Shown: one piece after another, positions 1-47,643 of the stretch
Layout of the letters: every line of letters begins with the position of its first letter
Numbering within the stretch: position 1 is the stretch's first letter
NCBI GenBank assembly: GCA_029881035.1
Contig: JAOUNI010000017.1
Location: 1-47,643 of the forward strand
Direction: 5' to 3'
DNA length: 47,643 nt
From: Gammaproteobacteria bacterium
Lineage (GTDB): Bacteria; Pseudomonadota; Gammaproteobacteria; SZUA-229
Position numbers and translations under genes: made by a program
Notes under the pieces: generated by a model
Told to the model about the DNA's origin: nothing
Seen by the model: only the letters and a program-made list of their open reading frames with translations
Database searches by the model: none

Positions 1-2
1 TA

Positions 3-329
3 CAGGAATTCTGTCAGGACCTGATTGACTATGTCGCAACAGGCCATTTTGAAATTTATCGTCGCATTGAAGAAGGCCTGGAACGTCGCAATGAAATCAT
101 TGAACTCTCAAATGATACTTTCAACAAAATCATCGATACCACAAAAGCGGCCGTCCAGTTCAATGACCAGTATGACTATTCAGAAGATATCAACCCAGAT
201 AACCTGAAGGAATTCCCCCATCAGCTCTCGGAACTCGGTATAAATCTGGCAACAAGAATTGAACTGGAAGACAGGTTCATTAATACCCTGCTCAACCCAA
301 AACCCAGATTAGTTTACAGCAGCCAGTGA
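3..329 (+). CDS. rsd: Regulator of sigma D (Rsd/AlgQ family), 3' part
   Basis: The 5' end lies outside the window; the 108 residues present run in frame from the window edge to a TGA. Rsd binds the housekeeping sigma-70 factor as cells enter stationary phase and also interacts with phosphocarrier proteins; AlgQ is the Pseudomonas counterpart. The segment QEFCQDLIDYVATGHFEIY lines up with the E. coli Rsd segment containing DFCQSLVDYLSAGHFSIY, and LATRIELEDRFI matches the conserved ARFVLEDKLI stretch near the C-terminus. E. coli Rsd has 158 residues, so about a third is missing. The gene converges on rlmKL with only 4 bases between the two stop codons and no hairpin terminator visible. A start inside the window at 25 would be in the wrong frame. 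Confidence 0.88.
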   Translation, partial: QEFCQDLIDYVATGHFEIYRRIEEGLERRNEIIELSNDTFNKIIDTTKAAVQFNDQYDYSEDINPDNLKEFPHQLSELGINLATRIELEDRFINTLLNPKPRLVYSSQ

Positions 330-333
330 AAAA

Positions 334-2673
334 CTAGAGTTTAACTGCGTCGATCTTCTGCTTGCTGATGCACCAGCATTTGTGCTTGGGCTTTTTCTTA
401 AAATCTTCAGACACAGTCATTGCGCTAATGTCCTGAATAAAGTAATCAGATAAACCCGCCGTATCCAACTTGAATCGTTTTGCATTGCAGGAAAAAATCA
501 ACATACCTTCATCATCCAGCAAATGCATCGTCAGATTAATCAGCTCAACGTGATCACGCGTGACATCGAAAGTTTGCGTCATCCTTTTCGAATTAGAAAA
601 CGTGGGCGGGTCGAGAAATATCAATTGGTAACTTAGACCTTCCCGTTTCGCATCCCAGAGCCACTGGGTACAATCTGCCTGAATAAAATGATGACTTCCA
701 GAAGTAAATTTATTCAGCTTCAGGTTATCCTCTGCCCAATCCAGATAAGTGTTAGACATATCAACTGTAGTGGTCGAACGCGCACCACCCGCCGCCGCAT
801 ACACCGTTGCCGTTCCCGTGTAGGCAAACAGGTTAAGGAACGAGCGGCCTTTGGCATATTTATAAATCAGCTGCCTGGCAATTCTGTGATCCAGAAATAA
901 TCCAGTGTCCAGATAGTCGTATAAATTAACTATAAATTTTAAATTATGCTCGCGCACAATCAGTGAGTGTTTCTTATCATCCTGTTTTTTGTATTGCTCA
1001 GTGCCAGACTGTATTTTTCGAGTTTTCAGGACCACATGATTGGGATCGATGTCCAGCACCGAAGCAATTACCGGAATTGCTGCATTAAGGCGGTGAAAGG
1101 CTTTGGTTGAGTCGATTGTTTTGGGCGCTTCGTATTCCTGAACGTGTACCCAGTCTTCGTAGATGTCGATCGCCAGTGAATACTCAGGAATATCCGCATC
1201 ATAAACACGGTAACAACTGATGTCGTTTTTATTTGCCCATTTTCGTAAATGCTTGAAATTCTTTTTCAATCGATTTTCAAACATCTCTGTATTTTCATTG
1301 CTCAACGACAGGTCATATTTTTTTAGATCAACGTTAGCAGCAGGAGCTTGACGATGATCAGGCCTTGTCCTGCCAGCCTCATCTGCCAGCTTAGTATCTC
1401 TGGGCTCAAACTGCCGTGACAGATCTCGCGCTCGAATATGGTACTGGTGCAAAATACATTTGAGCGGGCCATTGTACAAAGAGTTTTTATGGTGTGATCG
1501 AAGGCCAATAAATTTGGCCAGCTCAGGGCTGGAGGTAAACACCGCAGCATCCCAGCCTGAATAGTTTTCTTTAAGTGTCTTGCCTATTTGATAATATATA
1601 TTTTTTAACTGCTCGACCTGACCCAGTCGTTCGCCATAAGGCGGATTAGTAACTAGCAAACCCGGAGTCTCAGGCAGATTGGGCATTGGCACAGAAACAT
1701 CCTGATGATACAAAGTGATGTAATCAGTTAAACCCGCAGCCTCAATATTGTCACGCGCAATTTCCAGTACCTTTTTTGAATTATCGGCTCCCAGGATTAC
1801 AGGGAGTGAAGACTTATCCTGCGCAATGCATTTTGCCTCGTCAAGCAAACGGTTCCAGCAAAGCGCATCATGCTGTTTCCATGCCAGGAAGCCATAATGT
1901 TTTCGCAACAGGCCCGGCGCGATATTTACGGCTATGTAAGCGGCTTCAATTAATAATGTGCCACTTCCACACATGGGATCACACAATGGCAAACCCTGAC
2001 TGGCCAACTGCGGCCACTTGCAGCGCAATAATATTGCCGCCGCGAGATTTTCTTTTAGCGGTGCCTGCCCCGCATCCTGTCGGTAGCCACGCTGATGCAA
2101 AGGCCCGCCAGATAAATCCAGATAGACCAGCGTTTCTGTTTTGCCTATATACACATTGATGCGTATATCTGGATTGTCCCGCACGACATCGGGCCGGTTA
2201 CTCTCTTTCTCCATAAAGTAGTCAACGACAGCATCTTTCACCCGAAGTGTCGCAAAGTGGCTATTTGTCATCGTCTCGTGAGCGGTAAAGCAATCAATGG
2301 CAAAACTATTATTGACTGAAAAGTGCGTTAGCCACTCAAGCTGTTTTACGCCCTGATACAGCGCATCATAATCATTGGCAGGAAAGCTGGATAAACGCAG
2401 TAAAACGCGACTGGCGAGCCGTGACCAGAGACATAATTTATAAGCCTCTTCAATGATACCTTCAAAAGCCACGCCTGCGACCTGCTGCTTAATATCACTC
2501 AGGCCCAGCTGTTCACATTCGTGAACAAGCATGTCCTCTACGCCTTTTGGGCAAGTGGCAAAAAAATAAAATGTCTGTGTCACGTAGATATCAGCCTGCG
2601 GGTTTAGTCTGGATTTATATTTTAATAGTTTCGATTTTTCTGGCATCAACTTCAAGCAGAACCGGGATACCAT
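334..2673 (-). CDS. rlmKL: Bifunctional 23S rRNA methyltransferase RlmKL
   Basis: Methylates two guanines of 23S rRNA during 50S assembly: the RlmL half makes m2G2445 and the RlmK half m7G2069 (E. coli numbering). After an N-terminal THUMP region, the RlmL Rossmann domain shows DPMCGSGTLLIEA (about residues 232-244) and the catalytic NPPYGERL (343-350). The RlmK half shows YLDTGLFLDHRIAR, LNLFAYTGTATV and the DPPTFSNSKRM loop. The full length of up to 779 residues fits a fused RlmKL (702 in E. coli). The start is uncertain: homology begins near residue 31, so a GTG at 2583 or ATG at 2646 is as likely as the ATG at 2673, which would overlap the upstream Trm112-like gene. It is the last gene of the lpxK-ycaR-rlmKL run. 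Confidence 0.95.
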   Translation of the reverse strand: MVSRFCLKLMPEKSKLLKYKSRLNPQADIYVTQTFYFFATCPKGVEDMLVHECEQLGLSDIKQQVAGVAFEGIIEEAYKLCLWSRLASRVLLRLSSFPANDYDALYQGVKQLEWLTHFSVNNSFAIDCFTAHETMTNSHFATLRVKDAVVDYFMEKESNRPDVVRDNPDIRINVYIGKTETLVYLDLSGGPLHQRGYRQDAGQAPLKENLAAAILLRCKWPQLASQGLPLCDPMCGSGTLLIEAAYIAVNIAPGLLRKHYGFLAWKQHDALCWNRLLDEAKCIAQDKSSLPVILGADNSKKVLEIARDNIEAAGLTDYITLYHQDVSVPMPNLPETPGLLVTNPPYGERLGQVEQLKNIYYQIGKTLKENYSGWDAAVFTSSPELAKFIGLRSHHKNSLYNGPLKCILHQYHIRARDLSRQFEPRDTKLADEAGRTRPDHRQAPAANVDLKKYDLSLSNENTEMFENRLKKNFKHLRKWANKNDISCYRVYDADIPEYSLAIDIYEDWVHVQEYEAPKTIDSTKAFHRLNAAIPVIASVLDIDPNHVVLKTRKIQSGTEQYKKQDDKKHSLIVREHNLKFIVNLYDYLDTGLFLDHRIARQLIYKYAKGRSFLNLFAYTGTATVYAAAGGARSTTTVDMSNTYLDWAEDNLKLNKFTSGSHHFIQADCTQWLWDAKREGLSYQLIFLDPPTFSNSKRMTQTFDVTRDHVELINLTMHLLDDEGMLIFSCNAKRFKLDTAGLSDYFIQDISAMTVSEDFKKKPKHKCWCISKQKIDAVKL

Positions 2674-2791
2674 CCCTTATCGGGTAAGCCAGGCCGTCAC
2701 GATGACAGAACATTTCATTATTCTTTTTTTTATATTCAAGCTTGCCCTTGCATATCGGACAGACCAGAATTTTCATCAGCTTCTTATTCAT
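2615..2791 (-). CDS. ycaR: Trm112-like small zinc-ribbon protein (YcaR family)
   Basis: 58-residue protein matching E. coli YcaR. It has MKILVCPICKGKLEY, then FCHRDGLAYPIRDGIPVLL, the hallmark of the Trm112/UPF0434 family. Eukaryotic and archaeal Trm112 activates several tRNA, rRNA and release-factor methyltransferases; the bacterial role is unsettled. The start is the ATG at 2791, which overlaps the lpxK stop as ATGA; a longer reading from 2818 is possible but would not match the family. Zinc ligands are reduced: the first CxxC is intact, but the second site keeps one Cys followed by His. The usual gammaproteobacterial order is lpxK-ycaR-kdsB. Here ycaR is followed directly by rlmKL, whose longest reading overlaps its 3' end. 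Confidence 0.9.
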   Translation of the reverse strand: MNKKLMKILVCPICKGKLEYKKKNNEMFCHRDGLAYPIRDGIPVLLEVDARKIETIKI

Positions 2792-3786
2792 ACGGAAGAA
2801 GCGCCCGATTCTATACACTGCTTGACCCTGGACAACAGCTGTTGCTGAAAATGATCCGATAGTTTTGCATCAACCGGCACATACCAGAGGCACTCAGTCG
2901 AAAACTGCCGGCATTTAACCGCGTCCTTTTCGGTCATTAATACCTGAAACTCATCGCCGAAACTCAAATCGCTGCTGGTAAATTGATGATGATCAGGAAA
3001 ATCATGCTCGATCACTTCCAGACGGCTAGCTCGCAACTGATTGAAAAAGCGTGAAGGATGACCAATACCAGCGACTACATGCACGGGGCCACCTATAAAA
3101 CTTTTGATGTTTTTCGACTCGCCCGTTTTGAGATTTATAGCATCGTTAAATTGCAGCGAAAAATTATCCTCACGACCAGGTGCTGTGCCGGAAAAATGAT
3201 CAACTACGATATCAACCTGCTCAAGCCGGGAAACAGTTTCACGGAGCGGCCCAGAGGGAATACAAAAACCGTTGCCAAACTGGCGGCTGGTATCAACAAT
3301 GGCAATCTCAATATCACGACGTAATCGATAATGCTGCAGGCCGTCATCCGACAGAATGATATTGCAATCGCTTTTATCCAGCAGCAGTTGTGCCGCTGCA
3401 ACTCTATCTTTGCCGACCACCAGAGGAGAACGGCTACGCCTTGAAATCAAAAAAGGCTCGTCACCAATGACATTGGCCTGATCACTGGTTTCTACCAGAT
3501 GTTCACCGTGAAAATCACCACCATAACCTCGGCTGACAACTCCCGGCCGGTAGCCCTGTTGTTTCAACAGTTCGCACAGAGCAATCAACAAGGGCGTTTT
3601 ACCAGTGCCACCCACAGTTATATTGCCAACAATGATAATCGGGACGGGTAATTTATAACTTTTTAATATACCTGTTCGATAGCAAAGCCGTCGCGTAAAA
3701 GCCAGCAGACAATACAGCGCGCTGACGGGCAACAACAACCATGCAACAGGATTTTGACTATACCAGTAGGCATCGATGCGCTTCAT
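2788..3786 (-). CDS. lpxK: Tetraacyldisaccharide 4'-kinase LpxK
   Basis: Phosphorylates the 4' position of the tetraacyldisaccharide 1-phosphate precursor to give lipid IVA, at the cytoplasmic face of the inner membrane. The 332-residue length is usual for the family (328 in E. coli). An N-terminal hydrophobic anchor (about residues 14-32) is followed by the Walker A P-loop GGTGKTPL (59-66), then SRGYGG and the LSDDGLQHYRLRRD segment with the conserved aspartates. It starts just after the msbA stop and ends in an ATGA overlap with ycaR, so msbA-lpxK-ycaR is almost certainly one transcription unit making and exporting the lipid A core. Confidence 0.96.
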   Translation of the reverse strand: MKRIDAYWYSQNPVAWLLLPVSALYCLLAFTRRLCYRTGILKSYKLPVPIIIVGNITVGGTGKTPLLIALCELLKQQGYRPGVVSRGYGGDFHGEHLVETSDQANVIGDEPFLISRRSRSPLVVGKDRVAAAQLLLDKSDCNIILSDDGLQHYRLRRDIEIAIVDTSRQFGNGFCIPSGPLRETVSRLEQVDIVVDHFSGTAPGREDNFSLQFNDAINLKTGESKNIKSFIGGPVHVVAGIGHPSRFFNQLRASRLEVIEHDFPDHHQFTSSDLSFGDEFQVLMTEKDAVKCRQFSTECLWYVPVDAKLSDHFQQQLLSRVKQCIESGASSV

Positions 3787-3789
3787 TGT

Positions 3790-5565
3790 CTATTCAGTAA
3801 CTTCAGGCTCTGGCTCTTTAAATTGCATTTGATGCAAAGCAGCATAATGGCCATTACGCGCCATCAATTCGGCATGATTGCCTGTCTCTACAATTTCACC
3901 ATGATCCATGACCACAATCATATCTGCATTTTCGATAGTCGAGAGACGATGCGCAATCACCAGCGTGGTACGGTTTTTCATCAGCGTTTCCAGTGACGCC
4001 TGTATGAACCGTTCAGATTCGTTATCAAGCGCCGACGTAGCTTCATCCAGAATCAGCACCGGCGCATCTTTTAATAATGCACGTGCAATTGCGATTCGCT
4101 GACGCTGCCCACCCGACAACATAACACCTCGTTCACCTACCAAAGAGTTATAGCCATCATTCATGCTTTCAATAAACTTGTCTGCATAGGCTAGCTTAGC
4201 GGCCTCCTCAACACGTGAATGATCCACATCCAGAAAGCTGCCGTAGGCAATATTGTGTTCAATAGTGTCATTAAATAAAACAATATCCTGACCAACGTAG
4301 GCAATATGTGAGCGCAGATTATTTAATGAATATTCACTCAACTCATGACCATCGAGTTTTATCGAACCTTCTGTAATATCATAAAAACGCGGCAACAAAT
4401 TCAGCAATGTTGTCTTACCGCTGCCTGAACGTCCAACAAAGGCAATCGTCTGCCCGGCTTTGATATTAAGATTAATGTTCTTTAAGGCTTCATCCGTATT
4501 TGCCCCATACCGAAACATAACACCGGATAACTCAATATTACCTTTAACACGATCAATCGAATAACTACCGGTGTCTTTTTCTTCAACCATATCAATTAGA
4601 TTGAAAACACTTTCGGCTGCTGCCAGACCACGTTGTAAATCAGCATTGACATCAGCCAGACGTTTAATCGGTGCAAACAACATCGCCATGGCAATCATGT
4701 ATGATCCAAAAGTACCCGCTGAGATAACTCCCATAAAATCATCATTGGTAGCAACATAAATAACACCCGCCAGACCAATACCCACAATCAATCGCATAAT
4801 CGGTGCACTTAAAGCCATAATCGCGATCATGCGCATATTCTGGCGACGATTATTATCATTAATTAGATGAAACTGTTTCATCTCGTAATCATGTCCACCA
4901 AACATTTTTACCACGATCTGGCCTTTGATGGATTCTTCCAGAACCTTGGAAACATCACCCATACTGCCCTGGATACGGCGACTGACCTTACGAAATTTTT
5001 TTGAAACCAATGATACCAGCATAATAAGAAATGGCCCGACGACTAAAAACATCGAGGCTAGCAAAGGGCTCAGGTAAATCATCCAGGCCAGCAAACCTAT
5101 AATAGTAAAAGTATCGCGTATTATTATAGTGATAACCTTGGTAGTCGCATTAGCAACTTGCTCAACATCAAAGGTAAATTTCGACATAATCTGGCCTGTC
5201 GTCGCCATGTCATAATAACATTTAGGTAAGCGCAATAAATGTTCAAACATATTATCACGCAGATCCATGATCACCTTGCGACCTATCCAGCTCATACCAT
5301 ACATCGAAATAAACATGGCAAACACGCGCACTACAAAAATCCCAATTAACATCATCGGCATCCATTTTATAACCTCAGGGTCACGATCAATAAAACCACC
5401 ATCCATCAGCGGTTTCATATAGGCGGCCAGCGCGGTATCGGTACCTGCAACCAGAACCATACCTATAATTGCGAATACAAAAATTTTCCAGTGGATCATC
5501 GCATGCGCTAACAAACGACGATAATGCTGATAAGAACTTGATTGATCTTGAGTTTTAGAATTCAT
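3790..5565 (-). CDS. msbA: Lipid A export ABC transporter MsbA
   Basis: Homodimeric half-transporter that flips core-lipid A across the inner membrane using ATP. The 591 residues begin with a six-helix exporter-type transmembrane domain (about 20-330), followed by the nucleotide-binding domain. That domain shows Walker A GRSGSGKTTLL (about 377-387), signature LSGGQRQRIAIARALL (about 482) and Walker B VLILDEATSALD (about 501), followed by the switch histidine in VIAHRLST. All catalytic motifs are intact. Its position between exbD and lpxK, with 14 bases to exbD and 3 to lpxK, supports the MsbA assignment over other type IV exporters. Confidence 0.96.
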   Translation of the reverse strand: MNSKTQDQSSSYQHYRRLLAHAMIHWKIFVFAIIGMVLVAGTDTALAAYMKPLMDGGFIDRDPEVIKWMPMMLIGIFVVRVFAMFISMYGMSWIGRKVIMDLRDNMFEHLLRLPKCYYDMATTGQIMSKFTFDVEQVANATTKVITIIIRDTFTIIGLLAWMIYLSPLLASMFLVVGPFLIMLVSLVSKKFRKVSRRIQGSMGDVSKVLEESIKGQIVVKMFGGHDYEMKQFHLINDNNRRQNMRMIAIMALSAPIMRLIVGIGLAGVIYVATNDDFMGVISAGTFGSYMIAMAMLFAPIKRLADVNADLQRGLAAAESVFNLIDMVEEKDTGSYSIDRVKGNIELSGVMFRYGANTDEALKNINLNIKAGQTIAFVGRSGSGKTTLLNLLPRFYDITEGSIKLDGHELSEYSLNNLRSHIAYVGQDIVLFNDTIEHNIAYGSFLDVDHSRVEEAAKLAYADKFIESMNDGYNSLVGERGVMLSGGQRQRIAIARALLKDAPVLILDEATSALDNESERFIQASLETLMKNRTTLVIAHRLSTIENADMIVVMDHGEIVETGNHAELMARNGHYAALHQMQFKEPEPEVTE

Positions 5566-5579
5566 TTAGAATTAGATGA

Positions 5580-5999
5580 TTAATGGTTTTCAACTGTGGC
5601 AATAGACAGTTTGGTTAAACCCAGCTGTGCTGCTGCATCCATAGCCCGAACCACTGACTGATGTTCAGTACGACCGTCGGCACGTAGTAACAAAGTCACA
5701 TTGGTACGGTCGCCAACGGTTTTTTTCAACGCCTGCTTTAGCGTTTCAAGCTGCTCGTTAACCACCTGCAGGTCATCGATATAGTATTTACCTTTCGAAT
5801 CAATCGATAGAACAATAGGATCATCCACTTTTTGCTGAACTTGCGCATCAGCCTGTGGTAGTTGTACTTTTAATTTTGCATGACGATCAAAAGTACTCGA
5901 CACCATAAAGAAAATCAGCAGCAAAAAAACCACATCAATTAATGGTGTGAGATTAACCTCAACACCTTCATCTTTTTTATGACCGGGACGTAAATCCAT
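5580..5999 (-). CDS. exbD: ExbD/TolR-family biopolymer transport protein
   Basis: 139-residue protein with a short basic cytoplasmic N-terminus, one transmembrane helix containing the essential aspartate in NLTPLIDVVFLLLIFF, and a periplasmic domain. ExbD works with ExbB and TonB to couple proton flow to outer-membrane import; TolR is the paralogue in the Tol-Pal system. It follows exbB by 17 bases. No tonB, tolA, tolB or pal is present, so whether this pair energises TonB-dependent uptake or some other envelope step cannot be settled. Its place in a comEC-exbBD-msbA-lpxK run recurs in many gammaproteobacteria and suggests an envelope role. Confidence 0.92.
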   Translation of the reverse strand: MDLRPGHKKDEGVEVNLTPLIDVVFLLLIFFMVSSTFDRHAKLKVQLPQADAQVQQKVDDPIVLSIDSKGKYYIDDLQVVNEQLETLKQALKKTVGDRTNVTLLLRADGRTEHQSVVRAMDAAAQLGLTKLSIATVENH

Positions 6000-6016
6000 A
6001 ATAAATCAGGCAACCA

Positions 6017-6622
6017 TTAACGATTGTTATGCAACACATCGACCATCTTGATGGCTTCGCGTTCCATTTCAACAACAATGGTATCAATCCGGCGACGGAA
6101 ATAACGATAGAACACCAGACTCACAATCGCTACCGATAAACCTGCTGCTGTCGTCACCATAGCCTGAGAGATACCACCCGCCAGTGCGCCCGGGTCACCC
6201 ACGCCATGGGTAGTGATGGTAGCGAACACAGCGATCATACCGACAACGGTACCGAGCAAGCCTAACAAAGGCGAAATTGAGGCGATGGTGCCCAGAATAT
6301 CCAGAAATCGTTCCAGCTCATGCACCACTTCACGGCCGCGTTCTTCAATGCTTTCCTTGATACGCTCGCGTGGCTGATTGCGATTAACCAATCCCGCACT
6401 CAGTATTTTCCCCAGCGCCGATTGTTTGCTTAACAATTCAAGATCTGAAGTCTGAAAGGTATTATTTTTCACCGAATTCCAGACCGTGGCAACAAGATGC
6501 TTGGGCAGCACCTTATCAATACGCAAACTCCAGAAACGTTCCGCAATGATGGCCAATGAAACCATCGAACAAAGGATGATTGGCACCATTAACCAGCCAC
6601 CGGATTTCACCATCTCAAACAC
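6017..6622 (-). CDS. exbB: MotA/TolQ/ExbB proton channel family protein
   Basis: 201 residues with three hydrophobic segments (about 10-30, 110-135 and 150-175), as in ExbB and TolQ. The stretch GTIASISPLLGLLGTVVGMI is the characteristic helix-2 region of the family. The start is read as GTG at 6622 because an AGGTGA ribosome-binding site lies just upstream; an ATG nine bases inside is the alternative. ExbB forms the pentameric channel that houses the ExbD helices. It is the first partner of exbD in this operon, 113 bases downstream of comEC. Confidence 0.93.
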   Translation of the reverse strand: MFEMVKSGGWLMVPIILCSMVSLAIIAERFWSLRIDKVLPKHLVATVWNSVKNNTFQTSDLELLSKQSALGKILSAGLVNRNQPRERIKESIEERGREVVHELERFLDILGTIASISPLLGLLGTVVGMIAVFATITTHGVGDPGALAGGISQAMVTTAAGLSVAIVSLVFYRYFRRRIDTIVVEMEREAIKMVDVLHNNR

Positions 6623-6735
6623 AATTCACCTACCCAATAAGTTCAATATGACAAACCCGCATAAATCTTGCTGCAGGTTATTTATAGGAGCGTATCTTAC
6701 TTGATTTAGTGCCATGTCCAAAGGTTTCATCTGCA

Positions 6736-9069
6736 TTACTCAGCAATTACATGATTCCAGTATTTTCGATGGCTGGTTCGATATTCATTCACGCGCAAAG
6801 TCCCATTACCTGCTTCAAACAGCACATTGATCTCACCCACGTGTCCGCTGTAATGAATAGCAGCACCCTGTGTTCGATAACGCTCCACCACCTCCGCTTT
6901 CGGGTGATGATAGCGGTTGCGGTACCCCACTGGAAACAAGGCAATCTCTGGCTTTACCGTGTCGATAAATGCCTGACTGGATGAGGTTTTGCTGCCATGA
7001 TGTGGCACCACCAGAACCTCAGCCTGCAGATCTTTTGCATAGCTTTTGATCAATGCAATCTCAACTTCATCTTCGATATCAGATGCAATCAGTAAACGAC
7101 CAGCCTTCCCCGTTACTTTCAATACACAGGCATGGTTGTTGCGACGCGTATAAACCTGTTCATCAGGGTGCAAAAACTCAAATTCAACATCATCCCATTG
7201 CCAACGCTCAGCTCTGAGGCAAGCATGTTTATTTTTGGCGATGATCGGCTCAATATCACGTCCGATCACTTCAACTTCGGGATAAACATCCACTATCGCC
7301 TGTGCGCCACCAATATGATCCGCATCACCATGGCTAATCACCAGTTTATCCAGCCTGTCAACCGACCAGTGGCGTAAAAAAGGCAAGACAACTGCGTCCC
7401 CTGCATCCAGCCGGGAGCCAAATTTATTACCTGCATCAAACACCAGGCTGTGATTTCTGGTTCTTACTGCCACTGACAATCCCTGACCTACGTCGAGTAA
7501 ACTCATTTCAAAATTGCCAACAGCCGGTTTAGCTGAACTATTCAGGATAATTGGTAACAACATCACCAAACCCAGCCAGCGCACAGGAAACCCCCTGGGT
7601 GCGAGCAATAATGCCACGCCGACCAAAGCCAGCAGCAGTACCGGCCAATCTGGTGCCGCCTTCACCCAGTAAGCCCATGGATGTTGTGATAAAGCCTCTA
7701 TCACCGGCCAGATTATCGCCAACAGCTTATTGCTAGCGATTAACAAATAACCAGAAAGTAGTGGTGACACCGGCATCGTCAACAAAGCCAGCAACACCAA
7801 AGGAACTACCAGAAAACTCACATAAGGTACCAGAATCAAATTAGCCAGCGGTGAGATTAACGAGGTTTGCTGGAACAATAATAGAGAAAATGGAAACAGA
7901 GCCAGGGCAATAGAAAACTGCATCAAACCCCATTGCCGAATGCGGACAGGGATACCATGAGCATTACTCAAGCGACCTGAAAATACGTAAAAAATAACCG
8001 ATACCGCCAGAAACGAAAACCAGAAACCGGCTGACAGCGCCGAAACAGGGTTCCACAATAGAATGGCAAATAATGCCGTTGCCATAGCATTGATAGGTTT
8101 GAAGTTACGCTTTAACAACAACATCACCACAAAACAACTCAACATCAGCAAAGCTCGCTGTGTGGGGATCGATAATCCGGCTAACAGCGCATAAACCAGT
8201 GCAACGCTCAATCCTCCCAGAATAGCCAGTTGTTGCGCCGGTACATATTTCATCACACCTACAGGCACAAGACGGCGTACCACCCAGAACCCGAAAGCAG
8301 CTGCCAGTCCGATATGCAGACCAGATATCGCCATAAGATGGTTAGTACCAGTACGAATCAATGTATCCCAGTGTTCATCACTGATAGGTGAACGATCACC
8401 TACCGCCAGCGCGGTGATTAACCCCACCAACTCTTCATCCGTGAACATTGACTGAATATCTTTACTGATTCGCTGACGTAATGCAGCTAATGAAAAACCT
8501 CCAGCATCAGCCAATTTAAAGTTTTCATCACTGTCTCGTACGTAACCCGTAGAGTGAATATTTTGCTGATACAACCAGCCTTCATAATCAAAACCACCAG
8601 GATTCATGAATCCATGTGGTGGTTTTAAACGCACCAGCAATCGCCAACGCTCACCCGCATTTACGCGCGGCCCGTAATACCAGCTAAGACGTAAATGCTC
8701 AGGCAGTTTGATGTTTTTATCTTTAATTTCAAACCTTTCCACATCCAGCATAAAACGCTGCACATGCTCTTCTTCAACCGGAATATCACGTATCGAACCT
8801 TCGATTACGAATTCCTGACCAGCCAGACTCTCAGGAAGTTTATGTGCCAGATACTCACTGGCGAATAAGCTAGCCCAGCTTGAGCCCAGCAAAACAAAAA
8901 CAATTATTTCAAGCAGGTATCGAATTCTCCTGTCACTGATAAACCACCACAAAGTCGCCAGCGACAGGATAAGAAACAAAGCAGCTATTAAAATAGAAAC
9001 ATCAGGAAGCTCAGCCAGTTGCTGGATAAGCATCACACCGGCCAGAAATGACAGCGATTTAAGCAGCAT
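6736..9069 (-). CDS. comEC: DNA internalisation competence protein ComEC/Rec2
   Basis: 777-residue inner-membrane channel that passes single-stranded transforming DNA into the cytoplasm. Three parts are visible: an N-terminal DUF4131/OB-like region between the first helices, a Competence domain with many helices (about residues 200-480, beginning around TALAVGDRSPIS and TGTNHLMAISGLHIGL), and a C-terminal metallo-beta-lactamase-like domain with ISHGDADHIGG (near 576) and VVPHHGSKTS. All appear intact. The ATG at 9069 is chosen over an in-frame TTG at 9078 because GGGAAGG sits 10 bases upstream of the ATG. It is divergent from the DUF2062 gene and heads the run into exbB. Confidence 0.94.
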   Translation of the reverse strand: MLLKSLSFLAGVMLIQQLAELPDVSILIAALFLILSLATLWWFISDRRIRYLLEIIVFVLLGSSWASLFASEYLAHKLPESLAGQEFVIEGSIRDIPVEEEHVQRFMLDVERFEIKDKNIKLPEHLRLSWYYGPRVNAGERWRLLVRLKPPHGFMNPGGFDYEGWLYQQNIHSTGYVRDSDENFKLADAGGFSLAALRQRISKDIQSMFTDEELVGLITALAVGDRSPISDEHWDTLIRTGTNHLMAISGLHIGLAAAFGFWVVRRLVPVGVMKYVPAQQLAILGGLSVALVYALLAGLSIPTQRALLMLSCFVVMLLLKRNFKPINAMATALFAILLWNPVSALSAGFWFSFLAVSVIFYVFSGRLSNAHGIPVRIRQWGLMQFSIALALFPFSLLLFQQTSLISPLANLILVPYVSFLVVPLVLLALLTMPVSPLLSGYLLIASNKLLAIIWPVIEALSQHPWAYWVKAAPDWPVLLLALVGVALLLAPRGFPVRWLGLVMLLPIILNSSAKPAVGNFEMSLLDVGQGLSVAVRTRNHSLVFDAGNKFGSRLDAGDAVVLPFLRHWSVDRLDKLVISHGDADHIGGAQAIVDVYPEVEVIGRDIEPIIAKNKHACLRAERWQWDDVEFEFLHPDEQVYTRRNNHACVLKVTGKAGRLLIASDIEDEVEIALIKSYAKDLQAEVLVVPHHGSKTSSSQAFIDTVKPEIALFPVGYRNRYHHPKAEVVERYRTQGAAIHYSGHVGEINVLFEAGNGTLRVNEYRTSHRKYWNHVIAE

Positions 9070-9207
9070 AAAAATCAAACCTTCCCTGTAAATTTTCCAT
9101 TTTCACTCTTCGAGTTATATTAAAATTAAGCTTAATATCTGTCGTGTTTGCCAACAGTCGCTGCAATGATGATAATCTAACCCTCTTTAACATGCATTAC
9201 CTAATCT
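9070..9207. promoter_or_regulatory. Divergent intergenic region comEC / DUF2062
   Basis: 138 bases between two diverging genes, so it must carry the promoters of both the comEC-exbBD run and the DUF2062-nudJ-mnmA-hflD run. It contains the comEC ribosome-binding site (GGGAAGG, 9080-9086 on the minus strand) and is AT-rich around 9110-9140. No convincing paired -35/-10 boxes or operator palindrome could be picked by eye. Confidence 0.4.
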
Positions 9208-9723
9208 ATGCCCCGTAAATTCCTGAAAAGATTTATGCCCGATGCACACGAACTCAAAAACCATAAAGTGCTGAGTTTGTTCGGGACTCTGCTGCACGAC
9301 CCAAACCTCTGGCACATGAACCGTCGCTCCATCGCCAAAGCATTTCTGGTCGGACTATTTTTTGCGTGGTGGCCAGTACCTTTTCAAATGGTCCTCGCCG
9401 CCGGTGGCGCCATTGTACTGCGTGCCAATCTTCCCATGTCAGTGGCACTGGTATGGATCACCAACCCCGTCACCATGCCACCAATGTTCTATTTCGCCTA
9501 TCTGGTTGGCACCTGGATTATCGGTGTACCAGAAATGCCTTTCAGCATGGAACTAAGCATGGACTGGCTTATGAGCGAACTGTCTGTCATCTGGAAACCT
9601 TTTCTCACTGGTTGCCTGACGCTGGCCATTATCAATAGCCTCATCGGTTTTTTCGGCATCAATTACATCTGGTGTCACCACGTAAAAAAACGCCGTAAGG
9701 ATAATCTAAAAAAACAATCATGA
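9208..9723 (+). CDS. DUF2062 domain-containing membrane protein
   Basis: 171 residues, matching the DUF2062 family by FLVGLFFAWWPVPFQMVLAA and the WITNPVTMPPMFYFAYLVG segment. Three or four hydrophobic stretches indicate an inner-membrane protein, with a basic N-terminus (MPRKFLKRFMP) and a lysine-rich end. The molecular function of the family is unknown. The gene ends in an ATGA overlap with nudJ, and the same run goes on to mnmA and hflD, so it is expressed with a tRNA-modification gene. That is context, not proof of a related function. Confidence 0.9.
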   Translation: MPRKFLKRFMPDAHELKNHKVLSLFGTLLHDPNLWHMNRRSIAKAFLVGLFFAWWPVPFQMVLAAGGAIVLRANLPMSVALVWITNPVTMPPMFYFAYLVGTWIIGVPEMPFSMELSMDWLMSELSVIWKPFLTGCLTLAIINSLIGFFGINYIWCHHVKKRRKDNLKKQS

Positions 9724-10172
9724 CCTGGAAACCTCACGCCACCGTAGCCGCCATCATTGAACGGGAAGGCAAATTTCTTATTGTCGAAGAAGATATTAAA
9801 GGTGAGATTGTTTATAACCAACCCGCCGGACATCTTGACCCTGAAGAAAATTTGATCGAAGCCGTAATACGTGAAACACGCGAAGAAACCGCCTGGTTAT
9901 TCACACCCACTGCGCTAGTTGGCATTTATTTATGGCCACAGCCGAATACTCAACGCACTTTTTTACGTTTTGCTTTTTGCGGCACCTGTAGCGACTTTGA
10001 TGCAGAACAAAGACTCGACGTAGGAATATTGCGCGCACTGTGGTTAAGCAAAGACGAATTATTAAACAGTAAAAAATTACGCAGCCCTATGGTCATGCAA
10101 AATATCGATGACTATCTCGCGGGCCAACGTTATCCACTTGATATACTTTCGACCGTTGATTTCGGAAAATGA
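9720..10172 (+). CDS. nudJ: NUDIX hydrolase, NudJ-type phosphatase
   Basis: 150-residue Nudix protein aligned over its length with E. coli NudJ (153 residues), which hydrolyses HMP-PP, thiamine diphosphate and nucleoside di/triphosphates. The Nudix box begins at [13 protein letters not shown] and continues RETREETA; the metal-binding glutamates are present, but the usual glycine after EET is alanine. NudJ-specific features include [17 protein letters not shown] and the late [20 protein letters not shown]. Both ends overlap neighbours as ATGA (DUF2062 before, mnmA after). The nudJ-mnmA-hflD order is the one found in enterobacteria. Confidence 0.92.
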
Positions 10173-11263
10173 GTAACAAGGAAAAAATCATCGTCGGCAT
10201 TTCCGGTGGTGTTGATTCATCCGTGGCTGCACTGTTATTGCTCCAGCAGGGATATCAGGTTGAAGGCCTGTTCATGAAAAACTGGGAAGAAGATGATGAT
10301 GCAGAATACTGCGCAGCAGCACAGGATTTAGCCGACGCTCAATCTGTATGTGACAATCTTGGCATCAAATTACACAGCATCAATTTCGCCACCGAATACT
10401 GGGATCGAGTGTTCCAGCATTTTCTCGCTGAATACAGCGCAGGCCGCACCCCTAACCCGGACATTCTCTGCAACAAAGAAATAAAATTCCGGGCCTTTCT
10501 CGAACACGCACTCGATCTCGGTGCTGACAAAATCGCCACTGGTCATTATGCTCGCACCACCACCGTCAACGGCAAAGCACAATTATTACGTGGACTGGAT
10601 AACAACAAGGATCAAAGCTATTTTCTTTACACACTCAACCAGCATCAACTGAGTCATACATTATTCCCGGTCGGTGAATATCAGAAAGAAAAAATACGAG
10701 AAATTGCAGAGCAGCGTGGCCTGACTACATTCAATAAAAAAGACAGCACTGGCATTTGTTTTATTGGTGAACGCCGTTTCGATACTTTCTTGAAACAATA
10801 TTTGCCTGCCAAACCCGGTGACATCAAAACTACTGAAGGCAAAACCATCGGCAGACATAGCGGCCTAATGTATTACACTATGGGTCAGCGCAAAGGTCTG
10901 GGTATTGGTGGTTTACAAAATGCGGAAGAAGATGCATGGTACGTAGTCGACAAAGACCTGAATAACAACATCCTGATTGTCGGACAGGGTCACAACCACC
11001 CGCGTATGTTGCACAACACTTTAGAATGTAAACAACTACACTGGGTTGATCCTGCAATTATAAAATCACACATGACCTGCACAGCCAAAAACCGTTATCG
11101 TCAGCCCGACCAGACCTGTAGTGTCGAACAAATTGGCGACGATCATTTCAAAGTTAGCTTTACTGATCCACAACGTGCTATCACACCCGGTCAGTCCGTG
11201 GTGTTTTATCAAGATGAAATCTGTTTAGGTGGTGGCATCATCGAAACCATGTACAACAGTTAA
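10169..11263 (+). CDS. mnmA: tRNA-specific 2-thiouridylase MnmA
   Basis: Makes the 2-thio group of U34 in tRNAs for Lys, Glu and Gln, taking sulfur relayed from the cysteine desulfurase IscS through the Tus proteins. The 364 residues start with the PP-loop [15 protein letters not shown] (about 9-23) and [14 protein letters not shown]. The first catalytic cysteine lies in [13 protein letters not shown], and the second in [13 protein letters not shown], where it forms the persulfide. The C-terminal barrel ends with [11 protein letters not shown]. Length and motifs are canonical. It overlaps nudJ by four bases and is followed 20 bases later by hflD. Confidence 0.97.
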
Positions 11264-11283
11264 CAAATCAATAGATACACTAT

Positions 11284-11907
11284 ATGCAACATACAAAACG
11301 CGAACAAACAATAGCACTAGCCGGAGTCTTTCAGGCCGCAGCACTGGTCGAGCAAATTGCCAATAAAGGTTTAGCCAATAGTGCCGTCATTGAATCGAGC
11401 CTTGAATCGCTATTCCGCTTTGATGCTGACTCTGTAGAAAGTGTCTTTGGTAATCTTGCCGGTGTGAGCAGTGGCCTGCGTGTACTTAATGAGCAGGCAG
11501 GTGCATTAAAAAACGGTCGAAATCTTGAAGTCACTCAATATGCCATTTCCATGATCGCACTAGAAAAGAAACTCTCAGCTAATCCATATATGCTGAAACA
11601 GGTCACTGAGGGTTTACAGGAGATTCATAAATCACTGGAATTTTTCAGCCTGATGCACGAAAACGTCTTCGCTAAAATTAGCGGCCTTTATAAAGACACT
11701 ATCAGCACTTTGCAACCTAAAATTATTGTACAGGGTGAACGTGCTTATCTCAGTAACGATATCAATGCCAACAAAATCCGCGCTTTGTTATTTGCCGGTA
11801 TTCGTGCAGCGGTTTTATGGCGACAGTGCGGCGGATCACGCTGGCAGATACTGTTTGGTCGAAAAAAATACCTTAACGAATGCAGACACTTATTGGCCGA
11901 ACTGTAA
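11284..11907 (+). CDS. hflD: High frequency lysogenization protein HflD homologue
   Basis: 207 residues (213 in E. coli HflD). The family pattern is clear: REQTIALAGVFQAAALVEQIANKG at the N-terminus, SGLRVLNEQAG in the middle, and RAAVLWRQCGGSRWQILFGRKK at the end. The protein is largely helical and peripheral to the membrane. E. coli HflD binds lambda CII and affects lysogeny; its cellular role is not well understood. It follows mnmA as in enterobacteria. No good ribosome-binding site is seen before the ATG, suggesting dependence on upstream translation. It converges on the patatin gene with 40 AT-rich bases and no hairpin between them. Confidence 0.92.
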   Translation: MQHTKREQTIALAGVFQAAALVEQIANKGLANSAVIESSLESLFRFDADSVESVFGNLAGVSSGLRVLNEQAGALKNGRNLEVTQYAISMIALEKKLSANPYMLKQVTEGLQEIHKSLEFFSLMHENVFAKISGLYKDTISTLQPKIIVQGERAYLSNDINANKIRALLFAGIRAAVLWRQCGGSRWQILFGRKKYLNECRHLLAEL

Positions 11908-11947
11908 ATTTTTATTGAATAATGAAAGATAAGACGAAGTACATTTA

Positions 11948-12928
11948 TTAAATTGAAACAACATGCTCCAGCGCAGAGCGCATACGTTCAACACAGGCAC
12001 GACCTTCTTCAATAGCAATAACGCCACGATCAAACTCCATCAAACCAAGATGGGATAACCTGGGTGAAAGAATAATATCGGGTGGATCACCCGCCATACG
12101 ACTCCGAGTAATACGATCCTGCATAATGTAGAGCGACCCCGCTAACACATCAATAAGACCAGGAGCACCCAAGCTATCACCAAACAATCGGGATAACAGA
12201 ATATTCTTTTTCTCATTCACTGCCTTGCCTAGTTGATCGGAAATCCTACCCCATAATGCAGATTCATTTTCTTTAACTGTTATTTCTTCTACAGACTGAT
12301 GGTTCTGCATATTATTACGCAAATGTTTACCGACAATATCAATATTTAAACTAACTGCGATTACAATTTCCGCTCCCATTGCTCTACATAATGAAACAGG
12401 AACAGGATCGACCAGGCCACCATCAACCAACCAACGATGTTCTCGTTTACATGGCGTAAATAACCCTGGAAGTGCAACTGAGGCACGGACAGCATCAAGA
12501 AGATCTCCTTGCTGCAACCACACTTCATGACCATTATTTAAATCTGTTGCAACCGCAGCAAAACGACGCGGCATCGATTCAATATCAATTTCTTTAGCAT
12601 ATTTACGGAAAAACTTAACTATCTTGTCACCTTGAATAAGCCCACCACCCATAATTGACATATCCAGATAAGCGATGATATCTTTCCATTCAAGATTCCT
12701 TACCATACTCTCCATTTCGTCCAGCTGATCGCTGGCATAAGCGGCACCAACCAGAGCGCCAACAGAGCTCCCTGCAACGACATCAGGTTTAATACCAATC
12801 TCTGCCAATGCCTGTAAAACACCAATATGCGCCCAACCACGTGCAGAACCACTACCGAGGGCAATACCTATCCGGCTATTGTTGATATTGGTTTTATCAA
12901 ATTCTCTAGTTGCTTTAACGTTAAACAT
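11948..12928 (-). CDS. Patatin-like phospholipase family protein (RssA-like)
   Basis: About 326 residues with the patatin fold signatures: the oxyanion loop GSGSARGWAHIGVL, the nucleophile elbow GSSVG (serine) and the catalytic aspartate in LVDGGLVDPVP. Such proteins hydrolyse acyl ester bonds in phospholipids; this subgroup resembles E. coli RssA, whose substrate is unknown. There is no signal peptide, so it is probably cytoplasmic or membrane-associated. The ATG at 12928 is preferred to an in-frame TTG at 12943; a GAAG element precedes the ATG. The C-terminal 120 residues are less conserved. It appears monocistronic. Confidence 0.88.
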   Translation of the reverse strand: MFNVKATREFDKTNINNSRIGIALGSGSARGWAHIGVLQALAEIGIKPDVVAGSSVGALVGAAYASDQLDEMESMVRNLEWKDIIAYLDMSIMGGGLIQGDKIVKFFRKYAKEIDIESMPRRFAAVATDLNNGHEVWLQQGDLLDAVRASVALPGLFTPCKREHRWLVDGGLVDPVPVSLCRAMGAEIVIAVSLNIDIVGKHLRNNMQNHQSVEEITVKENESALWGRISDQLGKAVNEKKNILLSRLFGDSLGAPGLIDVLAGSLYIMQDRITRSRMAGDPPDIILSPRLSHLGLMEFDRGVIAIEEGRACVERMRSALEHVVSI

Positions 12929-13090
12929 AAATTCTTCACACAATTTATTACGTTATTGACTATTTCCTGGCGACCCGATTTTCACTTTTGAGATATCACA
13001 TACTCTACCTCAACACATTAACATGAAAGCTTACGCTTTATTAACCATAATAACTTCAGTTATAAAAAACGTTTTTTATAACAATACTTA

Positions 13091-14215
13091 TTACGAATCA
13101 CGATTATAAATAATTACGCTGGTACGTAATCCGGTTCTGCCGAAACGGAATGATTTATCAAACGTCTGTAGACCTATAGGTAAATAAATGTTATCAGTTT
13201 GTGAACGATAGGACTCAACATCCTCATCTGGATCGTGGATATAAATAAAAGTATCATCCATGCCTGTCACCACCACCCAATGCGGTGCCTTGTCACGGGT
13301 ATAGCTGTAAGTACTAATCAGTACCAGAGGAATACCTCCCTGACTAAATTTTTCTTCCAGTTCATTCATGGTGAGATTGTCATAATGAAGCATAATATCT
13401 GTTTCACTAATCTGCCTCATAAAATCTTCATGCACCAGTTCCATCACCGCTTTTTTCCCTTCATTGCGAACACCATCCAGAAAAAGTGGCTCCTTACTAT
13501 TCACATAAACTTCAACACGAAAACCACGACGCCAGGCTGCTAATGCCAGCCCCAATGGGCTACAACCACCGTGACCGGATGTCATATAAATAGTAGTAGC
13601 TTCACGCCAGAGCTGTAACTCCAGTGTGCGATCAGCTTTGGTGTCCTTGTCTAATGCCTGCATAGCCATAATCAGAGAAGCAGAGCCACAGGTAAAATCG
13701 GTAGTTTGTTCGTAATATGGAATTTGTATAAAATCAAACTGATCTTCACGGTGCAAAATTCGCTTCTCGAAACGTAATGCATCGGCATGGTCTTCATAAT
13801 AATCCTTAAACAACCCAAACGGATGATAGCCTAATTTTTTATACAACCGAATTGCGCCACTATTGTTCTGGTGAACCTCCAACCTCATGTAGATACAATC
13901 ACGTAAAGTTGCACGTCGCTCAGCTTCCTGCAAAAGCTGCTCACCTATACCCTGCCCGCGAGCTTCAGGTAGAACCGCAAATGAATAGAGTCGTGCCAGA
14001 TGAGTACCTCGGTGATACAACACCAGGCTATAACCAACAATCATCTCTGCCTTCCGTGCCACTATAAAATCGCAGTTACCTTTCTGGATCATGCGTTTAA
14101 AACTACGTGCAGACATTCGATCCATATCAAAACAACGGTTTTCTATAACAACCAGTGCATCCACATCATCCAGTGTTGCCAGTGAAAAGTTAATTTTTGA
14201 TATGGCATTCATCAT
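13091..14215 (-). CDS. GNAT acetyltransferase fused to a C39-like cysteine peptidase
   Basis: 374 residues in two parts. Residues 8-155 form a RimI-like GNAT domain, with the acetyl-CoA loop RGQGIGEQLL (86-95) and the NNSGAIRLYKKLGY end motif (117-130). Residues 160-374 form a papain-like C39 domain: oxyanion Gln170, nucleophile Cys176 in DFTCGSAS, His312 in APHWVVVTG and Asp328 in IHDPD, so the catalytic set looks complete. There is no ABC transporter part. It starts inside the stop of the M14 gene (TAATG), so the two are translationally coupled. An ATP-grasp ligase lies divergently beyond. Similar fusions are known beside RimK-like ligases, and peptide modification has been predicted for such loci. 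The substrate is unknown. Confidence 0.87.
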   Translation of the reverse strand: MMNAISKINFSLATLDDVDALVVIENRCFDMDRMSARSFKRMIQKGNCDFIVARKAEMIVGYSLVLYHRGTHLARLYSFAVLPEARGQGIGEQLLQEAERRATLRDCIYMRLEVHQNNSGAIRLYKKLGYHPFGLFKDYYEDHADALRFEKRILHREDQFDFIQIPYYEQTTDFTCGSASLIMAMQALDKDTKADRTLELQLWREATTIYMTSGHGGCSPLGLALAAWRRGFRVEVYVNSKEPLFLDGVRNEGKKAVMELVHEDFMRQISETDIMLHYDNLTMNELEEKFSQGGIPLVLISTYSYTRDKAPHWVVVTGMDDTFIYIHDPDEDVESYRSQTDNIYLPIGLQTFDKSFRFGRTGLRTSVIIYNRDS

Positions 14216-15324
14216 TAGTTACTCAACCCATACAGCGCCTGATGTACACATTGTCGACCGCGCATTAATACCATTTCCTGCCAGTCAGTAGTACCCGGAT
14301 AAAAAATACGACGAATTTCATGTTTAATCTGTTGCGTTTCATGCGCAAACCAGTCGACAGTTTTGCGGTGCAAAAAATGATCTTTCCTTAAAACTTCGAA
14401 CATCTGCTCAATGGAGTATGTACCAAACTCCAGTGTCACAAAACAGACACGTTCTGCAAGCTGTTGATGCCAGTGATAATCGATCAATCCCTGCTTGGGT
14501 ACAGACGTGGAACTACCCAGTGCCGGTTCAGTAACGCTATCACCATACCACTGTCGGGCACGTTTTACGCCGATGGATCCAGGCGGGTGATCGCAGATCA
14601 CTTCACCATAAGCAAACGGCCCGAGTCCACTGTGAATATCAATCACCGCAACACTCTGGCGTTTTTGTAATTCAAAATCGACAATGATCTGCTCCAGATT
14701 AACTCGCGATTGACTGGGCTGAGTACCGCCATAAAAAAGGCCATCGGCAAACTGGTACTGTCCGCCACTGACGGCGAGTTCGAATGCCTGCTGACCAAAC
14801 TCATCACGATAATCGTTAAGCTTTTGTGTTGCACCTTCCCAGTCACTCAGCTTCGCTGGCAGGATATTGCTAGCAAGCTGCTCGTAACCGGTATTGTGCG
14901 GCAGTGGCTGTTTGAAATCGACAAAGTTACGATTCAAATCAACCCCGTCTTCATTCACCCGGCGTAACCAGGCAAAACCGTAGGGATTAATAGCATGAAT
15001 GTATAACACCGCGACGCCAGCAGGCAGCGTTTCCCGAGTGAGTGTTTGTAAGCAATCGATCTGGATGGCCGAGCCAGCAAAACCTTCAACGCCATGGGTG
15101 GCACTTTGCAACACCAGCACGCAAGCGGCATCAACATCACCCTGCCACGAGACAGCCGTTATTAATGGCTCACCATTCGGACCTGTTTCTCTATAAGTAA
15201 ACTCCTGATAGAAGCTATGATTGAGCTGGTTGCAGGTATGCTCTTTAAATTTCTGCTGTGCCTCGGCATAACTACTCGAATAGCACTGTGCCAGATAAGC
15301 GGGTGTAAATAGAACCGGTTTCAT
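14215..15324 (-). CDS. M14-family metallopeptidase-like protein (DUF2817)
   Basis: About 369 residues of the DUF2817 group of zinc carboxypeptidase-like enzymes. Zinc ligands are His77 and Glu80 in SATHGVEGFAGS, and a later His in VIDIHSGLG. The substrate-binding Arg lies in GVDLNRNF and a probable catalytic Glu in VTLEFGTYS. No signal peptide is seen, so it acts in the cytoplasm. The ATG at 15324 is chosen over an in-frame TTG at 15339 because AGGT stands five bases before it. It is upstream of and coupled to the GNAT-C39 gene and divergent from the RimK-like ligase. Expected activity is removal of a terminal residue or acyl group from a small peptide or amide; the substrate is not known. 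Confidence 0.87.
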   Translation of the reverse strand: MKPVLFTPAYLAQCYSSSYAEAQQKFKEHTCNQLNHSFYQEFTYRETGPNGEPLITAVSWQGDVDAACVLVLQSATHGVEGFAGSAIQIDCLQTLTRETLPAGVAVLYIHAINPYGFAWLRRVNEDGVDLNRNFVDFKQPLPHNTGYEQLASNILPAKLSDWEGATQKLNDYRDEFGQQAFELAVSGGQYQFADGLFYGGTQPSQSRVNLEQIIVDFELQKRQSVAVIDIHSGLGPFAYGEVICDHPPGSIGVKRARQWYGDSVTEPALGSSTSVPKQGLIDYHWHQQLAERVCFVTLEFGTYSIEQMFEVLRKDHFLHRKTVDWFAHETQQIKHEIRRIFYPGTTDWQEMVLMRGRQCVHQALYGLSN

Positions 15325-15486
15325 ATTGACCTGTGGCAAGCCCTAAAACTAAGAAAAAATAACCTGAAAAAATATTCTACATTACATACAAAAAACATTT
15401 CTTGTTTTATTATATCGTTCTGTTTTCTTTTGTCGGAGTCCATCCGTGACTGCATTAGAAATCGAATTAATTAATGGAAGCCTTCC
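15325..15486. promoter_or_regulatory. Divergent control region between M14 gene and ATP-grasp ligase
   Basis: 162 strongly AT-rich bases between the leftward M14/GNAT-C39 pair and the rightward ligase gene. It must hold promoters for both directions and makes joint regulation plausible. On the plus strand a TATAT-type -10-like run lies near 15411-15416, and a good ribosome-binding site (CGGAG, 15435-15439) precedes a GTG at 15446 that opens a short out-of-frame reading frame. The ligase has its own GGAAG six bases before the ATG at 15487. No operator palindrome was identified. Confidence 0.4.
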
Positions 15487-15502
15487 ATGCATCCCGTTTT
15501 AA
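15446..15502 (+). CDS. Possible 18-residue leader peptide before the ATP-grasp gene
   Basis: A GTG-initiated frame, MTALEIELINGSLPCIPF, has a well-placed CGGAG ribosome-binding site and ends 16 bases inside the ligase gene in a different frame. Translation of it could couple to, or compete with, initiation of the ligase at 15487. It may equally be a chance frame; support is only the binding site and position. Confidence 0.25.
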   Translation: MTALEIELINGSLPCIPF

Positions 15503-16968
15503 TTGTTGTTGATAATCCCCAGGACTGGAAAGCCTACCTCCCGTCAGACAAAGTTATCAGTGTTCAGGACTACCTGTCTCATGATGAGCAGTACAAGCTA
15601 CCAAACACCCACATTATCAACTTATGCCGAAGTTACAAATACCTGACCAACGGTTATTACTGCTCGCTACTGGCTGAAGCACGTAACCACAAAGTCATCC
15701 CTTCAGTACGAAGTATTAACGACCTGAGTATCAAGTCACTCTACAGCCTGGACATTGGCAACCTGAATCAGGTACTGGAAAAACTCTTTCAGGACCACCA
15801 GACCGATGGCAACTCCCAGACCATCAAGCTGTTCTTCGGCATGCCGGACATTCCTCAACTGGAACACTTCGGACGGCAAATTTTTGAACTGTTTGCCTGC
15901 CCTATCCTGATCGTCACCCTAAAGCGACGTGAGCACTGGTCGATTGATTCGATCAAACCCGGCGTACTGAACACTCTCAGCAATCATGAAGAGGACCTGT
16001 TCGCGGCCGCGCTGGAAAAATTCAACAACTCAGTCTGGCGCAAACCACGCTCACGCAAAAAGAGCCGTTACGATCTGGCAATACTGATTGACCCGGATGA
16101 AAAATTACCCCCCAGTGATAAACCTGCACTGAAAAAATTCGTCAGCATCGGCAAACAGATGGGTATCAATGCTGAACTGATCACCAAAAAAGACTATACC
16201 CGCCTGGCTGAGTACGACGCGTTATTTATACGTGAAACCACGGCGATCAACAACCACACTTATCGTTTTGCCAAGCGTGCAGAAAGTGAAGACATGGTGG
16301 TGTTCGATGACCCGCAATCCATCCTGCGCTGCACCAACAAAATTTTCCTGGCCGACCTGCTCAGCACCAATGGCGTAGCCACACCAAAAACATTGATTCT
16401 AAGCAAAGACCTGCAAAAAGAAGACATGGAGCGAGCGGTTGCAACGCTCGGTTATCCCATGGTAATCAAAATTCCCGATGGATCATTTTCACGCGGTGTC
16501 GTTAAAGTCGAAAATGAACCGGCGCTAAAACAGCAACTGGACGAATTATTCAAGCAGTCTGCACTGGTACTGGCACAGGCTTATACCTTCACCGATTACG
16601 ACTGGCGCATTGGCATGCTGAACAAGAAACCGATTTTCAGCTGCCAGTATTTTATGACCCGTGGCCACTGGCAGATTTATAAACACACTGTGGGTGGCAA
16701 AGTGACCTCCGGTGGTTTCCGCACCCTGCCCATTCATGAGACACCCAAAAAAGTCCTCGATGTCGCCATCCGTGCCGCCAACCTGATCGGCGACGGTCTT
16801 TACGGTGTAGACATCAAACAGCATGGCGATACCGCCATGGTGATCGAGGTCAACGACAATCCCAATGTCGACTCCGGCGTTGAAGACCTGTACTTAAAAG
16901 ATGATCTTTACCGCATCATTCTGGAAGAATTTGTTCGCCGCCTGGAACGTAAGCGCGCTGGTAGTTAG
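15487..16968 (+). CDS. RimK-like ATP-grasp ligase with RLAN N-terminal domain
   Basis: 493 residues. The N-terminal 150 match the RLAN domain (RimK-like ATP-grasp N-terminal): MHPVLIVVDNPQDW and NLCRSYKYLTNGYYCSLLAE. Residues about 195-280 form the pre-ATP-grasp domain, and 285-480 the ATP-grasp core, with YPMVIKIPDGSFSRGVVKVE (323-342), YGVDIK (439-444) and VIEVNDNPNVDSG (452-464), which supplies the metal-binding Glu/Asn. Enzymes of this class join an amino acid to a carboxylate through an acyl-phosphate; RimK itself adds glutamates to ribosomal protein S6. The acceptor here is not known. It is divergent from the M14 and GNAT-C39 genes, and a broken permease tail follows. Confidence 0.9.
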   Translation: MHPVLIVVDNPQDWKAYLPSDKVISVQDYLSHDEQYKLPNTHIINLCRSYKYLTNGYYCSLLAEARNHKVIPSVRSINDLSIKSLYSLDIGNLNQVLEKLFQDHQTDGNSQTIKLFFGMPDIPQLEHFGRQIFELFACPILIVTLKRREHWSIDSIKPGVLNTLSNHEEDLFAAALEKFNNSVWRKPRSRKKSRYDLAILIDPDEKLPPSDKPALKKFVSIGKQMGINAELITKKDYTRLAEYDALFIRETTAINNHTYRFAKRAESEDMVVFDDPQSILRCTNKIFLADLLSTNGVATPKTLILSKDLQKEDMERAVATLGYPMVIKIPDGSFSRGVVKVENEPALKQQLDELFKQSALVLAQAYTFTDYDWRIGMLNKKPIFSCQYFMTRGHWQIYKHTVGGKVTSGGFRTLPIHETPKKVLDVAIRAANLIGDGLYGVDIKQHGDTAMVIEVNDNPNVDSGVEDLYLKDDLYRIILEEFVRRLERKRAGS

Positions 16969-17105
16969 ACTCCCTCTAACAGTACTAATCTCAAGCATGG
17001 TTGAATAGCCAACCACTGACACAAAAAGCAATCTCGTTACTGATGTTATATATCTGGTACTTCTACATCAGGTAACATTACATTAACCCTGGTAGATGTA
17101 GTTGA

Positions 17106-17204
17106 ATAGTGTCTGGATTAAGCGTCATCGGCATTGCTTTTGGTTACTTCCCTGCAAGGTGGGCAGCAGAGCTCGATCCCATTGAGGCGCTACGATATGA
17201 GTAG
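17106..17204 (+). pseudogene. Remnant of a MacB/FtsX-type ABC transporter permease (C-terminal tail)
   Basis: The 32 codons before a TAG read [20 protein letters not shown] followed by [12 protein letters not shown]. This is the near-invariant end of MacB/FtsX-like permeases (last helix, then a [17 protein letters not shown] tail). A stop codon lies directly upstream in frame and no start is available, so this is a relic. In another frame, bases about 17058-17102 encode TSGNITLTLV, which could be the preceding periplasmic/helix region after a frameshift, but that is weak. It lies 137 bases beyond the ATP-grasp gene on the same strand and just before the stop of the FAD gene. Confidence 0.72.
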
Positions 17205-17205
17205 T

Positions 17206-18822
17206 TTAATTAACCGATTTCGCTACCATACTTAAGGCCACCGCCTCGGCCACTTCGATGCCATCCACAGCCGCAGACAGAATGCCACCGGCATAACCTG
17301 CACCTTCACCCGCAGGGTAGAGTCCTTTGATGTTGACACTTTGATAGTCAGAATTATTACGTTTGATGCGCATCGGTGATGAGGTGCGCGTCTCCACACC
17401 GGTGAGTACGGCATCATTCATGGCAAAACCTTTTATCTTGCGTTCGAACATAGGCAGGGCTTCGCGGATAGCTTCAATCGCATAATCAGGCAACGCACTG
17501 CTGAGATCAGTCAGATGTACACCCGGTGTGTAGGAAGGCTGTACGCTGCCCAGCTTTGTCGATGGCTGGCCCTTGAGAAAATCACCGACCAGCTGTCCCG
17601 GTGCATCATAATTACTGCCACCCAGTACAAAAGCTTTTGATTCCAGTTCACGTTGCAGCTCAATGCCAGCGAGTGGATTATCATCGGGAAAATCTTCCGG
17701 CGTGATGCCGACCACAATGCCGCTGTTGGCATTGCGTTCGTTGCGCGAGTACTGGCTCATGCCATTGGTGACCACACGGCCTTCTTCGGAAGTCGCGGCC
17801 ACCACCGTGCCACCGGGGCACATACAGAAACTGTAAACACTGCGACCATTTTTGCAGTGGTGCACCAGTTTATAATCAGCCGCACCAAGATCGGCGTGCC
17901 CGGCAAACTGGCCGTAACGGCATTGATCAATAATGGACTGCGGATGTTCGATTCGAAAACCAATCGAAAAAGGTTTCGGCTCGATATAAACGCCGCGTTC
18001 GTATAGCATTTTAAAAGTATCACGAGCACTGTGACCGACGGCAAGAACAATGTGATCACTCTCAATCAGTTCACCACTGGCCAGGGTCACACCATGCACC
18101 TGACCTTCATCGATATTGATATCGGTCACGCGAGTATCAAAACGGAATTCACCGCCAAGACCAATAATTTCTTCGCGGATTTTTTCTACCATGCTAACCA
18201 GACGGAAAGTGCCAACATGCGGTTTGCTGACATAAAGTATTTCCTCCGGCGCGCCTGCTTTAACGAACTCCTGCAACACTTTTACACCGAGATGCCGAGG
18301 GTCTTTAATCTGCGTGTACAACTTGCCATCAGAAAAGGTGCCTGCCCCACCTTCACCAAACTGCACGTTCGACTCAGGATTAAGTTTATGTTCACGCCAC
18401 AGCGCCCAGGTATCTTTGGTGCGTTGACGAACTTCCTGACCACGTTCCAGAATCAATGGATTAAAACCCATCTGTGCCAGTAATAAACCTGCCATAAAAC
18501 CACACGGGCCAGTACCGATAATCACTGGGCGGGTTTGCAGATTAGCAGGTGCGCGGGTGACAAACTTATAGTCCGTATCCGGGGTCAGCTTGATGTGAGT
18601 CTCATCTCTAAAATGATGCAACAACGGTGCTTCATCACTTACTTCAACATCGAGTGAGTAAACTGCCACAATCGCACTGCGCTTACGTGCATCGTAACCA
18701 AGACGGGCAACGGTATAACTACGCAAGACATCTGCCTTGATCTGCAGGCGTTTAAGAATAGCTAGCTTGAGCTCATCCGGTGAATGACCAAGGGGAAGTC
18801 TTATTTCAGTAAGTCGTAACAT
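17206..18822 (-). CDS. NAD(P)/FAD-dependent oxidoreductase, COG2509-type
   Basis: 538 residues. A short N-terminal domain (about 1-90) is followed by a flavin-binding Rossmann fold, PVIIGTGPCGFMAGLLLAQM (about 99-118), then GEGGAGTFSDGKLYTQIKD and a late FAD-contact segment GLYPAGEGAGYAGGILSAAV. This matches the uncharacterised FAD-dependent dehydrogenase family found across bacteria, whose reaction is not established. The protein is cytoplasmic, without a signal peptide. It appears to be transcribed alone: AT-rich sequence lies upstream and the permease relic is at its 3' end. Confidence 0.88.
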   Translation of the reverse strand: MLRLTEIRLPLGHSPDELKLAILKRLQIKADVLRSYTVARLGYDARKRSAIVAVYSLDVEVSDEAPLLHHFRDETHIKLTPDTDYKFVTRAPANLQTRPVIIGTGPCGFMAGLLLAQMGFNPLILERGQEVRQRTKDTWALWREHKLNPESNVQFGEGGAGTFSDGKLYTQIKDPRHLGVKVLQEFVKAGAPEEILYVSKPHVGTFRLVSMVEKIREEIIGLGGEFRFDTRVTDINIDEGQVHGVTLASGELIESDHIVLAVGHSARDTFKMLYERGVYIEPKPFSIGFRIEHPQSIIDQCRYGQFAGHADLGAADYKLVHHCKNGRSVYSFCMCPGGTVVAATSEEGRVVTNGMSQYSRNERNANSGIVVGITPEDFPDDNPLAGIELQRELESKAFVLGGSNYDAPGQLVGDFLKGQPSTKLGSVQPSYTPGVHLTDLSSALPDYAIEAIREALPMFERKIKGFAMNDAVLTGVETRTSSPMRIKRNNSDYQSVNIKGLYPAGEGAGYAGGILSAAVDGIEVAEAVALSMVAKSVN

Positions 18823-19113
18823 CGAAGATTCTACAGTTATGCGTGAATATGGGAAGCGTGTAATCTTACTCTTTTGAAAAAGACATGTCTCATCGTAATT
18901 CGAAATGTATTTTCTGATAAAAAAATCTTAACACTGAGCACAGAAACTGTGCACAGAGAAGAAAGTATGTGTATATAATAATATGGCTAATTAATTTAGC
19001 CGCACTAACCAAAGCTACGATACCTGGAACTAAAAATTTTCTGCAGTTTTATAATTTTCGATAGTAACCATGCTTTAATGTATAACATTTTTTCATCGAT
19101 CATTTAGATCTGG
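18823..19113. other. AT-rich intergenic region
   Basis: 291 bases between the FAD-protein start and the DUF4124 stop. It is AT-rich, has a six-base-pair hairpin (GGCTAA/TTAGCC near 18984) without a clear T-run, and a TGTGCACA palindrome near 18951. The upstream part should carry the FAD-gene promoter. No gene, RNA or repeat was recognised. Confidence 0.4.
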
Positions 19114-19560
19114 TTATTTACAACTTTTGTCATAAGCTTTTCTTTGCGCATCAATTGATCTTTGGATGGCATCACCCTGTGCGGCCGTATAACCGGAATT
19201 CAGCTTTTTTTTCATTTGCCTGATTTGTTTAATATACCCTTCACATTGTTTACTGGGTCTTTCCCTTTCTATAACAGTTATTTTATTTCTTACTCTAGGC
19301 TCAGGAAAATCAACATCCTGAATTTCTTTAAGTCGCTCAGAAGAAACTTCATCAATTGGCGCAACTATAATATCCAGGTCTTGCCTGGTTTCATCCAGAC
19401 ACGGAGTATCGATATAACTAATATTGTTATCCTCGTCCGCACATTTGTACATATGCGCGACCGCAGAATCAAGATAAAAAATTGAATACAATGTTATAAG
19501 AACGAAAAACAACATCAAAACCGATAACTTTTTATTCGTATATGTGTTTTTAAAAATCAT
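19114..19560 (-). CDS. DUF4124-like secreted protein
   Basis: About 148 residues. An N-terminal hydrophobic stretch (LSVLMLFFVLITLYSIFYL) is followed by AVAHMYKCADEDNNISYIDTP with a cysteine next, the compact DUF4124 pattern of a Cys, an aromatic and a final Pro-Cys. The C-terminal half is charged and probably coiled-coil (IKQIRQMKKKLNSGY). It should be exported or anchored by its uncleaved signal. DUF4124 proteins are common in gammaproteobacteria and have no known function. The ATG at 19560 is preferred since AGGGAAG lies just before it; the ATG at 19581 would add seven residues. The gene is flanked by AT-rich spacers and seems isolated. Confidence 0.75.
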   Translation of the reverse strand: MIFKNTYTNKKLSVLMLFFVLITLYSIFYLDSAVAHMYKCADEDNNISYIDTPCLDETRQDLDIIVAPIDEVSSERLKEIQDVDFPEPRVRNKITVIERERPSKQCEGYIKQIRQMKKKLNSGYTAAQGDAIQRSIDAQRKAYDKSCK

Positions 19561-19829
19561 AATCTTCCCTATTAATTTCATTAGTCAAACACCAGACACA
19601 GTACAATCAATGACGATTACACTTCCTTAATATTAAAATATTCGTTTAGCCAAATCATGAGAATAATTCAATAATAAACCGATACTAATAACATCTACCG
19701 TGAAAAGTATAATCTTACATAATTACATTTCCACGACTTAAGTCATGAATTTTATTCAAACCTGAACAGATTCTACGTTAAACATTAATATTGTAGGCGT
19801 ATGCAGCCAAAAAATGAACAGTTATTTCA

Positions 19830-20438
19830 CTACACCTCTTCAGACAACCGAACCGGCGTCACCATCTCTGGGTATTTTGCATGCACATCTTTGTAATATT
19901 CACGAATACGAACCATATCTTTTTTAACATCACCTGTAGGAAGCAATACCAGACCAAGATTGACTTCCTTATTTTTGAAATCGACATAACCACAAACAAT
20001 AGGCACATTTGCCTGAAGAGCAATCTGATAAAAGCCTGAGCGCCAGTGCGGCATTTTCTTTCGTGTACCGCTGGGAGCTAGTAGAATCACCTGTCGATTT
20101 GATTGCGTGAGCGAATTAACCATTTGCCCGACAACACCATGAGGATGCTGACGATCAATAGCAATACCACCCAGTGCACGCAACAACACTCCAATTGGCC
20201 AGATAAAAATGGTGTCCTTTGCTAGCCAGCGTGCTTTTAACCTAAAAATAAAAATAGTAGCCAAACCAAGAAAAAAATCCCAATTGCTGGTATGTGGTGC
20301 ACCAATGAGAACAAACTTTTTATCCGGTGGTAATTGACCAGTTACGTTCCAACCAGTGATAGCCATAAAGGCACGACCAATCCAGTATTTAAACAGACCG
20401 GAAGCAGGTGCATTATGCGTTATTTTTGTACCAACCAT
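19830..20438 (-). CDS. Lysophospholipid acyltransferase (PlsC-like) family protein
   Basis: 202 residues. The acyltransferase block I motif HTSNWD (HX4D, about residue 50-55) is intact, followed by block II-like LLRALGGIAIDR and block III-like APSGTRKKMPHWRSGFY. The third motif normally reads EGTR; here the Glu is Ser. The protein would acylate a glycerolipid at the inner membrane. It lies 15 bases downstream of ycaO in the same direction. Its substrate (lysophosphatidate or another lipid) cannot be deduced. The spacer 3' to it (19582-19829, upstream of the DUF4124 gene) is AT-rich with nothing recognisable. Confidence 0.87.
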   Translation of the reverse strand: MVGTKITHNAPASGLFKYWIGRAFMAITGWNVTGQLPPDKKFVLIGAPHTSNWDFFLGLATIFIFRLKARWLAKDTIFIWPIGVLLRALGGIAIDRQHPHGVVGQMVNSLTQSNRQVILLAPSGTRKKMPHWRSGFYQIALQANVPIVCGYVDFKNKEVNLGLVLLPTGDVKKDMVRIREYYKDVHAKYPEMVTPVRLSEEV

Positions 20439-20453
20439 CCTAAATCGAAACCC

Positions 20454-22208
20454 TTAATTACTCTGCCAGTTATCCTGCTTAAATTTATGCAGCTTAGCAT
20501 AACCCTGTAATAATTTATTGTGAGTAACAAATCCTTCCAGTGATAATCCAGGACTATGCAAACCGTGGAAGTTTTCTATTCCTTCGATGAGTTTGATACC
20601 CGTTTTCAGATTTTCCATACCGAACATTTTAGCCAGACTATCAGCGTAATCTTCATAGTCACGTGATTCATCCAGCTTGATCTCTAGCAATGCCTGCATA
20701 CAGAGATATTCCAGTGAACGCGCTTCATCGAGTTGATCGATTTGCAAACTCCAGTCTACCCATTCTGCAGCCTGTTCATTATCACCTATAGCCAGACACA
20801 ACATGGCTTTTAATTCACCAATGCGAAGGCTAGCCCATGCCGTGCCCACATCCGGTGCAATACCAATAAATTCCGCAACACGTTGAAGGTCGTTATAACC
20901 ACCTTCTTCCAGTCGCTCAAGGATATCCTGCCATTTTTTTTCATCGAGATTTTTTAAAGACAGAATATCTTTACGAAACAATGCACCTTCATTGTTGTTA
21001 TTCCAGATAAGATCATCAACCGGATAAATATCTGATATACCCGGCACGATAATGCGGCAGGCATAAACATTAAGGTGTTCATAATCACAAATATAAATAT
21101 CATTACCCATGTCGTGAATAATTTTAGTTAGATAGGCAAATTCATCATGGGTATTAGCATCATGATCCCAGTCATAAAACTCATAATCAGGTTTATCCTT
21201 GAAAAAGTCGTAAGAGATCAGACCACTGGAATCAATGAAGTGCGTTTCAAGATTATGGTGATCAGCGACTTCATCGAGATCAAAGCTCGGTGGTAGAAAG
21301 CCATCAAGCTGATCAAGTCCGCGGCCTTGCAACAATTCTGTGACAGTACGTTCTAGCGCAACCTCAAAACAGGGGTGCGCGCCAAATGAAGCAAATACGG
21401 AACCATTACGGGGGTTAATCAGCGTCACACTCATGACAGGGTAAGTACCACCGAGTGAAGCATCCGCAATACGCAAATGATAACCGTGACTTCCAAGCCT
21501 GGAAATTGCTTCAACAATCTTTGGAAATCGATTTAGAACTTCCTGCGGCACTTCAGGCAGGCAAATACCCTCTGCGATAATTTTATTTTTAACGTAACGT
21601 TCAAAGACTTCAGACACCCCCTGAACTCTGGCTTCGTAACGAGTATTACCCGCTGACATACCGTTACTAACATATATATTGCCAATCACATTAACCGGAA
21701 ACCAGCATAATTCACTATCTCGTTGGCGTTCGTATGGCAGCGCGCAAATGCCACGCTCACCCGTACCTGAGTTCATATCATAAAGCTGATGAGGTTTAAG
21801 CTCTCCTTCTGGATCGTAATAATCCCATAATTCCTCATTTAACAAACCTTCAGGCATGGTATTTTCATCTTCAACATTGAACCAACGTTCATCAGGGTAA
21901 TGCACAAACTTACCTTTGGAAAATTCCTCGCCTAAATAAAAATCCGCAAAAAAGTAATTGCAGCTAAGACGTTCAAAATATTCTCCGAGAGCACTGGCAA
22001 GACACGCTTTACGTGTTGCACCTTTGCCATTAGCAAACATCAGACCACAGTCCTTATCACGGATATGCACCGAAAAAACATTTGGCACTGGATTCAACCA
22101 GGAAGCTTCTTCAATATTGATGCCGAGATTCTCAAGCTTGGCAAGCATGGTTTCGATGCTAGACTCAAGATCACGATCTTTACCCTTGATATAAGTTTTA
22201 TCTGTCAT
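20454..22208 (-). CDS. ycaO: YcaO-domain protein, RimO accessory type
   Basis: 584 residues, close to the 586 of E. coli YcaO and colinear with it. The ATP-binding YcaO core includes GKGATRKACLASALGEYFER (about 80-99), GNTRYEARVQGVSEVFERYV and RTVTELLQGRG. A C-terminal helical region follows, with EARSLEYLCMQALLEIKLDE. E. coli YcaO potentiates RimO-dependent beta-methylthiolation of ribosomal protein S12. No azoline precursor peptide or cyclodehydratase partner gene is nearby, favouring this housekeeping role over natural-product synthesis. rimO is not in the window. It is followed by the acyltransferase gene. Confidence 0.93.
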   Translation of the reverse strand: MTDKTYIKGKDRDLESSIETMLAKLENLGINIEEASWLNPVPNVFSVHIRDKDCGLMFANGKGATRKACLASALGEYFERLSCNYFFADFYLGEEFSKGKFVHYPDERWFNVEDENTMPEGLLNEELWDYYDPEGELKPHQLYDMNSGTGERGICALPYERQRDSELCWFPVNVIGNIYVSNGMSAGNTRYEARVQGVSEVFERYVKNKIIAEGICLPEVPQEVLNRFPKIVEAISRLGSHGYHLRIADASLGGTYPVMSVTLINPRNGSVFASFGAHPCFEVALERTVTELLQGRGLDQLDGFLPPSFDLDEVADHHNLETHFIDSSGLISYDFFKDKPDYEFYDWDHDANTHDEFAYLTKIIHDMGNDIYICDYEHLNVYACRIIVPGISDIYPVDDLIWNNNNEGALFRKDILSLKNLDEKKWQDILERLEEGGYNDLQRVAEFIGIAPDVGTAWASLRIGELKAMLCLAIGDNEQAAEWVDWSLQIDQLDEARSLEYLCMQALLEIKLDESRDYEDYADSLAKMFGMENLKTGIKLIEGIENFHGLHSPGLSLEGFVTHNKLLQGYAKLHKFKQDNWQSN

Positions 22209-22312
22209 TAATACACCTGGTTTAAAAACATATTTAATATCAAATTAAAATCAAGCTAAATGAGACTACAAGTGTAAAAAAAAACGAATAACGGTTAACG
22301 CGTTGAATTGAA

Positions 22313-23773
22313 TTACTTATAAACATACACCTGGTTTCTACCACTTTCCTTGGCCATATAGAGGGCCTTATCGGCGTTTTTAATCGCATCCTGTACTGAA
22401 TCAGAAGGCTTTGGCATTGCGGTAAGCAGCCCTGCACTCACGGTCAGGTAATCACCTATCATCGATGACTTGTGCTGAATTTCCTTATTCTTCAATGCTA
22501 CCTGAAACTGCTGCAGGATCAGTTCCGCCTGTTTAACACTGATATCGGACATGATGATAATAAATTCTTCACCACCATACCGTGCAACCGTATCTCCTGC
22601 ACGTTTGAATATCGTCGCCATTGTATCCGCCACAGCCTTCAGGCATTCGTCGCCAGCCTGATGCCCATATTGGTCATTATAATTTTTAAAATAATCAATA
22701 TCGATGATCGCGATATTGATCGGATTCCCTGTGCGCTGACACCGGCTCCACTCCATTTCAAGCCGATGGTCAATATAACGACGATTATACAAACCCGTCA
22801 AACTATCAGTGGTCGCCAGAAGTTCCAGCTTGTCATTCAAGCTCCTAATTTCATCATTGCTTTTTCTCAGCTGGGTTTCAGCCAGACTACGTCTGTGATC
22901 ACGACTGACTAATACCGATCTCATGTAGAGAGCAATAACAACAACCAAAAAATAGACAACCAGATACTCACTGAAAGTTTTCTTCCTGTATTCAGCCAGT
23001 AACCCGGGCTGATGAAGATCGATGACACTCCAGACGGTATCGTCAATTTTAGCCGAAGACATTATTCTAGATAACTCTTCGCCGGTAAGCCTGTAATCCA
23101 GACGATCAGAGATAACATCTCTACCACCCTTCGAGTTTATTTCTATCAGGTTCTGCATTCCCTCATTGACCAGCAGTAACTCATGCCTGGTTGGCTGGAT
23201 GAGCTCTAGTAAATCAGATAGCTCATTTAGGTTAAAGCTAACAAAAAACAACTTGCCTTCCCTGTCATCGGGTAGCTGAGTCAGAACATCATAATGGTAA
23301 GTGTCGTTATTGGGGTGCACCCGCACTTGCTGACGATTAGCACCAATAAAATGTTTTATGTCAGCAAGACAAAGTTCGCCCACCTTACCTTCAAAATCAC
23401 CGATGATGAGATCACCTGAAGCGGTGACAATATTCGATGCAAAAAAATCAGGGACACTTCTAGCTATCCGTTGATTCAATTCATCATGCAACCCCACTTC
23501 ATCGGGGTGAAGAGACAAATCCAGGATCAAAGAGCGGTTATCATCCGCAAAATAACCAACTGCGCGGCGTTTATTATCAATGATCTCTTTAATTTCGGCG
23601 GCGGCAACTTGCACTGCCTTTTTAGCGGATTGCTGGTGCGCCTGAAAAAAGTCGTTATATCGATCATTAGCCAGCCAGTACAGAAAGGCCGCAAAACCAA
23701 CTAGGGCAATGAACGTATATATGTTCACAGATTTTTTGATCGACAGATCAGAAACCGGGTTTACTTCATTCAT
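22313..23773 (-). CDS. Membrane diguanylate cyclase (GGDEF) with periplasmic sensor region
   Basis: 486 residues. A transmembrane helix (about 18-35), a roughly 230-residue periplasmic region and a second helix (about 268-285) are followed by a short coiled coil and the GGDEF domain (about 320-486). The active-site loop is RYGGEEF (around 397-403), and five residues before it lies RAGD, an RxxD inhibitory I-site. An active cyclase under product feedback is expected, making c-di-GMP from two GTP. The periplasmic part resembles a Cache-like sensor in layout, but no ligand can be named. An AGG element about 10 bases before the ATG supports the start. It has no obvious operon partner. Confidence 0.92.
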   Translation of the reverse strand: MNEVNPVSDLSIKKSVNIYTFIALVGFAAFLYWLANDRYNDFFQAHQQSAKKAVQVAAAEIKEIIDNKRRAVGYFADDNRSLILDLSLHPDEVGLHDELNQRIARSVPDFFASNIVTASGDLIIGDFEGKVGELCLADIKHFIGANRQQVRVHPNNDTYHYDVLTQLPDDREGKLFFVSFNLNELSDLLELIQPTRHELLLVNEGMQNLIEINSKGGRDVISDRLDYRLTGEELSRIMSSAKIDDTVWSVIDLHQPGLLAEYRKKTFSEYLVVYFLVVVIALYMRSVLVSRDHRRSLAETQLRKSNDEIRSLNDKLELLATTDSLTGLYNRRYIDHRLEMEWSRCQRTGNPINIAIIDIDYFKNYNDQYGHQAGDECLKAVADTMATIFKRAGDTVARYGGEEFIIIMSDISVKQAELILQQFQVALKNKEIQHKSSMIGDYLTVSAGLLTAMPKPSDSVQDAIKNADKALYMAKESGRNQVYVYK

Positions 23774-23848
23774 TATACTAGCCTGAGTTTGTTGCCACAG
23801 CTGGCTCGCGCTGAAAGTGCGTAGTTTATACGAGCGATACGAATAAAA

Positions 23849-24058
23849 TCACTTTACCCTGACAGACTGATCATTAAAATCGACAACTTGATCTTTTCTA
23901 ATTTTACAGCGCTTACGAAGCTCGATATTACCGTCGACTTTTACCTGGCCTTCGGCAATAACCGCTTTGGCACGCCCTCCACTTTCGCAGAAACCGGTCG
24001 TTTTCAGCAAATCACACAGCTCGATAAAATCATGGCCTTCAAGTTCAAATATTTCCAT
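23849..24058 (-). CDS. S4-domain RNA-binding protein (YbcJ-like)
   Basis: 69 residues consisting almost only of an S4 RNA-binding fold: FIELCDLLKTTGFCESGGRA, then KAVIAEGQVKVDGNIELRKR and a basic end. It is the length of E. coli YbcJ (70), a small RNA-binding protein of unknown target. It lies 8 bases downstream of the methylthioinosine phosphorylase gene in the same direction and is probably cotranscribed with it. Confidence 0.88.
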   Translation of the reverse strand: MEIFELEGHDFIELCDLLKTTGFCESGGRAKAVIAEGQVKVDGNIELRKRCKIRKDQVVDFNDQSVRVK

Positions 24059-24066
24059 GGTTGTCT

Positions 24067-24828
24067 CTATAATTTTGAAAGTGCGGGCAAGGCACCAATT
24101 AATAACTGCCGCACCGATGCCATACCAGAGCGCATATGTTGCTCGATAACATCCATGGTAATAATATCCCCATCACCTTTGCCCGCCGCCCAGTTAACCA
24201 CCAGTGCACAGCAGGCATATTCAATATCCAGTTCACGCGCCAATGAGGCTTCCGGCATACCCGTCATACCAACGATATCGCAACCATCTCTTTCCATACG
24301 CGCGATTTCTGCGACAGTCTCGAGCCTAGGCCCCTGTGTTGCACCGTAAACGGCACTACTTTCGAAAGCGCTGCCTTGCTCAGTAGCAGCAGCCTGTAAG
24401 ATACGGCGGATGCTATCACTATATGGCAGTGATAAATCAACGTGCATGACACTATTTGCATTATCGTCTGAATAAGTGTGTTGTCGTGAATAGGTATAAT
24501 CAATAATCTGATCAGGGAAAACTATTTTTTCTGGTGGCATATTTTTAGTTATGCCACCAACGGCATTGACAGCAACAATATGGCTGACGCCCTGCTCTTT
24601 GAGCGCCCATAAATTTGCACGGTAATTAATATTGTGCGGTGCTATGTTATGCCTCTCACCATGACGGGGAAGAAAAATCAGTTCATGCCCATCAATAGCA
24701 CCGAACATCAAAACACTGGACGTCTCACCATAGGGCGTTGTTATTTTTTTACTGCGTAAATTCTGCAACGCAGAAAATTCATCCAGCCCAGTACCACCAA
24801 TAATTGCAATGCGCGTCATATTATTCAT
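24067..24828 (-). CDS. S-methyl-5'-thioinosine phosphorylase (MTAP/PNP family)
   Basis: 253 residues. Family motifs are IGGTGLDEF (about 10-18), the phosphate-binding LPRHGERHNIAPHNINYRAN, VNAVGGI and the base-binding MTGMPEASLARE. Members cleave methylthioadenosine or, as in Pseudomonas PA3004, methylthioinosine, to release a purine and methylthioribose-1-phosphate. The inosine-type assignment rests on overall resemblance to PA3004 and on the upstream hypoxanthine phosphoribosyltransferase, which would use the hypoxanthine released. It starts 8 bases inside the upstream gene, or at a second ATG (24819) without overlap. Confidence 0.85.
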   Translation of the reverse strand: MNNMTRIAIIGGTGLDEFSALQNLRSKKITTPYGETSSVLMFGAIDGHELIFLPRHGERHNIAPHNINYRANLWALKEQGVSHIVAVNAVGGITKNMPPEKIVFPDQIIDYTYSRQHTYSDDNANSVMHVDLSLPYSDSIRRILQAAATEQGSAFESSAVYGATQGPRLETVAEIARMERDGCDIVGMTGMPEASLARELDIEYACCALVVNWAAGKGDGDIITMDVIEQHMRSGMASVRQLLIGALPALSKL

Positions 24829-25372
24829 TCAACGCATATATGCCATTGAGATAGCGAAGTTGTGACTGGTAATCCATACCAAAACCAAACACATATTTAT
24901 CTTCAACTTCAAGACCCACATAATCGCTTTCGAAATCTGCAACACAACGCCGATGTTTTTTCTGAACCAGTACCGCAGTCAATACCTGCTTTGCACCCTG
25001 TTCACGACAATATTCGACAATTGCTTTCAATGTTATACCTTCATCAAGAATGTCATCAAGAATCAACACGGTGCGGTTTTTTAGATCATGACTAGGATAA
25101 GCCAACCAGTTAAGGGTCGTGCCAGTGGTTTGATTTCTATAACGTGTAGCATGAATATAATCAACTTGCGGAAAACAGTTTAACCGTGTCATTAAATACC
25201 CGGTAAAAACCAGGCCACCATTCATGACGCACAATAATAGCGGCTGCGCGTCTTTTAATCGTTCATTAATCTGTGCTGCCATAGTATCTATCGCCTGAGC
25301 AATCTGCTCATCGTTATAGATTAAACTGGCTCTAGATAAAACTGTTTTAAGATCTTCAATGGAATGGGACAT
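24821..25372 (-). CDS. hpt: Hypoxanthine-guanine phosphoribosyltransferase
   Basis: 183 residues of the type I phosphoribosyltransferase fold. The PRPP-binding loop is VLILDDILDEGITLK, preceded by LLCVMNGGLVFTGYLMTRL and followed by KYVFGFGMDYQ, the hypoxanthine-guanine pattern. It converts hypoxanthine or guanine with PRPP to IMP or GMP in purine salvage. It overlaps the methylthioinosine phosphorylase gene, so the two form a salvage unit that recovers purine left over from polyamine synthesis. Confidence 0.9.
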   Translation of the reverse strand: MSHSIEDLKTVLSRASLIYNDEQIAQAIDTMAAQINERLKDAQPLLLCVMNGGLVFTGYLMTRLNCFPQVDYIHATRYRNQTTGTTLNWLAYPSHDLKNRTVLILDDILDEGITLKAIVEYCREQGAKQVLTAVLVQKKHRRCVADFESDYVGLEVEDKYVFGFGMDYQSQLRYLNGIYALNE

Positions 25373-25408
25373 TTAAACAAATATTATTGATACAGTGAGG
25401 AATAAAAA

Positions 25409-25777
25409 TTAATAAGTAAAAGTAACAGTATCGTCATCCATGGCTTCGCCAACTACATAAGCAGCACCTACACTTTCATCGATTTCCGCAATAAGTGTCT
25501 CCGCCCATATTTCAATAGTCGGCGCACAGACCTTAAAAACCACACCGGCCTTATGGGCCTCTTTGATCACATCATAAATGGTCCGGTGTGTATCATGGTT
25601 AATTTCCAGCATCTCAGCATGTCCTTCAGTAGCCAGCTTGCCGGAATGGCCGGTAATCACAATTTCGACATCATGAGACATGGCGGCTGCAACGGTCGCC
25701 TGAAACAAAGGCGCTCCTATTTCTTCAGGATTATCTGGATCGGCGTTAGCCAGAATGATTAATAGTTTTTTACTCAT
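25409..25777 (-). CDS. DsrE-family protein
   Basis: 122 residues with the DsrE/TusD-like fold: KLLIILANADPDNPEE at the N-terminus, AAAMSHDVEIVITGHSGKLA in the middle and VVFKVCAPTIEIW late. Some DsrE proteins carry sulfur on a cysteine; here the single Cys lies in KVCAPT. Without tusBCE-like partners a sulfur-relay role cannot be claimed. The gene overlaps the upstream MscS gene as ATGA and ends 36 bases before hpt. Confidence 0.82.
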   Translation of the reverse strand: MSKKLLIILANADPDNPEEIGAPLFQATVAAAMSHDVEIVITGHSGKLATEGHAEMLEINHDTHRTIYDVIKEAHKAGVVFKVCAPTIEIWAETLIAEIDESVGAAYVVGEAMDDDTVTFTY

Positions 25778-26892
25778 GATTGCACCCCTAATTGACCTGG
25801 CAATGATTCAGGCATTGATTTTACATGTAACGTCGATGTCGGGAATGCTATTTCTGCACCATGATCATCAATAATATTCATGATCTTAAGTAAAACATCC
25901 TGTTTGATTTCATGAAATCGAACCCATTCAGTGGTTTTGGTAAAGGTATAAACGAAGAAATCGATGGATGAAGCTGAAAAACTGACAAAATTGACGATTA
26001 ATGTTGCTCTGGTATCAATCTCCGGATGATCTAACAGCATCTGTTTTACATCCTTAACAATGTCATCCATTTTTGCAGCATCTTGGTAACGGATACCGAT
26101 AGTTTCGTAGATACGGCGATTGGTCATTCTTGAAGGATTCTCGACACTAATAGTGGAAAATACAGAATTGGGTATATAAAGCGGACGCTTATCAAAAGTA
26201 CGAACCCGGGTCAGGCGCCAGCCAATATGTTCCACGGTGCCTTCAATATCACGATCTGTAGAGCGTATCCAGTCACCAATCTTGAACGGTCGGTCAAGAT
26301 AAATCATCAGGCCACCGAAAAAATTAGAGAGCAAATCCTTAGCAGCAAAACCAATGGCAATACCACCGATACCACCAAAAGCGAGCACACCTGAAATACT
26401 GTAGCCCAGGGTTTGCAACACTACCAGACTACTGGTGATGATCACCGATACACGGATTAGTTTTGAAATTGCATCGACAGTATGCGCATCAAAATTCTTT
26501 TCCTCGCCTTCTTTGGTTGAAGTAATCAGCACCTGCTGAGTACCCGATATCAAGTTTAGCAAGATCATAGTCAAGATTAGAATAACACCCACGTCTCTGA
26601 TCGGCCCGACGGCTTCAAAAATAGTGGCACCGCTTTGCTCATGGACAACATCGGCTGCAAAAGCCAGACCCAATAGCCAGATCAGCCAGGCTACCGGCTT
26701 CTGTATTGAACGTGTTAACAGATCATCCCAGGGATTGCTGGTTTTTTGCATCCTGATCTCGATTTTATGAATGGTACGTCGTGCAATAAAACTTAACGAC
26801 AGTGAAGCAAAAACAATGACAAAGACCTGAACAATCCAGTCATTATTTTGCACAAAATGGAGTATCTGACTGATTTGATCATTACTGTTCAT
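25774..26892 (-). CDS. MscS-family mechanosensitive channel
   Basis: 372 residues. Hydrophobic helices lie at about 20-40, 60-85, 95-120 and 140-160. The MscS pore segment is LAFGGIGGIAIGFAAKDLLS, followed by NFFGGLMIYLDRPFKIGDWI, the start of the beta domain. The larger N-terminal membrane part resembles YnaI/MscM-type channels more than the three-helix E. coli MscS. Such channels open under membrane tension and release solutes on osmotic downshift. It is translationally coupled by an ATGA overlap to the downstream DsrE gene, and lies 28 bases after nagZ. Confidence 0.92.
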   Translation of the reverse strand: MNSNDQISQILHFVQNNDWIVQVFVIVFASLSLSFIARRTIHKIEIRMQKTSNPWDDLLTRSIQKPVAWLIWLLGLAFAADVVHEQSGATIFEAVGPIRDVGVILILTMILLNLISGTQQVLITSTKEGEEKNFDAHTVDAISKLIRVSVIITSSLVVLQTLGYSISGVLAFGGIGGIAIGFAAKDLLSNFFGGLMIYLDRPFKIGDWIRSTDRDIEGTVEHIGWRLTRVRTFDKRPLYIPNSVFSTISVENPSRMTNRRIYETIGIRYQDAAKMDDIVKDVKQMLLDHPEIDTRATLIVNFVSFSASSIDFFVYTFTKTTEWVRFHEIKQDVLLKIMNIIDDHGAEIAFPTSTLHVKSMPESLPGQLGVQS

Positions 26893-26920
26893 TGATATAC
26901 CTGTTCGTTATCTATGACAA

Positions 26921-27967
26921 CTAAACATCCAGCTCCAGCCAGGGTGAGTCATCCAGTTCTGCTATCATTTTATTGACCTGTCGCCATTTAGTGCTCGCCA
27001 ATAGTTCATTTCGATCAATCGTTCCTTTACCGTGCATGCGTGTTAAACGTAATTGTGATGCCGGATTGCTATAATCACCCAGCGCCTCAATGACATCCAG
27101 AACACCATCTGGATGATTACACACCAGCACCATATCACAACCAGCATCCAGGGCCAGTAATGCACGCTCACCATAACTCCCACCTATACCGGCTGCTTCC
27201 ATGCTCAAATCATCACTAAAAATCACACCCTGAAATTTCAGCCGATCACGTAATATTTTTTTCAACCATATTTTGGAATAACCTGCAGGTTTGTCATCAA
27301 CCTGATCATAAATAACATGTGCTGGCATAATCGCAGGCAGATTATTGCGAATCATTTTTTCAAAAGGAATCATGTCTGACTTCATCAAGGTCTCCATATC
27401 ACGATGATCCACCGGTAAAGCCAGATGTGAATCTTCACTAACACCACCGTGCCCTGGAAAATGTTTGCCCACTGCTGACATTCCTGCCTGCGACATGCCA
27501 TGCATAAAAGCATAAGCCAGGGTCGCCGCTATCTCTGGCCTGGCATGAAAAGCACGATTGCCGATAACACCACTGACACCATGAGCCAGATCGAGTACCG
27601 GTGCAAAACTAAAATCGACCTGGATTGCACGTAGCTCTGTTGCCATCAGCCAGCCGGTAAGTTCAGCGCACTCACGAGCCATATTCTGATCGTGTTTGTA
27701 TATTTCACCAAACACACTCGCTGGTGGCAATCGGGTAAAACCTTCATGGAAACGCTGCACACGACCACCTTCATGGTCAATCGCAATCAGCAATCTAGGA
27801 ATACGCAGTGAGCGAATTTCAGCAACCAGCGAGGTAATTTGCTCGATAGTTTCAAAATTCCGAGTGAATAAAATAATACCGCCCACCTGCGGGTGTAACA
27901 GCAATTCTCTTTCGGTATCGCTAATCTGCGTACCGACCAAATCCATCATGATGGGCCCGAGTGACAT
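26921..27967 (-). CDS. nagZ: Beta-N-acetylglucosaminidase NagZ
   Basis: 348 residues of glycoside hydrolase family 3, single-domain type (341 in E. coli). Motifs are IDHEGGRVQRF (about 64-74), VGKHFPGHGGVSEDSHLALP, which holds the mobile His of NagZ, and FSDDLSMEAA with the nucleophile Asp. The enzyme removes N-acetylglucosamine from anhydromuropeptides in the cytoplasm during cell-wall recycling, producing the signals that induce AmpC in some species. It sits between the YqiA-like hydrolase and the MscS gene, all on the minus strand. Confidence 0.96.
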   Translation of the reverse strand: MSLGPIMMDLVGTQISDTERELLLHPQVGGIILFTRNFETIEQITSLVAEIRSLRIPRLLIAIDHEGGRVQRFHEGFTRLPPASVFGEIYKHDQNMARECAELTGWLMATELRAIQVDFSFAPVLDLAHGVSGVIGNRAFHARPEIAATLAYAFMHGMSQAGMSAVGKHFPGHGGVSEDSHLALPVDHRDMETLMKSDMIPFEKMIRNNLPAIMPAHVIYDQVDDKPAGYSKIWLKKILRDRLKFQGVIFSDDLSMEAAGIGGSYGERALLALDAGCDMVLVCNHPDGVLDVIEALGDYSNPASQLRLTRMHGKGTIDRNELLASTKWRQVNKMIAELDDSPWLELDV

Positions 27968-28039
27968 TAAATAACTACCTGTTTAATATTTTTTTCATTT
28001 ATAAGCCGTACCAGAAGATAAATCAACAACAAGCCTTTT

Positions 28040-28627
28040 TCAGATCCCGATACCACAAAAATCAAGAATCTGTGCGATATGATTTTCAAAACCAGTGAAA
28101 GAATGATCACCACCCTCTTCTAACACCATTGGGCATCCCTGATATTTTTCCAGCGCCTGTCGATAGTCCAGCGTTTCATCACCTTTTTGCAACAACAGCA
28201 AATAACGTTCCGGCCGGGTAATCGTATTGGTATCGAGCTGTCGAAATTGTTCGATATGACTCTCATCCAGCACCCATTTCTCAGTGGTATGATAATTGGT
28301 ATTCTCACCCAGATATTTTTTCAGCAGTATTTGTGGACGAACAGCCGGATTTATCAGTGTTGCTTTACAACCAAAACGCTCTGCCAGATAAGTCGCATAA
28401 AAGCCGCCCAGAGAACTTCCTGCAACAGCAACATTAGCACTTTTCCTGTGCTGCTCAAACAAAGCCACCAGTATGGACATAGCTTCAGCGGGTACAGGCG
28501 ATATTTCAGGAATAATCAGTTGATCCAGCCTGTTTCGCTGCGCCATATAAGCGTGCAAGACTTTAGCCTTATATGACTCAGGCGAGCTATTAAAACCGTG
28601 CAGATAGATTAATCGAGTTGAACTCAT
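28040..28627 (-). CDS. YqiA/YcfP-family alpha/beta hydrolase
   Basis: 195 residues. The N-terminus reads LIYLHGFNSSPESYKA, with the nucleophile elbow AGSSLGGFYATYLAERFG (Ser about residue 72), the NPAVRPQILL segment, and a C-terminal catalytic His in GGDHSFTGFE. These identify the YqiA group of small esterases acting on short acyl esters; the physiological substrate is unknown. It lies 72 bases upstream of nagZ. Confidence 0.88.
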   Translation of the reverse strand: MSSTRLIYLHGFNSSPESYKAKVLHAYMAQRNRLDQLIIPEISPVPAEAMSILVALFEQHRKSANVAVAGSSLGGFYATYLAERFGCKATLINPAVRPQILLKKYLGENTNYHTTEKWVLDESHIEQFRQLDTNTITRPERYLLLLQKGDETLDYRQALEKYQGCPMVLEEGGDHSFTGFENHIAQILDFCGIGI

Positions 28628-28663
28628 AAAGGGCAGAGATGATCATCTTAAAATTAGAGACAT

Positions 28664-28697
28664 AAAAAACCCCTGTAAAACAAGGTCCTACAGGGGT
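28664..28697 (-). terminator. Rho-independent terminator downstream of the HU gene
   Basis: A perfect nine-base-pair stem, ACCCCTGTA (28669-28677) pairing with TACAGGGGT (28689-28697), with an 11-base loop. On the minus strand it is followed by a six-T run (28664-28669). It would stop transcription from the HU gene before the YqiA-like gene. The plus-strand side lacks a T-run. Confidence 0.85.
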
Positions 28698-28719
28698 CAT
28701 TTATTGCTATATGAGTGCT

Positions 28720-28850
28720 GAGCACGATGTAGATTTTTCGCTGTAGCAAAGCATGAATTTCGAAAAAGCGCAGTTTACACGGAGTAAATGAGCATTTTGA
28801 GAATATCCCTAACGTCGCTACGGCGGAAATATACCTCGTACAGAGTGCTC
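28720..28850. repeat. 131-base imperfect palindromic fold-back (MITE-like) element
   Basis: The ends are inverted copies: GAGCAC-NN-TGTA at 28720-28731 and TACA-NN-GTGCTC at 28839-28850. Similarity continues inward: TTTCGCTGTAGC on the left matches TTTCCGCCGTAGC read from the right. The arms meet at 28773-28789 (AGTTTAC / GTAAAT), close to the geometric centre. The element begins exactly at the base after the HU stop codon and lies before the terminator. It encodes nothing. As RNA it would form a long hairpin at the 3' end of the HU message. Confidence 0.65.
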
Positions 28851-29285
28851 CTATTTAGCAGCCATATCCTTCAGCGCTTTCAAAGGTAATACTTTAACTA
28901 CTTTACGAGCCGGTTTAGCTTTAACGTCCATTAAGGTTCCAGGGTTAAATGGATTAGGGACATTCTTACGAGCTTTGGTCGCTGGTTTCTTGTTGATCTT
29001 AATTTTCATCAGGCCAGGAATCTTGAATTCACCGGCACCGCGAGTCTTAACATGACCTTCAATAACATTGCTCAGTGATTCAAAAACTTTAACGATGTCT
29101 TTTCTTGCAACACCAGTTTCTTCTGCAATGTGCAAATATAATTGAGTTTTTGTATAGGCTTCTGCAATAGGCTTAACATTTTTTACTGGTGCTACTTTTT
29201 TAGCTGCAGATTTTTTTACAGACTTTTTAACGGCTGCTTTTTTAACAGCTTTCTTTTTGACTACTTTTTTCTTTGCGGCGGCCAT
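28851..29285 (-). CDS. HU-family DNA-binding protein with lysine/alanine-rich N-terminal tail
   Basis: 144 residues. The first 45 or so are a histone-H1-like tail made of AAAKKKVVKKKAVKK-type repeats. An HU/IHF fold follows: YTKTQLYLHIAEETGVARKD, VFESLSNVIEGHV, then the DNA-binding arm region GEFKIPGLMKIKINKK and ARKNVPNPFNPG. The C-terminus is again basic. The start is the ATG at 29285, with AAAGGG eight bases upstream; the 18 further in-frame codons to 29339 lack such a site. It is a nucleoid protein expected to bind and compact DNA. It is transcribed alone, followed by the fold-back repeat and terminator. Confidence 0.9.
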   Translation of the reverse strand: MAAAKKKVVKKKAVKKAAVKKSVKKSAAKKVAPVKNVKPIAEAYTKTQLYLHIAEETGVARKDIVKVFESLSNVIEGHVKTRGAGEFKIPGLMKIKINKKPATKARKNVPNPFNPGTLMDVKAKPARKVVKVLPLKALKDMAAK

Positions 29286-29340
29286 AGTTTTACCCTTTAG
29301 GTGGTTATTTATTTTTTTAGCTTTAACAACTAGGCGCATT

Positions 29341-29367
29341 TTTATAACTTTAACCCCTTAATGTAAA
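29341..29367 (-). promoter_or_regulatory. Possible sigma-70 promoter of the HU gene
   Basis: On the minus strand a TTTACA box (29362-29367) is followed after 15 bases by TATAAA (29341-29346), about 55 bases before the ATG. The spacing is shorter than the preferred 17, so this is only a candidate. The region up to 29463 is AT-rich. Confidence 0.3.
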
Positions 29368-29463
29368 CACCTAAATCATGAAAATTTTCATTTTTTACCT
29401 ATAAATACAGTAAAAAATGACATATTGATGATTATTCAGACAGGGTACTAACTTATTGGAGCT

Positions 29464-29970
29464 TTATTGTACGGACACAAGCGCAACGGCATGAACAGCG
29501 ATACCCTCTTTTCTACCGGTAAACCCTAATTTTTCGGTTGTTGTTGCCTTGATATTAATTTGGTTTTTTTTCACTTCAAGAATGGCAGCAATGCTCTCAC
29601 ACATAGACATCATGTACGGGGATAAGGTCGGAGCCTGGGCGACAATGGTGACATCAAGATTCGATAGAATGTAACCTTCCTGCTTCACTTTTTGGTAAAC
29701 GTTTTCCAGTAACAGACCACTATCTATATTTTTATATTTTGGATCAGAATCAGGAAAATGCCGACCTATATCACCTGCAGCAATCGAACCCAGCAAAGCA
29801 TCACAGATCGCGTGTATCACGACATCTCCGTCTGAATGCGCCAGTAACCCATGTGTATGTTTAATACGAATTCCTGCCAGCACGATATGATCCCCTTCGG
29901 TAAAGGCATGCACGTCAAAACCATGACCTATACGAAAAGGTATTTTTGCTTGAGAATTATCCACGCTCAT
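29464..29970 (-). CDS. ispF: 2-C-methyl-D-erythritol 2,4-cyclodiphosphate synthase IspF
   Basis: 168 residues (159 in E. coli). It forms the cyclodiphosphate in the non-mevalonate isoprenoid pathway. Zinc ligands lie in [10 protein letters not shown] (Asp, His; about 13-22) and in [32 protein letters not shown] and the late [14 protein letters not shown] are also typical. The ATG follows the ispD stop by one base and has a CAGGAGAA ribosome-binding site. It is the last gene of the pyrG-to-ispF block. Confidence 0.97.
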
Positions 29971-30693
29971 TTATTTCTCCTGGCCCTGCTGATCTGCCAG
30001 GAACAGCTCAGCCAAACGTAAATCATTGGGACGTGTGATCTTGATGTTATCTTCATGCCCCTTGATCAGCAATGGTGCAAACCCGGCGTACTCCATGGCT
30101 GACGATTCATCAGTAATAATAACATCATCAATTACTGCCTGAATCAAAGCATTTCGCAATGTGCTGAAGGGAAACAACTGCGGTGTCAGCGCATGCCAGA
30201 GACCTTCACGATCTTCAGTCTTCTGTACCAGTGCCACACCGGTAGCCTGACGTTTCATCGTATCGCGTACTGGCAATGCCAACAGGCCTCCCGCTTCACT
30301 GTTCATTACCTGCTTGATGAGCTGATCAATATCATCGAGCCGTACACAGGGCCGTACCGCATCGTGAACCAGTACCCAGTCATTATCGACATCAAAATCT
30401 TCACGCTCTGCCAGTGCCTTCATCGCATTCAATACAGAATCACAGCGCTCTGCACCACCCTCTGCTCTAAGTACCGGCTTAGCTGGATTAATGTTCAGAC
30501 TATCCCAGTATTGATCATCGTGGCGCAATGCAATCACCAGACCTTTTACCCTGGCGGCAGACAATAAACGCTGAATAGTATTTTCAATCACCGTTGAACC
30601 GGCTAAAGGCAGATATTGTTTGGGTATATCCGATTGCATGCGCTGGCCAATGCCGGCAGCAGGAATTACAGCCCAGATAGATGGTTTATTCAT
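29971..30693 (-). CDS. ispD: 2-C-methyl-D-erythritol 4-phosphate cytidylyltransferase IspD
   Basis: About 240 residues from the ATG at 30693 (236 in E. coli); the open frame extends to 30789 but those residues overlap ftsB and match nothing. Motifs are VIPAAGIGQRMQSDIPKQYL, with the CTP-binding glycines and lysine, then VLVHDAVRPCV and VIITDESSAMEYAG. It transfers CMP from CTP to methylerythritol phosphate. It starts four bases after the ftsB stop, the arrangement known from E. coli, and is followed immediately by ispF. Confidence 0.96.
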   Translation of the reverse strand: MNKPSIWAVIPAAGIGQRMQSDIPKQYLPLAGSTVIENTIQRLLSAARVKGLVIALRHDDQYWDSLNINPAKPVLRAEGGAERCDSVLNAMKALAEREDFDVDNDWVLVHDAVRPCVRLDDIDQLIKQVMNSEAGGLLALPVRDTMKRQATGVALVQKTEDREGLWHALTPQLFPFSTLRNALIQAVIDDVIITDESSAMEYAGFAPLLIKGHEDNIKITRPNDLRLAELFLADQQGQEK

Positions 30694-30697
30694 AGCG

Positions 30698-31030
30698 TTA
30701 TTTGCTGAGCACAGAACTATCGCCTGTTGCGGAGTTTTTATCACTGGTTTTATCAGACTCACTAGAAATGACCTGATAATAAACCTCATCCTTACCGATC
30801 ATACCCAGCTCACTTCGAGCGCGTTCCTCAATGGCATCCATGCCTTTTTTTAAATCCTGTACTTCAGCATCAAGCGCCTGATTACGTTCTTTCAGTGTAT
30901 CAACCTGAAGCTGAACCTCTCCAACTTCCTTTTCCAGCTGTAAAATTTCAGGAATACCACCATCACCCAGCCATATTTTGTATTGCAAAAGTACCAGCAA
31001 TACAATCAGAATAGCGATGATTTTTTTCAC
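30698..31030 (-). CDS. ftsB: Cell division protein FtsB
   Basis: 110 residues: one N-terminal transmembrane helix (about 3-20, IIAILIVLLVLLQYKIWL), GDGGIPEI, then a periplasmic coiled coil with leucine heptads (LEKEVGEVQLQVDTLKERNQ) ending at ARSELGMIGKDEVYYQV. FtsB joins FtsL and FtsQ at the septum and helps activate the FtsWI synthase. It has the usual place between eno and ispD. The last 20 residues, rich in Ser, Asp and Lys, form a tail beyond the conserved part. Confidence 0.94.
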   Translation of the reverse strand: MKKIIAILIVLLVLLQYKIWLGDGGIPEILQLEKEVGEVQLQVDTLKERNQALDAEVQDLKKGMDAIEERARSELGMIGKDEVYYQVISSESDKTSDKNSATGDSSVLSK

Positions 31031-31053
31031 AATACCCCGTTCAGATTACCCGA

Positions 31054-32355
<1,302 letters not shown>

Positions 32356-32393
32356 TTATTAATTACTATTATAAAAATACTGAATTCTAAGTT

Positions 32394-33229
32394 TTAGCCG
32401 AGTGTAAGTTCTTCAAGAGGTTGCGCTTTAACTACACGATCGAGTTCGATCATGGTTCTCAGCAATGATTCCATCTTATCCAGCGGCCATGCATTAGGAC
32501 CATCACTGAGCGCCTTGCTGGGATCAGGATGTGTTTCCATAAAAACACCAGCGATACCTGCAGCTATCGCCGCTCTCGCCAAGACAGGCACATGTTCACG
32601 TTGTCCACCAGAAGACGTACCCTGACCTCCGGGCAACTGCACTGAATGTGTAGCGTCGAATACTACCGGACAACCGGTGTCACGCATCACCGCCAGTGAA
32701 CGCATATCCGAAACTAAATTGTTGTAGCCAAACGAAGCGCCGCGTTCACACACCATAATCTGCTGATTACCGGTAGAGCGAGCTTTATCCACCACGTTTT
32801 TCATATCCCAGGGCGCAAGAAACTGGCCTTTTTTGATATTCACCGCTTTACCGGCGTTGGCCACGCGTAAAATGAAATCGGTCTGGCGGCACAAAAAAGC
32901 GGGTGTCTGCAAGACATCGACCACATCAGCAACTTCATCAATGGGCGTGTTTTCGTGCACATCGGTCAATACAGGCACACCAACTTCATTTTTAACTTTT
33001 TGCAGAATACGCAAACCTTCTTCAATGCCCGGTCCACGAAAGCTGTCGCCTGAGGAACGGTTGGCTTTGTCGTAAGAGGATTTGTAAATAAAATGGATAC
33101 CCAGACGTTGAGTGATTTCCTTCAGTTTGATGGAAGTCTCCATCGCCATGGCTTCGCTTTCGATAACGCAGGGTCCTGCAATCAAAAAAAACGGCTGATC
33201 CAGCCCCACTTCAAAATCACATAACTTCA

Positions 33230-33230
<1 letters not shown>
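32394..33230 (-). CDS. kdsA: 3-deoxy-8-phosphooctulonate synthase KdsA
   Basis: 278 residues (284 in E. coli). It condenses phosphoenolpyruvate with arabinose-5-phosphate to Kdo-8-phosphate, the precursor of the lipopolysaccharide inner core. Motifs include [34 protein letters not shown] and [12 protein letters not shown]. It starts in a TAATG overlap with the pyrG stop, so the two are translationally coupled. Together with lpxK and msbA it shows that the organism makes a normal Kdo-lipid A. Confidence 0.97.
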
Positions 33231-35166
<1,936 letters not shown>

Positions 35167-36264
35167 ATGACACTTAAGAAACTACTTGAGCAGGCCATAA
35201 TCGACGACGGCTACCGACCTGATCCGGCACAGCAGCTAGCGATTAACACTCTGCAGAGCTGTTATGACAGCCTCAGCCAGCAACAGTCAAGTGCACCCTG
35301 GTACGGTCGTTTGTTCGCCAGTCTCAGCAACCAGCCCAAAACCAGCCAACAGGGCATCTACCTCTGGGGCGATGTCGGCCGTGGCAAAACCTGGCTGATG
35401 AACCTGTTTTACACCAGCCTGCCATTCGAAGAAAAACACCGCATCCACTTTCACCGTTTTATGCTCGACGTACACAAACGCCTCGCCAGTGTAAAAAACC
35501 AGAAAAACCCGTTAACCCAAATCGCCAGCGACTATGCCGAACGTTATCGTGTCATCTGCCTCGATGAATTCATCGTCACCAACATCACCGACGCCATGCT
35601 GCTACACGGCCTGTTACGCGCGCTGCATCATCATGGCGTCATGTTAATCATGACCTCGAACCGCACACCGGACAATCTATACCTGAACGGCCTGCAGCGC
35701 GAACGCTTCCTGCCTGCCATCTCACTAATCAAACACATGTCGAAAGTCATTCACCTGAACGGTGAACTCGACCACCGCAGCATATTGAGACAAAACATCG
35801 AGCCTGTAGCCACCATTGAAAGCCCCACGAGTAACAACCAGCTGCAACAGAAAATGCAACAATTGGCTGGTGATAACCTGAAACAAAACCACATCATCAG
35901 TATCTTGAATCGACCGGTACAAACCATCGCCTGCGGTGATGGAGTCGTCTGGTTTGACTTCGACATACTGTGCAACACACCCAGAGCTGCACAGGACTAC
36001 ATCCAGCTGGCCGAACAGTTCCACACCCTGCTGCTCTCCAACGTACCTATCATGGACGAAAACATGGACGACAAAGCCCGTCGATTTATCTACCTGATCG
36101 ACGCACTCTACGAAAAACGCGTCAAACTTCTACTCAGCAGCCAAACCGGACTCGACAAACTCTACATCGGAGACATGCTAGAATTTGCCTATCGACGCAC
36201 ACTCAGCCGTTTAGTCGAGATGCAATCAGAACAATACATGGCCAGACCTCATGCCCCACAATAA
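35167..36264 (+). CDS. zapE: Cell division protein ZapE (AFG1-like ATPase)
   Basis: 365 residues (375 in E. coli). It is a P-loop ATPase of the AFG1 family that associates with FtsZ late in division, especially under stress. Walker A is GDVGRGKTWLMNLF (about 68-81), Walker B is VICLDEFIVTNITDAM, and RTPDNLYLNGLQRERFLPAI is the family's sensor region. Later motifs FDILCNTPRAAQDYI and DALYEKRVKLL are as in ZapE. Codons are mostly C-ending, unlike the chrA gene downstream. Its end overlaps the next small gene by 14 bases. Confidence 0.94.
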   Translation: MTLKKLLEQAIIDDGYRPDPAQQLAINTLQSCYDSLSQQQSSAPWYGRLFASLSNQPKTSQQGIYLWGDVGRGKTWLMNLFYTSLPFEEKHRIHFHRFMLDVHKRLASVKNQKNPLTQIASDYAERYRVICLDEFIVTNITDAMLLHGLLRALHHHGVMLIMTSNRTPDNLYLNGLQRERFLPAISLIKHMSKVIHLNGELDHRSILRQNIEPVATIESPTSNNQLQQKMQQLAGDNLKQNHIISILNRPVQTIACGDGVVWFDFDILCNTPRAAQDYIQLAEQFHTLLLSNVPIMDENMDDKARRFIYLIDALYEKRVKLLLSSQTGLDKLYIGDMLEFAYRRTLSRLVEMQSEQYMARPHAPQ

Positions 36265-36445
36265 CGTAAAACTGCAGCACATCATTGAGAATATCTGTAG
36301 CACAGGCTGCGAACGTGTTTATGAAATCATAGCCATAATGGAACGTCGGGAAAGCATAGAAGAAACATCTCAATTAAACTCACAGGAAAGTGAAATAGTC
36401 TTACAGGAATTAAAAAACATCATGGCTGTGTACAAACAAAAATAA
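36251..36445 (+). CDS. Small conserved hypothetical protein
   Basis: 64 residues: a helical N-terminus with ICSTGCERVYEIIAIMERRE and a C-terminus ESEIVLQELKNIMAVYKQK. I recall small gammaproteobacterial proteins with the same plan (IC-x2-GC-x-V near the start and LxELKxIMAVY at the end), so I take it as real. The function is unknown. Two cysteines four apart could bind metal or form a disulfide. It overlaps zapE and is followed 8 bases later by a CPXCG protein. Confidence 0.7.
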   Translation: MPHNNVKLQHIIENICSTGCERVYEIIAIMERRESIEETSQLNSQESEIVLQELKNIMAVYKQK

Positions 36446-36453
36446 ATTCACAC

Positions 36454-36645
36454 ATGAATGCACTCGAAGCCAGAAACATCCAATGTCCCTATTGCGGCGA
36501 AAGCATAAACATCCTCATTGATTGCTCAATACCCGAACAAAGTTACATAGAAGACTGCCCGGTTTGCTGCCGACCGATTAACCTTAATACCTCGATTAAT
36601 CAGGATGGAAAATTAAGCCTAATCATCACCCACGAAAACGAGTAA
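36454..36645 (+). CDS. CPXCG-motif cysteine-rich small protein
   Basis: 63 residues. The N-terminal motif IQCPYCGESINILIDC is paired with EDCPVCCRPINL, giving two Cys-x2-Cys knuckles that should hold one zinc. The family is small, widespread in gammaproteobacteria and uncharacterised. It is in the same direction as, and close behind, the preceding small gene, so the two probably share the zapE transcript. Confidence 0.82.
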   Translation: MNALEARNIQCPYCGESINILIDCSIPEQSYIEDCPVCCRPINLNTSINQDGKLSLIITHENE

Positions 36646-36669
36646 CCCGTAGGACGGCAATCCCTTGCC
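36646..36669. repeat. REP-like CCCGTAGG sequence with small hairpin
   Basis: CCCGTAGG (36646-36653) begins directly after the stop codon of the CPXCG gene and is followed by GGCAA-TCCC-TTGCC, a perfect five-base-pair hairpin. The same CCCGTAGG word occurs in the larger repeat on the other side of chrA (38202-38211). Confidence 0.5.
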
Positions 36670-36694
36670 AACAATCAGATAATTGAGAGAACGA

Positions 36695-38044
36695 ATGTCA
36701 ACAATTGCAGACGAAATAGAAAAGCTACCCAGACCTGTGTCATTCATGGAGGCTTTTCTTTATTGGCTAAAACTGGGTTTTATCAGTTTTGGTGGGCCCG
36801 CCGGGCAGATCAGCATGATGCATCAGGAATTGGTTGAAAAACGCCGATGGATTTCTGAGCATCGCTTCTTACACGCGCTTAATTACACGATGGTTTTGCC
36901 CGGACCTGAAGCACAACAATTGGCAACATATATTGGCTGGTTAATGCACGGTGTATGGGGCGGTATCGCTGCTGGCGTTCTGTTTGTTCTTCCCTCTTTG
37001 TTCATCCTCATAGCATTAACGTGGGTCTATTTGGCCTATGGCGATGTTCCGGCAGTGGAAGGTATCTTGTATGGAATTAAACCTGCAGTAACCGCAATTG
37101 TTGTGTTTGCAGCTTATCGAATTGGTTCCAGGGCCTTAAAAAATAATGTGCTTCGCACCTTGGCTGTCTTGGCTTTTTTAGCTATTTTCGCCCTAAATAT
37201 TCCGTTCCCTTATATTGTGCTGATGGCAGGTTTTGTCGGTTATATAGGGGCGCATTTCGCACCTGACAAATTTAAGGCTGGTGGTCATCATTCTGAGTCA
37301 GGAAAAGCATTCGGTCCCGCGCTGATTGACGATGATACGCCTATACCAGAGCATGCTAAATTCAAAGGCGCTAGATTGCTCATGTTTGGCATGGTCGGTA
37401 TTTCTATCTGGAGCGTGGTGATGTTGATGCTCTCAATAAGCTATGGTTGGGAGGGAGCACTAACTCAAATGGGCTGGTTCTTTACCAAGGCCGCACTTGT
37501 GACTTTTGGTGGGGCCTATGCAGTTTTACCCTATGTCTATCAGGGCGGCGTAGAACATTACGCGTGGTTGAGTGGCGCTCAAATGATTGATGGTTTGGCT
37601 TTAGGTGAAACTACACCAGGCCCGCTGATTATGGTTGTTGCATTTGTTGGTTTCGTCGGTGGTTGGACAAAAGAAATATTTGGCCCTGAAATGTTGGCAT
37701 TGGCGGGTGCAGCAGGGGCGGGTATTGCAACCTTGTTTACTTTTTTGCCCTCCTTCCTGTTTATATTGCTGGGTGGTCCCGCAGTAGAAGCAACAAGACA
37801 CGACATTAAATTCACTGCACCTTTAACAGGTATCACTGCGGCTGTTGTTGGGGTCGTTCTCAATCTGGCTGTCTTTTTTGCCTATCATGTGCTGTGGCCT
37901 CAAGGTTTTGAAGCAACATTTGAATGGTTTTCCCTACTCATTGGCATCGCGGCCTTTGTTGCCCTTTTCAAATACAAGATTGGCATTGTGCCAGTTATAG
38001 GTGGATGTGCGGCTATGGGTCTGGGTTATTCTCTGTTTCTGTAG
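36695..38044 (+). CDS. chrA: Chromate efflux transporter ChrA
   Basis: About 449 residues with two homologous chromate-transporter domains, the long-chain CHR type. The first begins at FLYWLKLGFISFGGPAGQIS (about 22-41) and the second at FFTKAALVTFGGAYAVLPYV. Around 10-12 hydrophobic helices are seen. ChrA exports chromate taken up through sulfate transporters. The ATG at 36695 is chosen over an in-frame TTG at 36683. Codons end in T more often than in zapE upstream, and REP-like repeats bound the gene, so acquisition by transfer is possible. No chrB regulator is present. Confidence 0.93.
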   Translation: MSTIADEIEKLPRPVSFMEAFLYWLKLGFISFGGPAGQISMMHQELVEKRRWISEHRFLHALNYTMVLPGPEAQQLATYIGWLMHGVWGGIAAGVLFVLPSLFILIALTWVYLAYGDVPAVEGILYGIKPAVTAIVVFAAYRIGSRALKNNVLRTLAVLAFLAIFALNIPFPYIVLMAGFVGYIGAHFAPDKFKAGGHHSESGKAFGPALIDDDTPIPEHAKFKGARLLMFGMVGISIWSVVMLMLSISYGWEGALTQMGWFFTKAALVTFGGAYAVLPYVYQGGVEHYAWLSGAQMIDGLALGETTPGPLIMVVAFVGFVGGWTKEIFGPEMLALAGAAGAGIATLFTFLPSFLFILLGGPAVEATRHDIKFTAPLTGITAAVVGVVLNLAVFFAYHVLWPQGFEATFEWFSLLIGIAAFVALFKYKIGIVPVIGGCAAMGLGYSLFL

Positions 38045-38126
38045 ATGAAAATCAATGGGCTAACAAGCATATGCACTCGGACATCAACAAGCGTTTTTTG
38101 GGCAGGTTGTTTGGGGCAGCACTTTT

Positions 38127-38293
38127 TACAAAACACATCCTTGTGTTTTGCCCTACGGGCCAGCCATAAAACGTCTGTTCAAATTTTCATGAGGGTAGCG
38201 AGCCCGTAGGGTAAGGGGCAAGGATGCGCCACATAATGCCCACTCCACCAACATATCAACTTGGGGAAAAGGGGCTCACTTACAAAACACATC
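38127..38293. repeat. Nested inverted and direct repeats downstream of chrA
   Basis: Three layers are visible. (1) A 25-base imperfect inverted repeat, left arm 38136-38160 and right arm 38202-38226, with 20 of 25 positions matching and a perfect core CCCTACGGGC/GCCCGTAGGG. (2) A local hairpin CAAAACACA-TCCT-TGTGTTTTG (38129-38150) overlapping the left arm. (3) A 13-base direct repeat TACAAAACACATC at 38127-38139 and 38281-38293, spanning the structure. Layers 1 and 2 are mutually exclusive folds. No transposase is present; it resembles a degenerate REP/BIME or small non-autonomous element. Confidence 0.6.
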
Positions 38294-38329
38294 TATGAAT
38301 TAATTACATAGAAAAAACATTTTCATTTT

Positions 38330-39817
38330 CTAGACTGTAACCGACATACCCATCATTGGCCAGATAATTCCAATGGCCAGTGCTACAACTGCCATCAGCA
38401 CAATGCTGGCAGGAATACCCGCCATAAAGAATTGCCCGGTAGTAAACTGTTTTGAGTCATAGGCAATGGCATTCGGCGCAGCACCCACCAGTAACAGAAA
38501 TGGGCAGGCTGAAACGATGAGCGCTGAGTACAGTACAACATCAGGCGCAACATCCAGGTAAGGTGCGATAACCAGTGCAACTGGTAATGAAATCGCAATG
38601 GCCGCTACGTTCATAATAAAATTGGTCATCACCATAACAAAGAAGGAAATACCCAGAACGAACACAAACCAGTTGGCCTCCTTAAACATCGCCAGCCAGT
38701 TTATCGCCAGCCACTTAGCAGCACCGGTTTCCCACAGACAAAAGCCAATGCTCATGGCACCGGCAAATAGCAGCACAATATTCCAGGGGATTTTTTCCAG
38801 GTCATCAATACTCAGGATCTTGAACATGAAGAAGGTAATAGTGGAAAGCAATACCACCGATGTCTTGTCGATGAACTCCATCTCGGGGATAAATGACTTC
38901 AACGATAATGTGATGATCACCGCGAGCACGACAAGACCGACAAAATATTCATCGCGAGTGATTGGTCCAGCTTCTTGATACAGGCGCCTGGCTTTTTCGC
39001 GTAGACCGGGAATTTCTGTTTTCTCAGGCTTGAACAATATCATCATCATTCCCCAGCAAAGAAATACCATCAACCAGCCGATAGGAAACATGTAATAACT
39101 GAGTTCAAAAAATGAAATATTACGTTCGACTATATCGTTAAAGAAACCAATAGCCACCGCACCACGTGCCGCGCCCAGTAGTGTAATCATACTGCCAGCA
39201 CCCGCAACGAACGCCATACCAATAAACAGCCCCTTGCCAAATTTCGAGGGCTTATTGCCTTCGCCATACAGTGCGTAAATCGCCATCAAAATAGGGAACA
39301 TGGTGGCCGCAACAGCAGTGTGTGCCATGAAATGTGTCAGCAATGCTGTAACGATGAAGCAACCAAGATAAATCATGCTGGTCTTCTCACCGACAATGGT
39401 CAGCATTTTGTATGATACCCGCTGCGATAACCCAACCTTGGTGAAGACCATGCCGATGACCAACGAGCCAAAAATAAACAGAACGGATGGATCCATAAAA
39501 TCCTTAAACGCGACATTGGCGGGGCGTATAAGGAACAGCGCCTGAAAAACACCAATAGCGAGACTGGTCACACCGATGGGCACGACTTCAAACACCCACC
39601 ATGTACCAGCAAGCAGGAACAGTGCAATCGCCGCCTTGCCTTCGCGCGTGAGCGCAAAGCGTTCACCCAGTGGATCGACTGCATCAGGAAGCGGGTCGGC
39701 CAAATAAAGCCAGAAGAAAAGAAAAAGCCCCAGCGAAATAAAGATGATGCGCTTGAGATCAAGCACTGGAATGCTAACGGTAAATTCAATTTTTTGATTA
39801 TCTGAAGAATCTGACAT
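38330..39817 (-). CDS. DASS/SLC13-family anion:sodium symporter
   Basis: 495 residues with about 12 hydrophobic segments and the divalent anion:sodium symporter pattern: GTWWVFEVVPIGVTSLAIGV, then NFIMNVAAIAISLPVALVI and CPFLLLVGAAPNAIAYDS near the C-terminus, where the NxxT-like substrate motifs of the family lie. Typical substrates are dicarboxylates, sulfate or citrate, taken up with sodium; which one is not readable here. It is the last gene of nhaD-CBS-DASS. A sodium-coupled carrier beside a sodium/proton antiporter suggests linked sodium cycling. Confidence 0.88.
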   Translation of the reverse strand: MSDSSDNQKIEFTVSIPVLDLKRIIFISLGLFLFFWLYLADPLPDAVDPLGERFALTREGKAAIALFLLAGTWWVFEVVPIGVTSLAIGVFQALFLIRPANVAFKDFMDPSVLFIFGSLVIGMVFTKVGLSQRVSYKMLTIVGEKTSMIYLGCFIVTALLTHFMAHTAVAATMFPILMAIYALYGEGNKPSKFGKGLFIGMAFVAGAGSMITLLGAARGAVAIGFFNDIVERNISFFELSYYMFPIGWLMVFLCWGMMMILFKPEKTEIPGLREKARRLYQEAGPITRDEYFVGLVVLAVIITLSLKSFIPEMEFIDKTSVVLLSTITFFMFKILSIDDLEKIPWNIVLLFAGAMSIGFCLWETGAAKWLAINWLAMFKEANWFVFVLGISFFVMVMTNFIMNVAAIAISLPVALVIAPYLDVAPDVVLYSALIVSACPFLLLVGAAPNAIAYDSKQFTTGQFFMAGIPASIVLMAVVALAIGIIWPMMGMSVTV

Positions 39818-39826
39818 AACTAATCT

Positions 39827-40387
39827 CTATTCCTGTCCAGGGCCCCATACTTTTTCAACATTTTTAGCCAAACATTCAAACAGGTCGACCAGGCGAATCA
39901 CACCAACGACGTGATCATCTTCGACCACGGGCAGAATCAATAAATCTTTGACCAACATAAGATAAAGGCATTTCGAGACCGGGTCATCGAGCGATACCTG
40001 GTCCTCAATCAAAGTCATATACTCACTCACGGGTTTTTTGGCTTCATCCTGTAGATGTTCGACTGAAAAACCTTCCTGCCAAAGCAACGAGAGCGCAGTC
40101 AGGTCCTGACCCAGGCCTTCCATATTAAAAGGTTGATTGCCTTTTATATTGGGTTGCTTTTTATGTAGATAATTTGGACCAACGGCACGAATCAAATCCC
40201 TTATCGACAAATACCCCTTGAGCTTCTCGCCCACTTCATCCAGCACCAATATGCTGCGGTACTTGTGCTGCCCTTCCAGGTCTTTGTGCATCATATAAAA
40301 GGCGTTACCAATGGGGGCATCTGACGAAATATTCGGATAATCCTCAATTTTCACAAAAATATCTTTTACCTGATGATTTTCAATCAT
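39827..40387 (-). CDS. CBS-domain protein
   Basis: About 186 residues with a pair of CBS domains: the first about residues 5-80, including SILVLDEVGEKLKGYLSIRD, and the second about 115-185, including LLILPVVEDDHVVGVIRLVD. CBS pairs bind adenosine nucleotides and often regulate transporters. The start is the ATG at 40387, with a strong CAGGAGG ribosome-binding site nine bases upstream inside the end of nhaD; an open frame to 40489 exists but is not supported. It lies between two transporter genes, so a regulatory role for one of them is a fair inference. Confidence 0.85.
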   Translation of the reverse strand: MIENHQVKDIFVKIEDYPNISSDAPIGNAFYMMHKDLEGQHKYRSILVLDEVGEKLKGYLSIRDLIRAVGPNYLHKKQPNIKGNQPFNMEGLGQDLTALSLLWQEGFSVEHLQDEAKKPVSEYMTLIEDQVSLDDPVSKCLYLMLVKDLLILPVVEDDHVVGVIRLVDLFECLAKNVEKVWGPGQE

Positions 40388-40392
40388 GGTTG

Positions 40393-41937
40393 TTAGCCTC
40401 CTGTAACCGGCACCTGAAATGTATCGGCATTTATCCAGAGATGGGTCATTATGCTTGCCGCGTAACCGAGCATGATGACCGGTGTCCATTTGAGATGAGT
40501 GAAAAAGGTGTAGATACCGCGCGCCTGCCCCATCAGCGCAACACCGGCTGCCGAACCAATCGACAACATGCTACCACCAACACCCGCAGTTAAGGTCACC
40601 AGCAGCCATTCGCCGAGTGGCATATCGGGTTGCATTGCCAGCACCGCGAACATCACTGGAATGTTATCAATGACAGCAGATAAAAAACCCACGGCAATAT
40701 TTGCATTGGTTGCACCAAGGTCCACATAGATGTGCTGGGAAAGTAGCGATAGATAACCAATAAAACTAAGACCGCCGACACACAGTACAACACCGTAAAA
40801 GAACAGCAACGTATCCCACTCAGCACGAGCGAGTCGACCATAAACATCGAAGGCGGGACGTGCTTTTGTACCTGATGGAACAACATCACCGACACGACCA
40901 TAATCCTCTGTATCTTGCGGTGTTTCAATATGTGTTTTTCTCAGGTAATAGCCATAGAACTGAAGATAGGCAAGGCCTGTCATCATGCCGAGCACCGGTG
41001 GCATATGTAAAAAGTTATGAAAGCCTACTGCGGTAGCAATAGTGCAACCAAACAGTCCCAATATTACATAAGCGCCACGACGCAGTTCTATTTTGCCATT
41101 AATCGGTTCAGGTATTCCTTGAGGAACGAAAAAGTGCATCAATGCCGCTGGGACAACAAAATTCACCAGTGAAGGAACAAATAATAATAAGAATGTCTGA
41201 AATTCAACTAGTCCCTTCTGCCAGACCATCAACGTGGTGATATCACCAAAGGGACTAAACGCACCACCGGAATTGGCTGCAACTACAATATTGATACAGG
41301 CCAGGCTAACAAACTTTGCATTATCCTTGCCCACTGCCAGAACCACAGCCGACATGACCAGTGCAGTTGTCAGGTTATCAATTACTGGCGACAGAATAAA
41401 TGCCAGGCCACCGGTAATCCAGAACAGCAAACGATAGCTGTAGCCCTTATGTACTAGCCATGAGCGCAGCGCCATGAATATCTGACGCTCGTCCATGGCA
41501 TTTACATAAGTCATCGCTACCAGAAGAAACAGGAAAAGCTCGGCGAACTCGAGCAGATTGTGACGAAAGGCATCGATAACAACATCATCCATACCGATGG
41601 TGCTGTAGTGATAGGCAATTAATGCCCAGATGACACCCGCAGACAATATCACCGGTTTAGACTTCCGTAGCTGGGTGCATTCCTCACACACAACCATGGC
41701 ATAAGCCAGTATTACCAGAATAAGCGAGAACAGCCCTATAGGGTGTGAAGTTAAATCAACCCAGTTTGTTGCACCCGCACTCACTGCCGACATCGCAGAA
41801 ACCGGTAGTGCGAGACTCAAAAATACTAAAGTGTAAAATGTATAGCCTAAGAAATTTTTGCTCTTGTTATTAATCACTATCCATCCGCCCTGCACCATCA
41901 ACGCGATCACATTTATCCCTATACTACCCATAATCAT
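40393..41937 (-). CDS. nhaD: Sodium:proton antiporter NhaD
   Basis: 514 residues, hydrophobic, with about 12-13 helices and the NhaD signatures: FLLVAMTYVNAMDERQIF, SPVIDNLTTALVMSAVVLAV with the key Asp, and AANSGGAFSPFGDITTLMVW, plus FLSAVIDNIPVMFAVLAM later. NhaD expels sodium or lithium in exchange for protons and is typical of marine and haloalkaliphilic bacteria. The ATG at 41937 lacks a close ribosome-binding site; an AAGGAGGT (41954-41961) lies 16 bases upstream, which is unusually far. It is followed by the CBS and DASS genes. Confidence 0.93.
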   Translation of the reverse strand: MIMGSIGINVIALMVQGGWIVINNKSKNFLGYTFYTLVFLSLALPVSAMSAVSAGATNWVDLTSHPIGLFSLILVILAYAMVVCEECTQLRKSKPVILSAGVIWALIAYHYSTIGMDDVVIDAFRHNLLEFAELFLFLLVAMTYVNAMDERQIFMALRSWLVHKGYSYRLLFWITGGLAFILSPVIDNLTTALVMSAVVLAVGKDNAKFVSLACINIVVAANSGGAFSPFGDITTLMVWQKGLVEFQTFLLLFVPSLVNFVVPAALMHFFVPQGIPEPINGKIELRRGAYVILGLFGCTIATAVGFHNFLHMPPVLGMMTGLAYLQFYGYYLRKTHIETPQDTEDYGRVGDVVPSGTKARPAFDVYGRLARAEWDTLLFFYGVVLCVGGLSFIGYLSLLSQHIYVDLGATNANIAVGFLSAVIDNIPVMFAVLAMQPDMPLGEWLLVTLTAGVGGSMLSIGSAAGVALMGQARGIYTFFTHLKWTPVIMLGYAASIMTHLWINADTFQVPVTGG

Positions 41938-42325
41938 TTAACGAAACAAACCTACCTCCTTATGTCAGGCTATCATTTAATATGATGTTGATTTCATAAT
42001 AGGGTTATGTCGATATTCAGTGCCCTGTCGCACCAACTACATATGTGGTTGAGTTTTATATCCTGCTTGCGCCAAACGAATTCACGCACTCGAAGCACTT
42101 GTTAGTAATAATCTAAAAAGCACAGAATACGGGGCATTAAACGTCAGGCTAGTGCCAGCCCTGATACTATCGAAACTGTATAGCACTCACATGACTGTGA
42201 ACGAAGGGGCTCAGGTTGGACCTCCCCCACAACACTGAAACCTTGCTGTTGTTGCAAACAAACTTGACAACAAAAAGCCCGGCTCTATGGCCGGGCTTTT
42301 TGTTGTTCGTGATTAACGCCTGTTT
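41938..42325. other. Intergenic region between nhaD and efp
   Basis: 388 bases. It contains the nhaD leader and its distant AAGGAGGT, the efp terminator at 42272-42301, and between them about 300 bases without a supported gene. Small inverted pairs such as GGCT/AGCC near 42151-42164 are visible. The nhaD promoter should be here, but no confident boxes were found. Confidence 0.45.
42272..42301 (-). terminator. Rho-independent terminator of efp
   Basis: A perfect 12-base-pair stem, AAAAAGCCCGGC (42272-42283) with GCCGGGCTTTTT (42290-42301), and a six-base loop. It lies 24 bases after the efp stop. The A/T flanks make it able to act in both directions, but only efp feeds into it. Confidence 0.93.
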
Positions 42326-42898
42326 TTAGGCAGGTGCTTTAGCGCGAGACTTGTACTCACCATTACGAGAGTCGATTTCGATCCAGTCGCCGATTTCGCA
42401 GAAGTCAGCGACTTTTATTTCTGTGCCGTTACTGAGCTTGGCAATCTTCATCACTTTGCCTGAAGTATCACCACGGGCTGAGCCTTCGGTGTAAACAATT
42501 TCACGTACGATGGTGGTCGGCAGGTCAACTGAAATAACTTTGCCTTCGAAAAACACGGCAGAACAGACGTCGGTCATGCCATCGACGATGTAAGGCAGTA
42601 CGCTTTCCAGATCGTCGGCATTGAGTTCGTACTGGTTATATTCTTCGTCCATGAATACGTACATCGAATCACTGGAGTAAGAGTAAGTCACGTCAAGTTT
42701 ATCCAGCATAACGGGTTCCACCTTGTCATCAAACTTGTAAACGGTCTCGGTGGTAGAGCCTGATAACAGGTTCTTCATTTTTATTTTATTGATGGCGCTA
42801 TTACGGCCCGATTTTGTGTACTCGGTTTTTTGAACAATCCAGGGCTGTCCGTCGATTAGTATCACGCTATTGACTTTCAATTCTGATGCGGCTTTCAT
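42326..42898 (-). CDS. efp: Elongation factor P (EarP-type, arginine at the loop tip)
   Basis: 190 residues from the ATG at 42898; the open frame reaches 43012 but those codons overlap earP and match nothing. EF-P enters stalled ribosomes and relieves arrest at polyproline stretches. The loop reads [20 protein letters not shown], as in Pseudomonas, with Arg at the place of the lysine modified in E. coli. That arginine is the residue rhamnosylated by EarP. C-terminal [11 protein letters not shown] and [14 protein letters not shown] are standard. earP lies directly upstream, 26 bases away, and a terminator follows. Confidence 0.96.
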
Positions 42899-42924
42899 AT
42901 TAATATCCGGATAAAGATGGTGGG

Positions 42925-44076
42925 TTAGACTTTGGGGGGGCATTTTAACCAATTTAGATGAAAATTTACTAGGGCTGCAGAAATATTTATCTGACCGGCC
43001 AGCTGCTGGCACCAGTTTTCGGCCTGCTCAGTCAATTCCGGCAGGACCTCAAGGATTGCCTGCCAGCTTTCCTGCATATCCTGAGCGCTATTCCAGGCTC
43101 GCCACTGAGCCAGCAGCGCGGCACTGGCAACGGCTGACAGACCTGCGCTGTAGAGTTTAAGAAAGGCTTCAAGCTTGTGCAGATGGGCGTTTTCCTGCTG
43201 TGGATAGATATGCCAGAGCAACGGCCTGCCCGCCCATTGGGCGCGCACGAATGAGTCTTCACCGCGTACCGCATTGAAATCGCAGCTCCAGAGCAGGCGG
43301 TCATAATCATCCTGACTCAGGAACGGGATGATCTGCACCGTTAACGTGCCGCGGCTGTGGAGATCACCGGTAGTTAAATGGTCGACTCCCAGCCAGCGTT
43401 GCAGATCGGCAATGATTCTCCCCTCCGGCACCAGCAGATGTGTCGGTCGCCCGGCCGCAGCCATGGCCTCCAGCCAGCTGGCCAGAGCGGGGTTCTCATA
43501 AGCAAACAACGAGATCAGGCATGCCTCGGGCTCGATATTGATGCCGAGGCGTTGCAGAAACTGCTGGCGATTAGCGGGATCTTGCTGAAAACGCTGACGT
43601 TGTTCTATCAGGCCGGTCTCGCGCAACAGGCCCCCGGTTTGCGGGGTAAACCCGGGGAAGAAAAAAAACTTTTGCAGTCCATTCAGCTGCGGCGACGGCA
43701 GGCCGTGGCAACCGGCGACCCAGTCTTCAGCGCTTAAGTATTCCAGGTTCAGCCACAAGGGCGGCGTAGCACGTTGCGTCATGGCGTCGATATAAACGGC
43801 TGGCAACTGGCAGGCGAAGGCTTCGATCACGACATCGGCGACCGGCACCGGCGGCCAGTCTTGTGGCCAGCGGTGCACTTCCACTCCTCTGAGTCTCTGC
43901 ACTGCATCTTCAGCGTTGGCTTCGGGGCATAATCGGCAGAGAGCATCCAGATCATCGACCCAGAGGCGCACTGCCTGATCATGCTCGGCCACCAGCTGAC
44001 GGGCCAGACGCCAGGTCACACCAATATCACCGAAGTTGTCGATGACAGAGCAGAAAATATCCCAGGTAACGCGCAT
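42925..44076 (-). CDS. earP: EF-P arginine rhamnosyltransferase EarP
   Basis: 383 residues (about 376 in Pseudomonas). It is an inverting GT-B glycosyltransferase that transfers rhamnose from dTDP-L-rhamnose to Arg32 of EF-P. The N-terminal [20 protein letters not shown] carries the conserved Asp that activates the arginine, and the C-terminal nucleotide-sugar region includes [19 protein letters not shown]. It is upstream of efp on the same strand. dTDP-rhamnose synthesis genes are not in the window. It is somewhat more G+C-rich than its neighbours. Confidence 0.95.
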
Positions 44077-44241
44077 AAATAATCCTGTGGCTAAAAGCAG
44101 CCATTCATGTTCGCCATTATGCCTGACGCTTTATGTGATTGCCTTCACGACGTGGAAATTTAGGCAATGATCTCCAGGCAGAGTTGTACAAGCATTCGTA
44201 TAGGTTTACGATTCGGTGACTGTAAATTGTGAGTGAAAAAC
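44077..44241. promoter_or_regulatory. Divergent intergenic region earP / SulP
   Basis: 165 bases between diverging genes, which must carry promoters for earP-efp and for the SulP gene. No clear -35/-10 pair or operator could be picked out. Confidence 0.35.
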
Positions 44242-46431
44242 ATGAAACTGCCTAAACCCGAAGCGGGAGATTTCTGGGGTGGTCTGGCTGCGATGTTGGT
44301 CGCCCTGCCCTCGGCCATCGCTTTCGGCGTGATTATTTATTCGCCACTGGGCACCTCCTATGCAGCTCAGGGTGCGCTGGCAGGCATACTCGGCGTAACC
44401 GCACTCGGTCTGATCGCACCGACGTTAGGTGGCACTAATCGCCTGATCACAGCCCCGTGCGCACCCGCAGCCGCCGTCATGTCAGCCTTTGCCCTGGAGT
44501 TCATGCATGGTGGTGGCAGCGTCGAATCTGCGCTGCTGATGATATCAATGCTGGGATTACTGGCAGGGTTATTACAAATACTTTTCGGCACGATGCGCCT
44601 CGGCCAGCTGATCGAATACATGCCCTACACCGTAGTCAGTGGCTACCTGTCTGGCGTCGGACTCTACATTATTGCAGGTCAGGTACCGAAGTTCCTCGGT
44701 GCATCCAAGGACGTGCATTTCTGGGAATCGTTGGCCTCGCCAGAACTCTGGAAATGGCAAAGCATGGTTATTGGTGCTGTAACCATAGGCGCGATGCTGA
44801 TTGCCCCAAAAATTACACGTGTTGTACCAGCAGCGATACTGGCATTACTAGCAGGTGTGCTCGCCTATTTCGGACTTGGGTTTATCGACCCGGCGTTACT
44901 GACACTGGAAGGCAATCCATTCGTGGTGGGCACATTCAGCGGTGGTGGCAATTTCAGCGATGCCATGACGGGTCGCTGGCATATCATGGGCGATGTCAGC
45001 TTCGATCAGGTCAAACACATTCTTGTCCCTGCTTTGACCCTGGCCATACTGCTTTCCATCGATACATTGAAAACCTGCGTAGTGCTCGATGCCTTGACAC
45101 GCTCGCGCCACAAATCAAACCGCGAACTGATCGGTCAGGGCTGCGGCAACATCGCTTCGGCCGTGATTGGCGGCATACCCGGTGCCGGTACCATGGGTGC
45201 GACGCTGGTCAACATGTCGAGCGGTGCGGTGACTCGATATTCGGGCATATACGAAGGCGTGCTGGCACTAATTGCCTTCCTCATCCTCGGTTCGCTGATT
45301 TCCTGGGTACCGGTATCGGCACTCGCTGCAATCCTGATCGTCATCGGTGTACGCATGATTGATCGTCATAGCTTCCAGTTTCTCAAGCAACGCGACACGA
45401 TACTCGACTTTGCTGTCATCGCCGCCGTGGTCGCTACCGCGCTGACCGTCAGTCTGATCGCAGCGTCTGGCGTCGGCATTGTACTGGCTGTGCTGCTGTT
45501 TATGCGTGAACAGATCGGTGGCACCATCGTGCGCCGCAAAGTGCCTTGCAGTCAGATATTTTCCAAGCACGTGCGTACACTCGATGAAATGGCCATTCTC
45601 GTTGAACGTGGTGAGCGTGGCGTCGTCATCGAACTGCAGGGCAGCCTGTTTTTTGGTACCGCCAATCAGCTCTACAAAGCACTGGAACCAGAAATTAAAA
45701 CGCGCGACTACATCATCCTCGATATGCGCCGTGTGCAATCCGTTGATGTTACCGCCGTGCACATGCTTGACCAGATAAAGGTCATGCTTGCCGAGCGCAA
45801 CGGCTACCTCATTTTTAGCCACCTACCGCAGAGCCTGCCTTCCGGCCGTGACATGCAGAAATATTTCGACCAGGTAGGTCTGGTGCGACCAGAAAGCCCG
45901 GTGCGCGTTGTTGGCGAGCTCGATGCCGCACTCGAATGGGTAGAAAACCGAAACCTCAAGGCTGCGGTCTATACGCCTGGCGAACATAAGACTCTCGAAC
46001 TGGCCGAGTTCGAGCTGTTTAAGGGCCGTAAAACTGAGACTCTGGCTGCGCTGGAGTCGAGCATGGAAAAACGATCATACAAGGCAGGAGAAAAAATCTT
46101 CCAACGTGGAGACACCGGCGATGAGATCTACCTGATCCGCAGTGGCGCGGTGCGCATCGTGCTGCCGCTATCCGATAGACAAACACACCATCTCGGTACT
46201 TTCGGCCGTGGTTCATTCTTCGGTGAAATGGCCTTTCTGGATGGCGATGTACGCTCCGCTAATGCGGTGGCATTTTCCAATACCGAATTGTATGTGTTAT
46301 CACGCAAAGTTTTTGACACGGTAGCCGAAAATCACAAAATGCTTGCACTCGGCCTAATGACCGGTCTCGCACGAGTGATCGCCAGTCGGTTACGCTATAC
46401 CAATGCTGAACTACGAGTACTGGAATTGTAG
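44242..46431 (+). CDS. SulP-family anion transporter with STAS and cyclic nucleotide-binding domains
   Basis: About 729 residues. Residues 1-420 are a SulP/SLC26 membrane domain (LVALPSAIAFGVIIYSPLG at the start; IPGAGTMGATLVNMSSGA in the middle). A STAS domain (about 440-560) follows, with GVVIELQGSLFFGTA and SVDVTAVHMLDQI. The C-terminal 120 residues are a CAP-like cyclic nucleotide-binding domain with KAGEKIFQRGDTGDEIYLI and a complete phosphate-binding cassette, FFGEMAFLDGDVRSANAVA. Substrates of the family include sulfate and bicarbonate; the ligand may be cAMP or cGMP. The ATG at 44242 is taken, with a GTG at 44233 as alternative. No operon partner is seen. Confidence 0.9.
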   Translation: MKLPKPEAGDFWGGLAAMLVALPSAIAFGVIIYSPLGTSYAAQGALAGILGVTALGLIAPTLGGTNRLITAPCAPAAAVMSAFALEFMHGGGSVESALLMISMLGLLAGLLQILFGTMRLGQLIEYMPYTVVSGYLSGVGLYIIAGQVPKFLGASKDVHFWESLASPELWKWQSMVIGAVTIGAMLIAPKITRVVPAAILALLAGVLAYFGLGFIDPALLTLEGNPFVVGTFSGGGNFSDAMTGRWHIMGDVSFDQVKHILVPALTLAILLSIDTLKTCVVLDALTRSRHKSNRELIGQGCGNIASAVIGGIPGAGTMGATLVNMSSGAVTRYSGIYEGVLALIAFLILGSLISWVPVSALAAILIVIGVRMIDRHSFQFLKQRDTILDFAVIAAVVATALTVSLIAASGVGIVLAVLLFMREQIGGTIVRRKVPCSQIFSKHVRTLDEMAILVERGERGVVIELQGSLFFGTANQLYKALEPEIKTRDYIILDMRRVQSVDVTAVHMLDQIKVMLAERNGYLIFSHLPQSLPSGRDMQKYFDQVGLVRPESPVRVVGELDAALEWVENRNLKAAVYTPGEHKTLELAEFELFKGRKTETLAALESSMEKRSYKAGEKIFQRGDTGDEIYLIRSGAVRIVLPLSDRQTHHLGTFGRGSFFGEMAFLDGDVRSANAVAFSNTELYVLSRKVFDTVAENHKMLALGLMTGLARVIASRLRYTNAELRVLEL

Positions 46432-46598
46432 CCAACTGCCATAAGAAATTACTCATGCAATAATAATCAATAAGTGACTGAACAAGCCCTCACCTTATTG
46501 ATCGCTAAAACACACCAAAATTCCTGGAATATTACGTTTTAACTACGTTTTCTGACAATATCCAACGCCTGTTTACGGCCATAAGCGGACATATGAAG
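46432..46598. other. 3' spacer after the SulP gene with a hairpin
   Basis: Contains an eight-base-pair inverted repeat, TCAATAAG (46467-46474) and CTTATTGA (46494-46501), without a T-run. It may end SulP transcription in a rho-dependent way or protect the 3' end. Nothing else is recognisable. Confidence 0.4.
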
Positions 46599-46605
46599 AA
46601 AGAAA

Positions 46606-46631
46606 AAAGGCGACTAAAAAAAGCCGCCTTT
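46606..46631 (-). terminator. Terminator of the VPLPA-CTERM gene
   Basis: AAAGGCGACT (46606-46615) pairs with AGCCGCCTTT (46622-46631) with one mismatch. On the minus strand the stem runs straight into TTTTTTCTTTCTT. It lies 22 bases after the stop at 46654. Confidence 0.75.
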
Positions 46632-46653
46632 CATAAACTCTGCTGGTCGAATA

Positions 46654-47409
46654 TTAGCCTTTCTTGCGTCTAACTACTCCGACTAGACCAAGAAGACCTG
46701 AACCGAATAGCCACACTGCACCTGGTACAGGTACGACTGTTGTTGTAATGACCGAGAGATCTATACCGCCGCCAGCAAGTTTCTTCTCAATCCAAGCTAC
46801 TTCTCCTTCTGTAGTTGTAGCTGCATAAAGATTATTTTGTAGTCCGAGACCAATATGGTTGATACCATCCCAAGTCGATCCCGTGAGATCAAAACTTGTT
46901 GATCCTTGCCACGTATGGGTATTACTATCAATAATTGTAAGATCGCCGGTTATATCTAAATTCTGCTGAACCGAAGGCCCAGAAAAAATATCATTCCAAT
47001 CCCAAACATCAGACCAACCATCAACATCAACAGATGATCCAGCTCCAGTCATTAAATAATCGCCGCGTTCTAGAATATTTACCCCATCGATTTGATAACC
47101 CGACTTAGCAATAACCTGTACAACACCATTATCATTTACAGAATCAGCCCCACCGCCAAGTGATTCTGCACGAAAATCAGTTGGGAAAGAAACGATACTG
47201 TCACCGATAACTTCAACAGTCCCAAATAAACCGATACTGCTAGATGTACCAGCAAACTTAAAAGTAACAGTGTCTCCTTCACCAATACAATATCCTGCTT
47301 CAGAAACACAATCGAAAAGCGCTGCATTACATACTGAACTGATACCAAAAGAAGAAGTTATAAGCAGAATTTGCTTAAAGCTTGGCCCCAAAAACTTGTT
47401 GTTTTTCAT
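46654..47409 (-). CDS. Secreted protein with VPLPA/PEP-CTERM-type sorting signal
   Basis: 251 residues. A signal peptide ends near VCNA (about residue 29). The mature part is beta-rich, with two cysteines in FDCVSEAGYC and no known catalytic motif. The C-terminus is a sorting tripartite: VPVPGAVWLFGSGLLG, more hydrophobic residues and VVRRKKG. VPLPA-CTERM variants are cut by an exosortase-family enzyme and sent to the surface or to exopolysaccharide; no exosortase is in the window. The function is unknown. It is transcribed alone, with its own terminator. Confidence 0.85.
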   Translation of the reverse strand: MKNNKFLGPSFKQILLITSSFGISSVCNAALFDCVSEAGYCIGEGDTVTFKFAGTSSSIGLFGTVEVIGDSIVSFPTDFRAESLGGGADSVNDNGVVQVIAKSGYQIDGVNILERGDYLMTGAGSSVDVDGWSDVWDWNDIFSGPSVQQNLDITGDLTIIDSNTHTWQGSTSFDLTGSTWDGINHIGLGLQNNLYAATTTEGEVAWIEKKLAGGGIDLSVITTTVVPVPGAVWLFGSGLLGLVGVVRRKKG

Positions 47410-47643
47410 AATTATTTCGTCTCATTTTTTATAATTATATATTTTTTCGTCTTCTCGACGACATTTTGTGAATAATGAAGCTAATATCGCACCATTATTA
47501 AAAATCAGATAACTATCAATTAAATAGAACAATATTAGTATTTCATTAACTTTTAACGTGTAAGGAAATCCATACAAAACACAGTATTGTCCTCAGAATC
47601 TGTAAGAGTTTCTTTACAGTACTGAATGTCCGCTAAGGGTCGT
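47410..47643. other. AT-rich upstream region of the VPLPA-CTERM gene
   Basis: 234 AT-rich bases to the window edge. On the minus strand a TATAAT box (about 47432-47437) lies some 22 bases before the start codon, and a small TCGTC/GACGA inverted repeat (47446-47460) sits just upstream of it. This is a candidate promoter without a clear -35. No gene was recognised. Confidence 0.35.

Follow-up and report, generated by a model that had tools for sequence, protein, structure and literature searches.

An RLAN ligase, a GNAT–C39 fusion and a dedicated DUF2817 M14 protein form a conserved proteobacterial gene module, possibly for editing peptide or protein tails

The locus studied here raises the question of whether three neighboring genes, encoding an ATP-grasp ligase, a fusion of an acetyltransferase to a cysteine peptidase, and an M14-type zinc hydrolase, act as one functional unit, and if so on what kind of substrate. 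Within the window (the whole stretch of 47,643 nucleotides that was analyzed), open reading frames and Pfam agree with the layout given in the initial annotation: an RLAN/RimK-like ligase gene on the plus strand diverges from a DUF2817 M14 gene that is followed by a GNAT-DUF3335 (C39) gene, both on the minus strand (Table 1). Its observations on the proteins also held up, in that the catalytic residues of all three are present and kept in relatives, the M14 stop and the GNAT–C39 start overlap as TAATG at 14217–14213, and no signal peptide was seen in any of the three upon inspection by eye. The length of the divergent spacer is exactly 162 bases if the M14 start is taken at ATG 15324, which has AGG ahead of it and is likelier than the possible TTG at 15339. 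The length stated in that annotation was thus reproduced, but not the shared control role assigned to the spacer: a promoter scan found 3 sites where 7.5 are expected by chance, an Rfam search of the spacer gave no match, and among the relatives compared only the closest conserves it. To judge from its sequence, an AT-rich palindrome at the other end of the locus is a possible transcription end for the GNAT–C39 gene. A few kilobases away, the window also contains another ribosome-modification gene, a YcaO of the S12 methylthiotransferase accessory type (20454–22208).

Table 1. Coordinates in the window of the module genes, their domains and nearby sequence features.
Feature	Position	Strand	Evidence
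RLAN/RimK-like ATP-grasp ligase, 493 aa	15487..16968	+	ORF, Pfam, AF2 pLDDT 88
RLAN N-terminal domain (PF14401)	15562..16008	+	Pfam E 2.8e-50
ATP-grasp part, residues 195-488	16069..16950	+	Fold search: LysX/ArgX/RimK nearest, Z 26-28, 16-22% identity
M14-type zinc carboxypeptidase-like protein (DUF2817)	14215..15324	-	ORF, Pfam, AF2 pLDDT 90, M14 carboxypeptidase folds Z about 22
GNAT-C39 fusion, 374 aa, overlapping M14 stop codon (TAATG)	13091..14215	-	ORF, Pfam
RimI-like GNAT domain	13775..14167	-	TIGR01575 88 bits
DUF3335 papain/C39-like peptidase domain with C176, H312, D328	13109..13723	-	Pfam, conservation
Divergent intergenic region, 162 bases	15325..15486	.	Gap between likely M14 start and ligase start
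Perfect 22-base palindrome TTATAAAAAACGTTTTTTATAA, AT-rich, directly past GNAT-C39 stop	13060..13081	.	Sequence

The ligase belongs to the RLAN ligase family, since it carries PF14401 (E about 2e-49, 167 bits, cut-off 25) fused to a RimK-like ATP-grasp domain (PF08443, 40 bits, cut-off 21), with the ATP-grasp residues K328, E454-x-N456 and D442 present and conserved among relatives. In a fold search with its AF2 model, the matches listed fell on the ATP-grasp part, and the nearest solved folds were LysX, ArgX and RimK, which couple an amino acid to a protein's terminal glutamate. The ligase nevertheless scores below the cut-off of each corresponding model, with 77.9–79.1 bits on TIGR00768 (RimK, cut-off 143.4) and 68.3 bits on TIGR02144 (LysX/ArgX, cut-off 275.6). 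Its partner matches Acetyltransf_1 (E 2e-17) and DUF3335 (PF11814, E 4e-90), and the latter part is a DUF3335/C39-like domain with a Cys-His-Asp set and an oxyanion Gln, of which Q170, C176 and H312 are invariant in relatives and D328 nearly so. By sequence the GNAT domain appears closest to RimI: on TIGR01575 (cut-off 86.4) the whole GNAT–C39 protein scores 85.4 bits and the frame 88.0.

A ligase nearest RimK, LysX and ArgX that stands beside a GNAT nearest RimI could be taken to modify S6/S18-like ribosomal proteins, with the two hydrolases reversing or limiting the modification, and it fits this reading that RimB–RimK genes lie beside some copies of the module. Poly-glutamate is made by RimK and cut by RimB, and reversible polyglutamylation of RpsF by this pair is proven in Pseudomonas (PMC11957791). 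We nonetheless consider the ribosomal assignment unlikely. The module ligase, besides its low score on the RimK model, has no Rimk_N domain, no ribosomal gene adjoins the module, and the same genome encodes elsewhere a clear RimI (130.8 bits on TIGR01575) as well as two proteins that do exceed the RimK cut-off, so that the module is not their stand-in. For the same reason, the rival that the initial annotation had allowed for, in which the ligase is simply RimK, is disfavored.

The M14 protein matches DUF2817 (PF10994) over its full length (residues 20–359, 347 bits, E 2e-103), with the zinc triad H77xxE80 and H231 and the residues E299, R122, N131 and R132 all invariant. Among the matches listed for its AF2 model, the nearest solved folds are M14 carboxypeptidases at 12–18% identity, and no AstE/aspartoacylase-type M14 fold is found among the best 50 listed. 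The protein therefore combines the fold, the HxxE...H motif, the catalytic Glu and the carboxylate-binding Arg and Asn-Arg of M14 metallocarboxypeptidases. As its model is nearest to carboxypeptidases, we regard it as a putative carboxypeptidase that retains the residues for holding the free carboxylate of a C-terminus.

When 56 DUF2817 proteins were placed in a tree, all 32 that are encoded beside the ligase and/or the GNAT–C39 gene fell in one clade (support 100/99), which has 34 sampled members; one of its two unlinked members comes from a genome with an RLAN ligase elsewhere (G514). The linked proteins come from two or more classes and from loci with four different gene orders, and 32/32 share a signature of K at position 277 (R in 2), D282 and W285; among the 24 other DUF2817 proteins, K277, D282 and W285 are found in 1, 6 and 2 cases, respectively. 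On these sequence grounds, the M14 protein is a dedicated subfamily of the module. The residue equated with position 255 of CPA is I, H, V, L or S and never basic, meaning that an acidic specificity cannot be derived from that site; the nearby K277, placed by hand alignment, is the sole pointer that hints at one.

Whether the three genes belong together was assessed across genomes. Of the 229 genomes in the class sample, 50 carry RLAN and 34 have strong DUF3335, which in 33 of them is joined by RLAN (p 4e-26), and in the phylum sample of 299 genomes RLAN occurs in 56 and DUF3335 in 47, with 46 sharing both (p 4e-43). Where both occur, their genes are mostly adjacent. Strong DUF2817 is rarer, with 4 of the 9 copies in the class sample sitting in a module locus (a chance of about 2e-9 if gene positions are taken, crudely, as random). 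Since genome-level presence of DUF2817 and RLAN is not significantly associated within the class alone (4/9, p 0.11), the link of DUF2817 to the module rests on adjacency and on the dedicated clade.

In gammaproteobacteria DUF2817 lies beside the module, and a set of 80 named loci includes the three-gene form from HdN1, Methylophaga, Methylomonas, Methylomicrobium and others. Outside the class, each of the 13 RLAN-bearing genomes examined from one family (f189) carries GNAT–C39, the ligase and, in convergent orientation, DUF2817, some of them with one or two genes intervening between the last two, and DUF2817 also lies beside the module in two genomes of another family. The order can change altogether: one genome (G253) has GNAT–C39, ligase and M14 on one strand, and another (G250, C1:246047–247894) has the DUF3335 and DUF2817 genes adjacent to each other but far from its RLAN gene. 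That the genes stay close to one another through four arrangements argues for a link in function. Trees built from the three proteins are in agreement, and over 14 loci the distance matrix of the ligase correlates with those of the M14 protein (r 0.94) and of GNAT–C39 (r 0.96). Co-occurrence, adjacency and clade data thus strongly support the proposal of a single functional unit made up of the three genes, and the association, clearly not limited to close relatives, spans distant proteobacteria. As far as sequences can tell, it is real and old, the genes having been inherited together for long.

Neither hydrolase is universal, however, as the M14 gene is missing from many loci (Pseudomonas) and the C39 domain is missing in Lysobacterales, where the GNAT stands alone. 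On the ligase tree, DUF2817-bearing loci are scattered inside one large clade, for which the simplest account would be gene loss in Pseudomonas and others. Loci that lack either hydrolase, together with a P. aeruginosa RLAN ligase that has no adjacent GNAT–C39 partners (L256:5905–7494), would be expected if the enzymes were merely co-located, each with its own substrate, and C39 and M14 were general recycling peptidases. Given that DUF3335 is nearly confined to RLAN genomes and that the linked DUF2817 proteins group in a single clade and share a private signature, we find this explanation quite improbable.

The loci fall into two types. In type A the ligase is accompanied by GNAT–C39, or by a GNAT alone as in Lysobacterales, whereas type B, a single well-supported clade on the ligase tree, has, one after the other along one strand, C39 without GNAT, the ligase, GCS2 and an N-formylglutamate-amidohydrolase-like (FGase) gene, as exemplified by L052:6354–10628. 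In four loci (L033, L035, L043 and L053), a 564-residue PF00246 M14 protein lies divergently beside the module (L035:8847–10541) and may replace DUF2817. M20 peptidases, which lie beside some loci, were considered as module parts but are acetylornithine deacetylases of the usual ArgE kind, in many cases with ArgA next in line, and were counted as neighbors; an extra M20 cluster in L037 and L074 was spurious, with no Pfam match. DnaJ, TonB receptor, aminotransferase, cation efflux and shikimate dehydrogenase neighbors were set aside as lineage-specific.

Several of these surroundings involve glutamate. Two tandem pairs of a Zn_protease (RimB-like) gene and RimK adjoin the GNAT–C39/RLAN module in Marinobacterium rhizophilum (L146:1983–5267), RimK lies beside the module in another Oceanospirillaceae locus, and ArgE–ArgA adjoins some type A loci. 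Canonical RimK is present in 41 of 50 RLAN genomes versus 68 of 179 others (p 2e-8, a value that ignores kinship and genome size). The orphan P. aeruginosa ligase, presumably PA1345 in PAO1 numbering, lies near a gamma-glutamyltransferase gene (ggt) and a glutamate/aspartate transporter. PA1345 appears in one study as a gene with a CpxR site (PMC12802237). Taken together, GCS2 and FGase in type B, the RimB–RimK neighbors and the RimK co-occurrence suggest a glutamate theme on circumstantial, sequence-based grounds.

A glutamate theme could also point away from proteins, with the module making a short N-acetylated peptide in free form, as an osmolyte, storage compound or protectant, and C39 and M14 recycling it. 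The type B locus with GCS2 and FGase resembles a small gamma-glutamyl or N-acyl-glutamate pathway, and the chemistries match those of NAGGN synthesis by AsnO, Ngg and a peptidase, which likewise joins a GNAT, an ATP-grasp and a metallopeptidase (PMC8070244). The match does not extend to the enzymes themselves: here the GNAT is fused to a cysteine peptidase rather than to the ligase, the ligase is of another subfamily and scores 37.5 bits on the NAGGN synthetase model (TIGR03103, the Ngg GNAT–ATP-grasp fusion, cut-off 569), and no amidotransferase was found next to the module. With the GNAT closest to RimI, which acts on the protein N-terminus, we hold this small-metabolite account to be possible but doubtful.

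The reading we prefer, which we judge to be evenly poised, is of a cytoplasmic module for a peptide or protein tail, probably a glutamate-containing one, to which it would add amino acids and which it would also acetylate and trim. Consuming ATP, the RLAN ligase would couple an amino acid to the tail at its C-terminal carboxylate or at one on a side chain, as RimK, LysX and ArgX do, and the RimI-like GNAT would acetylate a peptide of that pathway at its N-terminal amine. There, the C39 domain would cut the peptide internally and the M14 enzyme would take residues off its free C-terminus, which together would make the length or presence of the tail reversible. The substrate is the least certain step; a glutamate or oligo-glutamyl peptide, possibly the product of a separate RimK system, would fit the genomic context best. 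The write/erase or synthesis/trimming scheme proposed at the outset remains the most economical reading and is helped by the carboxypeptidase-like M14 model, while its substrate and the direction of the reactions stay proposals.

Among known systems, RimK/RimB/RimA similarly pairs a RimK-fold ligase with a protease in a write/erase arrangement, but in the module RLAN replaces Rimk_N, the peptidase folds are unrelated and canonical RimK is separate. LysX/ArgX with LysW offers the nearest solved fold, in a system where the amino acid is ligated to the terminal glutamate of a carrier protein, although the module ligase falls short of the LysX equivalog cut-off. The closest precedent is the RLAN and GNAT-papain pairing (PF14401, PF11814), which has the same ligase domain and the same GNAT–C39 partner, and which Iyer, Abhiman, Burroughs and Aravind reportedly predicted in 2009 to serve peptide synthesis or modification. 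DUF3335-GNAT fusions are mentioned, with Iyer et al. 2009 as the source, in a later article (PMC10318531). Otherwise the literature searched yielded a single line bearing on the module, the one on PA1345. The initial claim of an undescribed system is thereby narrowed: the pairing had been predicted, and what is less described is the dedicated DUF2817 carboxypeptidase clade that the unit here includes. Neither that clade nor the split into types A and B nor the link to RimK turned up in the literature searched, which covered works other than Iyer et al. 2009, and the first and the last of these seem to be undescribed.

RLAN ligases are present in about a fifth (56/299) of the sampled Pseudomonadota genomes, and the literature searched names no product for them. 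The bounded set of partners, the dedicated carboxypeptidase with its private signature and the lead toward glutamate and RimK make the substrate directly searchable by deletion and mass spectrometry. In its most specific form, which we offer quite tentatively, the module may be a third bacterial ATP-grasp/peptidase tail-editing system besides RimK–RimB and LysX–LysW, in which RLAN writes a probably glutamyl tail, the RimI-like domain caps it, and the co-evolved C39 and the private M14 enzyme erase it. Were that so, its logic would be comparable by analogy to that of the eukaryotic TTLL ligases and CCP carboxypeptidases, and a reversible peptide-tail modification would be added to bacterial physiology.

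Follow-up and report, generated by a model that had tools for sequence, protein, structure and literature searches.

Between the stop codon of an HU-family gene and that gene's terminator lies a long imperfect palindrome. The question it raises is whether this is a structure belonging to HU or a mobile repeat that has landed behind it. An earlier note on this DNA took it for a dispersed MITE-type element that now forms a hairpin in the HU 3′ untranslated region, allowed that it would be gene-specific if single-copy and conserved only with HU, and proposed a search for other copies and empty sites as well as folding of the RNA. We followed this up in the window (the whole stretch of 47,643 nucleotides analysed here), in its genome and in other genomes. 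The element itself is of a known kind; the core that it shares with other families is the part that would surprise specialists.

An imperfect palindrome between HU and its terminator

The element is a 138-bp imperfect palindrome at 28713–28850 (Table 1). Of the extent first given, 28720–28850, the high end stands; an alignment to its sister copies and a covariance model place the low end 7 bp earlier, at 28713 (the model's match for the whole element spans 28713–28851). The repeat does adjoin the HU stop codon, as had been described, but not at its start: HU is on the minus strand and its stop codon touches the high-coordinate end, 28850. The centre falls close to the expected position of about 28785, where 28774–28778 pair with 28784–28788. 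The strong terminator reported beyond the element is also found, in intrinsic form, and beyond it lies a UPF0227 gene (28040–28627). The element thus sits in HU sense between stop codon and terminator, which places its hairpin in the 3′ untranslated region. No open reading frame of at least 50 amino acids overlaps it, and a scan of the window with the core model R2 (see below) locates the core once, in agreement with the single copy noticed before. The HU-family protein (28851–29339) has a lysine/alanine-rich part N-terminal to its DNA-binding domain (residues 63–159).

When folded as RNA, 28720–28850 does better than all 200 dinucleotide shuffles on either strand, with −35.6 kcal/mol (z −2.99) for the minus strand, which is HU sense, and −40.5 kcal/mol (z −3.89) for the plus strand. 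A known Rfam RNA was considered and rejected: curated families matched none of five loci of this genome, including that of the window element (L001), at E≤1, and at gathering thresholds they matched no element in eight other core-bearing loci, the one hit being a T-box elsewhere in L117.

Table 1. Features of the element and its surroundings (window coordinates; orientation O of the core is the minus strand here)
Feature	Position	Strand	Basis
Whole palindromic element, orientation O in HU sense	28713–28850	minus	own-copy alignment
Outer terminal inverted repeat, low-coordinate end, GAGTGCTGAGCACGATGTA	28713–28731		sequence; aligned with GAGAGCTTTGCACGATGTA of other copies
Outer terminal inverted repeat, high-coordinate end, TACCTCGTACAGAGTGCTC	28832–28850		sequence, alignment
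Conserved core common to other families and ERIC	28743–28819	minus	58.9 bits with R2; motif 23/25
Central hairpin, stem TTTAC/GTAAA, 5-nt loop	28774–28788	minus	sequence, folds
Intrinsic HU terminator, also in relatives without element	28668–28698	minus	relatives' loci
HU-family gene, stop codon adjoining element	28851–29339	minus	Bac_DNA_binding match

Further copies in the genome and HU loci without the element

Both the additional copies and the empty sites sought were obtained. A blastn search found five places in the genome, the window's own included, and a core pattern search also found five. The covariance model R1, built from five copies of this genome, extended these to eight distinct loci (14 rows, six of which match the reverse strand of palindromes already counted). 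Identity to the window copy, taken over the longer length, is 62–75% for the other seven. The imperfect terminal inverted repeats of the window element are conserved among the genome's own copies. Two of the eight loci, on contigs C4 and C27, hold a variant with other arms. Judging by the translations, the C4 copy lies between gap and pgk, and the C27 copy (G000:C27:1076-1205, L018) between genes resembling mutL and miaA.

We located HU in 16 of the 24 genomes queried. In two genomes of the same genus (G001 and G006) and one of the same family (G007), the HU stop codon is followed by a short spacer and the same type of CCCCTGTAGAA...GGGG-T terminator as in the window, without the element. Two further HU loci (G003 and G014) have different spacers and likewise no element, and a scan of all five loci with R2 gives no core. 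Because related HU loci have the terminator without the element, the element is an insertion in this lineage. As the earlier note had supposed, it has the make-up of a MITE: it is short, multi-copy, dispersed and free of a transposase gene, with terminal inverted repeats and both filled and empty sites. A clear target duplication was not seen for the window copy or its family, and an autonomous transposon with matching ends was not found in this genome; such a partner may have been lost or may reside in a different genome.

A core shared by families with different arms

In orientation O, the core reads CnGCGTT-arm-TCA-TTTAC-N4/5-GTAAA-CTSC-arm'-GCCTTG. Within it the arms vary freely while pairing and the unpaired blocks are fixed. 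The outer arms of the window element are lineage-specific, whereas the core is not: R1 matches 26 of 40 relatives, many with outer arms unrelated to those in the window. A scan of named genomes with a partial motif gave at least 118 stretches, of which 80 were fetched, the matches listed coming from Pseudomonas, Halomonas, Salinicola, Nitrosomonadales, Mariprofundales, Alistipes and other Bacteroidales, Flavobacteriales, Sulfurimonas and Clostridia metagenome-assembled genomes (MAGs). GCGTT, which is outside the search pattern, is the most frequent pentamer at the mirrored position, where 58 of the 83 matches within the fetched stretches have it. Each outer arm is matched to its own partner: pairing scores average 15.2 there (n=57), against 6.8 with the arms of other loci and 6.1 after shuffling.

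A second model of the core, R2, was made from 30 diverse rows with ERIC and Correia excluded; these rows were in part chosen by a pattern that fixes part of the motif, so some of the conservation and invariant columns of the alignment, A3, are a selection effect. R2 matches 18 of 19 records and reaches at least 150 matches in each of four. It matches 63 of 249 sampled genomes of the element's own phylum, Proteobacteria, inside and outside its own class, and 21 of 148 genomes in a sample of Bacteroidota (the phylum of an Anaerophaga). A viral signature was considered and rejected, the strict pattern occurring in just 10 stretches of the whole viral collection. Outside Proteobacteria and Bacteroidota, and barring contamination, a Sulfurimonas genome (G043, L098) has one R2 match, and two Clostridia MAGs have 22 (G042, L117) and 8 (G055, L082).

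Target duplications in other core families

Two other families that carry the core have target duplications. In G033, a direct repeat of at least 6 bp, mostly 8, bounds 14 of 20 fetched copies (null 3.1%). Among CAGGCYGTTGAAAAA-ended copies in Pseudomonas and G022, with both ends recognised in 29 of the 59 loci supplied, identical 4-nt flanks occur in 17 of 29 (shuffled mean 5.7; 0/2000 shuffles as many). Seven of these 17 flanks are self-complementary (CTAG or TTAA) and hence not diagnostic; the other ten are not self-complementary. The same kind of 4-nt repeat was seen by eye in G049 copies, and some Salinicola copies have a 3-nt repeat at their ends. The same core is therefore carried by elements whose ends and duplications suggest different transposases.

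IS66 is marked by GTAA ends together with 8-bp duplications. It was for this reason tested in G033 as partner of the 8-bp-duplication family, and its transposase was not found there; a partner transposon was not found in P. alcaliphila. Among copies L281–L289 and L299 (P. alcaliphila G044, and G022), longer Pseudomonas ones contain extra hairpin modules inside their arms, and the short L288 and L289 have the ends with the core absent.

Relation to ERIC, Correia and other known repeats

Published accounts (PMC2229807, PMC10969869, PMC2267715, PMC2759123) treat ERIC, Correia and similar repeats as families of their own, each confined to its lineage and with mover and role largely unsettled. A published account of a shared core was not found in the open-licence literature, searches with sequence strings included; the best-ranked matches of these were unrelated papers, except for PMC2759123, where the ERIC sequence is given. 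We compared these repeats with the core by a 25-point motif score taken from A3, which was built without ERIC, with structure-keeping shuffles as controls. The window element scores 23/25 and an E. coli ERIC locus 24/25 (0/400 shuffles reach either); the published E. coli ERIC consensus scores 25/25 and S. enterica ERIC 24/25 (0/300 each). The Correia short form reaches 21/25 (1/400 shuffles). The long form, at 18/25 with 89 of 400 shuffles as good, is not supported as a member. Kinship of YPAL (16/25; 287/300) and RU-3 (15/25; 277/300), whose scores are no better than those of shuffles, was rejected. In 69 kb, R2 scores E. coli ERIC at 26.6 bits (E 8.6e-4), gives 19.2 bits (E 0.04) to the Correia short form and has no match to the long form; under stricter filters it has no match in a whole N. 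gonorrhoeae record. ERIC belongs with the core; Correia fits weakly, and its kinship is possible. A Correia query found no match in the phage collection. Two chromosome-sized (2.17 Mb) N. gonorrhoeae records are filed as plasmids in PLSDB (NZ_CP119140.1 and NZ_CP119142.1).

ERIC (IRU, RU-1; 127 bp) resembles the window element in having the same core order and spacing and in being dispersed, intergenic, palindromic and without a transposase gene. It differs in its loop, of 4 nt against 5 nt, and in its arms (TATACCC..., in the ERIC sequence printed in PMC2759123), which are unrelated to those of the window element. We file the latter as a core relative of ERIC and not as an ERIC, since it has neither the terminal arms nor the 127-bp sequence. 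Correia elements (CREE, NEMIS) of Neisseria are palindromic MITEs too, with GGCGTT and GCCTTG blocks around a GTAC-N5-GTAC centre, but their arms are other than those of the window element. The window element ends in GAGTGCTGAGCAC, whereas the Correia end is TATAGTGGATTAA. YPAL (RU-2) and RU-3 are palindromic, dispersed enterobacterial repeats like the window element, but without the core.

REPs (GTAG and CGTC tags) offer a parallel of another kind, as palindromic repeat superfamilies spanning several phyla. As PMC3733652 defines them, they are hairpins of 20–40 bp with an unpaired terminal tag, the GTAG REPs being tied to RAYT transposases. The 138-bp window element does not fit that definition, and core-family elements in general differ from REPs in their length of about 120–150 bp, their terminal inverted repeats and the target duplications in two families.

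A core copy behind gap

The C4 copy (G000:C4:8555-8673, L016) lies directly 3′ of the gap stop codon, before pgk. gap was found at E≤1e-100 in 31 of 41 genomes queried; 30 loci were returned and 29 used, the incomplete L331 being left out. R2 places a core close after the gap stop codon in 22 of these 29 family loci, with E≤1e-4 in 21 and 0.15 in L316. In the alignment of these loci (L302–L330), which was fitted to the model and so leans towards it, 90.3% of cells pair, and 94 cells are changed on both sides compared with 29.3 in shuffles. Both sides have changed in 20 of 24 pairs, including all 16 of the two inner helices. The helices that covary have few G.U pairs (7 of 323 paired cells, counted from the covariation table).

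Direct changes from one Watson–Crick pair to another fit self-templated correction of the palindrome, by template switching (PMC8794818), as well as they fit selection. If such correction explains the pairing, then the unpaired blocks (TCA/CTSC and parts of GCGTT/GCCTTG) would be the part most clearly under selection. The gap–pgk copies make a host role possible; a purely selfish reading needs none.

Strand preference and gene context

At HU and at the gap loci, the O strand is the sense strand. We sampled 60 elements for context, of which 9 lay inside an open reading frame of at least 100 amino acids (by a crude caller), 49 were classified and 2 were dropped. Gene context of the 49 did not differ significantly from background; in tandem contexts O was sense in 17 and antisense in 9 (p=0.17). 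As a strand test for selection on RNA, G.U was counted against A.C. The counts were 25 to 19 in one set (13 to 14 by locus), 36 to 24 in another (p=0.155; 22 of 23 rows read) and 66 to 41 over all 117 cores, which are not independent. In sum the test leans to the O strand, short of significance.

Origin and possible role

We regard the element as probably a non-autonomous palindromic transposable copy of the MITE kind, moved through its arms, that carries a conserved core and forms a hairpin in the HU 3′ untranslated region. It would have landed between the stop codon and terminator of HU once the species of the genus had diverged, its outer arms serving as lineage-specific terminal inverted repeats for a putative DDE-type transposase acting in trans. 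The folded core may be read by a factor common to the hosts, and may have been retained because it helps the element spread or be tolerated at 3′ ends. The HU message would carry the hairpin between stop codon and terminator, with perhaps a modest effect on 3′-end processing or stability.

The position next to the stop codon and ahead of the terminator would also suit a riboregulator or extended terminator specific to HU, with no mobile repeat involved. We reject this as scarcely credible. The genome carries seven further copies, and in G001, G006 and G007 the HU terminator is present with no element before it; neither single-copy status nor conservation with HU alone was found. A reading that we consider possible, if on balance doubtful, holds that the core is an RNA element kept for a host function, its O-strand hairpin in 3′ untranslated regions being cleaved or bound (by RNase III, RNase E or an RNA-binding protein) and thereby tuning the upstream message. 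O is the sense strand at HU and gap; 21 of the 29 gap loci have a core just past the stop codon, and both partners have changed in 20 of 24 pairs; tandem contexts and two G.U counts lean the same way; and transcripts of Correia and ERIC are reported in PMC10969869 as substrates of RNase III and RNase E. Yet the strand tests all fall short of significance (17:9, 36:24, and 13 loci to 14), G.U pairs are few in the helices that covary (7/323), and the window element folds more stably as the plus strand than in HU sense.

The shared core could, alternatively, be convergence: palindromic MITEs need a stable hairpin, pairing is self-templated, and motif-based searches feign the sharing. The genome-scan pattern does fix part of the motif, and the row-selection pattern more; pairing without G.U intermediates suits template switching (PMC8794818). 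We nevertheless judge convergence improbable. GCGTT lies outside the pattern and still appears in 58 of 83 matches, and R1, built from the genome's own copies alone, already matches 26 of 40 relatives. ERIC, which is outside the model, scores 25/25 against 0/300 shuffles, whereas YPAL and RU-3 fail despite being palindromic, and folding alone hardly accounts for convergence on identical unpaired blocks.

We put forward a broader proposal tentatively, as one that could nearly as well be right as wrong. A single ancient superfamily may unite ERIC with dozens of unrecognised palindromic families of Proteobacteria, Bacteroidota and Clostridia, with a transposase-independent core that persists while terminal repeats, mobilising enzyme and duplication length are swapped; the core hairpin would be read by a widely conserved host factor, with at least one domestication, between gap and pgk. 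A core common to several phyla with differing terminal repeats makes the ERIC question testable, as one of what reads the core and why it outlasts changes of transposase. The arms add a caution, in that covariation in palindromes may reflect self-templated repair and not only selection on RNA. In the gap–pgk copies, with their compensatory change, nature supplies a series of elements that may have been domesticated; in one genome, G005 (L304), two core elements stand in tandem behind gap.
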